Position numbers and translations under genes: made by a program
Shown: positions 1-64,000 of the stretch, piece after piece
Numbering within the stretch: position 1 is the stretch's first letter
Layout: every line of letters starts with the position of its first letter
Assembly (NCBI GenBank): GCA_905233565.1
Contig: CAJOCL010000013.1
Coordinates: 1-64,000 of the forward strand
Length of the DNA: 64,000 nt
Direction: 5' to 3'
Source: an uncultured Synergistales bacterium
Lineage (GTDB): Bacteria > Synergistota > Synergistia > Synergistales > Aminobacteriaceae
The notes under the pieces: generated by a model
What the model was told of the DNA's origin: nothing
What the model saw: the letters and a program-made list of their open reading frames with translations, nothing else
The model's database searches: none

Positions 1-338
1 CAATAATACGCGGTAAATCCTACACTTGGACACCGAAAGTAACGGGCGGAACGTCTGCTTACACATGGACAATCAGCAAGGGAAAATTACCTGACGGCCT
101 GAGCATTAACGCAAGTACGGGCAAAATTACTGGTAAGCCCACTAAGGCAGGAACTTTCAACTTTACTGTTAAGGTTACGGACAAGAATAATGTTGCAGCC
201 ACAAAGGCGTTTACAGTGAAAGTAACGCAAACTACGCTTAATCTCACAGTTCCGACAACAATAATACGCGGTAAATCCTACACTTGGACACCGAAAGTAA
301 CGGGCGGAACGTCTGCTTACACATGGACAATCAGCAAA
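1..338 (+). repeat. 258-bp tandem repeat within Ig-like gene
   Basis: Bases 1-79 recur at 259-337 with one mismatch, and the rest of the unit is more diverged. The period is an exact multiple of three, so unit gain or loss by recombination keeps the frame and changes protein length. Confidence 0.8.
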
Positions 339-938
339 GGTTCACTGCCAACGGGAATGAAGATTAACGCCTCAACCGGTAAGATTACAGGCAAACCCAC
401 TAAAACCGGCAAATTCTCATTCACTGTCAAGGTCAAAGACAAGAACAATATTGCAGCCACAAAGGTATTCACAGTAAAAGTAACTGAATCAGCCTCAACA
501 ACAGCTCAGACTTTACAGACTAAGAACTCAGCGCAGCTTGAGACAGGTACATCAAGCATTAACAGTCTGAAATCCTCAACCCCCGAAACTCTTCAGACTG
601 AAGAACTCACAGGTGTTCAGGGCAACGGAGCTATAAATCTTGCGGCAACTCTGAACGTTTCAAGCGATGATGTTGTTGAAGCCTATGAAGGCAAGGATAG
701 TGATCTTGTTAAAGTCAAGGCAGGTAAAGACTTAACTTTTATTGTCGGCGATTGGGGCGTTGATGTATCAAACGTTACCGTATACGTCAATGAAAACGCT
801 CTTGAAGGCATAACGCTTGAAGATAACAAATTCACTTTACCGCCCGAAATCGTACACGATGACTTCAAAGTAAGCGTCAAAGCTCAAAGCGGGAACGGCA
901 AACTCGAATCTGAAGAAGTCTACGTAATTTCCGAATAA
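1..938 (+). CDS. Ig-like repeat surface protein, C-terminal fragment
   Basis: The reading frame is open from the first base of the window (codons start at base 3), so this is the 3' end of a larger gene. It encodes almost two Ig-like repeats of the putative-Ig (He_PIG) type, each with a Gly-Lys-Ser-Tyr-Thr-Trp start, a Leu-Pro-(Asp/Thr)-Gly turn and an Ile-Thr-Gly-Lys-Pro-Thr motif. A Ser/Thr-rich linker and a C-terminal beta-rich domain of about 110 residues follow. The repeat period is 258 bases (86 codons), and the first 79 bases of the two copies are almost identical. The same repeats and C-terminal domain occur in the inverted gene at 5490-8912, so the two are paralogues. It is probably an exported adhesin-like protein; the signal peptide would lie outside the window. 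A start at 216 is only an internal GTG or ATG and is not the true start. Confidence 0.8.
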   Translation, partial: IIRGKSYTWTPKVTGGTSAYTWTISKGKLPDGLSINASTGKITGKPTKAGTFNFTVKVTDKNNVAATKAFTVKVTQTTLNLTVPTTIIRGKSYTWTPKVTGGTSAYTWTISKGSLPTGMKINASTGKITGKPTKTGKFSFTVKVKDKNNIAATKVFTVKVTESASTTAQTLQTKNSAQLETGTSSINSLKSSTPETLQTEELTGVQGNGAINLAATLNVSSDDVVEAYEGKDSDLVKVKAGKDLTFIVGDWGVDVSNVTVYVNENALEGITLEDNKFTLPPEIVHDDFKVSVKAQSGNGKLESEEVYVISE

Positions 939-966
939 ATTTACGAATAACAGGATAATAAACATA

Positions 967-1006
967 AATTCCTCTGGTCTCAATCGGTCGGAGGAATTTT
1001 TTTTCG
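967..1006 (+). terminator. Rho-independent terminator after Ig-like gene
   Basis: An inverted repeat (AATTCCTC and GAGGAATT arms around a 16-base loop) is followed by a run of eight Ts. It lies 30 bases after the stop codon of the Ig-like gene. Confidence 0.75.
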
Positions 1007-1081
1007 GCTTTCTTTACGATGTTATAATTTACACTGAATTTTTTATTTTGAAAAATTTTATATGAAAGGAAGATTTTAACT

Positions 1082-2341
1082 TTGGAATTATTTACCGAAC
1101 TTCGTTCGCTCTATTCTACAAACAGAGAAAGACCGTATGTAATCAGAATTAGGATTCGTATGCGAGACCTTATCGATCCTGATGTCCTCCGTCATTCTGT
1201 AGATATTACAATGCAGCGTTATCCGTATTTCTGCGTTGAGCTGCAGAAAAAAGAACAGTATATCTTCACTGAAAACCATCGGCAGATCGTTATCACTAAT
1301 TCTCTTCAAGGTGTAGAGTTAAATTCAGAAGCCTCAAATTATCATATGATTTCTTTTTCCTGGCAGGACAACTGGATTATTCTAGATATTTTTCATGGCC
1401 TCACCGACGGAACAGGAGCTTATGAACTTATCAGAACACTTATGTATTATTATTGTTCAGAAAGGTATAACGTTAAACTTAAAAGAGACGGAATCCGTCT
1501 GGCAGGAGATTTTATATCAAATGAAGAGTGGATCGATCCTGTCCTTGAAGCCGACAATCTCCCCGTTCAAACTCAATATGAGCAGCCTGACGCGCTCAAC
1601 ATGATGAAAACAGCAGGCCTTACGGAATCAGAGACAGGCATTGTCTACAGCGTTTCACTCTCTGAACCTGATTTCATGAAATTTAATGTTGAAAACGGAG
1701 GCACACCCGGAACTATGGTTTCACTGTTTTTGAGCAGAGCCATCGCAAAACTTTTTCCGGACAATAAGAATCCAATCAGAATTACTTTATGTGTAAATCA
1801 GCGTAAAGCACTCAACACCCCTCTGGCTCATCATAGTTTAGTCGGCGGTGTCATGCTTGAATATAAAGATGAAATCCGTTCTTTGCCTTTGAACAAACAA
1901 GCAGCCGCTTACCGTGAGCTAGTTTCAGCTCAAACAAAGAAAGATGTTGTTTTAGCAGGGGTTGCCTCTCAAAAAAAGATTAATCAAACAATTCTCTCAA
2001 AAAAAACTGATCAGGAGAGAATAGGAATAGTTAATTATATTGAAAGTATCGCAAACCGTCTTTTAACCGCCGTTGTAAGTTATGTTGGCAAGGCAGATTA
2101 TAAAGAGGCTGAAAAATATATACGTGATTTCAGGCTTTGGACATTTAAGCCTGTTGACAGGATTCTTATAGAAATATCCGCTGTGAACGGCAAATTTAAC
2201 CTTGATTTCGTACAGCCTTTCAAAAGCCCAGTTTATCTCAATGCCTTTCTGAATGAACTTGACGAAAACGGGATCGAGTACGATTTGAAAGATGTTAATG
2301 ATTTGAAACTGCCTAATATTAATGTCGCGTGGAACGAATAA
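1082..2341 (+). CDS. Condensation-domain-like / alcohol acetyltransferase-family protein
   Basis: 419 residues in the CoA-dependent acyltransferase fold shared by NRPS condensation domains, PapA-type acyltransferases and alcohol acetyltransferases. The active-site motif is at residues 105-110 (His-Gly-Leu-Thr-Asp-Gly), which keeps the catalytic His and structural Asp-Gly of HHxxxDG; the first His is Phe. The length fits a stand-alone acyltransferase. No carrier protein, adenylation domain or ketosynthase gene is nearby, so donor and acceptor are unknown. The start is a TTG preceded by AAAGGAAG. The gene stands alone on the plus strand between two terminators and just before the ribosomal genes on the other strand. 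A lipid- or glycan-modifying role is possible but not shown. Confidence 0.65.
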   Translation: MELFTELRSLYSTNRERPYVIRIRIRMRDLIDPDVLRHSVDITMQRYPYFCVELQKKEQYIFTENHRQIVITNSLQGVELNSEASNYHMISFSWQDNWIILDIFHGLTDGTGAYELIRTLMYYYCSERYNVKLKRDGIRLAGDFISNEEWIDPVLEADNLPVQTQYEQPDALNMMKTAGLTESETGIVYSVSLSEPDFMKFNVENGGTPGTMVSLFLSRAIAKLFPDNKNPIRITLCVNQRKALNTPLAHHSLVGGVMLEYKDEIRSLPLNKQAAAYRELVSAQTKKDVVLAGVASQKKINQTILSKKTDQERIGIVNYIESIANRLLTAVVSYVGKADYKEAEKYIRDFRLWTFKPVDRILIEISAVNGKFNLDFVQPFKSPVYLNAFLNELDENGIEYDLKDVNDLKLPNINVAWNE

Positions 2342-2385
2342 ACTTTTTCATAACAGGATTGATTAGGCTGTCAAGATTTTAGCGT

Positions 2386-2419
2386 AAAAAAAAAAGACTG
2401 CCGAATATAGGCAGCCTTT
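2386..2419 (-). terminator. Terminator after rpsI
   Basis: On the minus strand the arms GGCTGCC and GGCAGTC (one G-T wobble) are followed by a run of about ten Ts. The plus-strand side also has a T run at about 2424-2430, so it may serve both convergent genes. Confidence 0.75.
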
Positions 2420-2436
2420 GTGATTTTTTTCTGAAA

Positions 2437-2832
2437 TTAACGCTTCGAGTACTGTCTCTTTCCTCTTGCGCCCTTCTGACCGAATTTTTTGCGTTCAACC
2501 ATTCTCGGATCTCTCGTTAAAAGTCCTTCTTTTTTAAGGGCTGACCTGTAATCGGGATTGAGCTTTATCAACGCCCTTGCAATTCCCAGCTTAACGGCTC
2601 CTGCCTGACCAGTAAGGCCGCCGCCCGATGCGTTCACGAATACATCGACGCGCCCTTCAACTCCTGCGGTCTTCAATGACTGGTAAACCTGAGACTGCCA
2701 CACCAAGCGCGGGAAATATTCCTCAACTTCGCGCCCGTTGATCTTTATTTCGCCTGAACCTGTGCAGATTCTCACGCGGGCTAATGCGTTCTTTCTGCGT
2801 CCTGTTCCCCATATATATTTGTCTTCTGCCAT
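2437..2832 (-). CDS. rpsI: 30S ribosomal protein S9
   Basis: 131 residues, the normal length for S9. The N-terminal Gly-Thr-Gly-Arg-Arg-Lys motif, the central Gly-Gly-Gly-Leu-Thr-Gly-Gln segment and the basic C-terminus ending Gln-Tyr-Ser-Lys-Arg (the tail that contacts P-site tRNA) are all present. It lies 20 bases after rplM in the usual rplM-rpsI operon and ends before a strong terminator. Confidence 0.97.
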   Translation of the reverse strand: MAEDKYIWGTGRRKNALARVRICTGSGEIKINGREVEEYFPRLVWQSQVYQSLKTAGVEGRVDVFVNASGGGLTGQAGAVKLGIARALIKLNPDYRSALKKEGLLTRDPRMVERKKFGQKGARGKRQYSKR

Positions 2833-2852
2833 TTTCGTTTATTCCTCCTGTC

Positions 2853-3284
2853 CTAAATCTCAAGCGTTATGGGATTCTGTGCCGTATGCGGATGTGATGA
2901 TCCTGCGTAAATTTTCAGCTTGCTGTCATATTTCAGCCTGTTACGCGGGAGCATTCCCTTTACGACGTGGCGGAATAACTCTGCCGGCTTGGCCTTAACT
3001 AAATCTCCCCATGTCCGCGACTTGTAACCGCCCGGATGCCCTGAGTGATAGTGCCATGTTGACTGTGAGGCTTTATGTCCTGTCAGTTTAACTTTTTCAG
3101 CGTTGATTACGATTACATAATCGCCAGTATCAACGTTAGGCGTATATGTGGGCTTGTTTTTGCCCGTCAGTATACGCGAAATAACTGCCGCAAGCCGTCC
3201 GATTGAGCGGTCAGATGCGTCAATAACATACCATTTTCTTTCAACCTGGCCTGGTTTGGCCAAGTATGAACTGCTGCCTGTCAT
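2853..3284 (-). CDS. rplM: 50S ribosomal protein L13
   Basis: 143 residues matching L13: the Trp-Tyr-Val-Ile-Asp-Ala core near the N-terminus, the Thr-Tyr-Thr-Pro segment, the Ala-Glu-Lys-Val-Lys-Leu-Thr-Gly stretch and the Gly-Met-Leu-Pro-(x)n-Leu-Lys-Tyr motif near the C-terminus. It is the first gene of rplM-rpsI. The ATG is preceded by an AGGAAGGA ribosome binding site. The N-terminus has a few more residues than the E. coli protein. Confidence 0.96.
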   Translation of the reverse strand: MTGSSSYLAKPGQVERKWYVIDASDRSIGRLAAVISRILTGKNKPTYTPNVDTGDYVIVINAEKVKLTGHKASQSTWHYHSGHPGGYKSRTWGDLVKAKPAELFRHVVKGMLPRNRLKYDSKLKIYAGSSHPHTAQNPITLEI

Positions 3285-3306
3285 GATGATAATTTATCCT
3301 TCCTGC

Positions 3307-3340
3307 AAAAAATATTATTGCGGACGGGGGCTTGCCCGCA
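3307..3340 (-). terminator. Terminator after nicotinate phosphoribosyltransferase
   Basis: On the minus strand a GC-rich hairpin (TGCGG and CCGCA arms, with further inner pairs) is followed by a T-rich run. It separates the phosphoribosyltransferase gene from rplM. Confidence 0.6.
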
Positions 3341-3347
3341 TGAATTA

Positions 3348-4376
3348 CTATTTTACCGTAACAAGCCTCTTATTTTCAAGAATGCCGGGTAATCTTCCTC
3401 TTTTTGCTACGGGTTTTCCTGCAACTTCCTTCAAATCCATAGTCATATCCATAGGGACAGCGTGGGCGATATAGCTCCCGACACCGAAAATGTCTGCTCC
3501 TGCTTCAGAGAGAGTCTTTATTCTTTCGGGATTAAGACCGCCTGAAACTACGATTTTTACGCGTTCAAAGCCTTCATGATTAAGACGGTAACGCATTTCT
3601 TTTACAAGTTCGGCCGTAACTCCTCCCCTTTCACCCGGAGTGTCGAGCCTTACAGCCCCTAACCTGTCCCCCATAGCATGGGCAAGCCTGAGAGCCTCTT
3701 CGCATTCGTCATGGAAAGTATCAACTAAAAATGTCCGTCCAACTTCAGGGGGCATTGCTGAATCGTATGCTTCTGCGAGCTTCAGAGTATCGCCCATGAT
3801 TAAGACTGCAGCATGAGGAACAGTTCCCGAAGGTTCACGGCCGCATAATTTTGCGCCGAGAATGCAACTTGCAGCCGAACAGCCTCCGAACTTTACGGCC
3901 ATGCTTTCCATTACGGGAGCGATTGCCGGGTGAAGGTGCCTTGCGCCGAAAACCAGAACGGGCTTTTCCCCCGCAGCTTCAACGCATTCACGCGCAGCAG
4001 TTGCCCAAGCGCATGAACTTGAAAGAATGCCGAGCAAATTAGTTTCATGAAATCCAAATGCACCGTACGGGCCGCGTATTCTCATTACAACTTCTTTGGG
4101 TGAAAAGTATTCGCCTTCTTTGAGGGCTTCGATTTTTACGGGGGCATCTTTTAACAGTTCGAGGACTTCGGCAAGACCTGCGAACATTCCTGTTGTTCTT
4201 GTGAATATTTCCGCCGTAACTTCAGTGTCAAGCATATTCACTGATGACAAGACATCACGGGTATTAATGAAATATATATCCGTAGTGGCTCCTGATTTTA
4301 TTTCATCATGAGAGGCACTGTAGAGGCGTTCAGGATTAACCTTCAGGGCTGTAACATCTCTGAGGGAATTTAACAC
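3348..4376 (-). CDS. Nicotinate phosphoribosyltransferase family protein
   Basis: 342 residues. It resembles the short archaeal/bacterial branch of nicotinate phosphoribosyltransferases, which make nicotinate mononucleotide from nicotinate and PRPP for NAD salvage. Seen: an early Thr-Asp-Ile-Tyr-Phe segment, a His-(x)n-Pro-Ala-Ile-Ala region, Leu-Val-Asp-Thr-Phe-His-Asp-Glu, Val-Arg-Leu-Asp-(Thr/Ser) and a C-terminal Val-Ser-Gly-Gly-Leu-Asn phosphate-binding strand with Gly-Val-Gly-Ser-Tyr. The start is GTG, seven bases after AAGGAGAA. It is probably cytoplasmic. A related quinolinate-type enzyme is less likely because of the order of these motifs. Confidence 0.85.
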   Translation of the reverse strand: MLNSLRDVTALKVNPERLYSASHDEIKSGATTDIYFINTRDVLSSVNMLDTEVTAEIFTRTTGMFAGLAEVLELLKDAPVKIEALKEGEYFSPKEVVMRIRGPYGAFGFHETNLLGILSSSCAWATAARECVEAAGEKPVLVFGARHLHPAIAPVMESMAVKFGGCSAASCILGAKLCGREPSGTVPHAAVLIMGDTLKLAEAYDSAMPPEVGRTFLVDTFHDECEEALRLAHAMGDRLGAVRLDTPGERGGVTAELVKEMRYRLNHEGFERVKIVVSGGLNPERIKTLSEAGADIFGVGSYIAHAVPMDMTMDLKEVAGKPVAKRGRLPGILENKRLVTVK

Positions 4377-4401
4377 TGTGAACTTCTCCTTTTCTCCGTA
4401 A

Positions 4402-4623
4402 TTAATTCAGGAAGACGATAAAGAATGAAGTTACCATGAAGATAACCGAGAGTACTATAGTAATTTTTGTGAGGCCTGTGAATCTCTGCCACTGTCCTGC
4501 ATCTGCCTGAGTGCCTCCGCCGAATACTCCCGAAAAGCCTCCCTGTTTCCTATGCTGAATGAGAACTGCAAAAATCAGCATTACTGAGACGACAATATGA
4601 ATTACTGCCAATATTGCACGCAT
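4402..4623 (-). CDS. secG: Preprotein translocase subunit SecG
   Basis: 73 residues with two hydrophobic helices separated by a Gly-rich loop (Gly-Gly-Phe-Ser-Gly-Val-Phe-Gly-Gly-Gly), the SecG pattern. It is the small accessory subunit of SecYEG in the inner membrane. The open frame runs further upstream, but the chosen ATG has AGGAGGAAT just before it and gives the family's usual length. The upstream extension lacks a binding site and would add 89 unrelated residues. Confidence 0.9.
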   Translation of the reverse strand: MRAILAVIHIVVSVMLIFAVLIQHRKQGGFSGVFGGGTQADAGQWQRFTGLTKITIVLSVIFMVTSFFIVFLN

Positions 4624-4768
4624 AAAGAAAATTCCTCCTGTTTCGTTATTATCTCTGCTGCTGTTGAGCAGATGATGAATTTCAATGTGTATTATAATGT
4701 ATTCAGCGGAAAAAATGGCAGATTTAAGATAAGAATTTAAGATAAGATAAGAAAGGAGACGGAGATTT

Positions 4769-5416
4769 TTGGCGGCAACAATTGCAGTTATATTAGCTCT
4801 TATTGTTTCAATAACGATAAATGTCATGTTAATAATGAGACGGAAAGTCAGCCATAACAGGTCAGTACGGACTACGATATTATCAGGCATTCAGAACGTG
4901 AGTGAACTTGCAACAATACGCGAACGCTTTCAATCAATCGTATCATTCTCAGACGGAATTAAAATACCCGGCCTTAACGTGAATATACCCGGAACGACAA
5001 GAAAATTCATGTTGAAATATGACGGCACGATAGTATGCGGATGTGATTTGTCAAAGGCTCAAATTTCAGAAAGGTTTGACGTAAACAGGGTAAGAATAAC
5101 GCTGCCCCACAGCAGAATAACGGACATATACGCAGATGTTCACAGCTTTGAAGTGTACGATCAGCATGCGGGAATATTTACGAGCGTTAAACTTGAGGAT
5201 CAGAACAGGGAAGTTGAAGCGGATCTTGCGAAAGTAAAGGCTCATGAACTGGAAGGCGGAATACTCGCGCATTCGGACGAGAACGTCAGGAAAATATTAA
5301 CGTCAGTTGTATCATCAACGGGAATGGAAGCGGAGATAATTTTCACGGAGAGCGAAACGCCTGAACTTTCAGGGAATAATGCAACACTTCAGCTTGAGGC
5401 AGTAAGCGCAGAATAA
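4769..5416 (+). CDS. DUF4230-like membrane-anchored protein
   Basis: 215 residues: one N-terminal membrane helix (about residues 3-22), then a globular region outside the cytoplasm of the DUF4230 type, with a repeated beta pattern containing Asp-Gly-Ile-Lys-Ile-Pro-Gly and Tyr-Asp-Gly-Thr-Ile-Val-Cys-Gly-Cys-Asp. The C-terminal half is helical and acidic. Function is unknown. The start is TTG after AAAGGAGACGG. It is transcribed divergently from secG and converges on the large repeat protein gene. Confidence 0.6.
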   Translation: MAATIAVILALIVSITINVMLIMRRKVSHNRSVRTTILSGIQNVSELATIRERFQSIVSFSDGIKIPGLNVNIPGTTRKFMLKYDGTIVCGCDLSKAQISERFDVNRVRITLPHSRITDIYADVHSFEVYDQHAGIFTSVKLEDQNREVEADLAKVKAHELEGGILAHSDENVRKILTSVVSSTGMEAEIIFTESETPELSGNNATLQLEAVSAE

Positions 5417-5439
5417 TAAAATCCCATAAAAAATAACGT

Positions 5440-5482
5440 AAAAAAATTCCCCCTGCTGAAAAGACAGAGGGAATTAATTTTT
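5440..5482. terminator. Bidirectional terminator between convergent genes
   Basis: The arms 5445-5455 and 5465-5475 (AATTCCCCCTG and CAGAGGGAATT, one mismatch) are flanked by an A run on the left and a T run on the right. It can stop transcription from both sides. Confidence 0.75.
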
Positions 5483-5489
5483 CTGCGAG

Positions 5490-8400
5490 TTATTCGGATA
5501 TGATGTAGATTTCTTCGGATTCAAGTTCGATGCTGCCGCTTACGGCTTTAACACAGACTTTGAAGTCGCCGTAAACTATTTCAGCAGGAAGAGTGAAACT
5601 GCTGTCTTCAACTTTTACGCTTTCAACGGCTTTGTCATCAACATAAACAGTAATTAATGATACATCAACGCCCCAATCGCCGACAATAAAGGTTAAGACT
5701 TTACCCGCCTTGACTTTAACAAGATCGCTGTCCTTGCCTTCATAGGCTTCAACAACATCATCGCTTGAAACGTTCAGAGTTGCAACAAGATTTATTGTCC
5801 CGTTGCCCTGAATGCTTGTAAGTTCTTCAGTCTGAAGGGTTACGGGGATTGAGGATTTAAGACCGTTAATGCTTGTATCTGTTTCAAACTGCGTTGTAGT
5901 TTTAGACTTTACGGTCTGAGTTGTTGTTGAGGCTGATTCAGTTACTTTGACGGTGAATGCCTTAGTGGCTGCAATGTTGTTCTTGTCCTTAGCTTTCAAG
6001 GTGAATGAGAATTTGCCGGTTTTAGTGGGCTTGCCCGTGATTTTGCCTGTACTTGCGTTAATCTTCATTCCCGTTGGCAGTGAACCTTTGCTGATTGTCC
6101 ATGTGTAAGCCGATGTTCCTCCAGTTGCCTTTAGTGTCCAAGTGTAAGACTTTCCGCGTACTATTGTCGCAGGAATCAAAGCAGTAATTGTAGTCTGTGT
6201 TACTTTGACAGTAAACGCCTTAGTGGCTGCAACATTGTTCTTGTCAGTAACTTTTACGGTAAATTTGAAAGTTCCTGCCTTAGTGGGCTTGCCTGTAATT
6301 TTGCCCGTACTTGCGTTAATGCTCAGGCCGTCAGGTAATTTTCCCTTGCTGATTGTCCACTTATAAGACGATGTTCCGCCCGAAACTTTCGGTGTACAGG
6401 TGTAGGATTTACCGCGTATTATTGTTGCCGGAACTGTAAGATTAAGCGTAGTTTGAGTTACCTTGACGGTGAATGCCTTTGTAGCCGTGTAGCCGTTATT
6501 GTCTTTTAGTTGAACCGTAAACGTGAATATCCCGGCTTTTGTCGGCTTCCCGGTAATTTTGCCCGTACTTTTTGTAAGTTTTAGGCCATCGGGCAATTTT
6601 CCATCGCTAACCGTCCAAGTGTAAGGAGTTTTTCCCTTTTTCCCTGAAAGCTGAACGCTGTATGACACGCCCCTGATTGTATTAGAGAGGGTTTTTGTGC
6701 TTATTACGGCAGAACTTACTTTGACATTTTCATCACACAAAACTTTTACTACATTAGGGCAGTTACCGACATCGAGTGCTTTTATTTTGTTAATGCTGCA
6801 ATCAAGCTCTCTTAAAGCGGTATTTTTGCTAACATCAAGTTTTGTAAGTTTGTTTAATGAACAGTTCAGATACGTTAAAGCCGTGTTCTTGTTCAAATCA
6901 AGCGAGGTAAGCAGATTCTCAGAGCAGTCAAATTCCTGCAGCTTTGTGCATTTGCTGACATCAAGCGTCTTCAGCTTATTTCCGGCACAGTACAGAATTT
7001 TTAAGGCAGTGTTCCCGCTCACATCAAGCATTGTCAACTCATTGCCGTAACAGAACAGCCACGTTAATTTCGTATTTTTCCTCAAATCAAGTTTAGTCAG
7101 CTTGTTTAAGGAGCAGTCCAGCGTTGTTAAGGCCGTGAAAAATTCAACGCCCGTTAAGTCTGCTGCGCTACCTGAACCGAGATAAATGCTCTTAACATTT
7201 GCCGCTTCCTTTTTGCTCAGTAATCCGTCTCCGTTCGTGTCGCATTTCTCAAGTACATAATTCCTGAACGTTTTATCAGGAAATGTCTTCTCATTAATCG
7301 GCACAACACCGTCAAAATCCGAATTAGCGGCTACTTTGATCATGAACTGCCTTGCGTCACTGTTGCCGTTAGCGTCAGTTACCTTCAGCGTGAAAATTGC
7401 ATATTGACCGCCGAATTTAGGAGTTCCCGTGAGACGTGCATATTTTCCCATTGTATTATCATCTGAACTTATCCCCTTTTTGCTGTCCGAAAAGCTCAGA
7501 GTAAGACCCTCAGGAATAATTTTATTTATCACGCTCCACGTGTAAGGTGCTTTACCCTTCAATGCAATTACAAAGCCTGAAAATGATTTTCCCTCTTTAG
7601 CGTCAGCGAAATCACCGCTTATTACCGGGATAGTGTACGGAGCTTTGACATTTTTTGAGCCTCCCGGCAGTCCTCCAGGAACGCTTATTGAAAATTTTTG
7701 CAGTAACGTTCTTCCGTCAGCATCAACAACTTTCAGGATAAATTCATTTTCTGCATATGCTCCGTTCTCAATTAGCGTGCCTTGAAATTGAAGCCAATCC
7801 GTTCGATTTTCCCCGTACCAGTTTACTGTACTCATGCTTATACCTTCAGGAAGACTTCCGGCTATAATTGATGACTCATACGGTGAACGTCCCCCCTTGA
7901 TATATACAGTTTCATAATAACCGTAATATTTTTCGCTCCTCCATTCAGGTGCAAGGGTTACATCAGGCAAATCACCGTCTATATACAAATTATGGCTGAT
8001 TTTATCGCCGTTTACCTTGAGCGTTAAATCTTTTTCTGCCGTTTTCCCTTTCCCGTCAATAACAGAAAGAGTAAAGTTATACGTATCAGGAGATACAGGA
8101 GTTCCGATTATCCTCACACTGTTTACTCCGTTACCCGTAACATCAAGCGACATTCCGGGCGGAATAAATCCCTTTGATATTCGCCATATGTACGGAGCAG
8201 CCCCCTCTTCTGCCGAGAACCTTGCACCATAAGGACTGCAATATTCACTGCCTACACTGCCTTCTCCCGGAATCCAGCCTGAAATACTCAGCGGAGTATA
8301 AGCAACTTTCATTGTTACCTGTTCTTCGCCTGTCCTGCCGTTTGAATCCGTAACTTTGAGGCTGAAGGTGTAAATTCCTTCTTCTTTCGTAAGTTTCCCG

Positions 8401-8912
8401 TAAAACACGGCCTTATCGTCAGAATTAACGAACTTTATACCCGGCGGAAGAGTTCCTGAAGTAATTTCCCATGTGTATGGTGATTTGCCGTTTGCTGCCG
8501 ATACTTCGTCCGAATATTCCGTTACCGGCACGCCGTCTTTGAGAGAATTTTTGCGGACTGACGGCGGACTGTTCGGATCAGAGACAGACCAGTATTGCAT
8601 GTTACTCATCGCAAAATCACCGGTTGAATCATACACGGTAACCCAGAACGTATAATCTCCTGCACGTTCAACCGTACCGCTTATGGAAGCATTTCCGCCG
8701 TTCTCGCTGAATCTTAATCCGCTGGGCAGAGATGTACAGCTCCATATGTACGGAGACTTTCCGCCGAAAACAGAGAAACTTGCGTTATAAGAGTCGCCCA
8801 AGTTCGGATTGTCTGATGAATAATATTGATAGAAAGACAGCGCCCACGAATCGGAAGCCGCAGCACAAATCAGCATTACAGCAGATAATAAAATATGCAG
8901 ATACTTTTTCAC
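5490..8912 (-). CDS. Exported Ig-repeat / EF-hand / leucine-rich-repeat protein
   Basis: 1140 residues with a clear signal peptide (residues 1-25). Five or six Ig-like He_PIG repeats span about 30-530, each with a Pro-Tyr-x-Trp and a Leu-Pro-x-Gly turn. An EF-hand/dockerin-like loop, Asp-Thr-Asn-Gly-Asp-Gly, sits at about 558-569. Seven or eight leucine-rich repeats with a 21-residue period (Leu-x-x-Leu-x-Cys-x-x-Asn) lie at about 573-730. Three further Ig-like repeats cover about 735-990, and a beta-rich C-terminal domain runs from about 1035 to 1140. The last repeats and the C-terminal domain match the fragment at 1-938, in inverted orientation. It has no LPxTG or Synergist-CTERM tail, so the shared C-terminal domain may serve export or anchoring. 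The role is probably adhesion or substrate binding; no catalytic motif is seen. Confidence 0.8.
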   Translation of the reverse strand: MKKYLHILLSAVMLICAAASDSWALSFYQYYSSDNPNLGDSYNASFSVFGGKSPYIWSCTSLPSGLRFSENGGNASISGTVERAGDYTFWVTVYDSTGDFAMSNMQYWSVSDPNSPPSVRKNSLKDGVPVTEYSDEVSAANGKSPYTWEITSGTLPPGIKFVNSDDKAVFYGKLTKEEGIYTFSLKVTDSNGRTGEEQVTMKVAYTPLSISGWIPGEGSVGSEYCSPYGARFSAEEGAAPYIWRISKGFIPPGMSLDVTGNGVNSVRIIGTPVSPDTYNFTLSVIDGKGKTAEKDLTLKVNGDKISHNLYIDGDLPDVTLAPEWRSEKYYGYYETVYIKGGRSPYESSIIAGSLPEGISMSTVNWYGENRTDWLQFQGTLIENGAYAENEFILKVVDADGRTLLQKFSISVPGGLPGGSKNVKAPYTIPVISGDFADAKEGKSFSGFVIALKGKAPYTWSVINKIIPEGLTLSFSDSKKGISSDDNTMGKYARLTGTPKFGGQYAIFTLKVTDANGNSDARQFMIKVAANSDFDGVVPINEKTFPDKTFRNYVLEKCDTNGDGLLSKKEAANVKSIYLGSGSAADLTGVEFFTALTTLDCSLNKLTKLDLRKNTKLTWLFCYGNELTMLDVSGNTALKILYCAGNKLKTLDVSKCTKLQEFDCSENLLTSLDLNKNTALTYLNCSLNKLTKLDVSKNTALRELDCSINKIKALDVGNCPNVVKVLCDENVKVSSAVISTKTLSNTIRGVSYSVQLSGKKGKTPYTWTVSDGKLPDGLKLTKSTGKITGKPTKAGIFTFTVQLKDNNGYTATKAFTVKVTQTTLNLTVPATIIRGKSYTCTPKVSGGTSSYKWTISKGKLPDGLSINASTGKITGKPTKAGTFKFTVKVTDKNNVAATKAFTVKVTQTTITALIPATIVRGKSYTWTLKATGGTSAYTWTISKGSLPTGMKINASTGKITGKPTKTGKFSFTLKAKDKNNIAATKAFTVKVTESASTTTQTVKSKTTTQFETDTSINGLKSSIPVTLQTEELTSIQGNGTINLVATLNVSSDDVVEAYEGKDSDLVKVKAGKVLTFIVGDWGVDVSLITVYVDDKAVESVKVEDSSFTLPAEIVYGDFKVCVKAVSGSIELESEEIYIISE
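5500..6440 (-). repeat. Inverted copy of the 1-938 Ig-tail sequence
   Basis: Read on the minus strand, this stretch matches the plus-strand sequence 1-938 at high nucleotide identity, by eye about 85-95% over long blocks, for instance around Asp-Asp-Val-Val-Glu-Ala-Tyr. The two copies are about 4.5 kb apart in opposite orientation and could recombine. Confidence 0.75.
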
Positions 8913-8957
8913 TTTAATACACCTCCTTTTGACATAAATTTTTAAGATTATAAATAT

Positions 8958-11795
8958 TTAATGACGTTTGGAATTTTTCACGATTATAGCAGATAACGCA
9001 CAGCAGAGGCCGATTGCCGTTAATCCTGAATTGCAGCCGCTGCCCGAAGTGCCTACGCCTTTTTTATCGTCAGCCCTGACAGTCTCAAACGTAATTTCCG
9101 TCTCGTCAGTCCATGTAATACCGCCGTCAGTTGAAATCTGTACGGGAATTTTATAAACTCCCCTCTTCGTTGTTCCTGCTGCCGTTATGACTGTTACATT
9201 AACCGTCTTCGTTGAAACTTCCTCAGAATTTGAAGGCGTAACGTAAACAAAAATTGAGGATTCAGGATTTTCAACGGTTCTCCATAATACTTCAGTATCT
9301 TTTGACAGCGTAAATATTTTTGATGTTGTATTGCTTACATATTCGCTGTTTACGTCCTCAGAGTTAAGCGGCATTATTTTATAAGACCAAATAAGCGTCT
9401 CACTTTTTGCCTTATCGCTTTCATTGCTCTCAACGGAAGCAAGCAAAAGATACTGTTCGTCTTCTGATTGTACGTCCTTTCCGATTGTTATCGGCCCTGT
9501 ATAATTTGTTGGGAAATCTCCGCCGCCTCCGTGCCCGCCGTCATCGTATTTAACAACGTTTGAAACTAAGTAAACTATATCTCTGCTGTTACCGTCTAAA
9601 CAGTTAAAAATAACTTCCTGAGGCCCGTTATATTCGCCGTCAGGGAGTGAGGCTTCGGGCGGGTCAAGTCTTTCTGTCCCTGCAATATAAACGCTTGCAG
9701 TTATATCCGCGCTGACATCGCCTGAAAGTTTCGCACCGTCAGGAATGTTTACCCTCCCGCTGAATACTCCCATAATCGGATCTGGTTCAGTCAATGCATT
9801 TTCAATGTCGTCAATTTCACTCCACATGTCACCGCTCAGATTATAAGTCGGTGAATACCATTTTGTATTTGCATCGTTCCATGTTATGGAAAGTTCAGAA
9901 GTTTCACCGTTGTTATATTCTGCAGTTACTGTTGACGGGAGTACTGATTTAGGCTCAGTTCCTCGTTCGGCAAAAATTTCAGGAACTTCCGTAATGTTGG
10001 TTATTATTCCTTCACTTTCAGCCGTGTAAATATTAACAGCCGTATTAATCTCATCATTCATGACATGAGCAGAATTAACGCCGTCTAATTCATTGTCGTA
10101 AAGTGAATCCTGAGTGCGGAGCCATGCCAGCGTAACTTCCGGATAATGATTCATCATGATATTTTTTGAATTGAAAGCGAACGTTAAAATCTGGGTCAGG
10201 CCTCTGGTGTTATATAAATTATTGCGGTAATCCTCTGAAGCAAATGTCATAATGAAATCAAGAAGCAACGGTAAATCTATCCTCATGAGCTTTTGTTTTT
10301 CAGCGTAAGGAAGCATAAGGGCATCATAGCATTTATTTTTTTCGAGCAGGTTAATCACCTTGTTTATGTAAAATGCTTTGTGCTTGAAGTTCGGTTTTCC
10401 CCATTCGCCGAGTGCGTACCATATGGCACCGAGAATGTCAATTTTCCCGACATCTTTATCCCATAATTTCAAAAGTCTTTCGTTAAAAAGTTCGAGCTGT
10501 GCCGGGTGGGCATCAAATACAATGCTCGTGTAATTACGTAAAGCCGTCTGAAGTCTGCTGACGTATTTTTCACGATTTATATTCGTCCAGCCGAACAGCC
10601 TCGAAAAAAACGTATCAAGAAAATTATTCATGAGCAGGGGATCGCCCTTTTTTATGAAGCTGTTTTCGTTGAAATATCCGAAAATTCCTAAATCAAGCCC
10701 GTAAGAAGAAAAATTATCAGCAAAATTAATATGAGGGCTGACGGCATGAAGATGAATCAACATCTTTTCCCTTAAATATAAATATTCTGATGATGAGTAG
10801 TCATAGAACATATTATCAGAATTTCCGCTGACGTAGCCTGCCTCCGTTCCCGGCAAATAATGATCAATCCCGTAACGTTTGAATGACATATCTTTGGGGG
10901 CAACATAAGGGACAAAGTCATTTTTGTTTATGACGCTGTGAATACAGGTATAATCAGATCCGGATTTTTCCTCATTTTTCAACCCTCCCTGCGGTGCCTC
11001 AATGCAGTAAGCAAATACATGATTTCCCTTTGAGCCCGAAATATATTTATCAATCAGACGCTTTGCAGTAAGATTTGTAGTTGCTCCGGCACGTGAATAA
11101 CCTGAGATCCAGAAGTCGACTTTGCCGTCAGAAATTTCATTTTCAAGATTTTTAGCTGCTATGTAGTTTTCAAGCGAAGAAAATACAAGCCCTGCAGCCC
11201 TTGAAAATCCCTGAGCCTCTCCCGATGTTCCTAAAGTTACATTGCTTGCCCATTCCTTTTCGTAGTTTGCACCGCGAATTGAGATAATTATCAATTTTCG
11301 GCCTGTTGAAAGATTTTTGCTTCCTATCGTTACGCCTATGCTGTCTGTCTGAGGACGAATCATATTGTAATCGTTGCGGTAAATATCTTTTGAGGCTACT
11401 CCGATGTCAAACATGTACTGACGGATATTTTTCCATTTATTGGAATAATCTTCGTTTTTGCCTGTTGCTCCCTCGTTTGAGTAAAAACCTGACATGGCCA
11501 TGCAAAGTGATGCAGTTGCGAGGTGAGAATTGTACCTGTACGGGTCTTCAGCGAAAAATCCGTCAGAATAGAAAAATCTTGCAGGAAGATCAATTAATAC
11601 GTCATCACTGTTGATTTTTATGCTGGATATTGCAGGGAATTTGAATACACCTTTAATCAGGTCATAAGCCTGACCGTCTACAGTGTAACCGCCTTTAATA
11701 ATTTCAGTATTTGCAGCATATGCCGTTGCCTGAAGTATAAAAACAAACAAAGCAGCAAAAATAAAACCTGCTTTCCTAATTTTGCTGATTTTCAT
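8958..11795 (-). CDS. Exported lipase-like protein with Synergist-CTERM-type tail
   Basis: 945 residues. A signal peptide (1-28) is followed by an alpha/beta-hydrolase region with a lipase class 3 style nucleophile elbow Gly-Tyr-Ser-Arg-Ala-Gly at 232-237 (Ser234). A preceding Ile-Ile-Ser-Ile-Arg-Gly strand could hold the oxyanion region. Candidate acid and His residues lie in Lys-Asn-Asp-Phe-Val-Pro and nearby, but I cannot fix them. The second half is beta-rich and looks like Ig/bacterial surface modules. The last 28 residues have Gly-Ser-Gly-Cys (918-921), a short hydrophobic helix and Lys-Asn-Ser-Lys-Arg-His, which is the Synergist-CTERM sorting pattern; this implies processing and anchoring at the envelope. 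It lies just upstream, on the same strand, of the Ig/LRR protein, with a 45-base gap. Confidence 0.75.
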   Translation of the reverse strand: MKISKIRKAGFIFAALFVFILQATAYAANTEIIKGGYTVDGQAYDLIKGVFKFPAISSIKINSDDVLIDLPARFFYSDGFFAEDPYRYNSHLATASLCMAMSGFYSNEGATGKNEDYSNKWKNIRQYMFDIGVASKDIYRNDYNMIRPQTDSIGVTIGSKNLSTGRKLIIISIRGANYEKEWASNVTLGTSGEAQGFSRAAGLVFSSLENYIAAKNLENEISDGKVDFWISGYSRAGATTNLTAKRLIDKYISGSKGNHVFAYCIEAPQGGLKNEEKSGSDYTCIHSVINKNDFVPYVAPKDMSFKRYGIDHYLPGTEAGYVSGNSDNMFYDYSSSEYLYLREKMLIHLHAVSPHINFADNFSSYGLDLGIFGYFNENSFIKKGDPLLMNNFLDTFFSRLFGWTNINREKYVSRLQTALRNYTSIVFDAHPAQLELFNERLLKLWDKDVGKIDILGAIWYALGEWGKPNFKHKAFYINKVINLLEKNKCYDALMLPYAEKQKLMRIDLPLLLDFIMTFASEDYRNNLYNTRGLTQILTFAFNSKNIMMNHYPEVTLAWLRTQDSLYDNELDGVNSAHVMNDEINTAVNIYTAESEGIITNITEVPEIFAERGTEPKSVLPSTVTAEYNNGETSELSITWNDANTKWYSPTYNLSGDMWSEIDDIENALTEPDPIMGVFSGRVNIPDGAKLSGDVSADITASVYIAGTERLDPPEASLPDGEYNGPQEVIFNCLDGNSRDIVYLVSNVVKYDDGGHGGGGDFPTNYTGPITIGKDVQSEDEQYLLLASVESNESDKAKSETLIWSYKIMPLNSEDVNSEYVSNTTSKIFTLSKDTEVLWRTVENPESSIFVYVTPSNSEEVSTKTVNVTVITAAGTTKRGVYKIPVQISTDGGITWTDETEITFETVRADDKKGVGTSGSGCNSGLTAIGLCCALSAIIVKNSKRH

Positions 11796-11849
11796 GGTTG
11801 AAAACCCTCCTTAAAATTTTTTATGTTTATATATTATATATATTATCCT

Positions 11850-13175
11850 TTAATTGTCCTTATCTTTTCCCCTCCAGAAAGTTCGGACGGGAGACCCGGT
11901 AAAATCTTCAAGTTCGCGCAGTTTATTCTTTACGTGATTTTCAAAACCTGAGTTCACAAGTTCAGGATTATTGACGAAAAACACGAATGACGGCGGCTCA
12001 ATGTCTGACTGTGAACAGTAATATACTTTTAATGATCGTCCCTTTCTGTCTGAAGGCAGCCTGTCAAAGGCCAATACATCACGCATTAACCTGTTAAGCT
12101 GATTAGTTGCTATTCTCTTTTTACGGTTATTGAAAACTGTTATTACTGACTGAAGTATTCTTGATATTCCCCTGCCGTTCAGTGCTGACGCAAATATAAC
12201 AGGCGCATAGTTCACGAACGGCATTTCATCCCGTATTTTTTTCAAAATCTCGTCAGCCTTGTTATTTCCCGTAATCAGATCCCATTTGTTGACAACTATA
12301 ATTAAGCCCTTGCCTTTTTTGACGACATGGGCAGCGATTTTCTTGTCCTGATCCGTGCAGGGTTCAGCAGCATCCATTAACAGCAGTGCAACATCTGAGC
12401 GGTCAACAGCCGCTAAAGTTCTTACGAATGAATAATATTCAAGATTACCGTCAAATTTTGAACGTTTCCTTAATCCCGCAGTGTCAATAATCCTGAATTT
12501 CTGTCCGTCAATTTCAATGCTTATGTCTACAGGGTCTCTTGTTGTTCCTGCAATGGGGCTGACGAGTGAACGCTGTGAATTTGTAATTTTGTTGAGAAGC
12601 GAGGATTTTCCGACATTAGGCTTCCCGGCTATTACGAGCCTTATAATGTCAGTATCATTATTATCATCATCAATATTATTTTTATCGGCCGGCAGAACGT
12701 CATTTACTGCGTCAAGAAGTTCATTCAATCCGCGTTTATGAAGTGCGCTGACGGCTACAACGTTTTCAAAGCCGAGAATATAAGCATCATTCATCAGGTC
12801 ATCGTGTTTAGGGTCATCAAGTTTATTAACGGCAACAATTACCGGCTTATTTCCCGAACGCCGTATAAATTCCGCAATTTCCTCGTCCGCCCCTGTAACA
12901 CCTTCGCGCCCGTCAATGACAAATATTACCGCGTCGCTCTCATTAACGGCAGTTTCAACATGTGATTTTATGCCTGAGCTGAACTCCGTATCTTCCCCGA
13001 AAATTCCGCCCGTATCGATAATATAAAAGCTCCGTCCCTCGTGATTTACTTCACCGTAAAGCCTGTCGCGTGTTACTCCGGGCATGTCATCGACAATTGC
13101 CTCACGGGTACCCGTAAGCCTGTTGAAGAGCGAGGATTTCCCGGCGTTCGGACGGCCTATTATGCTTATGAACAT
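11850..13175 (-). CDS. der: Ribosome biogenesis GTPase Der
   Basis: 441 residues with the double GTPase layout found only in Der/EngA. The first P-loop, Gly-Arg-Pro-Asn-Ala-Gly-Lys-Ser-Ser, is at the N-terminus and the second, Gly-Lys-Pro-Asn-Val-Gly-Lys-Ser-Ser, is near residue 187. Each has its Asp-Thr-(Ala/Gly)-Gly and Asn-Lys-(Leu/Trp)-Asp motifs, and a KH-like domain ends the protein. It matures the 50S subunit. It is followed closely upstream by the asparaginase-like gene at 13189-14184 in the same direction. Confidence 0.96.
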   Translation of the reverse strand: MFISIIGRPNAGKSSLFNRLTGTREAIVDDMPGVTRDRLYGEVNHEGRSFYIIDTGGIFGEDTEFSSGIKSHVETAVNESDAVIFVIDGREGVTGADEEIAEFIRRSGNKPVIVAVNKLDDPKHDDLMNDAYILGFENVVAVSALHKRGLNELLDAVNDVLPADKNNIDDDNNDTDIIRLVIAGKPNVGKSSLLNKITNSQRSLVSPIAGTTRDPVDISIEIDGQKFRIIDTAGLRKRSKFDGNLEYYSFVRTLAAVDRSDVALLLMDAAEPCTDQDKKIAAHVVKKGKGLIIVVNKWDLITGNNKADEILKKIRDEMPFVNYAPVIFASALNGRGISRILQSVITVFNNRKKRIATNQLNRLMRDVLAFDRLPSDRKGRSLKVYYCSQSDIEPPSFVFFVNNPELVNSGFENHVKNKLRELEDFTGSPVRTFWRGKDKDN

Positions 13176-13188
13176 TTTTATTTACTCT

Positions 13189-14184
13189 TTACACTTTCCC
13201 AAGCATCCAGCCCGATAAATTCTGACCCGTCAAACCTGCCGCAAGACCTACGGCAAGCCTTATTCTTGCCTGATACGGCGAGAGCATTCCGCCGCTTATT
13301 AATCCCATGTCAAGAAGCTGTGACGCGCTGCCCTCAAATGATTCCGTAGCCTGTACTATTCCGTCCGGGTATCTTGATGTCAGGACTACAGGAATTTCGG
13401 AGCGCAGCAATTTTCTTAATAACGGTATCCATAAAGACGGTACATCGCCGTCGCCCAAGCCCGAAATAATAAGCCCGTCAAGTTCCTCATAACGTTTATC
13501 AAGAAGAGATCTCAGTATTACATCTCCGTCCCCTAATGAAGCCGTTATAACAGGTATATTTCTGGCAAGAGGCTTTATGATTTCCTGAGTGTAACGGTGT
13601 CTGGGGAATCTCAACGGAATGTAATTCCCTGAAGGCTGGCTGAAAACTCCAAGCGGACTTTCAGGAAATGCGAGAAGCCCTGACCTGTTGAAATTTGAAA
13701 TTCTCAGAACGTCAGCAGGCGAGTAAACAGAATCCTGAATACATATCAAAGCCCCTTTGCCCGTGCATGAACCTGACAATACGGCTCTTACGGACTGTGT
13801 TAAACGCAGGGACGTTTCACTGTTAAGCGAGTCCGCGCTGAAAATTGAACCCGTGAAAATTAAGGGCGGATTCAAATTCCATACAATATCGGCAAAATAT
13901 GAAAGTTCAGCAATTGCCTGAATACCGCATGTTATGATAACGCCCCTTGCACCGTCATTGTGGACGAAGGCTTTTGCCATTTCGATTAATTCGCCGCACA
14001 TCCTTAGCGTGTAATTAGAAACAGGCTGAGTACTCCATTTCTGAAATGATACGTAGCCCTTTATGTCATCCGGCAGAAATCCATATATAGATTCGCCGTT
14101 AATCTCTCCGCCGTCTTTGTCTTCGGAACACTGAAGTATCCGTCCTCCGGCAGAGAGAATTACTATCTTGTCTCTGTTCTCCAT
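13189..14184 (-). CDS. Asparaginase-fold protein lacking catalytic threonines
   Basis: 331 residues that follow the type I/II L-asparaginase fold along their whole length: Arg-Gly-Val-Ile-Ile-Thr, then Pro-Pro-Leu-Ile-Phe-Thr-Gly-Ser, the middle Pro-Ala-Asp-Val and the C-terminal domain with Ile-Pro-Val-Val-Leu-Thr-Ser-Arg. Both catalytic motifs are changed: the nucleophile loop Thr-Gly-Gly-Thr-Ile reads Ala-Gly-Gly-Arg-Ile (12-16), and His-Gly-Thr-Asp-Thr reads Cys-Gly-Ile-Gln-Ala (86-90). It should therefore not be an active asparaginase by the known mechanism; a binding or regulatory role is possible. It lies between der and a LUD-domain gene with 4-13 base gaps, so it is probably cotranscribed. 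Confidence 0.7.
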   Translation of the reverse strand: MENRDKIVILSAGGRILQCSEDKDGGEINGESIYGFLPDDIKGYVSFQKWSTQPVSNYTLRMCGELIEMAKAFVHNDGARGVIITCGIQAIAELSYFADIVWNLNPPLIFTGSIFSADSLNSETSLRLTQSVRAVLSGSCTGKGALICIQDSVYSPADVLRISNFNRSGLLAFPESPLGVFSQPSGNYIPLRFPRHRYTQEIIKPLARNIPVITASLGDGDVILRSLLDKRYEELDGLIISGLGDGDVPSLWIPLLRKLLRSEIPVVLTSRYPDGIVQATESFEGSASQLLDMGLISGGMLSPYQARIRLAVGLAAGLTGQNLSGWMLGKV

Positions 14185-14188
14185 AACT

Positions 14189-14836
14189 TTAATAACCCAG
14201 ATCTTCTCCTATAACGATTACGTGATATTTCCTGCCTTTTACGGCCTGTTCAAGTATTAATATTGCCCTGCACATGCTGTCATCGTTCCCGGCAGCCGAG
14301 CAGTTCACGCAGTGCCCGGATTTTACGCAGGCTGTTTCAACGTTCTGCCTTATGGCGTTTGGAATTGTTGCGGATCTTGCACGTTTCAGGCCGTCTTCAA
14401 GGTTGAACGCAAGTTTATTGAGGCCGATTACGAATAACACTAAGCCGTTGCCCCAAGCCATTCCGGCTACCCTGTTGCCCGTGCCGTCAATATTGATGAT
14501 TATTCCGTCGCGTGTCAATGCGTTTGCACTCGTCAGAAAGACCTCCGCAGTATTTTCTTTGAAACGTGCCTCGCGCCTTTCCTCGTTTGACATTTTCCCC
14601 CAGTGCTGATATACGGTGTTGCCGCGTTCTTTCAGTGCGTCAAGTGCGCCGATGTCTCGTGCCGTTATGGTTCCGGGAATGCCTACGGTTGCACCTTCGG
14701 GAATTATCTCAAGAACACGCTTCAACGCCTCTTCAGCTGTCGGAACATATTCAGCACCGAATCCCCTGCGCTGTAACGCTTTAACAACATCGTTCCCAAT
14801 GATTTCATTAGCTCTGATTACGTTTTCGTGTTGCAT
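14189..14836 (-). CDS. LUD-domain (LutC/YkgG-like) protein
   Basis: 215 residues of the LUD superfamily: an N-terminal helix, then Glu-Ala-Leu-(x)n-Ile-Pro-Glu-Gly-Ala-Thr-Val-Gly, the Gly-Ile-Ile-Ile-Asn-Ile-Asp-Gly-Thr-Gly-Asn-Arg-Val-Ala core and a C-terminal Cys cluster (Cys-Val-Asn-Cys-Ser). It has the stand-alone form often annotated as lactate utilization protein, but no lutA or lutB partner is here, so the substrate is uncertain. It sits four bases from the asparaginase-like gene. Probably cytoplasmic. Confidence 0.75.
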   Translation of the reverse strand: MQHENVIRANEIIGNDVVKALQRRGFGAEYVPTAEEALKRVLEIIPEGATVGIPGTITARDIGALDALKERGNTVYQHWGKMSNEERREARFKENTAEVFLTSANALTRDGIIINIDGTGNRVAGMAWGNGLVLFVIGLNKLAFNLEDGLKRARSATIPNAIRQNVETACVKSGHCVNCSAAGNDDSMCRAILILEQAVKGRKYHVIVIGEDLGY

Positions 14837-14838
14837 AA

Positions 14839-16254
14839 TTAATTGCCCTCTTTCTTTAATAAAATTAATCCCATATCAATTGTGGGATTTCGTCTGAATT
14901 TCCTTCTGGCCTCGTCAAGAATGCGGAATGAATCGAAATACATTCCTTTCATTTTATAACTTGAGGCAAGACCTATATACGGCCTTATATCATAGCTGTT
15001 AATCTCCATAGCCTTAAAGAAATTAGTTACGGCTCTGTTATACATGCCTATATTGTAAGCGTTGTTGCCTTCATTAAGATAATCGCTGAACGTTAAAGTT
15101 TCGTCATTAGGAAAAATTTTAATTTCAGGAACGGGCTTAACTTCCCGCGTAACCTGTTTAATTTCAATATTTTTATCTTCAGTCTTTTTACCGCTTTCAC
15201 CGTTTAAGCGTCTTAATTCGCGCTGTGCAATCTCCCTGTTTTCATTGTCATCTTTAGGCAGTGAGTTAATATAAGTCTCCCATGCTGTTTTTGCCGTCTG
15301 AACATGGCCGGCTTTTTCCGCGCTTTCTGCAAGCCCTTTTAAGAACGTCAGGACATTAGGATAACGCCTGTAAGCATTGCGCCAGAGATTTTCAGCTTCT
15401 TCAAATTTTCCCTGCTCGTGAAGTGAAAGTGCTTTAGCGTTCATTCCTTCGGGTGTCTGACGCTGAAGGTAATAAAGGACAAGACAAGAGAATAACAGCA
15501 CAATTAACATGGTCATACATAAAAGTACGGATTTTAATATAAACGGGTGTGAATATCCTTTATCTTCGTCATGAACATGCTCAGATTTTGCGCGTTCCTT
15601 GCGCTGTTTCAAGGTATATTGAAGCCGCTGGGTGAAATTCCTTCCGTGAATCTGAATATACGCCGGATCTTGGAGGCTCGTACCCTGAACATATTCTTCT
15701 TCTTCATCGTCCTCGTCATTATCCGTGCTGTCGCTGTTAATATGCGTCCAAATTTCAGGCGGCGGATCGTTAAGGCTCAGTTCAAAGCCCGTAGCTGCTT
15801 CCTGCCATTGAAGACTCTGTTTAGCCGGGTCAAATTCCGGCTCTTGTGCCTGTTCCGTTTCGGTCTGTTCCTGCTCCTGTAATTGTTCGGGCTGTTCCGT
15901 AAATGCTTCAGGCTCCTGTATTTGTTCTGGTTCTGCCTCCTGTTCGGGTTCTGGTTCTGGTACGGACTCAGGCTCCGTATCAGGCTCATAATCCTGAACG
16001 CTTTCAGGCTGTTCAACCTGTTCAAGTTCTGTATGTTCCTGTAAAGTTTCAACTTCAGTCTTAACTTCAGGTTCAACATCCGTAACGATTTCGATTTCAG
16101 GTGCAGCCTGTTCAATCTCCGTTTGTATTTCCTGAGTTTCTGTCCGAATTTCTTTGCGCTCATCATTAATGGGGGCAAGAAGCAAGCCTGTCCCGTTTGA
16201 ATTTTCCGCGTTATTAGATGATGAATTAAGCCAGTTAAATAAATCCTGCTCCAT
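14839..16254 (-). CDS. Acidic membrane-anchored TPR protein
   Basis: About 471 residues from the chosen ATG (Met-Glu-Gln-Asp-Leu-Phe). Residues about 34-147 are a Glu/Gln/Pro-rich low-complexity stretch, 237-263 form one membrane helix, and the C-terminal 200 residues are TPR-like helices. With the acidic arm on the cytoplasmic side it could act as a scaffold. The frame is open to a TTG at 16293, 13 codons further out. Neither start has a good ribosome binding site. It is the first gene of the LUD/asparaginase/der run. A second acidic, Glu-rich protein with a helical C-terminus lies at 31200-32462. Function unknown. Confidence 0.65.
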   Translation of the reverse strand: MEQDLFNWLNSSSNNAENSNGTGLLLAPINDERKEIRTETQEIQTEIEQAAPEIEIVTDVEPEVKTEVETLQEHTELEQVEQPESVQDYEPDTEPESVPEPEPEQEAEPEQIQEPEAFTEQPEQLQEQEQTETEQAQEPEFDPAKQSLQWQEAATGFELSLNDPPPEIWTHINSDSTDNDEDDEEEEYVQGTSLQDPAYIQIHGRNFTQRLQYTLKQRKERAKSEHVHDEDKGYSHPFILKSVLLCMTMLIVLLFSCLVLYYLQRQTPEGMNAKALSLHEQGKFEEAENLWRNAYRRYPNVLTFLKGLAESAEKAGHVQTAKTAWETYINSLPKDDNENREIAQRELRRLNGESGKKTEDKNIEIKQVTREVKPVPEIKIFPNDETLTFSDYLNEGNNAYNIGMYNRAVTNFFKAMEINSYDIRPYIGLASSYKMKGMYFDSFRILDEARRKFRRNPTIDMGLILLKKEGN

Positions 16255-16374
16255 AATAAAAGTCAGTTTAACAACTTTTTTTATTCTTGGCAATCTTCAT
16301 TAAATCCGATAAATCCGTGATATTATATTTATATTCAGTAAAATATTTATTAATGAAACGGAAGGGATATATTT

Positions 16375-18888
16375 ATGAAAAAGTATTTATGCGTTTTAAT
16401 GTCGCTGTGCATGCTGCTTTTAACGGCAGGTGCATACGGAGCAGCCTTTACGCCCGGCACATATGAAGGTGAGGGGAAAGGTTACAGCGAGGGTTCTCCT
16501 GTGAAAGTCAAAATTACGGTTGACGCTGAAAAAATAACGGCCGTTGATATTGACGCTCCCGAAGAGCTGCCGTTTGGGGTGCCTCAGTTTGAAAATTACG
16601 GAGGCCAGTTAATCGGCAAAAATGAGGCCAAGATTGACGCAGTATCAGGCGCAACGATGACAAGGGACGGAATTGTCGAAGCTGTCAACAAAGCACTCAA
16701 AGCAGCAAAAGGAGAGGCAGTCAGCAATAATACCCCGATGACGTTCAAGCCCGGTGAGTATACGGCGGAGGCTATGGGTTACAACGGCCCTGTCAATGTC
16801 AGAGTGAAATTTGACGAGAACAAAATCACCGAGCTTGAAGTTACGGCACATAATGAGACTGCACACGTCGGCGACATAGCTTTCAACATCATGATTCCTG
16901 AGATGTTGCAGGCTAACGGATCAGGTGTTGACGCTGTATCCGGTGCAACTTTCTCAACACGCGCACTTCGTAACGCCGTCAATTCAGCCGCCGAAAAGGC
17001 AGCGTGTACTAACATGGACGCTTTCAAATCGGCCAAAGTTGAACACAAAGCCGGGAAGCCTGAAAAGTACACGTATGATGTCGTAATAATCGGCGCGGGC
17101 GGTGCAGGAGTTGCGGCAGGGGCGCAGGCAGCTCAGGACGGAAATACCGTACTCATCATCGAAAAGAACGCCGAAGCAGGAGGGAACACGCTGGTTTCAG
17201 GAGGACAGTATCAAAGCGTCATGCCCTATCTTGTATGGGATCCGAAAAATCCTGACGCTGAAAAAGGGCTTTACAAGTTCAACGGACAGGAATACCCGAA
17301 AGTTAAATCAGTTCCGGGCTGTATCAATGAATTAAAAATGATACTGAACTGGAACGAAGCACCTTTTGACGCGTCATATTATGATACTCATGAATATGTA
17401 GCCGGTGATGCCGCTGAACTTTCAAAACACGGTGTACACGCTGAATATTTGCCGGTTCTGAAAGCACTGAAAGACGAAATCCGCGAATATCTTGCGTGGG
17501 CGCAGCCTAAACTTGACGCTGGAACGCCTGAAAATCAGCTGACGTTGTTTTCAACCCTTAACCTTCATATTTTCCAGACATATTACGGAGGATTAAGGCA
17601 GAGCGCGGATAAGAAGATCTGGATTTACGGAAATGTAACACTCGTCAAGCAGTTTATTGAAAGGGCTCAGGGTTTGAAAGAATGGCTCGAGGGAATGGGC
17701 GCAACTTTCCACGAAGACACTCAGCCGACTTTAATAGGCGCGTTATGGTACAGGGAAAACGAGTTTATAGGCGCGGAAGTTGACACGAACGGTGACGGGA
17801 CACTTGAGAATTATCCGGGACGCTGGGGGACTTATTTTGTCGCTCCCGTAACGGCCATGCTGAAGGCGAATCCGGCAAATAAAATAATGCTCAGGACAAC
17901 AGCAACAGGACTTATCAAGGACAACGGACGGGTAATCGGCGTTAAGGCTGTACGCTATGACGGCACGGAAATAACGGCATATGCAGCTAAGGGCGTAATC
18001 GTTGCGACAGGCGGATTTGCCGCGAATCTGCGCGAGGTAATCGACGATAATATTTACTGGTCGCCTGAATACATTTCAATGCAGACGAAGACTACAAACC
18101 GCTCATCACTTCAGGGTGACGGTATAACGATGGCCAACGAAGCCGGAGCATCTTTAACGGGAATGGGATTCACTCAGATGATGCCTATTTCATGGATTGA
18201 CAACGGCAACCTTGCATTCGGGGGCGGAAATTATGCCTGCTGGATAAGCCCTATAACAGGCCGGAGATTTGTTGATGAAGGCTCTGAACGCGATGTACTT
18301 TCACTTGCCGAGTTCAAAAACGGAATGGATTACAAAGGCAGCAAGGGAGTATTCCTTGAGTTCTACAACGCTGAACAGAAGATGCCTGCACCTGTACAGC
18401 TCCCTGAAACGGGCGATTATCCGGGACGCTATTACAGGCGTAAAATTTCGGAACTTCCCAAACTCTTTGAAGAACTTGGAGTTAAGGCAGATCCGAAAGT
18501 TGTTGAAGAGACGATCAGGGCATACGACAAGGCAGTAATGACGGGAAGCGATTTTCCTGATGTCGGGAAGGCCATTGCATCGCGCACTGTCGGGAACGTT
18601 CAGAAAAATTCTGACGGCAGCTATAACGTCAGCACATACGACCTTGACAACACTGTAATGACGATAAGGCTTCTTGCTCCTAGTACTCATCATACTATGG
18701 GCGGAATTGTCGTTGACGAAGGAAGACACGTACTCACGTCTTCAGGAAGAATAATTCCGGGACTTTACGCAGCCGGTGAAGTTACTGGAGGCATTCACGG
18801 CGGTAACAGGCTTGGAGGCAACGCAATAACTGAAATATTCGTTTCAGGAAGGATTGCAGCACAGACGCTTAACGCTGAGAATCAATAA
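16375..18888 (+). CDS. Exported double-FMN flavoprotein reductase (fumarate/urocanate reductase-like)
   Basis: 837 residues. A signal peptide (1-23) is followed by two FMN-binding domains with covalent attachment motifs Ser-Gly-Ala-Thr at 91-94 and 189-192 (Thr94, Thr192). A FAD-binding domain starts at about 234 with Gly-Ala-Gly-Gly-Ala-Gly (240-245). The C-terminus has His-His-Thr-Met-Gly-Gly and His-Gly-Gly-Asn-Arg-Leu-Gly-Gly-Asn-Ala, which match the substrate/proton-delivery region of soluble fumarate reductases and urocanate reductase. The covalent flavins need an ApbE-type flavin transferase. The acceptor (fumarate, urocanate or another enoate) cannot be told by eye. It stands alone between the TPR gene and a bidirectional terminator. 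Confidence 0.85.
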   Translation: MKKYLCVLMSLCMLLLTAGAYGAAFTPGTYEGEGKGYSEGSPVKVKITVDAEKITAVDIDAPEELPFGVPQFENYGGQLIGKNEAKIDAVSGATMTRDGIVEAVNKALKAAKGEAVSNNTPMTFKPGEYTAEAMGYNGPVNVRVKFDENKITELEVTAHNETAHVGDIAFNIMIPEMLQANGSGVDAVSGATFSTRALRNAVNSAAEKAACTNMDAFKSAKVEHKAGKPEKYTYDVVIIGAGGAGVAAGAQAAQDGNTVLIIEKNAEAGGNTLVSGGQYQSVMPYLVWDPKNPDAEKGLYKFNGQEYPKVKSVPGCINELKMILNWNEAPFDASYYDTHEYVAGDAAELSKHGVHAEYLPVLKALKDEIREYLAWAQPKLDAGTPENQLTLFSTLNLHIFQTYYGGLRQSADKKIWIYGNVTLVKQFIERAQGLKEWLEGMGATFHEDTQPTLIGALWYRENEFIGAEVDTNGDGTLENYPGRWGTYFVAPVTAMLKANPANKIMLRTTATGLIKDNGRVIGVKAVRYDGTEITAYAAKGVIVATGGFAANLREVIDDNIYWSPEYISMQTKTTNRSSLQGDGITMANEAGASLTGMGFTQMMPISWIDNGNLAFGGGNYACWISPITGRRFVDEGSERDVLSLAEFKNGMDYKGSKGVFLEFYNAEQKMPAPVQLPETGDYPGRYYRRKISELPKLFEELGVKADPKVVEETIRAYDKAVMTGSDFPDVGKAIASRTVGNVQKNSDGSYNVSTYDLDNTVMTIRLLAPSTHHTMGGIVVDEGRHVLTSSGRIIPGLYAAGEVTGGIHGGNRLGGNAITEIFVSGRIAAQTLNAENQ

Positions 18889-18893
18889 ACAGA

Positions 18894-18940
18894 AATAAAA
18901 AAACGGTCAGGCTCATAATTCAAGGTCTGGCCGTTTAATA
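18894..18940. terminator. Bidirectional terminator after the flavoprotein and dxr
   Basis: AAACGGTCAG (18901-18910) pairs with CTGGCCGTTT (18927-18936) with one wobble. An A run to the left and a T-rich edge to the right suit both convergent genes. Confidence 0.75.
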
Positions 18941-18966
18941 TTGCTGACGAAAAAAGGCTTGTAGTG

Positions 18967-20073
18967 TTAAAGCGCAAACTTTTCAGATAACTTCACGGCC
19001 TGCCTCCTGCCCTCACCGACATATGAAATTGCATCATCAAGGCTGGCAGGTTCACACAAATTGCAGCTGCTTAAAGTCTCCTCAACAAGTCCCGAAATAT
19101 CAGCAAAACCGATTTTCCCCTCAAGGAACAAATTCACGGCAGCTTCATCAGCCCCGACAAGAACAGCAGGATACGCACCTTTAAGCCTCATGACTTCGCG
19201 TGCAATCCTCATGGCCGGAAATCTTGTAGTGTCGATCTCCTCAAATCTTATATCATGAATGCTAAATTGAGGACGCTTGAAATCAGGGGACGGGAAAAAT
19301 CTTTCAGGCCAGAAAATACACGATGCTGCCGGTAATTTCATGTCAGGTTCAGCAGCTAACATCTTTACGCTTCCGTCTTCAAATTCAGCAAGGCCGTGAA
19401 CGAATGAACCAGGCGAAATAAGCGCGTCAACTTTTTCAGCTTCAAGCCCGAAAAGATACATCGCCTCAATTAATTCTATTCCCTTGTTCATGAGAGTTGC
19501 ACTGTCTATCGTTATTTTCGCTCCCATGTTCCATACGGGGTGATGCAGTGCCATTTCAGGCGTAACGTTTTTCAATTCTTCCTGCGTGAATTTCCTGAAC
19601 GGTCCGCCCGATGCAGTCAGATATATTTTTCGTATGAATGCTTTATCCTCTCCGTGAAGACACTGCCATATTGCATTGTGTTCGCTGTCTAACGGCCTTA
19701 ACTGATCCTGATGTTTAACCAGTGGCATTACCCACTTTCCGGCAACAACAATGCTTTCTTTGTTTGCTAACGATACCGTCTTCCCTGCTTTCAGTGCTGA
19801 ACACAGAGCCTTAATCGCTGCCGTTCCCGATGAAGCAAAAACAACATGTTCAATTTCAGGATCAAGCGCGATATTTTCGAGGCCGTTATCTCCGAATTTT
19901 TCATAAGGGTAAATTTTGCTGACGTTTAATTCTTTTGCAAGATCTGATAATTTATCTGAGTTTTTGTTTGACGCTATTGCTTTGACGCAGATTTTATCAG
20001 GCCATGCCTTACACACGGACATTACGGAACTTCCTACGCTTCCAGTTGCGCCTATTACACCGATGTTAATCAT
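18967..20073 (-). CDS. dxr: 1-deoxy-D-xylulose 5-phosphate reductoisomerase
   Basis: 368 residues. The N-terminal Gly-Ala-Thr-Gly-Ser-Val-Gly NADPH motif, Ala-Asn-Lys-Glu-Ser, Ala-Ser-Gly-Gly-Pro-Phe and Met-Asn-Lys-Gly-(Ile)-Glu-Leu-Ile-Glu-Ala active-site motifs are intact. It makes methylerythritol phosphate, the first committed step of non-mevalonate isoprenoid synthesis. It overlaps cdsA by four bases and is the last gene of the uppS-cdsA-dxr run, the common bacterial arrangement (usually with rseP next, absent here). Confidence 0.96.
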   Translation of the reverse strand: MINIGVIGATGSVGSSVMSVCKAWPDKICVKAIASNKNSDKLSDLAKELNVSKIYPYEKFGDNGLENIALDPEIEHVVFASSGTAAIKALCSALKAGKTVSLANKESIVVAGKWVMPLVKHQDQLRPLDSEHNAIWQCLHGEDKAFIRKIYLTASGGPFRKFTQEELKNVTPEMALHHPVWNMGAKITIDSATLMNKGIELIEAMYLFGLEAEKVDALISPGSFVHGLAEFEDGSVKMLAAEPDMKLPAASCIFWPERFFPSPDFKRPQFSIHDIRFEEIDTTRFPAMRIAREVMRLKGAYPAVLVGADEAAVNLFLEGKIGFADISGLVEETLSSCNLCEPASLDDAISYVGEGRRQAVKLSEKFAL

Positions 20074-20900
20074 AATATTATCCTCAAGACAAAATATGTC
20101 ATAAGACCGTTGAATAAAATACTGTCGAAACGGTCAAGCATTCCGCCGTGTCCGGGAATTAAACGCCCTGAATCTTTTTCCCCTGCCTCACGCTTTATTA
20201 AAGACTCGGCCAAGTCTCCCAACTGCCCGAATATTCCGCATATGAAGCCTATTAATATCAACGGATAAGCAGGAAGCGTAAAAAAGTATATTGCTATGGC
20301 ATTTGTTATAAGGCTGCCTATTATACCTGCGATAAATCCCTGTACAGTTTTTCCCGGACTTACGTACTCACAGAGTTTCATTGTCCCGAACATTTTACCG
20401 CCTATGTATGCCCCGACATCACAGCCCCAAGTACAGACAAAAAGAGTAATTAAAACCTGACGGCCGAAAGCATATTCCCTCAACACTATCATACAGACCC
20501 AAGGGACTGTTATATACAAAACTCCTGAAGTTACTGCGGCGGCATTCGTAAGGGCGTAGCTTGTTCCTTTGGTCATCTGCCGTCTTACAACTTCAACACT
20601 GAAGACCGTACACACGCATAGGGCTAATATCATTCCAAGCACTATGGGCTGAGGATTTTCACGGACTGCGGCAATCAGAAATATCAATGAAAATATATAT
20701 CCGATGCCCTGAGATATTCTCGTTCCTTTGAATTTGCCTGCAAGCCTGTAATATTCACTCAGCGATGTAAGCGCGATTATACCTGCTATGATTATCCAGA
20801 TAAAACCGCCGTAATTTATGCCGGTCAAAATTACGAGTACAATACCTATGCTGCTTAATGTCCTTAATCTCAGCTCATTATCAGCTTTTAAGCCCGCCAT
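20070..20900 (-). CDS. cdsA: Phosphatidate cytidylyltransferase
   Basis: 276 residues from the ATG at 20900, which has GAGAGG five bases upstream; the frame itself is open to 20930. Seven or eight membrane helices are visible, and the signature near the C-terminus is Pro-Gly-His-Gly-Gly-Met-Leu-Asp-Arg-Phe-Asp-Ser. It makes CDP-diacylglycerol for phospholipids in the inner membrane. It overlaps uppS at its start by 20 bases and dxr at its end by four, so the three are translationally coupled. Confidence 0.95.
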   Translation of the reverse strand: MAGLKADNELRLRTLSSIGIVLVILTGINYGGFIWIIIAGIIALTSLSEYYRLAGKFKGTRISQGIGYIFSLIFLIAAVRENPQPIVLGMILALCVCTVFSVEVVRRQMTKGTSYALTNAAAVTSGVLYITVPWVCMIVLREYAFGRQVLITLFVCTWGCDVGAYIGGKMFGTMKLCEYVSPGKTVQGFIAGIIGSLITNAIAIYFFTLPAYPLILIGFICGIFGQLGDLAESLIKREAGEKDSGRLIPGHGGMLDRFDSILFNGLMTYFVLRIIL

Positions 20901-21582
20901 AACGCCTCTCCCTTCCTGCATAATCAGCAAGTGCCTGCTTTAATTCATTTTCGTGAAAGTCCGGCCAGTGTACATTAGTGAAGTAATATTCACTGTATGC
21001 GCTTTGCCAGAGCCAGAAATTACTAAGCCTTAATTCACCGCTTGTCCGTACGATTAAATCAGGATCAGGGACATCAGGAAGGTAGAAATGTTTTCTTAAA
21101 TCTTCCTCTGTTACGGGCAATTTAGGATTTGAGGCAATCAATGAATTTACGGCATCGAGAATCTCAGCGCGTCCGCCGTAATTTATGCAGATTATGAAGT
21201 CCAGTATCTTCTCATCTTTCGTATATTCTTCAGCCCATTGCATTTGCTTTAACAGGTCATCTGGGATTCTGTCCCTGCGTCCGCAAAATCTGATTCTTGC
21301 GCCCTCTGCCTTGACTTCCTCGACTTTCCGCCTCAAATAATAACCGAACAGCCTCATCAATCCCGTAACTTCCATTAAGGGCCTGTTCCAGTTTTCTGTT
21401 GAAAAGGCATAAACTGAAAAATATCTTATACCCTCGCGTTTAACGAGCCTGACCATTTCTTCAAGTTTTCTGAGTCCTGCGCGGTGTCCCATTAATCTCG
21501 GTAAATTTCTGCTTTTTGCCCAGCGTCCGTTACCGTCAAGAATTATTGCCAAATGTCTCGGTACTTTTTTATTATCTGTCAT
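20881..21582 (-). CDS. uppS: Isoprenyl (undecaprenyl) diphosphate synthase
   Basis: 233 residues with the cis-prenyltransferase motifs Leu-Asp-Gly-Asn-Gly-Arg-Trp-Ala near the N-terminus, Ser-Thr-Glu-Asn-Trp and, near the C-terminus, Asp-Leu-Ile-Val-Arg-Thr-Ser-Gly-Glu-Leu-Arg-Leu-Ser-Asn. It makes the C55 carrier used for peptidoglycan and surface glycans. First gene of uppS-cdsA-dxr, 25 bases downstream of the uracil-DNA glycosylase gene. Confidence 0.96.
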   Translation of the reverse strand: MTDNKKVPRHLAIILDGNGRWAKSRNLPRLMGHRAGLRKLEEMVRLVKREGIRYFSVYAFSTENWNRPLMEVTGLMRLFGYYLRRKVEEVKAEGARIRFCGRRDRIPDDLLKQMQWAEEYTKDEKILDFIICINYGGRAEILDAVNSLIASNPKLPVTEEDLRKHFYLPDVPDPDLIVRTSGELRLSNFWLWQSAYSEYYFTNVHWPDFHENELKQALADYAGRERRYGGLKS

Positions 21583-21607
21583 TATTTATCACTCCTTGTA
21601 TTAATAA

Positions 21608-22201
21608 TTATCTCATTAATTCATCTATTTTTGCTTTAAGTGCCTTAACGTCCTGCCATGTTAAATCTTTCGGACTTCCCTTAGCTCTTGACTCGTTGCG
21701 CAGTAAATAACTTGGGTGGAACATCGGAAATAATTTTATTCCTCTCCAGTCCAGCCACTGGCCGCGCAATGTAGTTATTCCCTGCTTAGTATGAAGCAAA
21801 AACTGTGTCGGGACGTTACCGAGCGTTACGACTATATCAGGGTGCAATAATAATAACTGAGCCTCTAAATATTCACTGCAGGCCTCACACTCTTCAATTT
21901 TCGGATTTCTGTTTTCGGGCGGTCGGCATTTAACCGTATTAGTTATATATACGCTGTCACGCTGAATATTACCGCCGTTTTGAAGTATTCCCGTTAAAAG
22001 CTGCCCTGCTTTTCCGACGAAAGGCTTTCCAGTCATATCTTCGTCAGCTCCGGGTCCTTCGCCGACAATTACGACCCTGCAATCAGTTTCAGGACCTTCA
22101 CCGAAGACCGTATTATGTCTTTGCCTGCATAGTTCACATTTAGTACACTCTGAAACTCTATGCTTCAAATCTTCCCATGCTGCTTTAATATCTATAGTCA
22201 T
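21608..22201 (-). CDS. Family 4 uracil-DNA glycosylase
   Basis: 197 residues. An N-terminal Cys-Thr-Lys-Cys-Glu-Leu-Cys region and a later Cys-(x)n-Cys-Glu-Ala-Cys give the four Fe-S cluster ligands of type 4 UDGs. The active-site loop reads Gly-Glu-Gly-Pro-Gly, and Met-Phe-His-Pro-Ser-Tyr-Leu closes the catalytic site. It removes uracil from DNA. It lies between uppS and the P-loop protein in one tight run. Confidence 0.9.
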   Translation of the reverse strand: MTIDIKAAWEDLKHRVSECTKCELCRQRHNTVFGEGPETDCRVVIVGEGPGADEDMTGKPFVGKAGQLLTGILQNGGNIQRDSVYITNTVKCRPPENRNPKIEECEACSEYLEAQLLLLHPDIVVTLGNVPTQFLLHTKQGITTLRGQWLDWRGIKLFPMFHPSYLLRNESRAKGSPKDLTWQDVKALKAKIDELMR

Positions 22202-22213
22202 AATTTATAAAAC

Positions 22214-23044
22214 TCACAAAAAAATTTCATTTACTTTTATATTTACCTGTTTTATTTCCATTCCCGTAAAATAACTCAATCCCATTCTGACCTTGCGCTG
22301 TAAAGTCTTTGCGATCGATAATGCGCTTCTGCCCGAAAGACTAAGATCTAATTCAACGCTTAAAGATATTTTGTCGTCATCAGTTTCAATATCGAGATTT
22401 CGTATTTTTCTGATATGACTGCCTAGTTCGAGAAGTTTCCGGCTTAATTCAAAAATTGCTTCTGAACCGATTGTTACTTTTCCGTTGAAACTGAATAACG
22501 GTTTTACGATTGTATTTCGTGATTCGTCTTTGTCCCTTCCCTTGAAAAATCCGCGAATCTGGCTGACCAGTTTACCTGCAAAATTCTGCTGAATTTGAGC
22601 TTTTGCCGCCGGTACAACATGCTGCTTTTTGTCTCTTCGTTCACGCAGGGCCGCTTCGATTTCTTCAGGTGACGAAACGTCAGTAATCTTTATGATTTTG
22701 ACGGGGTTATTAAGTCCCAGCCTCCCAGTAATTTTTTTAATCATGCCTTCTGACGTGGCAAGTATCATGATTTTCTGCGGAGTATTTTTAGACAGGTAAT
22801 TAATAACTTCGTCCCTGTGTTCGGGGTATTCAAAGATAGCGCGTTTAATTGCGCGGAGCCTGTTAATTTCGGATTTTGCGCTGCGTCCTGCTAAAATTCT
22901 TCCGCGTGAAATAACAAGACCGTCATCAATAATAACATCAATGCCGTTCTGACGTGCTATATGAGTTGCCCTGTGGCTTTTCCCCGTACCTGCAGGGCCT
23001 ACGAAAGCGACGACTTCAATATCAGACAAGTTCAACCCTAGCAC
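22214..23044 (-). CDS. P-loop / Asp23-like two-domain protein
   Basis: 276 residues. A Walker A motif Gly-Pro-Ala-Gly-Thr-Gly-Lys-Ser is at 16-23, and an AAA-like domain with Asp-Asp-Gly-Leu-Val-Ile and Met-Ile-Leu-Ala-Thr follows to about 150. A basic linker leads to a C-terminal domain (about 188-276) that looks like Asp23/Gls24: a conserved Gly-Lys-Val-Thr-Ile-Gly-Ser-Glu-Ala-Ile strand and a final Val-Asn-Ile-Lys-Val-Asn-Glu-Ile. Asp23/Gls24 proteins usually bind membrane-associated partners. A GTG start at 23044 would overlap murA by 23 bases. Role unknown; the murA and udg neighbours suggest a housekeeping envelope or stress function. Confidence 0.6.
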   Translation of the reverse strand: MLGLNLSDIEVVAFVGPAGTGKSHRATHIARQNGIDVIIDDGLVISRGRILAGRSAKSEINRLRAIKRAIFEYPEHRDEVINYLSKNTPQKIMILATSEGMIKKITGRLGLNNPVKIIKITDVSSPEEIEAALRERRDKKQHVVPAAKAQIQQNFAGKLVSQIRGFFKGRDKDESRNTIVKPLFSFNGKVTIGSEAIFELSRKLLELGSHIRKIRNLDIETDDDKISLSVELDLSLSGRSALSIAKTLQRKVRMGLSYFTGMEIKQVNIKVNEIFL

Positions 23045-24281
23045 CTAATGCCCGTAATTTCTGGTCGATTGCCTCATAGCCGCGCCATACGTGAATCATG
23101 TCGTCAACCCTAGTTTCGCCCTGAGCAGCCAGCCCCGCGATAATCAGTGCAGCACCTGCCCTCAGGTCAGTAGCCCTTACGCTTGCGCCCTGTAATTTTT
23201 CAACGCCCCGAATAATAGCGACATCACGCGAAATTTGAATATCTGCGCCCATTCTGTTTAATTCCTGAGCGTATAAAAATCTTGCCTGAAAAACGCTTTC
23301 TTCAATCGTGCTTACGCCCCGTGCAATTGACAAAGCCGCCGCCATTTGAGGCTGTGAATCTGTCGGGAAGCCTGGATAAGGCATAGTTTTTATAGATACG
23401 GGGTGAAGCCTTTTCTTTGAGGGGAAAATTTCAACGGTGCTTTTCCTGACCGCGAACTTTGCGCCTGATTCTTCGAGTTTAGCGAGTATGGCATCAATAT
23501 GGGACGGGACGACATCTTCAATTTTTATATGTCCGTTAGTCATTACGCCGGCGAGAATGTAAGTACAAGCCTCGATTCTGTCGGGGATAACTTTTTCGCG
23601 CCCTGAATGAGCCTTATCAATGCCGATAATCCTAACGCCTCCTGCGCCTTCAGTTTCAACGGTTGCGCCTATACAGCGTAAGACGGCAGCAAGGTTGTCA
23701 ATTTCGGGCTCGCGGGCAACGTTTTCGATTATCGTTTCACCCTGAGCAAGAGTAGCAGCCATCATGAGATTTTCAGTTGCGCCGACTGACGGGAAATCAA
23801 GATATATTCTGCGCCCCCGTAATCTTCCTTTGACGCTGGCATGAACTACGCCGTTTTGAATTTCTATATCTGCCCCCATTTGCTTTAAGCCTTTGAGATG
23901 TAAATCAATCGGGCGGCTTCCGATTGAACATCCGCCGGGCAAAGGCAGCGAGACTTTTCCGCAGTTAGCTAACAGAGGGCCTAAAATGAGAGAAGATGCA
24001 CGCATTTTGCGGGCTAATGATTCTGATACTTCCCATTTAAGCTCTTCAGGAGTTTTGAAAATTACCTGAGGAGTTTTTGAATCGCGTTTGACTTCAACAT
24101 CGACACCGAGAGACTTCAGAGTGTCAATCATTGTGTTAATGTCGTGAAGGTCAGGGACGTTATCGAGAGTTAAGGCCTGACCGCGCAGTAATAAACATAC
24201 GGCCATGACGGGGAGGGCGGCATTTTTTGCACCCTGAGTTTTTATAGTACCGCTGAGGGGTATTCCCCCGTTAATTTTCAT
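23022..24281 (-). CDS. murA: UDP-N-acetylglucosamine 1-carboxyvinyltransferase
   Basis: 419 residues, the normal MurA size. The active-site loop Pro-Gly-Gly-Cys-Ser-Ile-Gly-Ser-Arg-Pro-Ile-Asp carries Cys118, the residue fosfomycin alkylates. The N-terminal Lys-Asn-Ala-Ala-Leu-Pro and C-terminal Asp-Leu-Arg-Ala-Gly-Ala-Ala motifs are present. It makes the first committed peptidoglycan precursor. Its end overlaps the P-loop/Asp23-like gene, which is probably cotranscribed. Confidence 0.96.
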   Translation of the reverse strand: MKINGGIPLSGTIKTQGAKNAALPVMAVCLLLRGQALTLDNVPDLHDINTMIDTLKSLGVDVEVKRDSKTPQVIFKTPEELKWEVSESLARKMRASSLILGPLLANCGKVSLPLPGGCSIGSRPIDLHLKGLKQMGADIEIQNGVVHASVKGRLRGRRIYLDFPSVGATENLMMAATLAQGETIIENVAREPEIDNLAAVLRCIGATVETEGAGGVRIIGIDKAHSGREKVIPDRIEACTYILAGVMTNGHIKIEDVVPSHIDAILAKLEESGAKFAVRKSTVEIFPSKKRLHPVSIKTMPYPGFPTDSQPQMAAALSIARGVSTIEESVFQARFLYAQELNRMGADIQISRDVAIIRGVEKLQGASVRATDLRAGAALIIAGLAAQGETRVDDMIHVWRGYEAIDQKLRALGARVELV

Positions 24282-24320
24282 AACGTTCTTGTTGTCTATG
24301 TGTGATCCCTTCTTAACTGA

Positions 24321-25172
24321 TTATGAATTTTTCCAGAATTTATTAACATAAGCTGAGGCTTTTTCCAGAGTGAGATTAAAATCTTCTGCGAGCATGTGAA
24401 CCGCCTCATCAACCGATCTTCCGAATCTTTGGCACATTTTCACTGTATTCTTGATTGCGCCTTTTCTTTCCTGTTCCCAGCCGTATGCTTTCACAGCATA
24501 ATCTTGGTCAAACAACATCATCATTATATCTATGACCTCCTTTTTCCGACCTTCAAGATAATCTTTCAGAACTCCCTTATCCTGACATATACGAATAGCA
24601 TTCTCAGCAGCCAGCTTCTTGCGCCCGTATATTTTTATCTGCTCGTCAAGTACATGAGTAAAAATTATATACTGCCCGATAACATCGTCATTGCTCTCTA
24701 AATGTATTACTTTAACTAGCAAGTCAATTTTTGCATCAGGATTATGCCAGAAATCTTCCCGTAAGGAAATTATATCCTTATCAATTTTACGGTCTCCTGT
24801 ATATATCACGTAAAATTCCGGCTCTGGTATAGTCAGCTCAGATGAAGTATAAACATTTAATTTTCTTTCAAAAATATATTCCCGATAAGTGCCTGCAAGA
24901 TACATCAGTATTCTTACTAGAATATTTATACTCCATGTAGATTGAGCCTCAACAAATATAATCAGCTTATCTTTAACCAGTAATGCTAAGTCATTATACT
25001 GACTTTTCAAGATAACGGGATTAAGAGTTATAGGAACTATATCTTCTTCCTTTAAACCCTTCATTTCAGGGTGAAGCGTCTTCAGCATTTCAAGACTGTA
25101 TTTAGGAATGCTGAAGAGATCAAGAAATACCGTATTCTTCACACCCCTGCGAACTCCTGCCCTTTCAGCCAT
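24321..25172 (-). CDS. Rpn-family PD-(D/E)xK nuclease/transposase-like protein
   Basis: 283 residues of the Rpn/PDDEXK_2 family. The likely catalytic strand pair is Tyr-Asn-Asp-Leu-Ala-Leu followed by Leu-Ile-Ile-Phe-Val-Glu-Ala-Gln, the family's Asp...Glu-x-Gln core. The helical C-terminal third (Asp-Lys-Gly-Val-Leu-Lys-Asp-Tyr-Leu-Glu-Gly-Arg-Lys-Lys-Glu-Val) is the exchangeable tail. Rpn proteins are recombination-promoting nucleases and some act in phage defence; I infer a similar role. It is the only complete member in the window. A separate tail of a close relative is at 26805-27140. Two ankyrin genes lie between them. Confidence 0.75.
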   Translation of the reverse strand: MAERAGVRRGVKNTVFLDLFSIPKYSLEMLKTLHPEMKGLKEEDIVPITLNPVILKSQYNDLALLVKDKLIIFVEAQSTWSINILVRILMYLAGTYREYIFERKLNVYTSSELTIPEPEFYVIYTGDRKIDKDIISLREDFWHNPDAKIDLLVKVIHLESNDDVIGQYIIFTHVLDEQIKIYGRKKLAAENAIRICQDKGVLKDYLEGRKKEVIDIMMMLFDQDYAVKAYGWEQERKGAIKNTVKMCQRFGRSVDEAVHMLAEDFNLTLEKASAYVNKFWKNS

Positions 25173-25184
25173 AAAAATATCTCC

Positions 25185-25703
25185 TTACTGCATTTTGCCC
25201 GAAGAAAACAGCGTTTCAGACATCTTCCTAATTTCAGGATTGCTGCTGATTTCCGCTAAATCTCGTGCAGTCCTGCCGTTTTTGTCCTTAACATTAACAT
25301 CAGCGCCGGCATCAACAAGAAGTTTTACAATTTTCGGATTGTTCGTTACGCCAAGACCCAACGCTATTATCAAAGCCGTAAAGCCTTCATCATCTTTAGC
25401 GTTGACATCAGCTCCGGCATTCAATAGAAGCCTCACTGTTTCAGGATTATTACTGAACCCCGAAGCCAGCATAAGAAGAGTAACTCCGTATTCTCCTTTA
25501 GCGTTAATGTCATCGCCTGAACTGATTACTGCCCTTATCTTCTCTGGGGTCATCATCTCACCTGCTTTTTCCGCTCTCTGCTCATCCGTTTCGCATGAAC
25601 TCAGAACGTTCACAAGCTCACCGAGATAATTACGCACAGTACCGCCAGTTGCCGATGACACGCACATAAGCACCAGCATTACGCATAGTAACAATTTCTT
25701 CAT
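25185..25703 (-). CDS. Exported ankyrin-repeat protein (short)
   Basis: 172 residues from the ATG at 25703, which has GAGGAGGGAAGG upstream; ten extra residues in the open frame are not needed. A signal peptide (Met-Lys-Lys-Leu-Leu-Leu-Cys) comes first, with a Cys in the hydrophobic core and no clear lipobox. A helical segment is followed by two or three ankyrin repeats with Asn-Ala-Gly-Ala-Asp-Val-Asn-Ala-Lys-Asp. It is a near copy of the start of the next gene upstream, so the two are tandem duplicates. Confidence 0.8.
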   Translation of the reverse strand: MKKLLLCVMLVLMCVSSATGGTVRNYLGELVNVLSSCETDEQRAEKAGEMMTPEKIRAVISSGDDINAKGEYGVTLLMLASGFSNNPETVRLLLNAGADVNAKDDEGFTALIIALGLGVTNNPKIVKLLVDAGADVNVKDKNGRTARDLAEISSNPEIRKMSETLFSSGKMQ

Positions 25704-25732
25704 TCCGTTTCCTTCCCTCCTCTCAAAATTCA

Positions 25733-26710
25733 TTAAAGACCCTCAAGGGCCTTTATTATTTCCTGATTTGCTTTTCTCCGTACAGCCCAATCTTTAGCGG
25801 TTTTGCCGTCTTTGTCCTTAGTATTAACATTTGCTCCAGCATTTATGAGAATTTTCACAATTTCGAGATTACGTTCCATTGCAGCCCATATTAAAGCTGT
25901 AAAGCCGTGTTTATCCTTAACTTCTAAGTCAGCTCCAGCATTTACAATTAGTTTCACGACTTCAAGATGGCCTTTATTGATAGCAGACATTAAAGCAGTT
26001 ACACCTAATTCTTCTTCTTGAGCGTTTAAGTCAGCTCCGGCATCAATGAGTACTTTCGCTACTTCAGGATTTTTATTATAGACAGCCTGCAATAAAGCAG
26101 TCATGCCGCCGCTATGCTTAGCGTTTACATCAGCACCTAATTTAATCAATGCTTTTATCTTCTCAGGTGTTGCGTACGGTGTAATTGACAGTAAGTCTTT
26201 GCTCGGATCTCCTGAAGTGTAAAGCAATGAGTCTGCCATCTTAGAGATTTCAGGATTTTTACTGCGTTTTGCATAGACACTTGCAGTCTTACCGTATTTG
26301 TCTTTAAGGGTTATATTAGCTCCAGCATCAAGCAAAATCTTGACGGCTTCGGACTTACCCAGTAGGGCGGCTACCATTAAAGCAGTTCTACCGTCATTGT
26401 CCTTAGCGTTTACATCAGCACCGGCATTCAGCAGAAGCCTAACTGTTTCAGAATTATTGCTAAATCCTGAAGCCAGCATAAGTAGCGTAACGCCGTATTC
26501 TCCCCTAGAGTTAATATCATCGCCTGAACTGATTACCGCTCTTATTCTCTCAGGGGTAATTATCGTGCCTGCTTTTTCTAACCTCTGCTTATCTGTTTTG
26601 CATGAATTCAGAGCGTTCATAACTTCACTGAGATAATCACGTACAGTGCCGCCCGTTGCTGATGATACGCAGATAATAACCAGCATTATGCATAGTAATA
26701 ATTTCTTCAT
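25733..26710 (-). CDS. Exported ankyrin-repeat protein (long)
   Basis: 325 residues from the ATG at 26710. The upstream 61 codons of the open frame cross a duplicated wecB tail in another frame and are not part of the gene. The signal peptide is nearly the same as that of the neighbouring short protein. About seven ankyrin repeats follow, with the consensus Asn-Ala-Gly-Ala-Asp and Gly-Xaa-Thr-Ala-Leu. The fold binds proteins; the target is unknown. It is located in the Rpn island rather than with the surrounding housekeeping genes. Confidence 0.8.
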   Translation of the reverse strand: MKKLLLCIMLVIICVSSATGGTVRDYLSEVMNALNSCKTDKQRLEKAGTIITPERIRAVISSGDDINSRGEYGVTLLMLASGFSNNSETVRLLLNAGADVNAKDNDGRTALMVAALLGKSEAVKILLDAGANITLKDKYGKTASVYAKRSKNPEISKMADSLLYTSGDPSKDLLSITPYATPEKIKALIKLGADVNAKHSGGMTALLQAVYNKNPEVAKVLIDAGADLNAQEEELGVTALMSAINKGHLEVVKLIVNAGADLEVKDKHGFTALIWAAMERNLEIVKILINAGANVNTKDKDGKTAKDWAVRRKANQEIIKALEGL

Positions 26711-26717
26711 TAGTTTT

Positions 26718-26806
26718 TCACTCCCCGAAAAATTTTTTGATTGCCTCATGTATCTTAACACTTGCCGTCCCATTCCCAAACGGCGTAGTGTTCTCGCTAA
26801 GTCTTC
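26718..26806 (-). pseudogene. Duplicated wecB 3' end (remnant)
   Basis: In the minus-strand frame that continues directly after the stop of the Rpn tail, codons read Pro-Phe-Gly-Asn-Gly-Thr-Ala-Ser-(x)-Lys-Ile-His-Glu-Ala, then a stop. The real wecB at 27133-28251 ends with the same motif. Only the last 25-30 codons are kept. Confidence 0.7.
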
Positions 26807-27140
26807 AGCTTCCCCAAAATTCCATGACATGCTTTGAGGCTGCTTCTTCCGATAGGCCAAAACTTTCCATAAGCATACTAACAGCCTCATCAATCGTTGT
26901 TCCCAACCGCCTGCACGTTCCGACTATACCCTCCATTTTTCCTCGTTTTTCCCCTTTTTTCTCGCCTCTTCGTTCCCGTTCTCTGCCATATACTTCCATA
27001 GCGTAATTCTGATCAAAAAGCATCACCATTATGTCAACTACCTCCTTCTTTCTGCCGTCAAGATATTCCCTCAGAACCCCATTATCCTGATATATCCGAA
27101 TCGTATTCTTTGCGTCCCAACGGACTGCTTCATCAATCAC
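26805..27140 (-). pseudogene. Orphan Rpn C-terminal tail
   Basis: About 111 codons matching the last third of the complete Rpn gene at 24321-25172 (Gly-Val-Leu-Arg-Glu-Tyr-Leu-Asp-Gly-Arg-Lys-Lys-Glu-Val-Val-Asp-Ile). The first part of the gene, including the nuclease core, is missing. It opens with a GTG that overlaps the wecB stop by eight bases. It may be a dead remnant. E. coli Rpn proteins are reported to produce internal C-terminal products that inhibit the full-length nuclease, so a stand-alone tail could also be functional. Confidence 0.6.
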
Positions 27141-28251
27141 GAAAATATCCCTTCACTGCTTCATGAATCTTCTTGCTCGCAGTCCCATTCCCAAAAGGTT
27201 TAATATTTTTCCCGATTATTGCCCTCATATATTCAGGTTCATTAATTATCTTCAAAGCCTCAGCGCGTATATTCTCCCTGTCAGTGCCGACGAGAATACA
27301 AGTACCCTCGCTTATTGCTTCCGGCCTCTCAGAAACACTGCGCATGATTAAAACTGGCTTGTCAATCGCCGTAGCTTCTTCCTGTACTCCTCCGCTGTCT
27401 GAAAGTATGAATTTCGCTTTGCTCATAGCGTAAACAAATTCAGGGTAATTCAAAGGCTCCGTGAATATCACATTATCAGGGTAATTTTTAAGTTCCTCGC
27501 GTATAACGTTCCTGACTGTCGGGTTTTTGTGCAACGGTATCAGAAAAACTACATCTTTTCTTGCACGAATAATATCTCTGACCGCACCGCATATCTGAAT
27601 AAGCGGCTGCCCCCAAGATTCCCGCCTGTGTGCAGTCATAAGAACTAAAGGACGACCGTTAATTCCCCGTAAATATTCCGGTTCATTCATTCCCTTCCGT
27701 CTTTCAAGAATGTCATACAGCGCATCAATTACCGTATTCCCGGTTATGTGTATTTTTGCCTCACATATTCCCTCATTTTTTAGATTTTCAGCAGCTCCCT
27801 TTGTCGGCGCAAAAAATATGCCTGCTATCCTGTCAGTTAATACCCTGTTTGCCTCTTCAGGGAACGGAAGAGCCATGTTATTGCTACGTAAACCTGCCTC
27901 AACATGGCCGGACGGTATATGCCTGTAAAATCCCGCAAGTGCCGCCGCAAATGTCGTTGAAGTATCGCCGTGTACAAGTATCATGTCCTGAGGGTTTTCG
28001 TCAAGAAAATTTCCAACTCCCTGAAGGACGCTCGATGTTATGTGATCTAATGACTGCTTATCCTTCATTATGTTCAAGTTAAAATCTGCCGTAATCCCGA
28101 AATCATCAAGTGCCTGTCTCAACATGTCTGTGTGCTGCCCTGTAGCTAAAACCGTAACTTTTATCTCAGAATCTTTCTTTAATTCAAGAATTACGGGAGC
28201 CATTTTTATTGCTTCGGGACGCGTCCCGACTATACAAGCTATATTTTTCAT
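27133..28251 (-). CDS. wecB: UDP-N-acetylglucosamine 2-epimerase (non-hydrolysing)
   Basis: 372 residues, typical size. It has Gly-Thr-Arg-Pro-Glu-Ala-Ile-Lys-Met-Ala at the N-terminus, His-Val-Glu-Ala-Gly-Leu-Arg in the middle and Asp-Ser-Gly-Gly-Val-Gln-Glu-Glu-Ala near the C-terminus. It makes UDP-ManNAc for surface polysaccharides. It is paired with the WecA/MraY-type gene three bases upstream, consistent with glycan assembly on an undecaprenyl carrier. The Rpn tail is fused to its 3' end. Confidence 0.95.
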   Translation of the reverse strand: MKNIACIVGTRPEAIKMAPVILELKKDSEIKVTVLATGQHTDMLRQALDDFGITADFNLNIMKDKQSLDHITSSVLQGVGNFLDENPQDMILVHGDTSTTFAAALAGFYRHIPSGHVEAGLRSNNMALPFPEEANRVLTDRIAGIFFAPTKGAAENLKNEGICEAKIHITGNTVIDALYDILERRKGMNEPEYLRGINGRPLVLMTAHRRESWGQPLIQICGAVRDIIRARKDVVFLIPLHKNPTVRNVIREELKNYPDNVIFTEPLNYPEFVYAMSKAKFILSDSGGVQEEATAIDKPVLIMRSVSERPEAISEGTCILVGTDRENIRAEALKIINEPEYMRAIIGKNIKPFGNGTASKKIHEAVKGYFRD

Positions 28252-28253
28252 AA

Positions 28254-29138
28254 TTAAATAATCCTCATAAATAATCTAATTCCTAAGACAAGCATTATCA
28301 CATGCAATGACAATATTATGCTCACCGTCAGAACATTTGAGCCGGTAAGTGAGATTAATATATGGTGAAGGTGCTTTTTGTCCGGGTAAAACGGTGATTT
28401 ACCGCTGAGTATGCGCCTCGTAAATGCCGTCATGGTATCAACAACGGGTATTCCGCCGAAAAGTATAAACAATAATATTAAATCATGAAATTTTGCGCCT
28501 TTAAGATACGGAAGTGCTGAAGCAATGAAATGTGAAGCAAATAAATATCCAAGAAGCGTGCTGCCCCCATCTCCTAAAAAAGTCTGGGCTGAAGGGAAAT
28601 TCCAGCATAATACGCCCAGTGCCATTGCTCCCATGTAAATACCTGAATAAGAATGCCCGAGAAGAAATAATGCTGTTGACGAGGCTATGAATATTGAAAT
28701 ACAAAGGCCGTTCATTCCGTCAATTAAGTTATACGCGCTTGTTACTCCCGCAAGCCAGATTATAGCTATAATGCTCACCATAAATCCAAGATTTAACGGT
28801 ATTACTGCGAGTGCTGACGCTCCCAAGTGAAGTCCTAATCTCAAAAACGGCGACAATGAACACATATCATCAAGATAACCGCAAAGAAATATCACCGTTG
28901 CTCCCGTAGCTATGTAACGCAATGAAGGTGCAGAATTTGACATTAAAATTGCCATGAGCATATAGCCGAGCCATAAGCCTATACCTGCACCGCGAGGCAT
29001 ATTACCCGTATGAATTTTCCTTGCGTTCGGAATGTCTAAAATCCCGTAAATATCTGCCAGCCTTATAGAAACTGGGGCAGTTAATCCGCCCCAGAAAAAT
29101 CCAGCCAGCATAAAAAGAAACATTTTTACGTCCAGCAT
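28254..29138 (-). CDS. WecA/TagO-like glycosyl-1-phosphate transferase
   Basis: 294 residues, about nine or ten membrane helices, family 4 glycosyltransferase (MraY/WecA). Motifs: Asp-Ile-Pro-Asn-Ala-Arg-Lys-Ile-His, Gly-Tyr-Leu-Asp-Asp, Asn-Leu-Ile-Asp-Gly-Met-Asn-Gly-Leu, Phe-Leu-Gly-Asp-Gly-Gly-Ser and Pro-Asp-Lys-Lys-His-Leu-His-His. These fit transfer of GlcNAc-1-P to undecaprenyl phosphate. Placed next to wecB rather than in a mur cluster, so surface polysaccharide initiation is more likely than MraY itself. Confidence 0.9.
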   Translation of the reverse strand: MLDVKMFLFMLAGFFWGGLTAPVSIRLADIYGILDIPNARKIHTGNMPRGAGIGLWLGYMLMAILMSNSAPSLRYIATGATVIFLCGYLDDMCSLSPFLRLGLHLGASALAVIPLNLGFMVSIIAIIWLAGVTSAYNLIDGMNGLCISIFIASSTALFLLGHSYSGIYMGAMALGVLCWNFPSAQTFLGDGGSTLLGYLFASHFIASALPYLKGAKFHDLILLFILFGGIPVVDTMTAFTRRILSGKSPFYPDKKHLHHILISLTGSNVLTVSIILSLHVIMLVLGIRLFMRII

Positions 29139-29140
29139 TT

Positions 29141-30352
<1,212 letters not shown>

Positions 30353-30391
30353 TTATTTGGAAGATAAAACGTAAGCGGGTAACAGTCTTGT

Positions 30392-30460
30392 CATTCATAG
30401 TAAACCCCCGCTTCTGTCGCCGGCACTCCGCAGGTATAAGCGAGGGTAGTTCATGACTTT
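30392..30460 (+). mobile_element. Possible IS200/IS605-type right-end remnant or REP-like hairpin
   Basis: The stretch contains CCCCCGCTT and AAGCGAGGG as imperfect arms of a hairpin, followed by GTAGTTCATGAC, which resembles right ends of IS605-family elements. No transposase or TnpB gene is attached; only about 100 bases of non-coding sequence lie to its left. Confidence 0.35.
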
Positions 30461-30461
30461 A

Positions 30462-31181
30462 TCACAACTCTTCCTGTATAACGTTTTCAAGGTTGAGCCA
30501 TTTTCTGAGAGTTTCGCCCGTTTCTTTCGACAGGATGATAACTTTCCCGTCAAACAGCCTTGTTCTGTCTTTGCTGACGCTTGCCAAATGATTAGGCGTG
30601 AGATCAAAGACCGTACAAAATTCGTAATCTATTCCGTCGCGCTGAACGGGAGCCAGCCCGACTTTGTGTATTTCCGTGCGTCCCTTGTCATTCTCGCTGA
30701 TAACATAATCAGTTTTGCTTCTCATCGTTGCTATGATGTGGCAGGGAGATGCCAGAATCGTTTCAATCAGAGAATTGTGAATCGGTGTAACGTCTCTCCA
30801 AGCGGCGTATGAATTGCCTTTATATTTTGTCTCAGAAATTTTTAACTGAATATCGAGAACGCCGCCCAGACCGTTCCACTCATGGCTCAGGCCGTCAATA
30901 ATGATAATGTCATAGCCCTGCTCTTCAGCCATGTGAATGCCATTGATAAACCTGCGCGGATCAAAAGGCGCGCTTATGGGGGCAATGTCATAATCTCCCA
31001 AATCAGCGTATAAATTTCCCGAGCCGTTTTCAGTGTCAATCATTGCGATTTTTCCGCCTAAACCGAACGCAATCATCAGTGCACCGTAAGTCTTCCCCGA
31101 ACCCGAAGGGCCTGTTATCGCAAGACGCAATTTAGCTTTTTTCCGTTCAGCTTTCATATATGAAGTCATTTTACAAACCAC
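30462..31181 (-). CDS. AAA_24-type (Sak4-like) ATPase
   Basis: 239 residues. Walker A Gly-Pro-Ser-Gly-Ser-Gly-Lys-Thr at 24-31, and Walker B Ile-Ile-Ile-Ile-Asp-Gly-Leu-Ser-His-Glu about 65 residues later. The Tyr-Ala-Ala-Trp-Arg-Asp-Val and Thr-Met-Arg-Ser-Lys-Thr-Asp-Tyr motifs are those of phage RecA-like AAA_24 proteins such as Sak4, which aid single-strand annealing or DNA packaging. No other phage gene is nearby. The start is uncertain: GTG at 31181 or ATG at 31169 or 31157, none with a clear ribosome binding site. Confidence 0.7.
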   Translation of the reverse strand: MVCKMTSYMKAERKKAKLRLAITGPSGSGKTYGALMIAFGLGGKIAMIDTENGSGNLYADLGDYDIAPISAPFDPRRFINGIHMAEEQGYDIIIIDGLSHEWNGLGGVLDIQLKISETKYKGNSYAAWRDVTPIHNSLIETILASPCHIIATMRSKTDYVISENDKGRTEIHKVGLAPVQRDGIDYEFCTVFDLTPNHLASVSKDRTRLFDGKVIILSKETGETLRKWLNLENVIQEEL

Positions 31182-31199
31182 GCTCTCATAAATATTTTT

Positions 31200-32462
31200 T
31201 TAAGCATCTCCGAAGAGTCCTAGAATGTCGGACAAATCAACAGTAGCATCTTCCTCTTCAACGCGTGTTTTTATTGCGAGAGTTTCATTTTCAAGTTTTT
31301 TTCTTGCCTCAAGAATGCTTTTCGCCTGATCGAGCTGTTTTATTGCCGCGTCCCTGTAGCCGTTATCATACAAGATCATTGCAGCGTTAGTTATGTAACC
31401 GCCTAAAAATGCCTCATATTTTTTAGCGTCAGAGTCTGATTTGTCGTTTTCATCATGGAATTTATTTGTATAATCCCTTGCAAATTTCTCAACCTGCCAT
31501 GATAACAGGTCTTTGCTTATTGCCGACAGCTCATCGAGTACTTTGTCGAACTCCGTTTTTGTTGAGACTTTATCTACATATCTTTCACCTGACGTAAAAT
31601 CATATTTCAGCTTGAACTCTTCAGGCTCTTTAGGCTCCTCAGGCTCAGTTACAGGCTGTTCCTGTTCTTGTTCCTGTTCCTGCTCCTGCTCCGTTTCAAT
31701 TTCAGGTTCAGGCTCAATTATTGAGATAATATCTTCGTGATTATCATCAGCATCATCAAGCAGTGAATTTTCATCAAATACTTCTGATTTTGCTTCTTCT
31801 GCTGCTTCCTCTGTTCCTGATTCTGATTCTTTTTCTGTTTCTATCTCTATTTCTGATTCAGTTTCCGGCTCTGCTTCTGTTTCTGTTTCGACAGCCTGTT
31901 CTTGTTCCGTTTCATCTTCCGTGATTTCAACTGCCGGGATTTCGATCGCGGTTTCGGACGTTAAATCTTCCGTTATATCTGCTAATTCTATTTCGGGAAT
32001 ATCGGGAATTTCAGGAATTTCGAGGACTTCAACAACTTCAATAACTTCAGGAATTTCAGGCTCTTCAGGTTCTTCAAGTTCTTTAAGCTCTTCTGGCTGT
32101 TCTATTTCCCCTGTTTCCTGTATTTCCTGAACTTCTGCCGTACTTTCTTGAATCTCTTCAATTTCCTGAATCTCTACTTCAGGCTCAGGCGTTAAATCCT
32201 GTTCTTGTTCTTCCGGAACATCAGGAACATTAACGCTGTCTCCGCTGTCTTCAGTTACAAGCTCTTCTGTTTTTTCGTCTTTTTCGTCAACTTTCTCATC
32301 AATGAGCCTGTGAAGTTCCTCAATTTTTGCAGGCTCAAATTCCGGCTCTTTTTCAGCTTCCTCAATTTCAGCAGGAACAGCTACAGGAGGCTTTAATATT
32401 TCCTCCTGTTCAGCTTGAGGCGTCAGGCCTCTTTTAATCCGTGCAGCTCGTAAGAACGGCAT
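31200..32462 (-). CDS. Acidic Glu-rich protein with helical C-terminus
   Basis: 420 residues. Residues about 20-300 are dominated by Glu with Pro, Gln, Ile and Val in irregular repeats; the C-terminal 120 residues are predicted helices with a Tyr-Asp-Asn-Gly-Tyr-(Arg)-Asp-Ala-Ala TPR-like pair. There is no membrane helix or signal peptide. It starts three bases after the htpG stop, so the two are cotranscribed. Function unknown; the layout is like the acidic TPR protein at 14839-16254. Confidence 0.6.
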   Translation of the reverse strand: MPFLRAARIKRGLTPQAEQEEILKPPVAVPAEIEEAEKEPEFEPAKIEELHRLIDEKVDEKDEKTEELVTEDSGDSVNVPDVPEEQEQDLTPEPEVEIQEIEEIQESTAEVQEIQETGEIEQPEELKELEEPEEPEIPEVIEVVEVLEIPEIPDIPEIELADITEDLTSETAIEIPAVEITEDETEQEQAVETETEAEPETESEIEIETEKESESGTEEAAEEAKSEVFDENSLLDDADDNHEDIISIIEPEPEIETEQEQEQEQEQEQPVTEPEEPKEPEEFKLKYDFTSGERYVDKVSTKTEFDKVLDELSAISKDLLSWQVEKFARDYTNKFHDENDKSDSDAKKYEAFLGGYITNAAMILYDNGYRDAAIKQLDQAKSILEARKKLENETLAIKTRVEEEDATVDLSDILGLFGDA

Positions 32463-32465
32463 CTT

Positions 32466-34334
32466 TTAACCGTCCTTTAATGCAACCGCCATTAATTCGT
32501 CAACGCGCTTAACGAATCCGGCCGGGTCATCAGGCATTACGCCCTCAAGTATAAGCGACTGGTCATAAAGCACCCTGAGAATGTCCGAAACTTTATCGCT
32601 GTTATCTTTTGAAAGTGAGATTAATTTTTTGACAACAGGGTTATTTGCGCTGAGTTCGAGTATTCTTTTCTGAACCGGCGGTGTCTGTCCTGCCGAACGC
32701 ATAAGATTTTCCCACTGAAGCGACATTCCGCCCGGAGCGTCTTTCAAACATGCTGGGGAACTTGTCAGCGTCAATGACGGTCTTACGGTTTCGAGCTTGT
32801 CGCCGAAAATTTCAAGTGCTTTTTTCCTGAGCGGCTCAAATTCTGAGTCAATTTCTTTGAGTTTCTTTTCATTAGCTTTCTTTTCGTCCTCACTGTAAGG
32901 CGTTACGTCATCTTTGGCGATATTCAGGAGGTCTTTTGACTCTTCAGGCAAAATAAAATTAGCTTCCTGCAAGATAACTTCATCAACAGGATCCGTCATC
33001 AGCAAAACTTCATAGCCTTTTGACGTGAACGGCTCAATTTTCGGCGAGGCTTTAAGGGCTGAAAGATTATCGCGTCCGGCAAGGCAGTATATGCCCTTCT
33101 GATCGGGCTTCATGCGTGATTCGTATTCAGAAAGCGTTGTCCAGCCGTCATTTTCAGTTGTCCTGAAAAGCGAAATCCCGAGTATTGTTTTAGCGTTTTC
33201 ATGATCCTGTATAACGCCCTCTTTTAAGATCCTTCCGAATGAAAGCCAGAACTTTATATAATTTTCCCTGTCATTCTCAAGCATCTTTTTTAGCTCGCTG
33301 AAGATTTTGCGCTGCGTGCTTCTCCTTATGACCCGTATAATGAGCTCGTCCTGCAGAATTTCGCGCGATATGTTCAAGGGCAGGTCTTCGCTGTCGATTA
33401 CGCCGCGTATAAATCTCATGTACTGGGGGATTAAGTCCTTGCAGTCATTCATTATGAATACCCTGTTAATGTAAAGGCTTATTCCGCCGGATTCGGGATT
33501 CATGAAAAGGTCTAACGGTGCCTCGCTGGGAATGAATAACAAACCTTTGAAGTTCGTTGAGCCTTCAGCGTTAATCTTTATGTGTGTCAGAGGGTCGCGC
33601 CAGTCATGCGTCAAATGCTTGTAAAACTCTTTGTATTCGTCCTCTTTGATTTCACTGTCGGGCCTCTGCCATATTGCTTTCTGGGAGTTTATGATTTTGT
33701 CCTTGAAGTAAATCGGCCATGAAATAAAATCCGAATATTTCCCGATTATTTCCCTGATTGTCCATTCGTTGAGGTAGTCTTTTGAGTCATCGTCTGCTTT
33801 CGGCCTGATGAAGAGCGTTATTGTCGTTCCGCATTCGTCCCGTGTCTCCGTGTCGTCAATCGTGTATGATCCGCTGCCGTCAGAAATAAACTTGAAAGTT
33901 TCAGAACTGCCGAGCTTCCTGGTCAAAACTTCGACTTTATCGGCGACCATGAAGACCGAATAAAAACCTACGCCGAACTGTCCGATTAATTCGCTTTGTG
34001 TATTCTCATTTTTTGCGGCTTTCAGAAATTCTTTAGTCCCTGATTTTGCGATTGTCCCGAGATACTTTATCAGCTCATCGCGTGTCATTCCGATTCCGTT
34101 GTCGCTGACTGAAAGAGTTTTAGAATCTGCGTTAATCTCTATTTTGATTTCAGGATTTTTATTTTCTGCAAGCTCCGTATTTCTGAGACATTCTATGCGC
34201 CTCTTGTCCAGAGCGTCAGAGGCATTTGATATAAGCTCGCGTAAAAATATATCTTTATTTGAATACACTGAACTGATCATCATTTTCAATAGTTCAGCGG
34301 CTTCAGTCTGGTAAAAAAATTTTTCCTCACTCAT
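32466..34334 (-). CDS. htpG: Chaperone protein HtpG (Hsp90)
   Basis: 622 residues. The N-terminal ATP site has Glu-Leu-Ile-Ser-Asn-Ala-Ser-Asp-Ala-Leu, followed by Asp-Asn-Gly-Ile-Gly-Met and Gly-Gln-Phe-Gly-Val-Gly-Phe; the middle domain holds Phe-Ile-Arg-Gly-Val. Full bacterial Hsp90 length. It is a dimeric ATP-dependent cytoplasmic chaperone. The acidic protein gene follows it directly. Confidence 0.97.
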   Translation of the reverse strand: MSEEKFFYQTEAAELLKMMISSVYSNKDIFLRELISNASDALDKRRIECLRNTELAENKNPEIKIEINADSKTLSVSDNGIGMTRDELIKYLGTIAKSGTKEFLKAAKNENTQSELIGQFGVGFYSVFMVADKVEVLTRKLGSSETFKFISDGSGSYTIDDTETRDECGTTITLFIRPKADDDSKDYLNEWTIREIIGKYSDFISWPIYFKDKIINSQKAIWQRPDSEIKEDEYKEFYKHLTHDWRDPLTHIKINAEGSTNFKGLLFIPSEAPLDLFMNPESGGISLYINRVFIMNDCKDLIPQYMRFIRGVIDSEDLPLNISREILQDELIIRVIRRSTQRKIFSELKKMLENDRENYIKFWLSFGRILKEGVIQDHENAKTILGISLFRTTENDGWTTLSEYESRMKPDQKGIYCLAGRDNLSALKASPKIEPFTSKGYEVLLMTDPVDEVILQEANFILPEESKDLLNIAKDDVTPYSEDEKKANEKKLKEIDSEFEPLRKKALEIFGDKLETVRPSLTLTSSPACLKDAPGGMSLQWENLMRSAGQTPPVQKRILELSANNPVVKKLISLSKDNSDKVSDILRVLYDQSLILEGVMPDDPAGFVKRVDELMAVALKDG

Positions 34335-34394
34335 AATTTTTTACATCTCTTATCTCTGATATTCATAAAATTATTATTTTTATCACAATATTAT

Positions 34395-34434
34395 CACAAA
34401 GCCGGAGGCAAATTGAAAAAAGTACCTCCGGCCA
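34395..34434 (-). terminator. Possible terminator after rpmF
   Basis: GCCGGAGG and CCTCCGGC form a perfect eight-base-pair stem, but only a weak T run follows on the minus strand. It separates rpmF from htpG. Confidence 0.5.
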
Positions 34435-34458
34435 TGTCAGCTTCTCATTGTCCGTAAA

Positions 34459-34659
34459 TTATTCCGCTGCTTCTTCCGTCTTCATTTTCACAACCTGACG
34501 GCCGCGATAATATCCGCATGACGGGCAGGCGTGATGTGCAAGCGTTACTTCTCCGCACTTAGGGCAGCTTTTTGTTACAGGGCTGCTCAGGGCGCCGAGC
34601 CACTTTGCCTTGCGCTGTGATGTACGTGCATGAGATGTTTTGCGTTTTGGTGTTGCCAT
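34459..34659 (-). CDS. rpmF: 50S ribosomal protein L32
   Basis: 66 residues. The N-terminus is Ala-Thr-Pro-Lys-Arg-Lys-Thr-Ser. Cys32, Cys35, Cys45 and Cys48 form a zinc ribbon (Cys-Pro-Lys-Cys and Cys-Pro-Ser-Cys). It follows the DUF177 gene, the standard yceD-rpmF order. Confidence 0.96.
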   Translation of the reverse strand: MATPKRKTSHARTSQRKAKWLGALSSPVTKSCPKCGEVTLAHHACPSCGYYRGRQVVKMKTEEAAE

Positions 34660-34704
34660 AATTAAAAATCCCCCTGTGTAAGTTATTGCTATTTACTTAA
34701 TTAA

Positions 34705-35259
34705 TTAATTATCTTTGAAATTGAAATTCCGCAGTGCCTCAAGTCTCGGATCTACATTCTCGTTTTTGCATGAACACTGACCTTCATTGAGATCCGCTCC
34801 ACAGTTCGGGCATAATCCTTTACAGTCTTCCCTGCACAAAACTTTAGTGGGCAGAAGCGTGTAAATACTTTCCTGAATCTGCGGCATAACGTCAATAACT
34901 CTTCCGAAAAAGTCAACTTCAACGGGCATATAGTCATCAAAGCCGTCAAGCTCTTCAGCACCATGCGAATAATAAAGATACCCCAATTCCTCCGATATTT
35001 CAAGGCTGACAGGTTTCAGGCACCTCGCGCATTCCGCCGTAATCTCCGCTGAAATCCTGATATTTACTGATAACAGCGACTCTTCAAGCCAGCGTATCGA
35101 TGCCTCAGCGTGAAAGCCTTCGGGAAAAATAAAATCCTGCCCCTCAAATTCAAGAACGCCTCCGGGAAAATCCCATTTTGACAAAATCTCGGCTTCCGTG
35201 TCATTACGGGGCGGAAGGGTTGCTAATGCTTTCTGGTTATCGTTGAATATGCTATGCAA
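34705..35259 (-). CDS. DUF177 (YceD-type) protein
   Basis: 184 residues. It has the Cys-Ala-Arg-Cys motif in the middle and a Cys-Arg-Glu-Asp-Cys-Lys-Gly-Leu-Cys-Pro-Asn-Cys-Gly-Ala-Asp-Leu-Asn cluster near the C-terminus. DUF177 proteins are linked to 23S rRNA maturation, and the gene lies before rpmF as usual. It overlaps the end of ackA by eight bases. Confidence 0.9.
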   Translation of the reverse strand: MHSIFNDNQKALATLPPRNDTEAEILSKWDFPGGVLEFEGQDFIFPEGFHAEASIRWLEESLLSVNIRISAEITAECARCLKPVSLEISEELGYLYYSHGAEELDGFDDYMPVEVDFFGRVIDVMPQIQESIYTLLPTKVLCREDCKGLCPNCGADLNEGQCSCKNENVDPRLEALRNFNFKDN

Positions 35260-36448
35260 AAGCTATTCTCTTCGTTTCGCGGGCAATCATCAGCTCTTCA
35301 TTTGTCGGAACGACCATAACCGTAACTTTTGAATCGTCCGTGCTGACAACGGCTTCTTTGCCCCTTATGTTGTTCTTTGCGGAGTCAATCTTTACGCCCA
35401 TAAATTCGAGCTTTTTGCAGACTGCCTCGCGTGTTGCTGCGCTGTTTTCGCCGATTCCTGCCGTGAATACGATTACATCAAGCCCGCCCATTGCTACGGT
35501 ATAAGCGCCGATGTACTTGCTGATTCCGTACTCTAACATGTCGATTGCGAGCCTTGCGCGGTCATTGCCCTTTGCTGCTGCATCTTCGACATCACGAAGA
35601 TCGCTGCTTACTCCTGAAATTCCAAGCAGACCGCTCTTCTTGTTCATGAAGTTGTTCATTTCGTCGGCTGAATATTTCGTGATGTTCTGGACGAACGGGA
35701 CGCAGGCCGGATCCATGTCGCCTGTTCTTGTTCCCATGATGACACCGGCAAGAGGCGTTAAGCCCATTGAAGTATCAATACATTTTCCGTTCTTAACTGC
35801 ACTGATTGAGCTTCCGTTGCCCAAGTGGCATGTAATCATCTTGAGTGATTCCAGAGGCTTGCCGAGAATTTCGGCTGTCCTGAGAGCGACAAAATGATGG
35901 CTTGTTCCGTGAGCTCCGTAACGTCTTACCCTGTGAGTTTCATAGAACTCCCAAGGAAGTCCGTACATGTAGGCATAATCGGGCATTGTCTGGTGGAAAG
36001 CCGTATCAAAAACGACGACGTTCGGGAGCTTAGGCAGCGCGTGCTGAATTGCCTCGATTCCCATTATATGACCGGGATTATGAAGGGGTGCAAGAGGTAT
36101 GCACTGTCTGAGGCCGTCCATGACTTTATCATCAACGAGAACTGACTCTTTGTATAAATCTCCGCCGGAAACTATGCGGTGTCCTGCTGCTGAAATTTCA
36201 TCAAGCGATTTAAGAACGCCATGATCTGAATCAAGCAGTGCCTCAAGTACGAGCTTCATTGCTACTTTGTGATCTTTTATGGGCGTTTCTAATTTGAAAG
36301 GGTCTGCGCCGGTCTTTCTGTGGGTGATATTTGAGCCGTCAATTCCTATTCTGTCAACAAGACCTTTTGCCGAGACTGACTCATCTTCCATGTCGAATAA
36401 CTGATACTTGAGTGAGGAACTGCCGCAGTTGATTACGAGAATTTTCAT
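35252..36448 (-). CDS. ackA: Acetate kinase
   Basis: 398 residues, usual length. It has Asn-Cys-Gly-Ser-Ser-Ser-Leu-Lys-Tyr-Gln at the N-terminus, Asp-Thr-Ala-Phe-His-Gln in the middle and the Thr-Gly-Asp-Met-Asp-Pro and Thr-Ala-Gly-Ile-Gly-Glu-Asn-Ser motifs. It forms ATP from acetyl phosphate. Acetyl phosphate is the product of glycine reductase, encoded about 1 kb upstream on the same strand. No phosphotransacetylase gene is in the window. Confidence 0.96.
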   Translation of the reverse strand: MKILVINCGSSSLKYQLFDMEDESVSAKGLVDRIGIDGSNITHRKTGADPFKLETPIKDHKVAMKLVLEALLDSDHGVLKSLDEISAAGHRIVSGGDLYKESVLVDDKVMDGLRQCIPLAPLHNPGHIMGIEAIQHALPKLPNVVVFDTAFHQTMPDYAYMYGLPWEFYETHRVRRYGAHGTSHHFVALRTAEILGKPLESLKMITCHLGNGSSISAVKNGKCIDTSMGLTPLAGVIMGTRTGDMDPACVPFVQNITKYSADEMNNFMNKKSGLLGISGVSSDLRDVEDAAAKGNDRARLAIDMLEYGISKYIGAYTVAMGGLDVIVFTAGIGENSAATREAVCKKLEFMGVKIDSAKNNIRGKEAVVSTDDSKVTVMVVPTNEELMIARETKRIAFA

Positions 36449-36491
36449 GACGTTTAAGAATACCTGCCTTTAATATAAAAAGATATAAAAA

Positions 36492-36581
36492 TGGCGGAGA
36501 CGTAGAGATTCGAACTCTAGGAACGGCAAGCCGCTCAGTTGATTTCGAGTCAACCGCCTTCGACCACTCGGCCACGTCTCC
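36492..36581 (-). tRNA. tRNA-Ser (anticodon CGA)
   Basis: A 90-base tRNA with a long variable arm, encoded CCA and acceptor arms GGAGACG and CGTCTCC. The anticodon loop reads CTCGAAA, anticodon CGA, which reads UCG. It lies between the LprI-like gene and ackA. Confidence 0.95.
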
Positions 36582-36653
36582 GATGCTGATTGTGATATTT
36601 GATTGACGAAATATTATAACCGCGTAACCGTTTTATTGTCAATTTTTTACGGT

Positions 36654-37313
36654 TTATTCGTACGTTCTCGGCTGAGGGGTGTATGTTCCGTCAATGCTTA
36701 TGCCGTTACTTTTAAGTTTTTCGCCTGTCTTAACGCTTATCGTGTCAAGATCCCAGAATGTTATGACCGCGCTGCCCTTGTCATTTGAAACAGTGAGAAC
36801 ATTTCCTGAGAGTTTTCCTTCAGCTTTCCAGAGAGATTTTTGGGAACCCCAAGCATAGAAATCTGCCGTTACAGTTCCCGTCTTGTCATCGTGTGTCATG
36901 TCAACCGTATAGCCGTTATCGCCCTTCGTGTGCATGGTAAAAACCCTGTCAGCGTCTTCAGGTTTCATTGAACTTGCCCATATTGCGCTTTTTATGTCAT
37001 CGATTCTGTCTTCTGTTGCCGTAGTGTAGGCCTGTACGCGTGAAAGTTTAGGATCGCTTTTCATTACGTTTTCGGCGTATTCGTCACGGGTTTTTGAAAG
37101 CCATTCGCGCTGTGAGTTCTGGAGGTGTTCAAAGTGTTCTTTTGAGAGTTTTGCTTTTGCTTCTGCCCAAACGCTTGAGAGTTCTTTTTCGGTTTTCGCA
37201 AAGTTCGGATCTTTCATCATTTCTTTATACTCAGAATCGCTGAGAGCCGCAGCCGACGACACAAGCATACTCAAAACTGCAAGGACGCTGAGAACAAAAA
37301 GAACACGTTTCAT
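36654..37313 (-). CDS. Exported LprI-like protein
   Basis: 219 residues with a signal peptide (1-23). The first half resembles the lysozyme inhibitor LprI N-terminal domain (DUF1311): a helical segment with Leu-(x)n-Ser-Gln-Arg-Glu-Trp-Leu-Ser-Lys-Thr-Arg-Asp. The second half is a beta-rich domain with no family I recognise. A periplasmic role is probable; lysozyme inhibition is only suggested by the domain name. It lies downstream of grdB, separated by a terminator. Confidence 0.6.
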   Translation of the reverse strand: MKRVLFVLSVLAVLSMLVSSAAALSDSEYKEMMKDPNFAKTEKELSSVWAEAKAKLSKEHFEHLQNSQREWLSKTRDEYAENVMKSDPKLSRVQAYTTATEDRIDDIKSAIWASSMKPEDADRVFTMHTKGDNGYTVDMTHDDKTGTVTADFYAWGSQKSLWKAEGKLSGNVLTVSNDKGSAVITFWDLDTISVKTGEKLKSNGISIDGTYTPQPRTYE

Positions 37314-37339
37314 ATATTAATCAACCTTTCATTAACATT

Positions 37340-37376
37340 AAAAAAGCCGGAAAGATTTCAATAATCCCTCCGGCTA
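37340..37376 (-). terminator. Terminator after grdB
   Basis: On the minus strand AGCCGGA and TCCGGCT enclose a loop and are followed by five or six Ts, seven bases after the grdB stop. Confidence 0.8.
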
Positions 37377-37382
37377 TGTATT

Positions 37383-38687
37383 TTACTCTGTAAAAACTGT
37401 CTGTTCCGTTATTTCAGTCTGAAGAGCCTTCAAAGCTCGTTCAACAAGCGAACGCCTCAAAATCTTTTCTTCTTCGGGCGTTTTTGAAGGATTGCCCAAA
37501 GGATGAGGAATTGCTATTGTCGGAACGATTCTGTTTGCTCCGACAGTCTGAGATATCGGGACTATCGTACACATGTGAACAACTGGTAATTTACGCTCAA
37601 TTTCTTTGACCATCGTTGCACCGCAACGAGTACAGGTTCCTCAGGTAGATGTCAGGATTACGGCCGTAACGCCGTCATTAACGAGCCTGTTCACGATTTC
37701 CGCACCGAATCTCTTTGCGTTTGCTACTGATGTTCCGTTGCCTACTGTTGTATAGAACTTGTTATGAAGTTTTCCGATTACGCCCTCTTTTTCCAAGTCT
37801 CTCAAGACATCAACGGGGAGTACCCTGTCAGCGTCCTGATCCGCGTATGTAGCGTCATATCCTCCGTGTGCAGTGCAGTATGTTTCACTTGTAAGGTCAT
37901 TAACGCCCGTAATGTCATATTCGCCGAACTTGCTTGCGCTTGAAGCCTCGATGTGATCCGGGTTGCCTTTGGGACATATACCGCCTGAAGTTACGAGAGC
38001 TATAACGGCGTTTTTCATGTCCTTTACTGCCGGCTGAGGGTCTACCCTGTCGAAAACCGGCATTTTGTACTCAGTTTCAAAAGTTTCACCCTTCAGCTTT
38101 GACACGAACATGTCAACGCATCTTTCAGCTGCAAGTTTTTCATAGAACATATTTTTACGTATACCGCGCTCTATGTAACCCTCGTCTGACGGCCTGCCGA
38201 CTGCTTCGCCCTTCAGGAGCTTTAATACAAGTTTAGCCATTGCAGGTACGGCCTTGCGCATTCCGGCGGCACTGTCGGGAGTTTCGACAATCCAAGCATG
38301 TTTACGGTACATTTCAACGCCGGGATTCTCCGGGTACATTCCTGAGATTACGGGGATTCCGAACTCTTTTGAAACAGCCTCGCACATTGCACCGCATGCA
38401 GTACCGTAACGACCGGCATTGAACGCAGGCCCGGCGATAAAAGCATCGGGCTTGTATTCCCTTATCATGTCAATTATTGCTGACGCTGCCTCGTCCATGT
38501 TCGACGCAAAATAAGAATCTCCGCAGATTACGGTTGCGACTATTTCCGCCTCACCTTTAAGCGCTCCTTTGAATGCCATTCCCGGCCCTACAACTCCTGT
38601 ACGTATTTCGGGCTTGTAATCGGCTTTTTCTTCTCCGCCTATTCCCGCGTAAAACTGGTTTATGTAGTGTACTATTCTAAACGCCAT
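37383..38687 (-). CDS. grdB: Glycine/sarcosine/betaine reductase component B, selenoprotein (UGA at 37641-37643)
   Basis: 434 residues if the in-frame TGA at 37641-37643 is read as selenocysteine (Sec349). Upstream of it 348 residues end Leu-Thr-Ser-Thr; downstream the frame continues Sec-Gly-Thr-Cys-Thr-Arg-Cys-Gly for 85 more residues to the real stop. The Sec-x-x-Cys-x-x-Cys motif is the one known in GrdB. The start ATG at 38687 has AAGGGGTG just upstream and gives the usual Met-Ala-Phe-Arg-Ile-Val N-terminus. It is the substrate-binding large chain of the reductase, next to its pro-subunit grdE. Whether glycine, sarcosine or betaine is the substrate cannot be told by eye. Confidence 0.93.
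37614..37628 (-). promoter_or_regulatory. Candidate bacterial SECIS hairpin for grdB
   Basis: On the minus strand a perfect six-base-pair stem, CGTTGC and GCAACG around a GGT loop, begins 13 bases after the UGA, the distance expected for SelB recruitment. Confidence 0.65.
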
Positions 38688-38703
38688 GACTTTCACCCCT
38701 TTC

Positions 38704-39996
38704 TTAGAGTGTGTAAGCTCCGAGCTTCGTATATCCAAGCTCGCTTGTTGCGCCGGTTATCGCCTGAAGTTCAACGGTTATTGAGCCGTCATCAGAAAGT
38801 GAACCCTGCCACCCTCCGGCAATAACGTTAGCCTCCTCCTGATAGCCTATAACTTTTTTCATGGCCGGAAGTTTAATAACTTCGTTCGCATTTCCTGCCG
38901 TAACACACGCATCGCCTTCGGGGCATGAGTCGGCCAAAGACTGGCTTGCACCGTCCTGACCTGCGTACTCGTCAGTAAGAAGAGCCGTTTTGATTCCGAG
39001 CTGTTCGGATTTCCGGCAGTTCATGATTAAATCAGCGTCAGGATTTCCGAATCCTTCTTCAGTTATAACAACTCCGTCAAGCCCTAACATTGCTGCTAAT
39101 TTCGTTGCGTAGCTTGAACTTCTGCGTTTGTCGGCGAGCGTAACATTTTCATTTGTTACGATACATGCAACAAAATTGAAGTCCTTTCCGTGACGCTTCA
39201 GCATGTCAGAAATTACGGGGTTATTAAGATGTGAATAGGTGCTGTTTTTGTCGCAGGCCGATACGCAGTTCCCTGAGACTATTGCACCGTCCATGACTTC
39301 GAGAGGCGAAATTAAAGTCGGCAGAATGCGCTTTACGTCAACGCCATATAAATATGTGTCATGAAGCAACCCCTGTGTCTGAAGCATATAAATATATCCG
39401 ACTTTCGGCAGTTCAGGGTATGAGTTCATTGCATCGCGTATTTTCGGCATTTCGTAAACTTCTGTGCTGTCAGCCTGAAGACCTGAACATGATTTCGCAA
39501 GATATGCCGCCGCTTTCAGTCCGGCCATGCGGCAGGCTGTTTCGTAGTCGTGCTTGTCCATGTTGGGATCGGACGGCTCAAGGATTAAAACGACATTGCA
39601 GGTCTTTGAGTAAGGCGTGTAATCAGCACCCGGCCCGGACATATCGATTATTCCCTCCTGAAAGCGTACGAGCTTCCCGGCGGTCAAAACTGCACAGCCG
39701 GAGAGTACGAGAGTTTTCCCCTCTCCTACCGTTTCAACATCGCTTAACATTCCCGGAAAAACCTGGCCTTTACCCTCAATTTTCCAGCGCGGTTCGATAA
39801 CGTCTTTTACGGGCATTATGCGGACACTTTCGCCGGGCATTGCGATATCAGCATCAATATTTTTGCCGAGCATGGGATCTTCTGAAATTAGAGCGATTAA
39901 TTCGGCCTTGTTAATGGCCAGCACTCCGTCAGAAAAACCCGTTTTGTCCCCGAACTTCAGGGACTTTACGTTTAACTTTTGCAGTTCCAGCTTCAT
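38704..39996 (-). CDS. grdE: Glycine/sarcosine/betaine reductase component B proprotein
   Basis: 430 residues. The Asn243-Cys244 pair in Gly-Asn-Cys-Val-Ser-Ala-Cys-Asp-Lys is the known site of self-cleavage, which turns Cys244 into the pyruvoyl group that binds the amino acid substrate. The length and motifs fit GrdE or its paralogues GrdG and GrdI. It lies between grdX and grdB with 8-16 base gaps, so the three form one operon. GrdA, C, D and the thioredoxin pair are not in the window. Confidence 0.92.
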   Translation of the reverse strand: MKLELQKLNVKSLKFGDKTGFSDGVLAINKAELIALISEDPMLGKNIDADIAMPGESVRIMPVKDVIEPRWKIEGKGQVFPGMLSDVETVGEGKTLVLSGCAVLTAGKLVRFQEGIIDMSGPGADYTPYSKTCNVVLILEPSDPNMDKHDYETACRMAGLKAAAYLAKSCSGLQADSTEVYEMPKIRDAMNSYPELPKVGYIYMLQTQGLLHDTYLYGVDVKRILPTLISPLEVMDGAIVSGNCVSACDKNSTYSHLNNPVISDMLKRHGKDFNFVACIVTNENVTLADKRRSSSYATKLAAMLGLDGVVITEEGFGNPDADLIMNCRKSEQLGIKTALLTDEYAGQDGASQSLADSCPEGDACVTAGNANEVIKLPAMKKVIGYQEEANVIAGGWQGSLSDDGSITVELQAITGATSELGYTKLGAYTL

Positions 39997-40004
39997 AATT
40001 AAAA

Positions 40005-40439
40005 TTAGACCTCCTTCACTAATAGTGATAATGACGGGGCAGTACAGAGATTTTCATTTTTTACATTATTTTTTATAAGCCTGTACCGCTCCAGACTTTC
40101 CCTCATTAATTCTGAATCAATATATGCGTAATCAGCCAGTGAATAATCATCAAGTTCATAAGGCATAATTAATTCGGAGGACCGGTAAATATTAACAGCA
40201 TTTTCAATCAGCGTCAGGGAGTCAATATCTGCAGAGCCGCTTAATTCGTCAATTATTACTGACCTGAAGGGCTGATGAGACGGCCTTAAATTTCCGCATA
40301 GGGGGTGAGTTAATATAATGCTGCCGGAATGAACGAGGCCGCGTACGGAAATCAGGACATCAAGAGACGAGCCATTAATGTAATCAGCTTTTTTGACGCT
40401 GTTACAAAGTTCTGCATTGTTTGTTATCAGCTTAAACAT
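40005..40439 (-). CDS. grdX: GrdX family protein
   Basis: 144 residues. GrdX proteins lie at the head of glycine reductase operons, and this one is the first gene of grdX-grdE-grdB. The N-terminal Leu-Ile-Thr-Asn-Asn and the later His-Pro-Leu-Cys-Gly-Asn-Leu-(x)-Pro-Ser-His-Gln-Pro are seen. Its biochemical role is not established. The ribosome binding site is a G-rich GGGGGG run. Confidence 0.8.
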   Translation of the reverse strand: MFKLITNNAELCNSVKKADYINGSSLDVLISVRGLVHSGSIILTHPLCGNLRPSHQPFRSVIIDELSGSADIDSLTLIENAVNIYRSSELIMPYELDDYSLADYAYIDSELMRESLERYRLIKNNVKNENLCTAPSLSLLVKEV

Positions 40440-40479
40440 TTTCCATTTACCCCCCTGCTTGTTATTTTCAATTTTTAGA

Positions 40480-40509
40480 ATTATAGCAACTTAACTTAAA
40501 TGAACGCAA
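40480..40509 (-). promoter_or_regulatory. Promoter of the grd operon
   Basis: On the minus strand TTGCGT (40509-40504) and TATAAT (40485-40480) are 18 bases apart, about 40 bases before the grdX start. Confidence 0.6.
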
Positions 40510-40528
40510 CTTCTTGAGTATTAAGTTG
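40487..40528. promoter_or_regulatory. Inverted repeat between the divergent grdX and tRNA-Ala promoters
   Basis: CAACTTAA (40487-40494) and TTAAGTTG (40521-40528) are inverted copies. One overlaps the edge of the grdX -10, the other the tRNA promoter -35. They could be an operator. Confidence 0.4.
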
Positions 40529-40554
40529 ACAAGAAAAGCTGACGGGCATAAAAT
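40526..40554 (+). promoter_or_regulatory. Near-consensus promoter of tRNA-Ala
   Basis: TTGACA (40526-40531), a 17-base spacer and TAAAAT (40549-40554) lie 12 bases before the tRNA 5' end. Confidence 0.85.
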
Positions 40555-40566
40555 GAATCACGCTTC

Positions 40567-40642
40567 GGGGCTGTAGCGCAGTTGGGAGCGCGCGACATTC
40601 GCATTGTCGAGGCCGGGAGTTCGAATCTCCTCAGCTCCACCA
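40567..40642 (+). tRNA. tRNA-Ala (anticodon CGC)
   Basis: 76 bases including encoded CCA. Acceptor arms GGGGCTG and CAGCTCC pair with the G3-U70 wobble that identifies alanine tRNA. The anticodon loop reads TTCGCAT, anticodon CGC, reading GCG. Confidence 0.95.
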
Positions 40643-40676
40643 GACAATAACACGAGATAAATCGTTTGAATATAAA

Positions 40677-40699
40677 AAAACCGCTCGCAAGGCGGTTTT
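40677..40699 (+). terminator. Terminator after tRNA-Ala
   Basis: AAAACCGC and GCGGTTTT form an eight-base-pair stem around a seven-base loop, ending in a short T run. Confidence 0.8.
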
Positions 40700-40872
40700 G
40701 TTGTATCTTAGACTACATTTTACTGACGGCATGACCCCCAAAAAAACAAAAATATTATTAAAGATTTTTATCTATTTAATTTAGTGTATATCAATTTCTA
40801 CGAAACTATTTATATATATTTTTTATACGTTATAATATTTATATCTTAAAAAAAAGAAACGAGGTGATGAAA

Positions 40873-41118
40873 ATGTCCAAAAAGGACAAACAATTTTATA
40901 AACTGCTCCATAAAAAAACGCTTTCAAGCGATGAAGCGGTTCGGCTCTGCGAAATAGACGGCTGGTACGAAGATACTGACAATCCGACTGACGGAAGCCA
41001 TTACCATTTAGCCCATCCAGTAAAGAAAGGTAAGATAACAGTTCCGCTAGGCAGGAAAGTCTTAAAAAAGAAAACGCTAGATTCAATTCTAAAAAATGCG
41101 GGCTTAACAGAGGATTAG
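40873..41118 (+). CDS. hicA: HicA-type mRNA interferase toxin
   Basis: 81 residues from the ATG at 40873, set by the GAGGTG binding site six bases upstream. His43 in Gly-Ser-His-Tyr-His-Leu is the HicA catalytic histidine. The ending Leu-Asp-Ser-Ile-Leu-Lys-Asn-Ala-Gly-Leu is typical. It cleaves mRNA and is held in check by HicB, encoded 40 bases downstream. A TATAAT at 40831-40836 is a likely -10. Confidence 0.9.
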   Translation: MSKKDKQFYKLLHKKTLSSDEAVRLCEIDGWYEDTDNPTDGSHYHLAHPVKKGKITVPLGRKVLKKKTLDSILKNAGLTED

Positions 41119-41158
41119 CCCTCCCTTTCAAAAATTTTAACATAAGGAATGATGAAAC

Positions 41159-41608
41159 TTGAAAAAAAAATATGTGTTTCCTGCCGTATTCGATTACTCA
41201 GAAACTCCCGGAATTAGCATATCATTTCCTGATTTTCCGGGCTGTCTGTCTGAAGCTGATGACAACGAGCAAGCAATCAGTATGGCACGGGATGCGTTGA
41301 GCGGCAGATTGTACATACTTGACCGTAACGGCGAAGATATTCCTGAACCGTCTGATCCCGTAAAACTGTTAATTACTCTAGAACCCATGCAAACTATTAC
41401 GCTTATTGACGTTAATATGCAGGTATTCAGCGAAATGGTTAAAAGCCGTTCTGTGAACAAAATGTGTACTATTCCTGAATGGCTTTTGGACGAAGGCAAA
41501 GAAGCAGGCATCAATTTTTCGCAAACCCTGCAGGATGCTGTCATGCAAAAACTCGGCATAAAGCATGAAATTAAACGCCGAAAATACAAATCCAAGCAAT
41601 ACGCATAA
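41159..41608 (+). CDS. hicB: HicB-type antitoxin
   Basis: 149 residues. The N-terminal HicB fold shows Gly-Ile-Ser-Ile-Ser-Phe-Pro-Asp-Phe-Pro-Gly-Cys-Leu-Ser and Ala-Ile-Ser-Met-Ala-Arg-Asp-Ala-Leu. The C-terminal half is helical and basic and may hold a DNA-binding domain for autoregulation. The start is TTG after AAGGA; the nearby ATG at 41152 is in another frame. A terminator follows. Confidence 0.88.
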   Translation: MKKKYVFPAVFDYSETPGISISFPDFPGCLSEADDNEQAISMARDALSGRLYILDRNGEDIPEPSDPVKLLITLEPMQTITLIDVNMQVFSEMVKSRSVNKMCTIPEWLLDEGKEAGINFSQTLQDAVMQKLGIKHEIKRRKYKSKQYA

Positions 41609-41611
41609 CAT

Positions 41612-41639
41612 TTAAGCCCTCTGAAGTCAGGGGGCTTAA
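41612..41639 (+). terminator. Terminator after hicB
   Basis: TTAAGCCCTCTG and CAGGGGGCTTAA pair over twelve bases with one wobble. The T tail is short, so efficiency is uncertain. Confidence 0.55.
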
Positions 41640-41743
41640 TTCAAATTAATACGGGCTGCCTGTTGAGGCTGATAATTATGTTTTTGTTATACTATTCAGC
41701 ATAAAAATTCGGCAATAATTTTTAACAGGAGGCAAAAAATTTC

Positions 41744-42988
41744 ATGGCAGATTACGAGATCAAAGATATAAATCTCGCCGAACGTGGACAGAAAAAAATT
41801 GACTGGGCGTGGCAATATATGCCCTCCCTTCAGTTCCTTTATGAAAAGTACAGGGATTCACAGCCCTTCAGCGGTGCGGTGATAGCGGCATGTCTTCACC
41901 TTGAGGCAAAAACGGCAAATCTTCTCATAACATTATGCAGGCTCGGCGCAAAAGTCGCAGCCTGCGGAAGCAATCCACTTTCAACTCAGGACGATATTTG
42001 TTCGGCTCTGGCAAAAAACGGCGTTCACGTTTATTCACATCGCGGAATGTCAACAGATGAGTATTTTACTTATGTCCGCAAAGTCCTGAATTACAAACCT
42101 AATGTAATAATTGATGACGGCGCGGATCTCGTCGCAACTGTTCATCAGGAAATGCCCGAATTAATCCCGAACATTCTCGGCGGTTCAGAAGAAACAACTT
42201 CAGGCGTTAAGCGTCTCAAAGCAATGAACGCTCAGGGAGTCTTGAAATTCCCGATGATTGACGTTAATGACGCTTTGAGCAAGTATCTTTTCGATAACCG
42301 TTACGGAACCGGCCAGTCAGTCTGGGACGGCTTCATACGTACTACAAACATGATCGTGGCTGGGAAAACTGTAGTTGTTGTCGGTTACGGCTGGTGCGGG
42401 CGCGGCGTTGCAATGAGGGCTCAGGGTATGGGCGCTCATGTCGTTGTTACTGAAGTTAATCCGCATAAAGCATGTGAGGCATTAATGGACGGTTTCCGCG
42501 TAATGAGCATGGAGCAGGCCGCTTCGATCGGCGATATATTCCTGACGCTTACGGGAAATATTCACGTTATACGCGCTGAACATTTCGAGCGCATGAAAAA
42601 CGGCGTTGTTCTCGGTAATGCAGGACATTTTGACGTTGAAATAAGCAAGCCCGATTTGTCGTCAATGTCTGACCATATCGAACATTTACGCGATAATATT
42701 GACACTTACGTATTGAAAGACGGAAGACGTATTAACCTTCTCGGTGAAGGAAGACTGACGAATCTTGCATGTGCTGATGGACACCCCATTGAAATTATGG
42801 ATCTCAGTTTTTCATTACAGCTTGAAAGCGCACTGCACATCTTCACGCATAAACTTGAAAAGGGACTTTACCCCGTACCTGCTGAAACTGACAGGGCGGT
42901 AATGGAGTCAAAACTCGCTGCATTGGGAATTGAAATCGACAAGATGACCGATGAACAGATCGAATATATGAAGAGCTGGCAGGAGTAA
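41744..42988 (+). CDS. ahcY: S-adenosylhomocysteine hydrolase
   Basis: 414 residues. It has Asp-Asp-Gly-Ala-Asp-Leu, Ser-Glu-Glu-Thr-Thr-Ser-Gly-Val, Asp-Asn-Arg-Tyr-Gly-Thr-Gly and the NAD-binding Gly-Tyr-Gly-Trp-Cys-Gly-Arg-Gly. It splits S-adenosylhomocysteine into adenosine and homocysteine. The length fits the short bacterial/archaeal form. It is followed five bases later by mtaD, so the pair recycles by-products of methylation. Confidence 0.95.
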   Translation: MADYEIKDINLAERGQKKIDWAWQYMPSLQFLYEKYRDSQPFSGAVIAACLHLEAKTANLLITLCRLGAKVAACGSNPLSTQDDICSALAKNGVHVYSHRGMSTDEYFTYVRKVLNYKPNVIIDDGADLVATVHQEMPELIPNILGGSEETTSGVKRLKAMNAQGVLKFPMIDVNDALSKYLFDNRYGTGQSVWDGFIRTTNMIVAGKTVVVVGYGWCGRGVAMRAQGMGAHVVVTEVNPHKACEALMDGFRVMSMEQAASIGDIFLTLTGNIHVIRAEHFERMKNGVVLGNAGHFDVEISKPDLSSMSDHIEHLRDNIDTYVLKDGRRINLLGEGRLTNLACADGHPIEIMDLSFSLQLESALHIFTHKLEKGLYPVPAETDRAVMESKLAALGIEIDKMTDEQIEYMKSWQE

Positions 42989-42993
42989 TAAAA

Positions 42994-44268
42994 ATGGCTA
43001 CACTGTTCAAAGATGTATATATTGCTGACGGTTCACGCGAAAAGGCCGAACGTGTTCACCTTCTTGTCTCAAAAGGCAGAATTTCGGAAATCATTGACGC
43101 AAAGCAAAATCCCCCTTCAGCCGACAAAATAATTTCAGGTCGCGGAAAAATGGCGGTTATTCCCGGTTTCGTTAATGCTCATACGCACGCAGCAATGACA
43201 CTTTTGCGGGGATTGGGCGAGGAAGCTCCGTTAATGGAATGGCTGCAGAATAAAATATGGCCAGTTGAGGAAAAATTAACGCCTGAATATATTTACTGGG
43301 GTACTTTATCGGCAATACTTGAAATGCTTTCAGCCGGAACTACCTGCTTTGCTGATATGTATTTCGAGATGGATAAAGTAGCTGACGCAGTCTTGAGCGC
43401 AGGAATGAGGGCAGCTCTTTGCAGGGGCATAACCGCAGGTGAACCGGGCAAAATTGAGCGTTCACTCGATAACAGCCTTGAGATTGCCGAAAAATATCAT
43501 GGCCGTGAAGGTCTCATAACCGTTCAGCTCGGCCCCCACGCGCCTTACACAGTCCCTTTTGAAGCGATGAAAAAAATCACGGAGACGGCTAAATCTCACG
43601 GATTGGGAGTACATTTTCATTTCCTTGAAACTGAGGGCGAGTTAAAAAATTTAGGAGTTGACCCGGTTAAATATCTTGAAGATACGGGATTGCTTTCGGT
43701 TCCTTATTTGACACTTGCTCATTCAGTATTCCTGAATCCTAAAGCTGAAATAAATTCAGGAAATGTAACGCTTGTTCACTGTCCCTGCAGCAACCTGAAA
43801 CTCGGCAGCGGTATAATGCCATTAAATTCATGGCTTGAACGTGATATGCCCGTAGCTCTCGGAACTGACGGGGCATCCAGCAATAATCAGCTTGACATGT
43901 GGGGCGAAATGAGAACTGCTGCCCTTCTTCACAAGGGAGTAAACAGAGACCCCGTTTGCGTAACGGCTCTTGACGTTCTCAGAATGTCAACATACGAGGG
44001 CGCAAAGGCATACGGATTTTCACAGAAAGGAATGATTCGTGAAGGCTGGTTTGCCGATTTAGTTCTCGTTAATCTCGATAAGCCTCATTATATCGGCGTT
44101 AATGAGGATAATTTAGCGGCTTATTTAGTTTACGCGGGAAGCTCGGCGGATATTACGGGGACTATGGTAAACGGCAAATGGCTTTACAGGAACGGCGAAT
44201 ATCCGACATTAGACCGTGACGAAATTTTACAGAAAGCCAGAGAGGCAAGAGAAGCTATAACAAGATAA
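42994..44268 (+). CDS. mtaD: 5-methylthioadenosine/S-adenosylhomocysteine deaminase
   Basis: 424 residues of the amidohydrolase family. Metal ligands are visible: His-Thr-His in Asn-Ala-His-Thr-His-Ala-Ala-Met-Thr, His-Phe-His in the middle, and Gly-Thr-Asp-Gly-Ala-Ser-Ser-Asn-Asn near 290. The Trp-(Pro)-Val-Glu segment is typical of MtaD. It deaminates methylthioadenosine or S-adenosylhomocysteine. Other deaminases in the family are less likely next to ahcY. Confidence 0.9.
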   Translation: MATLFKDVYIADGSREKAERVHLLVSKGRISEIIDAKQNPPSADKIISGRGKMAVIPGFVNAHTHAAMTLLRGLGEEAPLMEWLQNKIWPVEEKLTPEYIYWGTLSAILEMLSAGTTCFADMYFEMDKVADAVLSAGMRAALCRGITAGEPGKIERSLDNSLEIAEKYHGREGLITVQLGPHAPYTVPFEAMKKITETAKSHGLGVHFHFLETEGELKNLGVDPVKYLEDTGLLSVPYLTLAHSVFLNPKAEINSGNVTLVHCPCSNLKLGSGIMPLNSWLERDMPVALGTDGASSNNQLDMWGEMRTAALLHKGVNRDPVCVTALDVLRMSTYEGAKAYGFSQKGMIREGWFADLVLVNLDKPHYIGVNEDNLAAYLVYAGSSADITGTMVNGKWLYRNGEYPTLDRDEILQKAREAREAITR

Positions 44269-44295
44269 CTTTTTCCCTTTTTTCCTTTCTTCCCT

Positions 44296-44335
44296 TTCCC
44301 TCTCCTGAAAATTAAAAGGGGAGGGAATTTCTGTT
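44296..44335 (+). terminator. Terminator after mtaD
   Basis: TTCCCTCTCC and GGGGAGGGAA form a ten-base stem (one G-T pair) around an A-rich loop, followed by a T-rich stretch. It separates ahcY-mtaD from the flagellar operon. Confidence 0.75.
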
Positions 44336-44399
44336 TTCCTCCTTTTCGTGTAAAATTAAATGATGTTTTATAATTTTCCAAAGTTTTTACGGAACGGGG

Positions 44400-46577
44400 A
44401 TGAGTTTTACATTGGCAGAAGCTACGGGCGCAGCAGGTGTTCCCACCATGCGCAAGAAAGTTCAGAGCTATTCAGATATAGGCGTAGCCCTGTTGATGGT
44501 ATTGATCATTATAATGATGGTCGTACCTCTTCCCACTTGGCTGATAGATATGCTGCTCTCAATGAATATAACGCTCGGAGTAGTTACCCTTCTTGTTACG
44601 TTTTATGTAAAAAGGGCTTTGGACTTGTCGATTTTCCCGACGTTATTATTAATCTCAACGCTTTTCAGGTTATCGCTTAACGTTTCGACAACAAGGCTCA
44701 TTCTGCTTTACGGCAACGCGGGAGAATTAATAAACGCTTTCGGGAATTTCGTTGTCGGCGGAAATTACGTAGTCGGTATAATCATGTTCTTAATTCTAGT
44801 CATTATTCAGATGTTAGTTATAACTAAAGGTGCTGAACGTGTCGCGGAAGTCGCAGCGAGATTCACCCTTGACGCTATGCCCGGAAAACAGATGTCGATT
44901 GACGCGGATTTGAACTCGGGACTGATTGACGAACAGGGCGCAAAGCAGAGAAGGCAGGATATTCAGCGCGAGGCAGATTTTTACGGAGCTATGGACGGTG
45001 CTTCAAAATTCGTAAAGGGCGACGCTATAGCCGGTCTCATAATAACAACGATAAACATAATCGGCGGTCTTTCAATCGGTATATTCATGCGAGGAATGGA
45101 CGCTGCAGGGGCTGCCGCACATTACAGCCTTTTAACTGTCGGTGACGGATTAGTCGGGCAGATTCCCGCACTCTTAATGTCTACGGCTATGGGCGTTATA
45201 GTTACCCGTGCCGCTGCATCGTCAGAATTGGGGCCTGACCTGATTAACTCTTTTACCCGTTATCCAAGACCGTTATATATTGCGTCGGGAATGTTATTAT
45301 CTCTGGGACTTATTCCCGGACTTCCGACCATTCCTTTTGTCGTTCTTGCAATTCTTATGGGATTTCTCGGCTACACCGTAGGGCGTGAAGCGAACATGCA
45401 GGCAATAACGGCTGAGGAGCAGGCAGCTATGGCACCGGCAGGGGCAGGAGGTCAGGCACCTTCAGGACAGCCGGCACAGCAGGGCGCACCTTCAGCACCA
45501 GGCGCACCGTCTGAACCTCAGAAAGCCGAACCCGTTTCGCCAGAAGACGTAATGAAGCTGCTGACCGTTGAACCTATGGAGGCTGAAATCGGTTACGCAA
45601 TTATCCCGCTTATTGATCCTGCACAGGGCGGTGATATGCTTGACCGTATAGGGACGATCAGGAAACAAATGGCGCTTGAAATGGGTATAGTTGTACCGCC
45701 CATAAGAATACGTGATAATATACAGATTAAGCCTACTGAATATATTCTGCGCGTAAAAGGTGCAGAGGCCGGAAGAGGCGAGCTGCTGCCCGATCATTAT
45801 CTGGCCATGAATACGGGAGCTGCTGAGGAGGATTTAATCGGAGTTCCTACAAAAGAACCTGCGTTCGGTCTTCCTGCTTTATGGATCTCTCCGGATCTCA
45901 GGGACAAGGCCGAAGCTATGGGCTATACTGTTGTTGACGCTCCGTCAGTTCTTGCTACTCACCTTTCAGAAGTAATAAAGAAGAACGGCGCGGAATTGCT
46001 GACACGTCAGGAAGTTCAGAAATTAACAGATATGGTCAAGGAAACAGCACCGGCTGTAATCGATGAGCTGTTAGCATCGCTTTCATTGGGCGAAATTCAG
46101 AAGGTTTTGCAGAATTTAATGCGTGAACAGATTCCGATTAGGGACTTAGTTACGATTTTTGAGGCTCTTGCTGATTACGGGAAAATGTCGAGAAGTGTTG
46201 ATTTCCTCACTGAACGCGCAAGGGAAGCCCTATCCCGTTTAATATCGCTTAAAATTCAGGGGCCTGACGGAATAATTACGGCTGCAACTTTGTCGCCTAA
46301 CTGGGAACAAAAAATTATGGCAGGTGTTGACGGTGACCTGACACGGGGCTGGCAGCTGAATTTAGACCCCAGAGAAGTCCAGAAAATGATCAGCGCAATC
46401 TCAAGGGCTATGGATGAAATGGTCATGAAAAATTTACCGCCCGTGCTGCTTGTTCACCCTGATGTAAGGCTCATAGTGAGAAAATTAATCGAGGGTTCTA
46501 TCAGTAATATTTTCGTGGTATCGTATAACGAAATTGTACGGGGCGTACAGGTTAAGACCGTCGGAATGGTGGAATGA
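44400..46577 (+). CDS. flhA: Flagellar biosynthesis protein FlhA
   Basis: 725 residues. Seven or eight membrane helices fill the first 330 residues, with the FHIPEP-type segment Phe-Arg-Leu-Ser-Leu-Asn-Val-Ser-Thr-Thr-Arg. A Gln/Ala/Pro-rich linker (about 340-380) leads to the cytoplasmic domain that docks chaperones and the export ATPase. It is the export-gate component of the flagellar type III secretion apparatus. It is the first gene of a long flagellar/chemotaxis operon. Confidence 0.95.
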   Translation: MSFTLAEATGAAGVPTMRKKVQSYSDIGVALLMVLIIIMMVVPLPTWLIDMLLSMNITLGVVTLLVTFYVKRALDLSIFPTLLLISTLFRLSLNVSTTRLILLYGNAGELINAFGNFVVGGNYVVGIIMFLILVIIQMLVITKGAERVAEVAARFTLDAMPGKQMSIDADLNSGLIDEQGAKQRRQDIQREADFYGAMDGASKFVKGDAIAGLIITTINIIGGLSIGIFMRGMDAAGAAAHYSLLTVGDGLVGQIPALLMSTAMGVIVTRAAASSELGPDLINSFTRYPRPLYIASGMLLSLGLIPGLPTIPFVVLAILMGFLGYTVGREANMQAITAEEQAAMAPAGAGGQAPSGQPAQQGAPSAPGAPSEPQKAEPVSPEDVMKLLTVEPMEAEIGYAIIPLIDPAQGGDMLDRIGTIRKQMALEMGIVVPPIRIRDNIQIKPTEYILRVKGAEAGRGELLPDHYLAMNTGAAEEDLIGVPTKEPAFGLPALWISPDLRDKAEAMGYTVVDAPSVLATHLSEVIKKNGAELLTRQEVQKLTDMVKETAPAVIDELLASLSLGEIQKVLQNLMREQIPIRDLVTIFEALADYGKMSRSVDFLTERAREALSRLISLKIQGPDGIITAATLSPNWEQKIMAGVDGDLTRGWQLNLDPREVQKMISAISRAMDEMVMKNLPPVLLVHPDVRLIVRKLIEGSISNIFVVSYNEIVRGVQVKTVGMVE

Positions 46578-46586
46578 ATATAAATC

Positions 46587-48050
46587 ATGCGTGTAACTAA
46601 TCAGATAACTTTTACGGCTAAAGATGACGCGGAAGCACTGAGGCTGGCGGCTGAAAGATTAGGCCGTGATGCGGTCATTCTTTCTACTCAGATGATAAAG
46701 GAAGGCGGAGTTCTCGGACTTTTTCAGCGTTCAGTCCTGAAAGTTACCGCCGGGATTCTTGAAGATGATCTCCCCCAAAAACCTACGGCAAAATCAAGAC
46801 CGACTACAATCTCATCATCAGCCGGCGAAATGGACGAGGATACAAGGCGCGAGAATTTAATCGCGTTCCAAAAATTAATGGAGTTCAAAGAGCGCGGAAG
46901 TATGGCACCTGCAAGCCCTGCCCCCCTTCCGTCAACTGAACTGGGCGAGGAAGGTTACAGGCTCCCGGCCGACAACGTCAGAATTTCCCCAGAAGGTCTT
47001 AGAAATGCTTACGGTTTGACAACAAGGCCTGCTCCGGCAAGGCAGCCTGTTAATCAGCCTGTTAGTCAGCCGGAACAAAAGCCCGAACAGCCTCCGTCAA
47101 TGTCAAACGATGACGCAAAAATCCTGAAAGATCAGGTCGGCGCATTGGCAGACAGGATTGACGTATTATTGCAGAGATTAACGGCTGTTGAAAACGGCGT
47201 TACTACGGCCATGCAGAGGCCGGTACAAAACCAGTCCTTCCAGTCAGGCTTGCAGAATATCCCTTCAATTGATGACGGCAGTATCGAGAGCCGGTTAAGG
47301 GCATCAGACGTTGACGAGAGATATATACGCAAGTTAATGGCCGATTACAATATTATTATCCGTAAGGACAGGTCAAAAAAACTGCCGTTCTCAAAGTGGC
47401 TCGCTAATCAGATTGAATGTGCCGGAGATAACGGCGGTGACGCTACGGGAGGACGGAAAGTAATGCTCTTGGGGCCTACGGGTGTCGGAAAAACTACGAC
47501 GATCGCAAAACTTGCAGCGATTAAAGCTCTCTGGGAACACAAGAAAGTATTGCTGCTGACAAGCGACACTTACAGGATTGCAGCAGTCGAACAGTTAAAG
47601 ACTTACGCAAAAATTTTAGGGGTGCCGATTGAAATTGTCTTCGATATTTCCGCCATTCCGGGAATTATTGATGAACATGATAACGCTGATATTGTATTGC
47701 TTGACACCGCAGGGCGTTCACAGCGCGACAAAAAGAATATGGAACTTTTTGAAAACCTGTATAATTCTTATATGCCGGATGCCGTTCATTTAGTTTTGGC
47801 CGCTAACATGAAATATAAAGATATGCTCGACGTTGTTGAACATATACCAAATATCCCGGTGTCTCACCTGCTTTTTACGAAACTTGACGAGACTGTCAGC
47901 TTCGGTTCAATATTCAACATTCAGCAGGTAATGGGATGCCCTGTGTCGTTCCTGACCGTCGGGCAGAATGTCCCTAAAGATATTGAGACCGCTACAGGCT
48001 CAAGGATTGCTGATTTCCTCATGAAGTCAGAAGAAGAACGAAAGCGTTAA
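46587..48050 (+). CDS. flhF: Flagellar GTPase FlhF
   Basis: 487 residues. N-terminal basic domain, a Pro/Gln-rich linker (105-175), then an SRP-type GTPase: Gly-Pro-Thr-Gly-Val-Gly-Lys-Thr at 296-303, Asp-Thr-Ala-Gly-Arg-Ser and Thr-Lys-Leu-Asp-Glu. It sets the place and number of flagella together with FlhG, the next gene. Confidence 0.93.
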   Translation: MRVTNQITFTAKDDAEALRLAAERLGRDAVILSTQMIKEGGVLGLFQRSVLKVTAGILEDDLPQKPTAKSRPTTISSSAGEMDEDTRRENLIAFQKLMEFKERGSMAPASPAPLPSTELGEEGYRLPADNVRISPEGLRNAYGLTTRPAPARQPVNQPVSQPEQKPEQPPSMSNDDAKILKDQVGALADRIDVLLQRLTAVENGVTTAMQRPVQNQSFQSGLQNIPSIDDGSIESRLRASDVDERYIRKLMADYNIIIRKDRSKKLPFSKWLANQIECAGDNGGDATGGRKVMLLGPTGVGKTTTIAKLAAIKALWEHKKVLLLTSDTYRIAAVEQLKTYAKILGVPIEIVFDISAIPGIIDEHDNADIVLLDTAGRSQRDKKNMELFENLYNSYMPDAVHLVLAANMKYKDMLDVVEHIPNIPVSHLLFTKLDETVSFGSIFNIQQVMGCPVSFLTVGQNVPKDIETATGSRIADFLMKSEEERKR

Positions 48051-48054
48051 TATT

Positions 48055-49092
48055 ATGCCGCGCTTTGATTATGATTATAACCCTGACCAAGCTGGAGAAT
48101 TAAGACGAATGGTGATAGACAACTTAGAAAGAAAGAAGGCCGATGTTGCACCGCCCAGACTTCATACACTATCAGTCCTGAGCGGCAAGGGCGGTGTCGG
48201 AAAAAGCAATATTGCCGCTGCCCTGTCATTTGCGCTTGCTGACTTCGGGAAAAAAGTAGTGCTTATTGATGCCGACTTGGGCATGGCTAATCTTGACATT
48301 TTATGCGGCGTAAAGAACGCAAAATATAATATTGCCCATTTAATCGAGGGGTCAAGGAATTTGAATGAAATTCTTGTACACTTCAAGACATCTGAAAGGG
48401 CTGTGAGCCTTAACGGTTCTGTTTCACTTCTGCCCGGAGGTTACGGAATTAAAGAAATTGCGGATCTTAACGAGATTGACATGATAAGGCTTTTCGAGGC
48501 ACTTTCAGGGCTTGAAGATATGTATGATTATCTCATAATGGACGCAGGGGCAGGCATTCACAAGGGTGTCCTGTCATTTGCTTATGCGTCTGAAATTACG
48601 CTGTTAGTAACAACTCCTGAGCCTACAAGTATACGCGATGCCTACGGGGTAATAAAATCACTGGGGACTGCGGCGTGGCAGGGGAATATTTCGCCCGTCA
48701 GCGGATTAATGCTCGTCGTTAATATGGCAAGTTCAAGCAGGGAAGCGGCAGAAGTTGCTGAAAGAATACGTTTAATTTCAATGCAGTTTCTTGGAAATGC
48801 TCCTTTGTATCTCGGCTATGTCCTGAAAGATGACGTTATAGAACGTTCTGTAAAGAACTGCAAAATATTTTACAGGACAGATCCGGATTCAAACGCCGGT
48901 ATATGCGTGAGGAATCTGGCCGGAGATCTGCTCAGGTTATGCGACGGGATCGACGTTAAGCGCGAAAAGCTGCCCATTGAACGACAGCAGGAACAGGAAG
49001 AAAGAAAGGGCATGAAATCATTTTTCAGGAGACTTGCAAAAACTTTATTCGACAAGCCGACATCTAATACAGGAAATAAAGGCAAGAAATAA
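48055..49092 (+). CDS. flhG: Flagellar number regulator FlhG (MinD-like ATPase)
   Basis: 345 residues. The deviant Walker A Ser-Gly-Lys-Gly-Gly-Val-Gly-Lys-Ser at about 42-50, then Asp-Ala-Asp-Leu-Gly-Met-Ala-Asn, and Met-Asp-Ala-Gly-Ala-Gly, as in FlhG/FleN/YlxH. It limits flagellar number with FlhF. Four bases after flhF. Confidence 0.93.
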   Translation: MPRFDYDYNPDQAGELRRMVIDNLERKKADVAPPRLHTLSVLSGKGGVGKSNIAAALSFALADFGKKVVLIDADLGMANLDILCGVKNAKYNIAHLIEGSRNLNEILVHFKTSERAVSLNGSVSLLPGGYGIKEIADLNEIDMIRLFEALSGLEDMYDYLIMDAGAGIHKGVLSFAYASEITLLVTTPEPTSIRDAYGVIKSLGTAAWQGNISPVSGLMLVVNMASSSREAAEVAERIRLISMQFLGNAPLYLGYVLKDDVIERSVKNCKIFYRTDPDSNAGICVRNLAGDLLRLCDGIDVKREKLPIERQQEQEERKGMKSFFRRLAKTLFDKPTSNTGNKGKK

Positions 49093-49151
49093 ATACAATA
49101 TAAAGCTATAATTAATAATTGCATAAATACAGGAAGGAGGATTTTTGTTTA

Positions 49152-50240
49152 ATGCCCCCAAAAGGTAAAATCAGGGTCTTGGTGGTTGATGACAGTGCAT
49201 TGATGAGGCAGTTCATCAGCGATATTCTGCGCTCAGATCCGAGAATAGAAGTGGCCGGAACTGCCAGAGACGGCAAAGACGCGCTCGCACAGATAAAAAC
49301 TCTTAACCCTGACATAGTAACACTTGACGTTGAAATGCCCGTTATGGACGGCCTGCAGACTCTTGAAGAGATAATGAAGATTAAGCCGATTCCCGTTATT
49401 ATGGTAAGTGCCATGACTCAGGAAGGCGCGGAGACTACGTTAAAGGCTCTGGCTCTGGGCTGTGTTGACTTTATCGGCAAGCCTTCAGGTTCGATATCGC
49501 TCAATATACGGGACGTAGGACAGGACATTATCGAAAAAGTTATAGCAGCAAGCACGGCAAGGGTAAGGCCGAGAGGAAGCCTTTTCGGTTCGCCTCTGAC
49601 AAAAACAGTGCCTCAGATGCCCTCAATGTCGGACTTCAAGCGCATGATGCCGCCTATAAGCACAGGGCGCAGGGACATCGTGGCGATTGCAAGTTCAACG
49701 GGCGGCCCTATGGCACTCAGCGAACTGCTCCCGAAACTGCCGAAGAATTTCCCTGTTCCTATCGTAATAACTCAGCATATGCCTAAAGAATTTACAGGGT
49801 CATTTGCAAAAAGGCTTAACGAGTCATCACAGATTGAAGTTGTTGAAGGATTTGAAGGGCTGACGCTTAAACCGGGAAGAGCCGTAATCGCTCCGGGCGG
49901 AAGTCATTTAATCATAAAACGCAGGGCCGGTGCTGCTGTCTGCGGATTGTCAGACGCTCCCCCTGTACTGTCAGTTAAGCCGGCAGCAAATATAATGTTC
50001 CTGAGCGTAGCCGATGAATACGGCGGAAATGTACTCTGCGTTATATTAACCGGAATGGGCAGGGACGGCACGGACGGGGCTGCAGCCCTGAAAAAGCGGG
50101 GCGCGTATGTCATTGCTGAAAGCCAGAAAACATGCGTGGTCTACGGAATGCCTAAAGCGGCCTACGATGCCGGTATTGTAGACGAAGTTCTGCCGCTCAA
50201 TGAAATTCCTGACGCAATGGTCAGAATAGTGAAGGGATAA
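49152..50240 (+). CDS. cheB: Chemotaxis response regulator protein-glutamate methylesterase
   Basis: 362 residues from ATG 49152 (an upstream extension to 49119 has no support; GGAAGGAGG lies before the ATG). An N-terminal receiver domain with phosphoacceptor Asp59 and Asp13-Asp14 is followed by the methylesterase domain with Ser-Thr-Gly-Gly-Pro, Gln-His-Met-Pro and Gly-Met-Gly-Arg-Asp-Gly. It demethylates chemoreceptors. No cheR is in the window. Confidence 0.95.
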   Translation: MPPKGKIRVLVVDDSALMRQFISDILRSDPRIEVAGTARDGKDALAQIKTLNPDIVTLDVEMPVMDGLQTLEEIMKIKPIPVIMVSAMTQEGAETTLKALALGCVDFIGKPSGSISLNIRDVGQDIIEKVIAASTARVRPRGSLFGSPLTKTVPQMPSMSDFKRMMPPISTGRRDIVAIASSTGGPMALSELLPKLPKNFPVPIVITQHMPKEFTGSFAKRLNESSQIEVVEGFEGLTLKPGRAVIAPGGSHLIIKRRAGAAVCGLSDAPPVLSVKPAANIMFLSVADEYGGNVLCVILTGMGRDGTDGAAALKKRGAYVIAESQKTCVVYGMPKAAYDAGIVDEVLPLNEIPDAMVRIVKG

Positions 50241-50264
50241 AACTTTAAGGGGGAATATTTTACT

Positions 50265-52343
50265 TTGGCAGATATGGATATGAGTCAGTATCTCGGAGCA
50301 TTCCTTGATGAGACTGACGACAACGTACAGAGATTAGACGATTTGCTTCTCGCTCTTGAAAAAAATATGACGGATATGGACGTCATAAACGAAATTTTCA
50401 GGGCAGCCCATACGTTAAAAGGCATGGCCGGGACTATGGGATTCACAAACATGATGGGTCTTACCCACGCAATGGAAGACAGGCTTGACGCAGCGAGGAA
50501 AGGCACAAGGCCATTAACTGAAGCAGACATGAACAGGCTTTTTCAGGGTCTCGATACTCTTCAGGAAATGGCTGACGCTATAAGGGGAGGCGGAAACGAT
50601 ACACAGTTCGACGTTTCGGAAATGGTTCACGACCTGCGGAATGAAGCAGCCCCCGCACCTGCTGCGGCACCTGAAGCACCGGCTCAGGCTCAGGCAGAAT
50701 CAGGCGGCTCAATGTTATCCGCACAGGATGCGGAATGGGTAAAGAAAGCAAATTCACAGGGTGCAAACGCTTTCAGTGTCCACGTTACTTTAAGCCAAAG
50801 CTGTCTTCTGAAGGCTGCACGCGCTTACATGGTAGTGAACAGGCTTGAGGAAATGGGCGAGATCTTCAGGGCTGAACCTCCTGTCGACTCTCTCGAAAAA
50901 GAAGAGTTCGAGTTTGATTTCACCGTTTACGTTGCAACCCCTGCACCTGCAGGCGAAGTTAAGGCAGCAATCGAAAAAATCGGCGATGTTCAGACGGCAG
51001 ATGTCGTTGAAGTCAAGGCCGATGAGACACCGGCACCGGATCAGACGGCCTCACAGCCTCAGGCACAGCCGGTTCAGCCTCCCGCACAGGCTCAGGATGC
51101 TACCCCCCCTGCTCCAGCACCATCAGCACCGGCTCAGGCGGCGAAACCTGCAGCACCGGCAGCAAAGAAGGACACGGCCAAAAAAGGCAGTCAGACCGTA
51201 AGGGTTGACATAGGCAGATTAGATAAGCTCATGAATCTTGTCGGCGAGCTTGTAATTTCACGCGCAAGAATTGAAAGGCTCGTTCAGGAAGCAAGGCTGA
51301 GACAGTTTGATGATACTTTGTCGCAGTTAGGCAGAATTTCAGGCGACATTCAGGAACTTGTTACGAAATTGAGAATGGTTCCCGTCTCGTTCACTTTCGA
51401 CAGATTCCCCAGACTTATACGCGACCTGTGCAAAACTCTTAACAAAAATGTCGAACTTGTCCTTGAGGGTGAGGATACTGAATTAGACCGTACAGTAATT
51501 GACGAAATCGGCGATCCTATGGTTCACTTAATCCGTAACTCAATGGATCACGGCATTGAACACCCTGACGAACGTAAAGCACTCGGAAAGCCCGAAAAAG
51601 GAATATTGAAGATTGCTGCATATCAGGAAGGTTCAGGAGTTGTTATCGAAGTTTCGGACGACGGAGCAGGAATCGATCCCGAAAAAGTCAAGAAAAAAGC
51701 CATTGAGCGCGGAATAATTACCGAAGACAGAGCAGCAATAATGAGCGATGAGGAAGCACAGCAGTTAGTCTTGCTGCCCGGTTTCAGCATGGCCAAGCAG
51801 GTTACGGATTTAAGCGGGCGCGGTGTAGGAATGGACGCTGTTAAAACGAAGGTTGAGGCACTGGGCGGACAGTTCGATCTTTCAAGCAAAAAGAACGAGG
51901 GCACTCACGTTTATATACGTCTTCCGCTGACGCTTGCAATAGTTTTATCGCTCTTAATAAAAGTCGGCAAGGAAACATACGCAATTTCACTTGAAAATGT
52001 TGAAGAGACCATTATGGTACGCCGTGACGATATTAAAACGGTACACGGCGAGCCTACAACGCTGCTGCGCGGCGAGGTATTGTCGCTTAATATACTTGGT
52101 GATATTCTGGGTTCAGAAGGCGTTGAACATGACAGGAACGAATATCCTGTTGTAGTTGTAAAGATAGGCAAAAATAAAATCGGCTTTATTGTCAGCGAGC
52201 TTATAGGACAGCAGGAAATAGTTATAAAATCTCTCGGAAGGTTTTTGTCTAAGATTGACGGCATAACCGGCGGTACCATACTCGGTGACGGCAATGTAGC
52301 ATTAATACTTGATGTTGCTTCATTCTACTCTACAAAAGGCTAA
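50265..52343 (+). CDS. cheA: Chemotaxis histidine kinase CheA
   Basis: 692 residues from a TTG start. The HPt domain carries His49 in Ala-Ala-His-Thr-Leu-Lys-Gly. A Pro/Ala-rich linker lies around 125-150, and a second around 255-305 follows a CheY-binding-like domain. The dimerization, kinase (Asn-Ser-Met-Asp-His-Gly, Asp-Asp-Gly-Ala-Gly, Gly-Arg-Gly-Val-Gly-Met-Asp) and CheW-like domains complete it. Full length for the family. CheY and CheW are not in this operon. Confidence 0.95.
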   Translation: MADMDMSQYLGAFLDETDDNVQRLDDLLLALEKNMTDMDVINEIFRAAHTLKGMAGTMGFTNMMGLTHAMEDRLDAARKGTRPLTEADMNRLFQGLDTLQEMADAIRGGGNDTQFDVSEMVHDLRNEAAPAPAAAPEAPAQAQAESGGSMLSAQDAEWVKKANSQGANAFSVHVTLSQSCLLKAARAYMVVNRLEEMGEIFRAEPPVDSLEKEEFEFDFTVYVATPAPAGEVKAAIEKIGDVQTADVVEVKADETPAPDQTASQPQAQPVQPPAQAQDATPPAPAPSAPAQAAKPAAPAAKKDTAKKGSQTVRVDIGRLDKLMNLVGELVISRARIERLVQEARLRQFDDTLSQLGRISGDIQELVTKLRMVPVSFTFDRFPRLIRDLCKTLNKNVELVLEGEDTELDRTVIDEIGDPMVHLIRNSMDHGIEHPDERKALGKPEKGILKIAAYQEGSGVVIEVSDDGAGIDPEKVKKKAIERGIITEDRAAIMSDEEAQQLVLLPGFSMAKQVTDLSGRGVGMDAVKTKVEALGGQFDLSSKKNEGTHVYIRLPLTLAIVLSLLIKVGKETYAISLENVEETIMVRRDDIKTVHGEPTTLLRGEVLSLNILGDILGSEGVEHDRNEYPVVVVKIGKNKIGFIVSELIGQQEIVIKSLGRFLSKIDGITGGTILGDGNVALILDVASFYSTKG

Positions 52344-52374
52344 GTGCTGAGTATTAAAAGGAGTCAGATTTTTT

Positions 52375-53013
52375 ATGTGTGATGTGGCATCATTCAATGA
52401 ACAACAGCTTGATGCGATTCGTGAGGTCGGTAATATAGGCACAGGGAATGCAGCTACAGCATTGAGCGGCTTATTGTCACGTATGATTCATATGGACGTG
52501 CCGAAGACTGAACTTGTTTCGATATATGAACTGGGCGGACATTACGGAGATCCGATGCAGGTTGTCGGAGCCGTGTTCGTCCGTTCGTCAGGCGGTTTCA
52601 ACTGCAGTCTTATATTCATACAGCCTGAAGAGGACGCGCAGTTAATGGTCGAACTTTTATTGAAGCAGCAGTTCGGGACGTTCATACCATACAGCGAAGT
52701 CCCGCAGGATATAACCGACAGCGCATTGACAGAGGTCGGAAATATAGTATTAAGCTCATTCCTAAGCTCAATAAATATGCTCTTGGGTACTCAGTATCAG
52801 ATAAGCGTTCCCGGCGTTGCACATGACATGTTAAGTTCAATACTTGATGTCGTAGCGTCAATTTACGGTCAGATGGGCGAAACTGCCCTGCTTGTCAACA
52901 CTGAGCTTAAAGTTGAAGGGCTTGAAGAGGGGCGCAAAATTTCCGGCCACATAATATTAATCCCGGATCCTGATGCATTAGGGATACTCCTCAGGAAGCT
53001 GAAGGTGATTTAA
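52375..53013 (+). CDS. cheC: CheY-P phosphatase CheC
   Basis: 212 residues. Two copies of the Glu-Val-Gly-Asn active-site motif (near residues 16-22 and 120) mark the CheC/FliY family. It dephosphorylates CheY and works with CheD, whose gene overlaps it by one base. Confidence 0.93.
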   Translation: MCDVASFNEQQLDAIREVGNIGTGNAATALSGLLSRMIHMDVPKTELVSIYELGGHYGDPMQVVGAVFVRSSGGFNCSLIFIQPEEDAQLMVELLLKQQFGTFIPYSEVPQDITDSALTEVGNIVLSSFLSSINMLLGTQYQISVPGVAHDMLSSILDVVASIYGQMGETALLVNTELKVEGLEEGRKISGHIILIPDPDALGILLRKLKVI

Positions 53014-53504
53014 TGGCTGAAAACAGTATAGTATTAGGAATGGCAGATTTAATGGTAGTCCCTGCACCGATAAAATTAATTACGCTCGGTCTGGGTTCAT
53101 GTATCGGCCTTGTAGTTTATGACTCATTCGCAAAAGTTGCCGGAATGGCTCATATAATGCTCCCCGACAGCAGGGGATTGTCAGCGGCTGAAAAAGTCGG
53201 GAAATTTGCTGACACCGCAGTACCGGCCTTAATTGAAGAAATGCTCAAAAAGGGCGCAACACGTCCGAGAATAAAAGCTAAAATCGCCGGAGGGGCTCAG
53301 ATGTTCTCATTGCCCGGAGCGTCAGCAGAATTTCTTACGGTCGGGGCAAAAAATGTAAACGAGACAAAAAAACGGCTTGCAAGAATGGGTATAGCCCTTA
53401 TCGCTTCTGATACGGGAGGCAACAAGGGAAGGACGATAGAATTTTCTACAAGCAACTGGATGCTGAAAGTAAAGACGCTCGGAAAAGGAATAAGTGAAAT
53501 TTAG
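53013..53504 (+). CDS. cheD: Chemoreceptor deamidase CheD
   Basis: 163 residues. Gly-Leu-Gly-Ser-Cys-Ile-Gly-Leu-Val and Met-Ala-His-Ile-Met-Leu-Pro hold the catalytic Cys and His. The later Gly-Gly-Ala-Gln-Met-Phe motif also fits CheD. It deamidates receptor glutamines and binds CheC. The overlapping TAATG joins it to cheC. Confidence 0.94.
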   Translation: MAENSIVLGMADLMVVPAPIKLITLGLGSCIGLVVYDSFAKVAGMAHIMLPDSRGLSAAEKVGKFADTAVPALIEEMLKKGATRPRIKAKIAGGAQMFSLPGASAEFLTVGAKNVNETKKRLARMGIALIASDTGGNKGRTIEFSTSNWMLKVKTLGKGISEI

Positions 53505-53525
53505 GGAAGGAGTGTCGCCGGCTAA

Positions 53526-54275
53526 ATGACAGCATCGGAAGAAAAATTATTATGGGAAGAATATTCCCGCACGGGCAGGGGGCGTGATGAGTTGATCATG
53601 CGTTATCTGCCCCTGATTAAATATGTTGTAGGACGAATGGCCGTAACTCCTCCTCAGGGTCTTGATTACGAGGATATATTATCGTTCGGAGTTTTCGGGT
53701 TAATGGACGCTGTGGACAAATTCGACCCGTCAAAAGGCTTTGTTTTCCAGACGTACGCAATTCCCAGAATACGCGGTGCAATACTCGATGAGCTGAGAAA
53801 ATGCGACTGGTTCTCTCGTTCAGGCCGCGAAAAAGTCCAGAAGTTCAACCGCGCAGCAGAAAAAATACTGCGCGACAAGGGCGAAATGCGCGATGAATGG
53901 ATAATGCAGGAAATGGGCGTTAATGAAGATGAATATTATGAAATTCAGGATCTTGCTTCGCGCGGTTATATAACATCGCTTGATGACACAACGCCCCTTG
54001 ATGACGGTGACGTATCAGTAGATGCAACTATTGCTGACGAAAGGGAGACGGCTGCGGACAGGCTTGACGAGGAAAGCGAAAAACAGCAGTTAATCGAAGC
54101 ACTGGGCGAACTTCCCGAACGCGAAAGACAGATGCTCAGTCTTTATTATTATGAGGGTCTGACGCTTAAAGAGATCGGCAAAGTCATGGGAGTATCTGAG
54201 AGCCGTGTTTCACAGATTCACGGAAAGGGTTTGGGAATGCTGAGGGCGATATTACGGGAGAAGATGAATGCCTAA
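53526..54275 (+). CDS. fliA: RNA polymerase sigma-28 factor FliA/WhiG family
   Basis: 249 residues. Region 2 starts with Tyr-Leu-Pro-Leu-Ile-Lys-Tyr-Val-Val-Gly, and Gln-Thr-Tyr-Ala-Ile-Pro-Arg-Ile-Arg-Gly-Ala follows. The C-terminal helix-turn-helix reads Leu-Lys-Glu-Ile-Gly-Lys-Val-Met-Gly-Val-Ser-Glu-Ser-Arg-Val-Ser. It drives late flagellar and chemotaxis genes; being in the same operon allows feedback. It overlaps the next gene by eight bases. Confidence 0.93.
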   Translation: MTASEEKLLWEEYSRTGRGRDELIMRYLPLIKYVVGRMAVTPPQGLDYEDILSFGVFGLMDAVDKFDPSKGFVFQTYAIPRIRGAILDELRKCDWFSRSGREKVQKFNRAAEKILRDKGEMRDEWIMQEMGVNEDEYYEIQDLASRGYITSLDDTTPLDDGDVSVDATIADERETAADRLDEESEKQQLIEALGELPERERQMLSLYYYEGLTLKEIGKVMGVSESRVSQIHGKGLGMLRAILREKMNA

Positions 54276-55893
54276 TAATTTTGAGAAGGAAAATTTTTAT
54301 CTTGAAGCAAAGCCGGACGGTATATATCTGTCAAGCAAAGTTAAAGACTTCAAAGAAAATGATGTTTATGCTTTCCTCAAGAAGTACGGAATAGTACGTT
54401 ATGACTTCAAGGCAATGCGTAAATTTGTTAAGGACGGCGAGACCTGCAAAATCTGCCTGAGAAGCGAAAGCCTCGAAAAGGAAGCTAGAATCCTGGTCAC
54501 TCTTGACAGGGACAAAATGAACGCGTCAGTAACAATAGATCCCCCGTTCTTCACGAAACCCTGGCCGACAGCTGAGGACGTAAAGAAAACTCTTTCGGCA
54601 CACGGCGTAAAAGTCGGCATAAATAACGAAGCTATAGAGTCAATGCTTTTTTACCGTATTGAAAATGAACCCGTTGTCGTTGCGAGCGGAGTACCCCCGA
54701 TTGAGGGGAAAAACGCATATATTGAATTAATCAGGGATCCCGATAAGCCTTTTGATGTTCGTGACGATGAAAAAATAGATTTCTGGAGCAGAAGCACGAT
54801 AGTTACTGTTCATCCCGGACAGGAAATAGCAATAAAACACCCGTTGGAAAACGGAAAAAACGGGCTTGACGTTACGGGAACGGTTGCGAAGGCAATACCC
54901 GTAAGAAATGTTGATTTTTCATTCGGCGAAGGGCTTAAACGTGATGACGCGAACCCATTTTCACTGATTGCGACTGCTGAAGGCCAGCTTAAAAATGAAC
55001 GGGGGAGGCTTGTTGTTCTTCCTGAACTTGACATACATAGCGACATAGATTTTTCAATCGGGAGCATAGATTTCACGGGAGCAGTGAGAATAACGGGAGC
55101 TGTCCGTGACGGTTTTCACGTTGTAGCACAGGGAAATATTACGATTAACGGAACTGTTGAGGGTGCAGACGTTGACAGTCAGGGCGTAATAATAATACAG
55201 GGCGGTGTTCGCGGAATGGGGCGCGGAACGGTCAGGGCAAACGGTGATATTTCGCTTAGCTTCGGAGATCAGGCCACTATACGCTCAGGAGGCAGCATTC
55301 TCGTTAAAAATGCAATGTTACACAGCCGCCTTTATGCCGGAAGGGCGGTAATGGCTCTGGGCTCGGGAAAACACTCACAGATTGCAGGAGGAAGAATCGA
55401 AGCCGGCCTTGAGGTAGCCTGTAATATTCTTGGTTCTGAAATGGGGACTAAAACAGAGGTTATTGTAGGACTTCCGCCCGAACAGTTAAATAAACGGAAA
55501 ATCTTTCATTCTGAGATTAAACGCTGCGATGAAAATCTTGAACGAATTGAACCTAATATGGCATTGTTAAAGAAACTTCAGGCAGCAGGACAGTTAGACG
55601 ACAAGAAGCGCGCAATGATGATGGATTTAACAAAAATGAAATTTCAGCTTCAGTCAGCGCGCGAAGAAATGCAGAAAGAACTTGACGAACTTGAAGAACA
55701 AATAGCACTCGTTAAGGACAAAGGAATCGTAAGGGTCAGGGATATATGCTACGCAGGGACTGTAATTACAGTCAGGGGTCTGACGTACATAGTGCAGGAA
55801 AACTGCAAGTATACGGCATTCATAGCAGATGACGAGAAGCGCGAAATAGTTTTGGTGCCGTATAACTACATGGCCGGAAAGATAGGGGGATAA
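54268..55893 (+). CDS. FapA family (DUF342) protein
   Basis: 541 residues. The N-terminal part, then the Gly-rich repeated beta strands of the right-handed helix domain (about 250-390: Gly-Asn-Ile-Thr-Ile-Asn-Gly-Thr-Val, and so on), then a coiled-coil segment (about 415-480) and a small C-terminal beta domain. DUF342 proteins are found in flagellar operons and are often polymer-forming, but the exact role is unknown. Here it lies directly after fliA. Confidence 0.85.
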   Translation: MPNNFEKENFYLEAKPDGIYLSSKVKDFKENDVYAFLKKYGIVRYDFKAMRKFVKDGETCKICLRSESLEKEARILVTLDRDKMNASVTIDPPFFTKPWPTAEDVKKTLSAHGVKVGINNEAIESMLFYRIENEPVVVASGVPPIEGKNAYIELIRDPDKPFDVRDDEKIDFWSRSTIVTVHPGQEIAIKHPLENGKNGLDVTGTVAKAIPVRNVDFSFGEGLKRDDANPFSLIATAEGQLKNERGRLVVLPELDIHSDIDFSIGSIDFTGAVRITGAVRDGFHVVAQGNITINGTVEGADVDSQGVIIIQGGVRGMGRGTVRANGDISLSFGDQATIRSGGSILVKNAMLHSRLYAGRAVMALGSGKHSQIAGGRIEAGLEVACNILGSEMGTKTEVIVGLPPEQLNKRKIFHSEIKRCDENLERIEPNMALLKKLQAAGQLDDKKRAMMMDLTKMKFQLQSAREEMQKELDELEEQIALVKDKGIVRVRDICYAGTVITVRGLTYIVQENCKYTAFIADDEKREIVLVPYNYMAGKIGG

Positions 55894-55899
55894 AACGCA

Positions 55900-56256
55900 A
55901 TGCAGCCTGTTAGTATGATAATGTCGAACATGAACGTTGAGTCAATGACTCATCACGCGCCTAACGCACTTGCTGCGGCTCAGGATACGGGACAGAGTCA
56001 GGAGATTGTCCGCGAGGGTATAAGAATGATTCAGACTGTTCAGGCCAGCGAGGCAGCGGCTGAAATGCAGAGAGTTCACCGGAAAACTGAAAATGACGAA
56101 CGCGAAGGAAACGGCAGAAACGGTCAGCGAGATTCATTCGTCAAGTCAGAAGATAAAAAAGATAAAACAAAAAATAATAACAGCCTTGAAAATATTGATT
56201 CACCGTTAATCAGGGAGAATGCAAGAGTAAAAAAGCATGTAAGTTTTACGGCATAA
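55900..56256 (+). CDS. Hypothetical protein, last gene of the flagellar operon
   Basis: 118 residues, hydrophilic and Gln/Glu/Lys-rich, with a Met-rich N-terminus and a helical middle. A GGGGGG binding site lies before the ATG. Spacing (six bases from the DUF342 gene) suggests cotranscription. I do not recognise the family. Confidence 0.6.
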   Translation: MQPVSMIMSNMNVESMTHHAPNALAAAQDTGQSQEIVREGIRMIQTVQASEAAAEMQRVHRKTENDEREGNGRNGQRDSFVKSEDKKDKTKNNNSLENIDSPLIRENARVKKHVSFTA

Positions 56257-56282
56257 AAAGCATAAAAGGTGGTGAAATTGCA

Positions 56283-56462
56283 ATGTCAACAAATACATTT
56301 GACAGGCCTCTGGTGCTTGAAAAGGATGAGGACATAGAAAGATTCTGGCAGGTTATGAACTCAGAACCCAAACCGCTTTATATAGACAGGGAAGTTATAG
56401 AAGGAATGAGAAGGTGTGAGGAATTATTCGAAAAGAAAGTAAAAAATGCTCATTTGCATTAA
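56283..56462 (+). CDS. Small upstream ORF, possible antitoxin partner of GNAT
   Basis: 59 codons, a short acidic protein with Arg-Pro-Leu-Val-Leu near the N-terminus. AGGTGG lies about ten bases before its ATG. It overlaps the start of the acetyltransferase frame at 56447. Its stop lies five codons after an A AAA AAT heptamer at 56441-56447. It is too short for most gene finders. Small companion ORFs of this kind lie before GNAT toxin genes in many bacteria (family knowledge, not shown here). Confidence 0.5.
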   Translation: MSTNTFDRPLVLEKDEDIERFWQVMNSEPKPLYIDREVIEGMRRCEELFEKKVKNAHLH

Positions 56463-57061
56463 GCAAGATAATAAGTCAGGTCAGTGATGAAATTGCAAGG
56501 GAAATTCTGTCATCGTTTTCATGTGAATATGATAGAGATATTCAAAATTTCCTACAAAACAGAGCGATCGACTTTGAAAGATTATCGAAATCAAGGACAT
56601 ATTTAATCGTTGATGACAACCAGTTCAGCGATGATAATTTAGCTTTTGATGAGTTTACAATATACGGTTATGTTTCGTTGGCCGTTAAAGTCTTCACAGT
56701 TCCTGAAACGACATCAAACCGCAAAAGACAGCAGTTAGACGGCTTCAGCGCAAAAGAACACGGAGAACTTATCTCTAATTTTCCGTGTTATTTAATCGGT
56801 CAGCTTGCAAGAAATTCTAACGTCCCTAAAGAAAGCATAACGGGAACAGAAATATTAAGCATTGCTTACAGCATAATCGGCGAGGCTGTAAAAGCAGTAG
56901 GCGGAAGAAATATTTTAGTTGAATGCCGAAACACCGAAAAACTTGTGAAATTTTATCTTGACAACGGCTTTGACAGAGTATCTCAAGTCCCTGATGAAAA
57001 TCAGGCCATGATACAAATGATACGTAAAATTAATTTCGGGGGATACTCAGGCAATAAATAA
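56447..57061 (+). CDS. GNAT-type acetyltransferase without its own start codon
   Basis: The frame is open from 56420 to 57061, with family-like residues Leu-Gln-Asn-Arg-Ala-Ile-Asp-Phe-Glu-Arg, Ser-Arg-Thr-Tyr-Leu-Ile-Val-Asp, Tyr-Leu-Ile-Gly-Gln-Leu-Ala-Arg-Asn, and Val-Glu-Cys-Arg-Asn-Thr-Glu, as in GNAT acetyltransferases. Before 56678 (TTG) there is no ATG, GTG or TTG in frame, and a start at 56678 would cut off the first third of the fold. A -1 slip at the A AAA AAT site of the upstream small ORF would join the two into one protein of about 259 residues. Otherwise the gene is frameshifted, or starts at an ATA or ATT codon. Confidence 0.65.
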   Translation, partial: CSFALSKIISQVSDEIAREILSSFSCEYDRDIQNFLQNRAIDFERLSKSRTYLIVDDNQFSDDNLAFDEFTIYGYVSLAVKVFTVPETTSNRKRQQLDGFSAKEHGELISNFPCYLIGQLARNSNVPKESITGTEILSIAYSIIGEAVKAVGGRNILVECRNTEKLVKFYLDNGFDRVSQVPDENQAMIQMIRKINFGGYSGNK

Positions 57062-57074
57062 TTTATAAAAAACT

Positions 57075-57926
57075 ATGGACAAGGATTTATGGCTTTCTGA
57101 CCTTTGGGACGAATGGCTCATTTCTCCGGTCAAGTCCCGCAAAAACGCAGACGCAGAAACTTCAGGCCTCTTAATGGGAATGAAGCACAGTCACGGCATA
57201 TTCGCAACAAACAGGCTACGTACTGCACGACGTCTCACGGGGCCGGGAAAAGTCAGCCTCTGGCCTCTGACATCATACGCTGAAAAATTCACGCTCGGTA
57301 TATCAATGATAACACGGCCTAATCACAAGCCTTCAGTAAAATTTATCTGTCCTCCTGAAATCCTTAAAATACCCTCAGGCATAAAAACTTCATGGGCCTG
57401 GCTCAAAGGCTTATGGGGCAGCACGGGCGGCCTGTATTTCCCCAAAACGGGTTATTATCTAACGCTTATAATCTCAGACAAAGAAACTTCACGCCTAGCA
57501 CGCATAATTCTCGAACGTACAGGCTTGTCATGGAGCGAACACAGAAACGAGTTCACTCTCAGGAATCATGATGACATAATGACGTTTTTATACAATACAG
57601 GCATGACTTCAGGAGCTTTGGATCTTGAGGAAATGTCCGTTATACGTTCGGCACGGAACAAAGCGAATCTCGCAAGCAATTATGACGCCGCTAATATCGC
57701 CCGTTCAGTTAAGGCTGCGGGTGAACAGCTGAAATTAGCACGCAAAATTGTCAGCAGCGGGCTTCTTGATACCCTCCCTGAAAATCTGCAGGAAGTCATA
57801 AAACTGCGTATCGCCTGCCCTGATGAGACTTTAGATGGACTTGGAAAAAAGTTAGAGCCTCAGATTAAGAAATCTGCTGTAAAATATCGGTGGAGTAAAA
57901 TCCAAAAACTCACAGACAAATTATGA
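57075..57926 (+). CDS. whiA: DNA-binding protein WhiA
   Basis: 283 residues. An N-terminal LAGLIDADG-like fold is followed by the WhiA C-terminal helix-turn-helix region: Asn-Tyr-Asp-Ala-Ala-Asn-Ile-Ala-Arg-Ser, Leu-Pro-Glu-Asn-Leu-Gln-Glu, and Thr-Leu-Asp-Gly-Leu-Gly-Lys-Lys-Leu-Glu-Pro. WhiA is widespread outside sporulating bacteria; its role here may be cell division control. It lies 40 bases before pgk, a usual neighbour. Confidence 0.85.
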   Translation: MDKDLWLSDLWDEWLISPVKSRKNADAETSGLLMGMKHSHGIFATNRLRTARRLTGPGKVSLWPLTSYAEKFTLGISMITRPNHKPSVKFICPPEILKIPSGIKTSWAWLKGLWGSTGGLYFPKTGYYLTLIISDKETSRLARIILERTGLSWSEHRNEFTLRNHDDIMTFLYNTGMTSGALDLEEMSVIRSARNKANLASNYDAANIARSVKAAGEQLKLARKIVSSGLLDTLPENLQEVIKLRIACPDETLDGLGKKLEPQIKKSAVKYRWSKIQKLTDKL

Positions 57927-57966
57927 ATATAAATTTAATTATTTAATTACGGAGGAATTTGACATC

Positions 57967-59157
57967 ATGAAGTTAAAAACTTTCAGCCCTTCGGACGTAG
58001 CCGGTAAAAAAGTCCTTATGCGCGTTGATTTCAACGTCCCCTTCAAAAATGGAAAAGTAACGGACAATGCAAGAATACTCGCTCACACAAGCACCCTCAA
58101 AAAACTGCTTGACGCCGGCGCAAAAGTCGCCTTAATCTCTCATTTCGGAAGACCTAAAGGAAAAGTAGATCCGGCCTTCTCCCTCTCTCAGATCGTACCC
58201 GACATCGAAAAAGCATACGGCTTAAAGGTCGTTTTCGTTGATGACTGTGTAGGTGAAAAAGTCGCAAAAGCTGTCGATTCGCTCAAGCCGGGCGAAATTG
58301 CAGTCCTTGAAAATTCACGTTTCCACCCCGAAGAACAGAAAAACGATCCTGATTTCGCAAAGAAAATGGCCGAGCCTTTCGACGTTTTCGTCATGGACGC
58401 TTTCAGTGCCTCACACCGTGCAGACTGTTCAACTTGCGGCGTAATCCCGTTCGTTAAGGCAGCATTCGCAGGAGATCTGTTAATGCGTGAGGGCGATATG
58501 CTCGGCGCAGTCAGCGAAAACCCCGCAAAGCCTTATGTCCTTATCTTGGGCGGCGCAAAAGTTTCAGACAAGATTGACATCGTCGGCAATCTGCTCAACA
58601 AAGCAACGACAATATTAATCGGCGGCGGAATGGCCTATACTTTCCTCAAGGCTCAGGGAAAAGAAATCGGGAAATCATTATGTGACTCTGAACGTATCGA
58701 CTTCGCAAAAGATACCCTCAAGAAAGCTGCTGACATGGGCGTTAAAATACTGCTTCCCGTTGACAGCGTAGTGGCTTCGGGAATTGACGCAAGCGATACT
58801 GAAATCGTCTCCAGCGACTCAATGCCCGCCGACAAAATGGGGCTTGATATAGGCCCTGAGACGGTGAAATTATTCGTAGCTGCCCTTGACGGTGCAAAGT
58901 CGATCTTATGGAACGGCCCTATGGGAGTTTTCGAAGACCCGAAATTCGCCGAAGGTACCAGGAAACTCGCCGAAGCAGTCGCCGACATGACGCAGAAGCA
59001 CGGGACAATAAGCGTAATCGGCGGAGGCGACACGGCCAGCGCGGTCCGTCAGTTCAAAGCTGCCGACAAAGTATCGCATGTTTCAACCGGCGGCGGTGCA
59101 AGCCTCGAATACTGCGAGGGCAAAAAACTGCCCGGAATGGAACCTTTCAGAATTTAA
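57967..59157 (+). CDS. pgk: Phosphoglycerate kinase
   Basis: 396 residues. Met-Arg-Val-Asp-Phe-Asn-Val-Pro at the N-terminus, Ser-His-Phe-Gly-Arg-Pro, Gly-Gly-Ala-Lys-Val-Ser-Asp-Lys and Gly-Gly-Gly-Asp-Thr-Ala-Ser-Ala are intact. Glycolytic ATP-forming step. Its ribosome binding site is GGAGG. Followed by tpiA. Confidence 0.97.
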   Translation: MKLKTFSPSDVAGKKVLMRVDFNVPFKNGKVTDNARILAHTSTLKKLLDAGAKVALISHFGRPKGKVDPAFSLSQIVPDIEKAYGLKVVFVDDCVGEKVAKAVDSLKPGEIAVLENSRFHPEEQKNDPDFAKKMAEPFDVFVMDAFSASHRADCSTCGVIPFVKAAFAGDLLMREGDMLGAVSENPAKPYVLILGGAKVSDKIDIVGNLLNKATTILIGGGMAYTFLKAQGKEIGKSLCDSERIDFAKDTLKKAADMGVKILLPVDSVVASGIDASDTEIVSSDSMPADKMGLDIGPETVKLFVAALDGAKSILWNGPMGVFEDPKFAEGTRKLAEAVADMTQKHGTISVIGGGDTASAVRQFKAADKVSHVSTGGGASLEYCEGKKLPGMEPFRI

Positions 59158-59181
59158 GATTAAAGGAGACGTTAAAGAATC

Positions 59182-59931
59182 ATGGCCAAGAAAATATATC
59201 TTTACGGAAACTGGAAAATGAACAACACCTACAGCGAGACTGAAAAATTCTTCGTGGATTTCGCACCCGCTTACGAACCCTTCAGGAATGATAAAAATCT
59301 CGAAGTAGGCATATTCGCTCCGTTCACGTCATTATGGCCGCTTTCACAGGGCGCAAAGAAATCGGGAATAGTTTTCGGTGCCCAGAACGTTTACTACGAG
59401 GCAAAAGGAGCATTCACCGGCGAGATTTCAATCCCCATGCTGAAAGAATACGGCGTAACTCATATCATAATCGGCCACAGCGAGCGCAGACACATTTTCG
59501 GCGAACCTGACGAAATGATCGCCAAGAAAGTCAAAGCCGTACTCGATGCCGGTATGACCCCCGTACTCTGCTACGGCGAAACTCTCGAGGAACGCGAATC
59601 GGGCAATACATTCACCGTCATGGAGCGTCAGTTAAAGAGCGCAATTTCAGGCTTAACGCCCGATGAGGTCAAAAAGATAATCTATGCTTATGAGCCTGTC
59701 TGGGCAATCGGAACAGGCAAAACAGCAACGCCGGATCAGGCCGAAGAAGTCTGCAAGTGGAGCAGGGAACTTATCGGACAGCCCGAAGCAGTCATACTTT
59801 ACGGCGGAAGCGTTAAAGGTTCAAACGCAAAAGAACTTCTGTCAATGAAAGATATTGACGGCGCATTGGTCGGCGGAGCATCACTTAAACCCGCACCGTT
59901 CCTTGAAATTTACACAGCATACAGGGAATAA
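59182..59931 (+). CDS. tpiA: Triosephosphate isomerase
   Basis: 249 residues. Gly-Asn-Trp-Lys-Met-Asn, the catalytic His in Ile-Gly-His-Ser-Glu-Arg-Arg and the Glu in Ala-Tyr-Glu-Pro-Val-Trp-Ala-Ile-Gly-Thr-Gly are all present. It follows pgk after 24 bases. Confidence 0.97.
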   Translation: MAKKIYLYGNWKMNNTYSETEKFFVDFAPAYEPFRNDKNLEVGIFAPFTSLWPLSQGAKKSGIVFGAQNVYYEAKGAFTGEISIPMLKEYGVTHIIIGHSERRHIFGEPDEMIAKKVKAVLDAGMTPVLCYGETLEERESGNTFTVMERQLKSAISGLTPDEVKKIIYAYEPVWAIGTGKTATPDQAEEVCKWSRELIGQPEAVILYGGSVKGSNAKELLSMKDIDGALVGGASLKPAPFLEIYTAYRE

Positions 59932-59940
59932 TTCAACATG

Positions 59941-59973
59941 CCCTTCCGTGTATAATTGCGGAGGGGATTTTTT
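59941..59973 (+). terminator. Terminator after tpiA
   Basis: CCCTTCCG and CGGAGGGG (one G-T pair) enclose a ten-base loop and precede six Ts. Confidence 0.8.
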
Positions 59974-60013
59974 ATCCCTGAAAAAGGCTCGAAAGAGAGG
60001 AGAGAATTTCAAT

Positions 60014-61681
60014 ATGAAAGCAAAAAAGTTATTATGTCTCATGATTACGGCATTGCTGATTGTTTTTTCGTCATCGCTGCCCGTAATCGCTTCAAACCCT
60101 GAAGACGCACTCAGCGTTCATTCAAATGAGTCTGTCTATGCCGTCATGAAGTTTGATGACGCGTCAGGATTCTTGAAGTGGCTGATGTCAAGTGAAAATG
60201 TAGATGTCTTCATGCCGCTGGTATTAAGCTCGAAAGATTCAAATGAGATCATCGGCGTAATCGAGACTATAAGGAGTTTCGCTCAAAATACGCCTCTGAA
60301 GTCAATAGCAGTATTAGTCGGTGTCGACAAGGCTTTTGAGAAGACAAAAACGCCTTTCGTTCAGGCAGCCTTCACCGTAAGCCCCGATGTTCTTCCGTCA
60401 TTCAGGAAGATTGCGGAGGGCAGCGCAGAGCCTTCAGATTTTGCAAAACTTGTATTGGGTGCCGGGAATCCGTTCGTTTCAATTGCTGAGACGACAATAA
60501 AAGTTGAGCGTGAAGATGGAGTTTACAAGATCAACAATGAAGTTTTCCTGAAAGCACAGGAAGATTTAATCATCTTGGGAAATTCTTATGATGAGCTGAA
60601 ATCGGCCTCAGATGCGCTTGATAATTCAGATTCAAGGTTATTCAGCAATGTTAAAAGGAAATTAGACAAAAAAGATTTTATTTTCATGCACTGTGATTAC
60701 AGGACGCTTGATGAACTTGACACGGATCATTCATTTGATGACGCTGACGCAGTCAATGTTTTATTCGATAAGCCGCTGAACGCTGAGGCAGCCTTTGAAA
60801 GCCTCCCCGAAAAATTCGTAATTTCGTTTGCTTCAAATCTGAAAGAGGCATTCAAGGACGAATATAGGGCGCAGATGGAGGAAAACGAAAAAGAAACCTT
60901 CCCCGTAAACGGCGGAAATATAGAACTCTCTGATTTCGGCGGAAAGTATTTCCCCCTCGCTGCATTCGGCGGATATATGAAACTTTCAGCCATTAAAGAC
61001 GTTAAAGATACCAAAGAGTTGTGGAACTGGTCAGTACGTCAGCTACGCGCACGTTTCGGAATAACTGAGGAAGAATTTGCGGATCTTTTTGACGGTTCAT
61101 TCTCAATATCGCTTAACGATAATGTAATGTTCCAGACATTCAAGATTCCGGCTGTATATATGCTCTTCACCGGCAGGCACGGAGCAACGGCAGGAAAAGT
61201 ATTCGCAAAACTCGAAAAGTCTCCGCATTTTCAGAAAATCAGTGACGGGCTTTTACAGATTGATTCGTCATTGAGCCCCATACCGTGCCTAATTCATAAC
61301 AGGGATGAGACGCTCGGAATATGCTTCGCAGAGCCTTCAAACGTTTCCGGGAATCCTCAGATAAAGCCTGCATTACAAGAGCTGCTGAATGAGCCGTCAA
61401 TATTATCAATATGGCTTGATTTCGCCGGGATTCAGTCATGGATTAACGACGAGGAAAACGGGGTTATGATGATCTTGGGGCCTATTGCAACTATAGGCGG
61501 AATGGGCAAGGAATTTCAGGCGTTCCGTGACGTAATGTCGGCGGATCTGTCAGTCCCTTCAATGTCGTTAAGGGCTGCTTCTGTTGAGGAGTTCCATCTT
61601 GAATTTGCAAACAAGCCCATAAAACCTGAAGACGGGCTTTTCGCTAAACTGATAAGTATATATAAACAGTTCAGCAAGTAA
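60014..61681 (+). CDS. Exported protein of unknown function
   Basis: 555 residues from the ATG at 60014, which follows GAGAGGAGAG. The longer open frame from 59855 overlaps tpiA and has no binding site. Signal peptide 1-27, then a soluble region with mixed helices and strands, no membrane helix and no motif I recognise. It shows regular Phe-Asp-Asp and Leu-Lys-Trp-Leu features reminiscent of DUF3352-type proteins, but I would not name it. Terminators flank it, so it is probably a single-gene unit. Confidence 0.6.
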   Translation: MKAKKLLCLMITALLIVFSSSLPVIASNPEDALSVHSNESVYAVMKFDDASGFLKWLMSSENVDVFMPLVLSSKDSNEIIGVIETIRSFAQNTPLKSIAVLVGVDKAFEKTKTPFVQAAFTVSPDVLPSFRKIAEGSAEPSDFAKLVLGAGNPFVSIAETTIKVEREDGVYKINNEVFLKAQEDLIILGNSYDELKSASDALDNSDSRLFSNVKRKLDKKDFIFMHCDYRTLDELDTDHSFDDADAVNVLFDKPLNAEAAFESLPEKFVISFASNLKEAFKDEYRAQMEENEKETFPVNGGNIELSDFGGKYFPLAAFGGYMKLSAIKDVKDTKELWNWSVRQLRARFGITEEEFADLFDGSFSISLNDNVMFQTFKIPAVYMLFTGRHGATAGKVFAKLEKSPHFQKISDGLLQIDSSLSPIPCLIHNRDETLGICFAEPSNVSGNPQIKPALQELLNEPSILSIWLDFAGIQSWINDEENGVMMILGPIATIGGMGKEFQAFRDVMSADLSVPSMSLRAASVEEFHLEFANKPIKPEDGLFAKLISIYKQFSK

Positions 61682-61715
61682 AAATTAAAGATATTCATAA
61701 ATACAGATAAGTAAA

Positions 61716-61762
61716 TTAAGCCTCCAGATCTCCAAAAATGGGGGTCGGAGGTTATTTTTTTG
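61716..61762 (+). terminator. Terminator after the exported protein
   Basis: GCCTCC and GGAGGT arms with an inner CC-GG pair lie around an A-rich loop. Seven Ts follow. Confidence 0.65.
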
Positions 61763-61788
61763 CGAAAGGGGAAGAAAATTTTATAGAA

Positions 61789-64000
61789 ATGGGCAGACGG
61801 GACATAAGAGAATACTTTGACGAGGATATAACAACGTCATCGCTTGAAAAAAACGGAACATCAAGGCTCTCTGAAAATGCTATGTGGCTCTTGGAACAGC
61901 GTTATTTTGTTCAAAGATATGACGCTGAAATTGAGGGTACGAGGAAAGAGAGAGATTTCGAGGAATTTGCACGGCGCGTATCCCGTACTGTTGCGAGTGC
62001 TGAAGTCTGCTATTCTGATTCGAAAGACTGGATAAGGACTCTTGAAAAGAACATAGCGAATGACATTCTTAACAGGAGATTTCTGTTTAATTCGCCGTGT
62101 CTTTTCAGTGCTGCGGCCGGATTGACCATAATTCCCGAGTTTTCGTCAATAATCTATAAAGACCCTGATGACATGAGTTATGACGACTACAGGAAATTAT
62201 ACGAGAGCCGGACAAAGAATCAGCAGTTATTTGCGTGCTTCGTTATAAGCGTTCCGGACAGCATAGAAGGAATTTTCGAGAGCGTGAAGAACGCAAGCAT
62301 AATCAGCAAGTTCGGCGGAGGCGTGGGCGGAAATTTCGGACATCTCAGGGAACACAGCTCAGAGATTGCCGGCGGAACAGGCGGAAAGGCTTCCGGCCCC
62401 GTATCTTTCATGGAAACCTGGAACACTATGGGAGCCGTTGTCGTTCAGGGCGGAAAACGACGCGCCGCCTTAATGGGAATGCTTTTCGATGATCACCCTG
62501 ATATTTATGATTTCATAGACTGCAAGACTGAGGACGGAAAATTGTCATATTTCAATATTTCCGTTGCAGTTTCGGACAGGCTGATGAAGTCGGCCTCAGA
62601 AGATGATGATTTCGATCTTCATTCAAGGGTTGACGACAGCACGGTTAAGACGGTCAAGGCAAAAGATTTAATGAATCACATCTGCGAATCTGCATGGAAA
62701 CGCGGAGATCCTGGAATTTTCTTTATCGACAGGGCAAGACAGGACAATATATTGAAAATGGGCGGCCCTGAATGGGATATCGAGGCTACAAATCCCTGCG
62801 GTGAACAGCCCCTCCCCAACTTCACGAGCTGTAATCTCGGTTCAATAAACGTTGAAATGTTCGTGAACGAGTCAGCGAAATTTGACTGGGAAAAATTCAG
62901 CTCTCAGGTTTTCCGTTCAATGTATTATCTTGATTTAGTGATTGATGCCTGCAGTTACCCGCTTGAAAAAATCGGAATACGAACGAAATCAATACGCCCC
63001 GTCGGCTTGGGAATAATGGGGCTTGCCGATGCGTCTATAATGCAGGGAATTGTATACGGCTCAGACAAATTTAACGTATTCTGCAAGAAACTCGGCGGAG
63101 TTCTGGCACGTTCCGCACTCAGCGCAACAATACAGGAAGTTACGGACGCAGGAAAAAATCCGTTCCCTGAACACGGCCTCGTCAGCAAACTTTTTGAGGG
63201 CGTTAAAATCCCGGAGAACAACGGCGAATACAGGGCCATGCTCCGTGATATGAAGTCAAAAGGCGATATCCCGGTAACACTGTTAAATACTCTTGAAGAG
63301 TTTGATTTTGAAGATGCAGCTTTCATACTTGAAAATCTCTTCAAAGGGAACATGCGCAACAGCAGGAGGCTTTCAATTGCTCCTACGGGTTCAATCTCAA
63401 TGATACTTGACGCAAGCTCAGGAATAGAGCCGAATTTTGCGTGGTCATGGAACAGGCGGATAATGAAAACTGACGGTTCAGGCTTTGAGGACAGGGAATT
63501 TTGGCACAAACTTTTAACCCCTGAACTGAGAGCAGAATACAGGGCATCGGGCGGACACCTTTCAGATCCTGCATACGTTACGGCATATGACATAACGACA
63601 CAGCAGCATGTTAATGTAACGGGGATATTCGCGCATGTCGTTGACAGCGGAATAAGCAAGACGGTTAATCTTCCGAACTCGGCAACTGTTGATGATGTCA
63701 GGCGCGTTTATCAGGACTGCTACAACATGGGCTGCAAGGGAATAACGATCTACCGTGACGGCTCGCGTTCATTTCAGCCTATCGAGGCAAAGAAAGAAGA
63801 GAAGCCGAAAGACCCCGAGCCTGAAGATAAGTCAAAACGCGTCAAAGAACGTCCGGGACTTGTAGTTTTCGGAAAGACGATAAAGGATACTACCCCTTGG
63901 GGAAGCATATATATAACGCTGAATCTTGACGGTAAAGACCCGTTCGAGATTTTTATAAACGTAGGGAAATCGGGTTCTGAATTAAAGGCAATGACTGAGG
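61789..64000 (+). CDS. nrdJ: Adenosylcobalamin-dependent (class II) ribonucleotide reductase, 3' truncated
   Basis: 737 codons are in the window and the frame is open at its end. ATG at 61789. The substrate-side Cys150 in Phe-Ala-Cys-Phe-Val, and Asn335-Pro-Cys337-Gly-Glu339 in the active site, are present, with Ser-Cys-Asn-Leu-Gly-Ser-Ile-Asn just after and Pro-Thr-Gly-Ser-Ile-Ser in the second half. The N-terminal part is short of an ATP cone. The C-terminal tail that holds the redox Cys pair, and the zinc-binding part, lie beyond the window. It reduces ribonucleotides without oxygen and needs vitamin B12. Confidence 0.85.

What the first reader, a model, noticed from the sequence alone, without database searches (positions are those of the whole stretch)
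24321..27140. Rpn island with a stand-alone Rpn tail and duplicated exported ankyrin proteins
A complete Rpn nuclease and a tail-only copy flank two related ankyrin proteins. In E. coli, C-terminal Rpn products are reported to inhibit the nuclease, so the orphan tail may be an antitoxin or immunity factor. The island could be a defence or competition locus with exported ankyrin partners, though the ankyrins might be unrelated passengers.
Basis: partly seen in the sequence, partly recalled or inferred. Interest (0 to 1): 0.65.

Follow-up and report, generated by a model that had tools for sequence, protein, structure and literature searches.

The report
Rpn toxin–antitoxin in a wecB–murA slot
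In a rumen-type bacterium, a DNA-cutting Rpn toxin, a separate copy of the small antitoxin normally made from inside Rpn genes, and two exported ankyrin proteins share a variable slot between two cell-envelope genes, and the separate antitoxin copy has the wrong repeat length to match its neighbour, as do the stand-alone copies compared in two other bacterial phyla.

Summary
On the minus strand the order is wecB, a 111-codon Rpn tail, ankA, ankB, a complete Rpn (283 aa), murA. In 43 genomes of the genus, wecB–murA is a variable slot: empty (16), ankyrins only (5-6), Rpn with or without tail and ankyrin (13, plus one broken assembly). Rpn and ankyrin co-residence is not significant (p=0.26), so the ankyrins are probably separate tenants.

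The nuclease gene carries an internal Shine-Dalgarno/ATG, the hallmark of intragenic RpnS antitoxin. Its AAG-GAG codons are invariant in slot Rpns while the neighbouring Lys codon varies. The tail keeps the same signal, so it is a stand-alone RpnS, a known kind (E. coli ypaA).

The new point contradicts the simple antitoxin reading. The tail's helix is 8 aa (two 4-aa repeats) longer than the resident nuclease's. All 9 full-helix tail/nuclease pairs outside E. coli and 12 distinct E. coli rpnE/ypaA pairs differ by a non-zero multiple of four. Published work shows that one extra repeat abolishes inhibition. The tail is therefore probably not antitoxin to its neighbour, but a non-cognate RpnS left from an earlier allele or a spare tail cassette. 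Translation and function are untested.

The parts
24321..25172 (-). RpnL: complete Rpn-type PD-(D/E)XK nuclease, 283 aa; predicted catalytic D61, E75-x-Q77
   Evidence: weak PF12784 match
24522..24542 (-). internal Shine-Dalgarno (AAGGAGG at 24542-24536) and internal start ATG (24524-24522) for the intragenic RpnS of this gene (67 aa)
   Evidence: AAG 13/13 and GAG 14/14 in slot homologues
25185..25733 (-). ankB: exported ankyrin-repeat protein, 182 aa
25733..26710 (-). ankA: exported ankyrin-repeat protein, 325 aa, 68% identical to AnkB over about 170 aa
26718..26804 (-). duplicated wecB 3' end (RLSENTTPFGNGTASVKIHEAIKKFFGE*), a recombination scar
26805..27140 (-). stand-alone Rpn tail, 111 codons from GTG overlapping the wecB stop
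26805..27029 (-). RpnS proper within the tail, 74 aa from ATG 27029; long helix with two more 4-aa repeats than the resident RpnL
27041..27047 (-). preserved Shine-Dalgarno AAGGAGG of the tail's internal start
23022..24281 (-). murA, downstream border of the slot
27133..28251 (-). wecB (UDP-GlcNAc 2-epimerase), upstream border of the slot

Best explanation
This is an Rpn toxin-antitoxin locus (nuclease RpnL plus its intragenic antitoxin RpnS) living in a variable slot between wecB and murA, together with a second, stand-alone RpnS and two independent exported-ankyrin genes. RpnL cleaves DNA, and its own RpnS, translated from the internal AAGGAGG...ATG, dimerises through the long C-terminal helix and holds it inactive (mechanism as shown for E. 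coli RpnA; inferred here). The stand-alone tail is also an RpnS, but two 4-aa repeats longer than the resident nuclease's helix. It is therefore predicted not to neutralise its neighbour. It is most likely the leftover antitoxin of an earlier slot allele (closest to, and the same helix length as, the G032-type Rpn), retained as a non-cognate antitoxin or as a spare tail cassette. The ankyrins are separate periplasmic tenants of the slot.
For: Slot and recurrence: wecB and Rpn are neighbours in all sister genomes that carry the close Rpn and have both on one contig. Internal start: AAG 13/13 and GAG 14/14 at the two SD codons, the only fully G-ending columns among 20 conserved Lys/Glu columns, while the adjacent Lys is AAG 4/11; same SD at fixed spacing in nearly all Clostridia homologues. 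The tail keeps AAGGAGG and ATG. Stand-alone tails elsewhere mostly begin within about 15 codons of the internal start, as does E. coli ypaA. Helix lengths step by 4 aa. Mismatch: 9/9 full-helix pairs outside E. coli and 12/12 distinct E. coli pairs (21 genomes) non-zero and a multiple of 4. Published: one added repeat abolishes inhibition; stand-alone RpnES is synthesised (PMC10327210). Window tail closest to G032 RpnL, 71%, same helix length. Fold: residues about 12-168 resemble PD-(D/E)XK nucleases.
Against: Pfam PF12784 match is below its cut-off (15.4 vs 27.4 bits), no NCBIfam or PADLOC match, profile comparison with E. coli Rpn is weak (E 0.02, probability 2.4), and fold Z-scores are modest (4-6). 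The repeat-specificity rule was tested in the source paper for RpnC only. Random slot Rpns already differ in length 81% of the time, so mismatch shows lack of matching, not selection for mismatch. Nothing here shows that the tail is translated. The G031 tail has equal spacing to its neighbour, but that tail carries a stop.
Confidence: 0.6

Rival explanations
1. The stand-alone tail is a dedicated extra antitoxin for the resident RpnL.
For: Same operon-like run, intact frame, preserved SD; stand-alone copies recur beside Rpn genes; RpnES in E. coli is made (PMC10327210).
Against: Helix length differs by 8 aa and sequence is only about 50-57% identical to the resident tail; no matched full-helix pair among 9 non-E. 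coli pairs or 12 E. coli pairs; published repeat mismatch abolishes inhibition.
Confidence: 0.15
2. The tail is a spare cassette: recombination between the conserved SD/start region and the downstream flank swaps the nuclease's C-terminal specificity helix, as orphan modules are known to do in CdiA/Rhs loci (own knowledge).
For: E. coli strains without ypaA carry the ypaA-type C-terminus fused to RpnE (L092, L093), a fusion also noted in PMC10327210. In G039 resident and tail are identical over the first 60 nt and about 98% at the end, but the middle is diverged and 36 nt shorter.
Against: No swap is seen in the window itself: resident and tail differ throughout, and the ankyrins plus a wecB scar lie between them.
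Confidence: 0.15
3. The tail is a dead remnant of an Rpn gene broken during slot recombination.
For: It begins about 37 codons upstream of the internal start, unlike most other tails, and is flanked by a duplicated wecB end. G031's tail has a stop.
Against: 111 codons open, SD and start intact, and pS 0.80 vs pN 0.16 against G032 RpnL, although that constraint may predate the truncation.
Confidence: 0.2

Closest known systems
E. coli RpnA-E / RpnP2 toxin with intragenic RpnS antitoxin (Zhong et al. 2023, PMC10327210; COG5464, PF12784)
   Same: PD-(D/E)XK-like core with Y-x-D and E-x-Q-S, internal SD in K-E codons followed by an in-frame ATG, variable helix in 4-aa steps, long-helix plus two-helix tail
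   Different: Diverged sequence below Pfam cut-off; sits in a wecB-murA slot of Synergistota; activity untested
E. coli ypaA (stand-alone RpnES) and stand-alone RpnCS
   Same: Separate RpnS gene beside an Rpn gene, keeps the internal start region; ypaA is out of register with the neighbour by 4n aa
   Different: Window tail lies upstream of the nuclease, beyond two ankyrin genes, begins 37 codons earlier, and is nearer a foreign Rpn than its neighbour
Exported ankyrin self-protection proteins: Bdellovibrio Bd3460 (PMC4686830) and T6SS phospholipase immunity protein Tli (PMC10294624)
   Same: Signal peptide plus ankyrin repeats, a lead for what the ankyrins could do
   Different: No partner effector seen here; relationship not tested

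Membership tests
Rpn nuclease (RpnL) | PD-(D/E)XK core | tested here: inconclusive
   Model pLDDT 82.8; residues about 12-168 align with EndoMS, Shedu, McrC, Can2, Cap4, BglII at Z 3.8-5.8; Pfam 15.4 vs cut-off 27.4
Rpn nuclease (RpnL) | Y-x-D and E-x-Q-S catalytic pattern of E. coli Rpn | tested here: met
   YND61 and E75AQ77 with the following S/T invariant or nearly so, aligned with YSD and EHQS (E 0.02)
Rpn toxin-antitoxin | internal translation start with SD in the coding sequence | tested here: met
   sequence and codon conservation only; translation not shown
Rpn toxin-antitoxin | C-terminal helix varying by 4-aa repeats | tested here: met
   helix spacings 24, 28, 32, 36, 40, 44 in slot homologues
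Rpn toxin-antitoxin | RpnS three-helix fold with a long first helix (PDB 7TH0) | tested here: inconclusive
   model H7-42, H46-57, H61-73, pLDDT 72.8; 7TH0 was not among the listed matches
Rpn toxin-antitoxin | DNA cleavage, toxicity, neutralisation by RpnS, phage protection | not testable with these tools
   needs experiments
Stand-alone RpnS (ypaA kind) | begins at or near the internal start and keeps its SD | tested here: met
   SD and ATG kept, but the ORF begins 37 codons upstream
Stand-alone RpnS as cognate antitoxin of the neighbour | same repeat length as the neighbouring RpnL | tested here: not met
   36 vs 28 residues

The most novel reading that the evidence does not exclude
Stand-alone Rpn tails are a class of orphan, non-cognate antitoxins (or specificity cassettes): in Synergistota, Clostridia and E. 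coli they are out of register with the adjacent nuclease, and may protect the cell against Rpn alleles it no longer carries or against addiction when the slot allele is exchanged.
Probability: 0.3. Interest if true: 0.75.

Novelty: new member of a known kind. Interest (0 to 1): 0.5.

Why it matters
Rpn proteins are a recently recognised toxin-antitoxin and anti-phage family whose stand-alone small copies have no assigned role. The out-of-register rule found here across three phyla turns that into a direct question: do orphan tails neutralise foreign rather than resident Rpn alleles, or feed tail switching? It also gives a natural slot (wecB-murA) with many alleles, including empty ones, in which to test it.

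Tried and rejected
Ankyrins as Rpn partners: rejected as unsupported (Fisher p=0.26; not corrected for relatedness). dN/dS as proof that tails are translated: rejected, because the G039 tail is mosaic with near-identical flanks and the window tail's constraint may predate its truncation. Window arrangement as a mobile element: no match of the Rpn on plasmids and only 26-29% identity in three phage records. Cross-phylum transfer into the slot: Synergistota and Clostridia sequences fall on two sides of the tree but with weak support (49/90). Intrinsic promoters/terminators within the block: at chance level. 7TH0 did not appear in the fold lists of the tail, which is uninformative for a small helical model. 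Selection for mismatch: not claimed, since random slot pairs differ 81% of the time and randomly re-paired E. coli copies match only 3%.

Full report
What is there. The minus strand of the window reads wecA, wecB (27133-28251), a 111-codon Rpn tail (26805-27140), ankA (25733-26710), ankB (25185-25733), a complete Rpn-type gene (24321-25172) and murA (23022-24281), with gaps of at most about 95 bases and several overlaps. The tail's GTG overlaps the wecB stop. Between the tail and ankA lies a second wecB 3' end of 28 codons (26718-26804), a real WecB C-terminus closest to those of other species. I read this as a scar of recombination at the wecB end. The genome (2.02 Mb, 34 contigs) has only this close Rpn pair and one distant relative. 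Named relatives are rumen and other ruminant-gut Synergistaceae metagenome assemblies.

A variable slot. I mapped the wecB-murA interval in 42 of 43 genomes of the genus (several contigs end inside it). It is empty in 16, holds ankyrins alone in 5 (6 with G045, whose murA was not found), and holds Rpn in 13 plus one assembly broken inside the Rpn (G051). Among Rpn carriers: Rpn alone (G024, G028, G041, G042), Rpn plus tail (G031, G061, G063), ankyrin plus Rpn (G047, G062), ankyrin-Rpn-ankyrin (G037), ankyrin plus a frameshifted Rpn plus tail (G032, split over two contigs), Rpn-tail-ankyrin (G039), and the window. G041 and G042 lack the N-terminal part with D61. Ankyrins are present with Rpn in 6/13 and without it in 5/21 (p=0.26; not corrected for relatedness). 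The components therefore recur, but the exact window order was seen only once.

Is it Rpn? By sequence models the match is weak: PF12784 at 15.4 bits against a cut-off of 27.4, no NCBIfam or PADLOC match. Profile comparison with E. coli RpnA/B/C/E is weak (E 0.02, probability 2.4) but aligns the catalytic segment, YND...EAQS with YSD...EHQS. The predicted structure (pLDDT 82.8) has an N-terminal domain whose modest matches (Z 3.8-5.8 over residues about 12-168) are dominated by PD-(D/E)XK nucleases such as EndoMS, Shedu, McrC, Can2, Cap4 and BglII. Together with the internal start and the 4-aa steps below, I take it as a diverged Rpn.

The internal antitoxin. Zhong et al. (PMC10327210) showed that E. 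coli Rpn genes also make RpnS from an internal start, that RpnS blocks RpnL, that the C-terminal helix varies in 4-aa repeats, that adding one repeat to RpnC or RpnCS abolishes inhibition unless both carry it, and that RpnS also exists as separate genes (ypaA). In the window Rpn the codons for KKEVIDIM spell AAA AAG GAG GTC ATA GAT ATA ATG. Over 14 slot homologues the two SD codons are AAG 13/13 and GAG 14/14. They are the only fully G-ending columns among 20 conserved Lys/Glu columns, and the neighbouring Lys is AAG in 4/11. Relatedness among the sequences is not corrected for. Clostridia homologues keep GGAGGT at the same spacing in nearly all cases. The window tail keeps AAGGAGG and the ATG, giving a 74-aa RpnS. 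It could also start at the GTG (111 aa).

Stand-alone tails. Others are G061, G039, G063 (two, one degenerate), G032, G054 (elsewhere in its genome), G015, and Clostridia L102 (two), L105 and L112. Most begin within about 15 codons of the internal start; the window tail and the degenerate G063 copy begin about 37-40 codons upstream. G031's tail carries a stop. In G039 the tail looks like a tandem copy of the piece from the SD to the ankyrin signal peptide: ends are near-identical, the middle is diverged and 36 nt shorter.

Out of register. Measured from the LF-x-Q motif to the conserved Gly, the window RpnL helix is 28 residues and the tail 36. Nine resident/tail pairs outside E. coli (window, G061, G039, G063, G032, G015, L102 twice, L105) all differ, by +8, +12, -12, -4, -4, -40, -24, -20 and -4. 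L112 was not scored because the two copies diverge at the end, and G031 is decayed. As a control I read rpnE and ypaA in 21 E. coli genomes: 12 distinct pairs, all different, by 4 to 28 residues and always a multiple of four. Random slot Rpns match 19% of the time and re-paired E. coli copies 3%, so this shows that matching is not maintained; it does not show that mismatch is selected. The window tail is 71% identical to G032's Rpn tail and has the same helix length, against about 50% to its neighbour.

Mechanism. Shown by sequence: internal start signals, repeat mismatch, slot variability, wecB scar. Inferred: RpnL is an active nuclease held by its own RpnS; the tail is a non-cognate RpnS left by an earlier allele, or a cassette. 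The cassette idea has support in E. coli, where strains without ypaA carry its C-terminus fused to RpnE (L092, L093). The ankyrins carry signal-peptide-like starts and would act outside the cytoplasm; exported ankyrins elsewhere can be self-protection proteins (PMC4686830, PMC10294624; abstracts only), but no partner is visible here.

Verdict. Stand-alone RpnS genes are already published, so this is a new member of a known kind. The register rule, which I did not find stated in the parts of PMC10327210 that I read (supplements not available), is the most interesting product.

Noticed in passing
window 37603-38738, minus strand: Selenoprotein gene of glycine-reductase GrdB type (LTSTUGTCTRCGATM; name from own knowledge of the motif): in-frame TGA at 37641-37643 followed directly by an Rfam SECIS_4 element at 37603-37640.
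   Followed up: partly
window 24657-24671, minus strand (QYIIF codons of the Rpn gene): All 14 slot Rpns keep ATAAT in TAYATAAT, exactly 147 nt before the internal ATG, with Ile169 always ATA; possibly the -10 of an internal rpnS promoter, absent from most Clostridia homologues. Could also be codon preference.
   Followed up: partly
L044 (G042) and L045 (G041): Slot Rpns that lost the N-terminal part with D61 but keep the internal SD/ATG and RpnS, as if the antitoxin outlives the toxin.
   Followed up: no
L092, L093 (E. coli rpnE without ypaA): RpnE carries the ypaA-type C-terminus, consistent with tail exchange or fusion.
   Followed up: partly
window 1-484 and 5941-6433: Two arrays of about 258-nt units, in or beside long ORFs, probably repeated extracellular domains.
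   Followed up: no
G000 contig C13 65798-66538 and other contigs: About six further ankyrin ORFs in the genome outside this slot, one cluster with two stops in the aligned stretch.
   Followed up: no

What the first reader, a model, noticed from the sequence alone, without database searches (positions are those of the whole stretch)
56283..57061. Possible programmed -1 frameshift joining a small ORF to a GNAT acetyltransferase
The small ORF contains A AAA AAT at 56441-56447 in the phase needed for -1 slippage, just before its stop. The slip enters exactly the acetyltransferase frame, which has no standard start codon before 56678. The result would be a fusion of about 259 residues, while normal reading gives only the 59-residue protein. 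It could be a dosage control for a toxin and its partner. A plain frameshift mutation or sequencing error in the A run is the main alternative.
Basis: partly seen in the sequence, partly recalled or inferred. Interest (0 to 1): 0.7.

Follow-up and report, generated by a model that had tools for sequence, protein, structure and literature searches.

The report
Acetyltransferase toxin gene starting at AUU
The acetyltransferase gene is probably not made by ribosome slippage: it appears to start at a rare AUU codon hidden inside the small partner gene, a start found at the same place in relatives from three bacterial phyla.

Summary
The frameshift reading does not hold: the heptamer is expected by chance, has no stem-loop behind it and is not conserved. 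The cassette (small ORF + GNAT) is widespread. Of 102 distinct copies, 26 lack a canonical start at the N-terminus. Of the 24 whose frame is open there, 22 have ATT at the same aligned place inside the small ORF, one has GTT and one, at a contig end, neither. Over 18 clusters (75% identity) ATT occurs in 17, against 5.8 expected with the small peptide held fixed. Carriers are Acinetobacter plasmids, Bacillota genomes, viral contigs and Synergistales. The window has ATT ATT at 56423-56428, 6 nt after AAGGTG. The predicted fold matches GNAT toxins (GmvT, AtaT, TacT, KacT); no ribbon-helix-helix domain was detected in the partner. Best reading: an antitoxin-like gene with a toxin-like gene started weakly at AUU inside it, so that partner exceeds toxin. 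Initiation, toxicity and neutralisation are untested; half the clusters also have a canonical codon a little further in.

The parts
56266..56275 (+). AAGGTGGTGA, Shine-Dalgarno-like stretch of the small ORF
   Evidence: read from the sequence
56283..56462 (+). small ORF, 59 aa, antitoxin-like partner; ATG start, TAA stop
   Evidence: orthologues in G002, G056, G054 and a paralogue in G000:C14; no NCBIfam match and only a sub-threshold Pfam match
56411..56416 (+). AAGGTG, Shine-Dalgarno-like stretch proposed for the acetyltransferase
   Evidence: AGGTG, 6 nt before the first ATT
56414..56419 (+). GTG TGA in the acetyltransferase frame: a canonical start closed at once by a stop; orthologues L016 and L017 have ATG there, the C14 paralogue GTG followed by an open stretch
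56423..56428 (+). ATT ATT: proposed AUU start codon (first or second) of the acetyltransferase, inside the small ORF
56423..57061 (+). GNAT toxin-like acetyltransferase ORF, 211 or 212 aa from ATT, TAA stop
   Evidence: phrog_1758 acetyltransferase E 3e-32 (queried from 56444); AlphaFold2 pLDDT 89.9 (from 56426); Foldseek and profile hits to GNAT toxins
56441..56447 (+).
56468..56473 (+). ATA ATA just after the small ORF's stop, where G002 and the C14 paralogue have ATG; possible weak re-initiation site (rival)
56678..56680 (+). TTG, first canonical start codon in the acetyltransferase frame; would remove about the first 84 residues of the predicted fold
56954..56956 (+). codon of the invariant Tyr of the FYxxxGF-type motif (Y in 26 of 26 aligned members), aligned by the profile with the same motif of AtaT and GmvT

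Best explanation
A two-gene toxin-antitoxin-like cassette. The 59-aa partner is translated from a normal ATG. The downstream GNAT acetyltransferase is translated in the -1 frame from its own weak start, AUU at 56423 (or 56426), inside the partner gene behind AAGGTG. AUU initiation is inefficient, so the toxin-like enzyme would stay below its partner. By homology the enzyme would acetylate aminoacyl-tRNA and be bound by the partner. Shown by comparison: no canonical N-terminal start, a conserved ATT at a fixed place, purifying selection in the GNAT frame before any canonical start, and a GNAT-toxin fold. Inferred: initiation at AUU, the dosage effect, toxicity, substrate, neutralisation.
For: Of 26 copies without a canonical N-terminal start (of 102), 24 have an open frame at the site: 22 have ATT, L116 GTT, L109 neither. 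17 of 18 clusters at 75% identity have ATT; resampling synonymous codons of the small ORF gives 5.8, never more than 15 in 100,000 simulated counts. In the GNAT frame, of the eight codons before the ATT only -3 (TGA, P 0.003) exceeds the peptide-only expectation at P below 0.01; codons 0, +1, +3, +4, +5 and +6 do (P 0.0063 or less; +2 P 0.023). The ATT lies 25-31 codons before the conserved F, about where canonical members start. Apparent start swaps: L097 lacks the ATT and has ATG about 3 codons upstream; L100 lacks it and has GTG. pN well below pS between the small ORF's stop and the first canonical start: window-L016 0.26 against 0.72 over 71 codons; L057-L059 0.29 against 0.79 over 53 codons. 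44 Acinetobacter plasmid records hold the junction, 34 at 99% identity or more, 10 at 90-95%. AlphaFold2 puts two strands and three helices before TTG 56678.
Against: No expression data. In 9 of 18 clusters a canonical codon lies 12-21 codons before the F (for example ATG 14 nt after the small ORF's stop in L119, L169 and L116) and in 2 more at -4 or -6; 7, the window among them, have none before the F. An internal start losing some 10-13 residues is thus open for those 9. L109 is start-less without an ATT at the site and without a small ORF; its contig begins 174 nt before the F. L116 (and duplicates) has GTT, with an ATT two codons upstream. The closest orthologues (L016, L017) have an ATG 3 codons before the first ATT, so in the window's genus ATT-only use rests on the window and the contig-cut L019/L050, which also has an ATG just after its small ORF. 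Shine-Dalgarno conservation is largely explained by the small peptide. Where two or three ATTs were on offer the site was chosen with ATT in view. Clusters share ancestry; I took synonymous sites as near-independent because pS is high or saturated.
Confidence: 0.72

Rival explanations
1. Programmed -1 ribosomal frameshift at A AAA AAT makes a fusion of small ORF and acetyltransferase of about 259 residues.
For: Heptamer in the right phase and frame; -1 register kept in orthologues; other heptamers in 7 further members.
Against: Heptamer expected by chance; no stem-loop; no re-pairing heptamer in 19 of 27 members; no single-codon slip possible in L114; AAGGTG ends 24 nt before the heptamer, further than the roughly 10 nt that I recall for dnaX; orthologues L016 and L017 have their own ATG; no fused homologue among 102 copies.
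Confidence: 0.06
2. The acetyltransferase of the window has recently lost its start (GTG followed by TGA) and is a dying gene, or the MAG sequence is wrong at that base.
For: Orthologues have ATG there and the C14 paralogue GTG with an open stretch; decayed copies of the same cassette exist in this genome and in G002.
Against: About 212 open codons; the window branch is not clearly faster at amino-acid sites (pN about 0.09 against 0.08 and 0.07 for L016 and L017, by hand); L019/L050 has the same GTG TGA and the same ATT ATT; distant relatives without a canonical N-terminal start have the same ATT.
Confidence: 0.12
3. Start after the small ORF's stop: re-initiation at ATA 56468/56471 in the window, and at an internal ATG or TTG in the relatives that have one.
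For: ATG occupies this place in G002 and C14 and is the canonical candidate in L050; 9 of 18 clusters have a canonical codon 12-21 codons before the F; RefSeq uses such an ATG in L058.
Against: Would remove the predicted first strand (residues 7-11); 7 of 18 clusters have no canonical codon before the F; constraint in the GNAT frame begins at the ATT and ATT itself is kept beyond what the small peptide asks.
Confidence: 0.07

Closest known systems
GNAT toxin-antitoxin modules (GmvAT, AtaRT, TacAT, KacAT)
   Same: Two genes with a small partner; predicted fold and the Tyr motif as in the toxins
   Different: No ribbon-helix-helix/DUF1778 domain detected in the partner; weak sequence similarity; long -1 overlap and no canonical N-terminal toxin start in many members; acetyl-CoA P-loop motif (recalled) degenerate
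Genes with rare start codons: infC (ATT in E. coli, in PMC5472188), pcnB (AUU, cited title in PMC13009471), cvfC1 (AUU) and ccpN (AUA) of S. aureus (PMC13009471), sigR (GTC; GTT in 2 of 34 species; PMC5472188); passages of both papers read
   Same: Non-canonical start behind a Shine-Dalgarno sequence; for infC and sigR, repression by IF3; sigR sits in an operon with its inhibitor, which is made in excess
   Different: Here the start lies inside the partner's coding sequence, on mobile elements as well as chromosomes and in three phyla
phrog_1758 (phage protein family labelled acetyltransferase)
   Same: The window protein matches it at E 3e-32
   Different: Only a label; says nothing of the start or the partner
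Programmed -1 frameshift genes (dnaX, insertion sequences; recalled)
   Same: Overlapping -1 frames, A-rich heptamer
   Different: No conserved heptamer, no stimulator found, independent start available

Membership tests
Type II GNAT toxin-antitoxin (DUF1778 type) | GNAT fold close to known toxins | tested here: met
   AlphaFold2 pLDDT 89.9; ranks 1-37 of the 50 Foldseek rows shown are entries of GNAT toxins or 'bacterial toxin'; profile E 4e-11 to 9ilr
Type II GNAT toxin-antitoxin (DUF1778 type) | catalytic Tyr of the FYxxxGF motif | tested here: met
   Y in 26 of 26, aligned with the motif in AtaT and GmvT; that it is the catalytic one is recalled, supported by the Y144F and Y145F mutant entries
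Type II GNAT toxin-antitoxin (DUF1778 type) | acetyl-CoA motif R/Q-x-x-G-x-G/A (recalled) | tested here: inconclusive
   by eye: at most one Gly of the motif is kept, and the Acinetobacter-type rows lack it
Type II GNAT toxin-antitoxin (DUF1778 type) | ribbon-helix-helix (DUF1778) antitoxin | tested here: not met
   no NCBIfam match and only a sub-threshold unrelated Pfam match; model of helices only, pTM 0.33; a diverged domain cannot be excluded
Type II GNAT toxin-antitoxin (DUF1778 type) | toxicity neutralised by the partner | not testable with these tools
   needs plate assays
Genes with an AUU start | no canonical start at the N-terminus of a conserved ORF | tested here: met
   in 9 of 18 clusters a canonical codon follows 12-21 codons before the F
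Genes with an AUU start | AUU conserved beyond the constraint of the overlapping gene | tested here: met
   17 of 18 clusters against 5.8 expected
Genes with an AUU start | Shine-Dalgarno sequence at proper spacing | tested here: met
   match of 4-7 nt, 6-10 nt before the site in 18 of 18 clusters (searched at 3-12 nt); mostly explained by the small peptide
Genes with an AUU start | initiation shown at that codon | not testable with these tools
   no ribosome profiling or N-terminal peptides on hand
Programmed -1 frameshifting | slippery heptamer conserved in relatives | tested here: not met
   8 of 27 members have any re-pairing heptamer; the orthologue L016 has none
Programmed -1 frameshifting | downstream structure | tested here: not met
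   z -0.04; window only, one stretch of 89 nt

The most novel reading that the evidence does not exclude
A widespread mobile toxin cassette whose toxin is started at AUU inside the antitoxin gene on purpose: initiation fidelity (IF3, initiator tRNA) sets the toxin level, so any event that loosens start selection or changes the initiation machinery, such as phage takeover, would raise toxin against antitoxin. It would be a translation-quality sensor built into a toxin-antitoxin pair, easily missed because standard gene calls allow only ATG, GTG and TTG.
Probability: 0.15. Interest if true: 0.85.

Novelty: new variant of a known kind. Interest (0 to 1): 0.62.

Why it matters
Very few bacterial genes with non-canonical starts have been characterised by experiment (so stated in PMC5472188). 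A toxin-like gene with a conserved AUU start inside its partner would give a simple way to keep antitoxin above toxin. It would explain why the annotation of all six Acinetobacter plasmid copies read here begins the enzyme at an internal codon, and would make the effect of IF3 on a toxin-antitoxin ratio directly testable in laboratory strains.

Tried and rejected
Frameshift at A AAA AAT: rejected. Frame-restoring strain comparison: no other strain of this species was on hand; two other species keep the -1 register. Pfam, NCBIfam and PADLOC gave no family for the window proteins above threshold. A single-sequence PDB search with P0003 gave only weak unrelated hits; a profile was needed. An alignment with the wrong strand of L008 was useless. 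Searches in the orders of three locus genomes gave few copies, centres included: 8 of 250, 5 of 345 and 5 of 63 genomes. IF3 as a control: not found in this assembly with either half of the family but PF00707 present in 39 of 43 genomes of the genus search; my attempt to read infC starts worked for 1 of 6 loci (TTG or ATA there) and was dropped. Promoter and terminator scan: nothing convincing.

Rows dropped before counts: 14 short ORFs and 56 duplicates of 172. Of the 26 start-less copies, L038 (frame closed next to the F) and L031 (F not aligned, frame not open) were left out; L109 stays in the count as a miss. L105, L075, L089 and L090, which have an internal TTG at -20 or -21, were added to the ATT set by hand. 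In one search the second ATT was taken for the window and L124, the first; the count stayed 17 of 18.

Full report
The small ORF runs 56283-56462, and the acetyltransferase-like frame, -1 to it, runs to the stop at 57059-57061. In that frame there is a TGA at 56417-56419 and no ATG, GTG or TTG before 56678. A AAA AAT at 56441-56447 is in phase. It is unremarkable here: 29.7% of 5000 codon-shuffled small ORFs hold an in-phase X XXY YYZ, and 16 of 48 ATG-started window ORFs of 150 aa or more hold A AAA AAN. The RNA behind it is not structured beyond chance.

The orthologues point elsewhere. In the window's genus, 19 of 43 genomes hold a relative of the G002 acetyltransferase at E 0.001 or better, the window's own included. 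The two close full-length orthologues (G002: L008/L016; G056: L017) keep the same -1 register, but have an ATG inside the small ORF at the place where the window reads GTG TGA. A paralogue in the window's own genome (G000:C14) has GTG there, an intact small ORF and a decayed acetyltransferase. More distant cassettes of the genus mostly have a shorter overlap and a normal start.

A scan of GTDB genomes gave 11 loci. Four unrelated ones, from Metalysinibacillus jejuensis (L049), Phascolarctobacterium (L048) and two Clostridia/Clostridiales MAGs (L054, L055), lacked a canonical start at the N-terminus and showed ATT at the same place. tblastn with the L049 enzyme found 53 plasmid records, 46 of them Acinetobacter, and 21 phage records. 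All six Acinetobacter plasmids read (L057-L061, L172) have ATT AAA inside the small ORF, and their annotation starts the enzyme at an internal codon (locus position 864, 867 or 993, and 828 in L058). The junction is present in 44 Acinetobacter plasmid records, 34 at 99% identity or more and 10 at 90-95%, so sequencing error is no explanation there. Five scans of viral contigs added more. The copies read from named phages mostly have canonical starts.

All held loci were put on one alignment: 172 loci matched, of which 102 were distinct with an ORF of at least 130 codons, 14 were short and 56 were duplicates. Without ATG, GTG or TTG 18 to 45 codons before the conserved F there were 26. In two of these the frame is not open at the site (L038, L031). 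Of the remaining 24, 22 have ATT at the aligned site; L116 has GTT with an ATT two codons upstream; L109 has neither, no small ORF, and a contig that begins 174 nt before the F. Four further members with an internal TTG at -20 or -21 (L105, L075, L089, L090) have the same ATT. L097, inside the Acinetobacter-type branch, lacks the ATT and has an ATG about three codons upstream; L100 lacks it and has a GTG. That is what a start codon, and not a slippery site, would do.

A caution belongs here. Nine of 18 clusters have a canonical codon 12 to 21 codons before the F, that is some 10 to 13 codons after the ATT, two more have one at -4 or -6, and seven, including the window, have none before the F. 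For the nine, a shorter protein from that codon is possible.

Is the ATT only a by-product of a conserved Leu (A|TTA) in the small protein? The 27 sequences (23 start-less with a small ORF, four added) form 18 clusters at 75% identity. With each small peptide held fixed and its codons drawn anew from the cassette's own usage, ATT is expected in 5.8 clusters; it is found in 17, and 100,000 simulated counts never passed 15. Going along the -1 frame, codons -8 to -1 show no excess of their commonest codon at P below 0.01, except TGA at -3 (6 of 18 against 2.4, P 0.003; -8 has P 0.044). Codon 0 (ATT, P below 1 in 20,000) and codons +1, +3, +4, +5 and +6 do (P 0.0063 or less; +2 P 0.023). So constraint in the acetyltransferase frame begins at the ATT. 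The upstream AGG-type stretch is found 6-10 nt before the site in all 18 clusters, but the small peptide alone mostly predicts it, so it is permissive and not independent evidence. The clusters are related; I treated synonymous sites as nearly independent because pS between the pairs tested is 0.66 or more.

A slip is hard to place. A heptamer that re-pairs both codons occurs in 8 of 27 members, and A AAA AAT in the window alone; in L114 not even one codon can re-pair. In L119 and L070 a -1-frame TAA stands directly before the ATT, so entry must be at or after it. None of the 102 copies has the frame open far enough upstream for a natural fusion.

The stretch before the first canonical start is protein-coding. 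Between the small ORF's stop and TTG 56678, window and L016 differ at pN 0.26 and pS 0.72 (71 codons); for the Acinetobacter pair L057-L059 the figures are 0.29 and 0.79 (53 codons). By hand, the window's branch has pN about 0.09 against 0.08 and 0.07 for L016 and L017, so the gene is not visibly relaxed. In a tree of 76 members the 22 ATT-site rows need 7 changes (shuffled mean 19.4; at least 4 forced by well-supported branches) and fall in three regions. Whether ATT is ancestral or arose several times is not settled.

What the protein is. The window enzyme read from the second ATT is modelled with mean pLDDT 89.9; two strands and three helices precede the residue coded by TTG 56678. The first 37 of the 50 Foldseek rows shown are GNAT toxin entries (GmvT, KacT, AtaT, TacT, AtaT2 and one labelled bacterial toxin). 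A profile of 26 members finds 14 solved chains at E 0.001 or better, the best being 9ilr (4e-11), which names GmvT-GmvA. The Tyr of the FYxxxGF-type motif is invariant in 26 of 26. PHROG family 1758, acetyltransferase, matches at 3e-32; each of three Pfam acetyltransferase families matches only 1 of 26 members. The small protein has no family above threshold and its model is two helices with pTM 0.33, so the pair is not filed as a DUF1778-type GNAT module. PMC9177977 (passages read) describes GNAT toxins as DUF1778-associated and notes TA-like acetyltransferases outside that clade with antitoxins not yet identified, which is where this family would fit.

Precedent for the mechanism. PMC5472188 (passages): sigR of Streptomyces starts at GTC, is repressed by IF3, and its inhibitor RsrA is made in excess; 2 of 34 species have GTT at that place, which makes the GTT of L116 less odd. 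PMC13009471 (passages): S. aureus cvfC1 starts at AUU and ccpN at AUA; its reference list gives pcnB as a second chromosomal E. coli example of AUU. I found no paper describing an AUU start in a GNAT or other toxin-antitoxin pair in the listings (open-access library only; titles and abstracts seen, and passages of three papers).

Verdict. The best reading is an AUU-started toxin-like gene nested in its partner. In the window itself either of two ATTs may serve, and the case is less secure than in the Acinetobacter copies, because the nearest orthologues have an added ATG.

Noticed in passing
L004 1250-1429 (-) (G000:C14): Second copy in the same genome: small ORF intact (75% identical), acetyltransferase decayed by a deletion and stops. 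A partner kept after loss of the enzyme fits an antitoxin role.
   Followed up: partly
L013 234-480 (G002:C9); L014 (G006:C51); L009 (G003:C157): Further partial or decayed-looking copies of the cassette in the genus, typical of a fast-turnover element.
   Followed up: no
L057-L061, L172 (Acinetobacter plasmids): Public annotations start the acetyltransferase at an internal codon (864, 867, 993 or 828), cutting off the conserved N-terminus.
   Followed up: yes
L116 (duplicates L115, L121, L122): GTT instead of ATT at the site, with ATT two codons upstream directly after AGGTGA.
   Followed up: partly
L109 1-175: Start-less copy without ATT at the site and without a small ORF; the contig begins 174 nt before the F, so it may be cut or rearranged at its 5' end.
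   Followed up: partly
18 clusters, codon -3 before the ATT: TGA in the acetyltransferase frame in 6 of 18 against 2.4 expected; may extend the GGTGA pairing or close the frame upstream.
   Followed up: no
whole genome G000: No IF3 (PF05198, PF00707) found in this assembly, while 39 of 43 genomes of the genus search have PF00707; probably a gap in the assembly.
   Followed up: partly
window 57075-57926: WhiA-like protein (Pfam HTH_WhiA) directly downstream; chemotaxis-, sigma-factor- and FapA-like ORFs lie upstream (identified by eye).
   Followed up: no
window 55900-56256: 118-aa ORF without a Pfam family above threshold between the upstream operon and the cassette.
   Followed up: no
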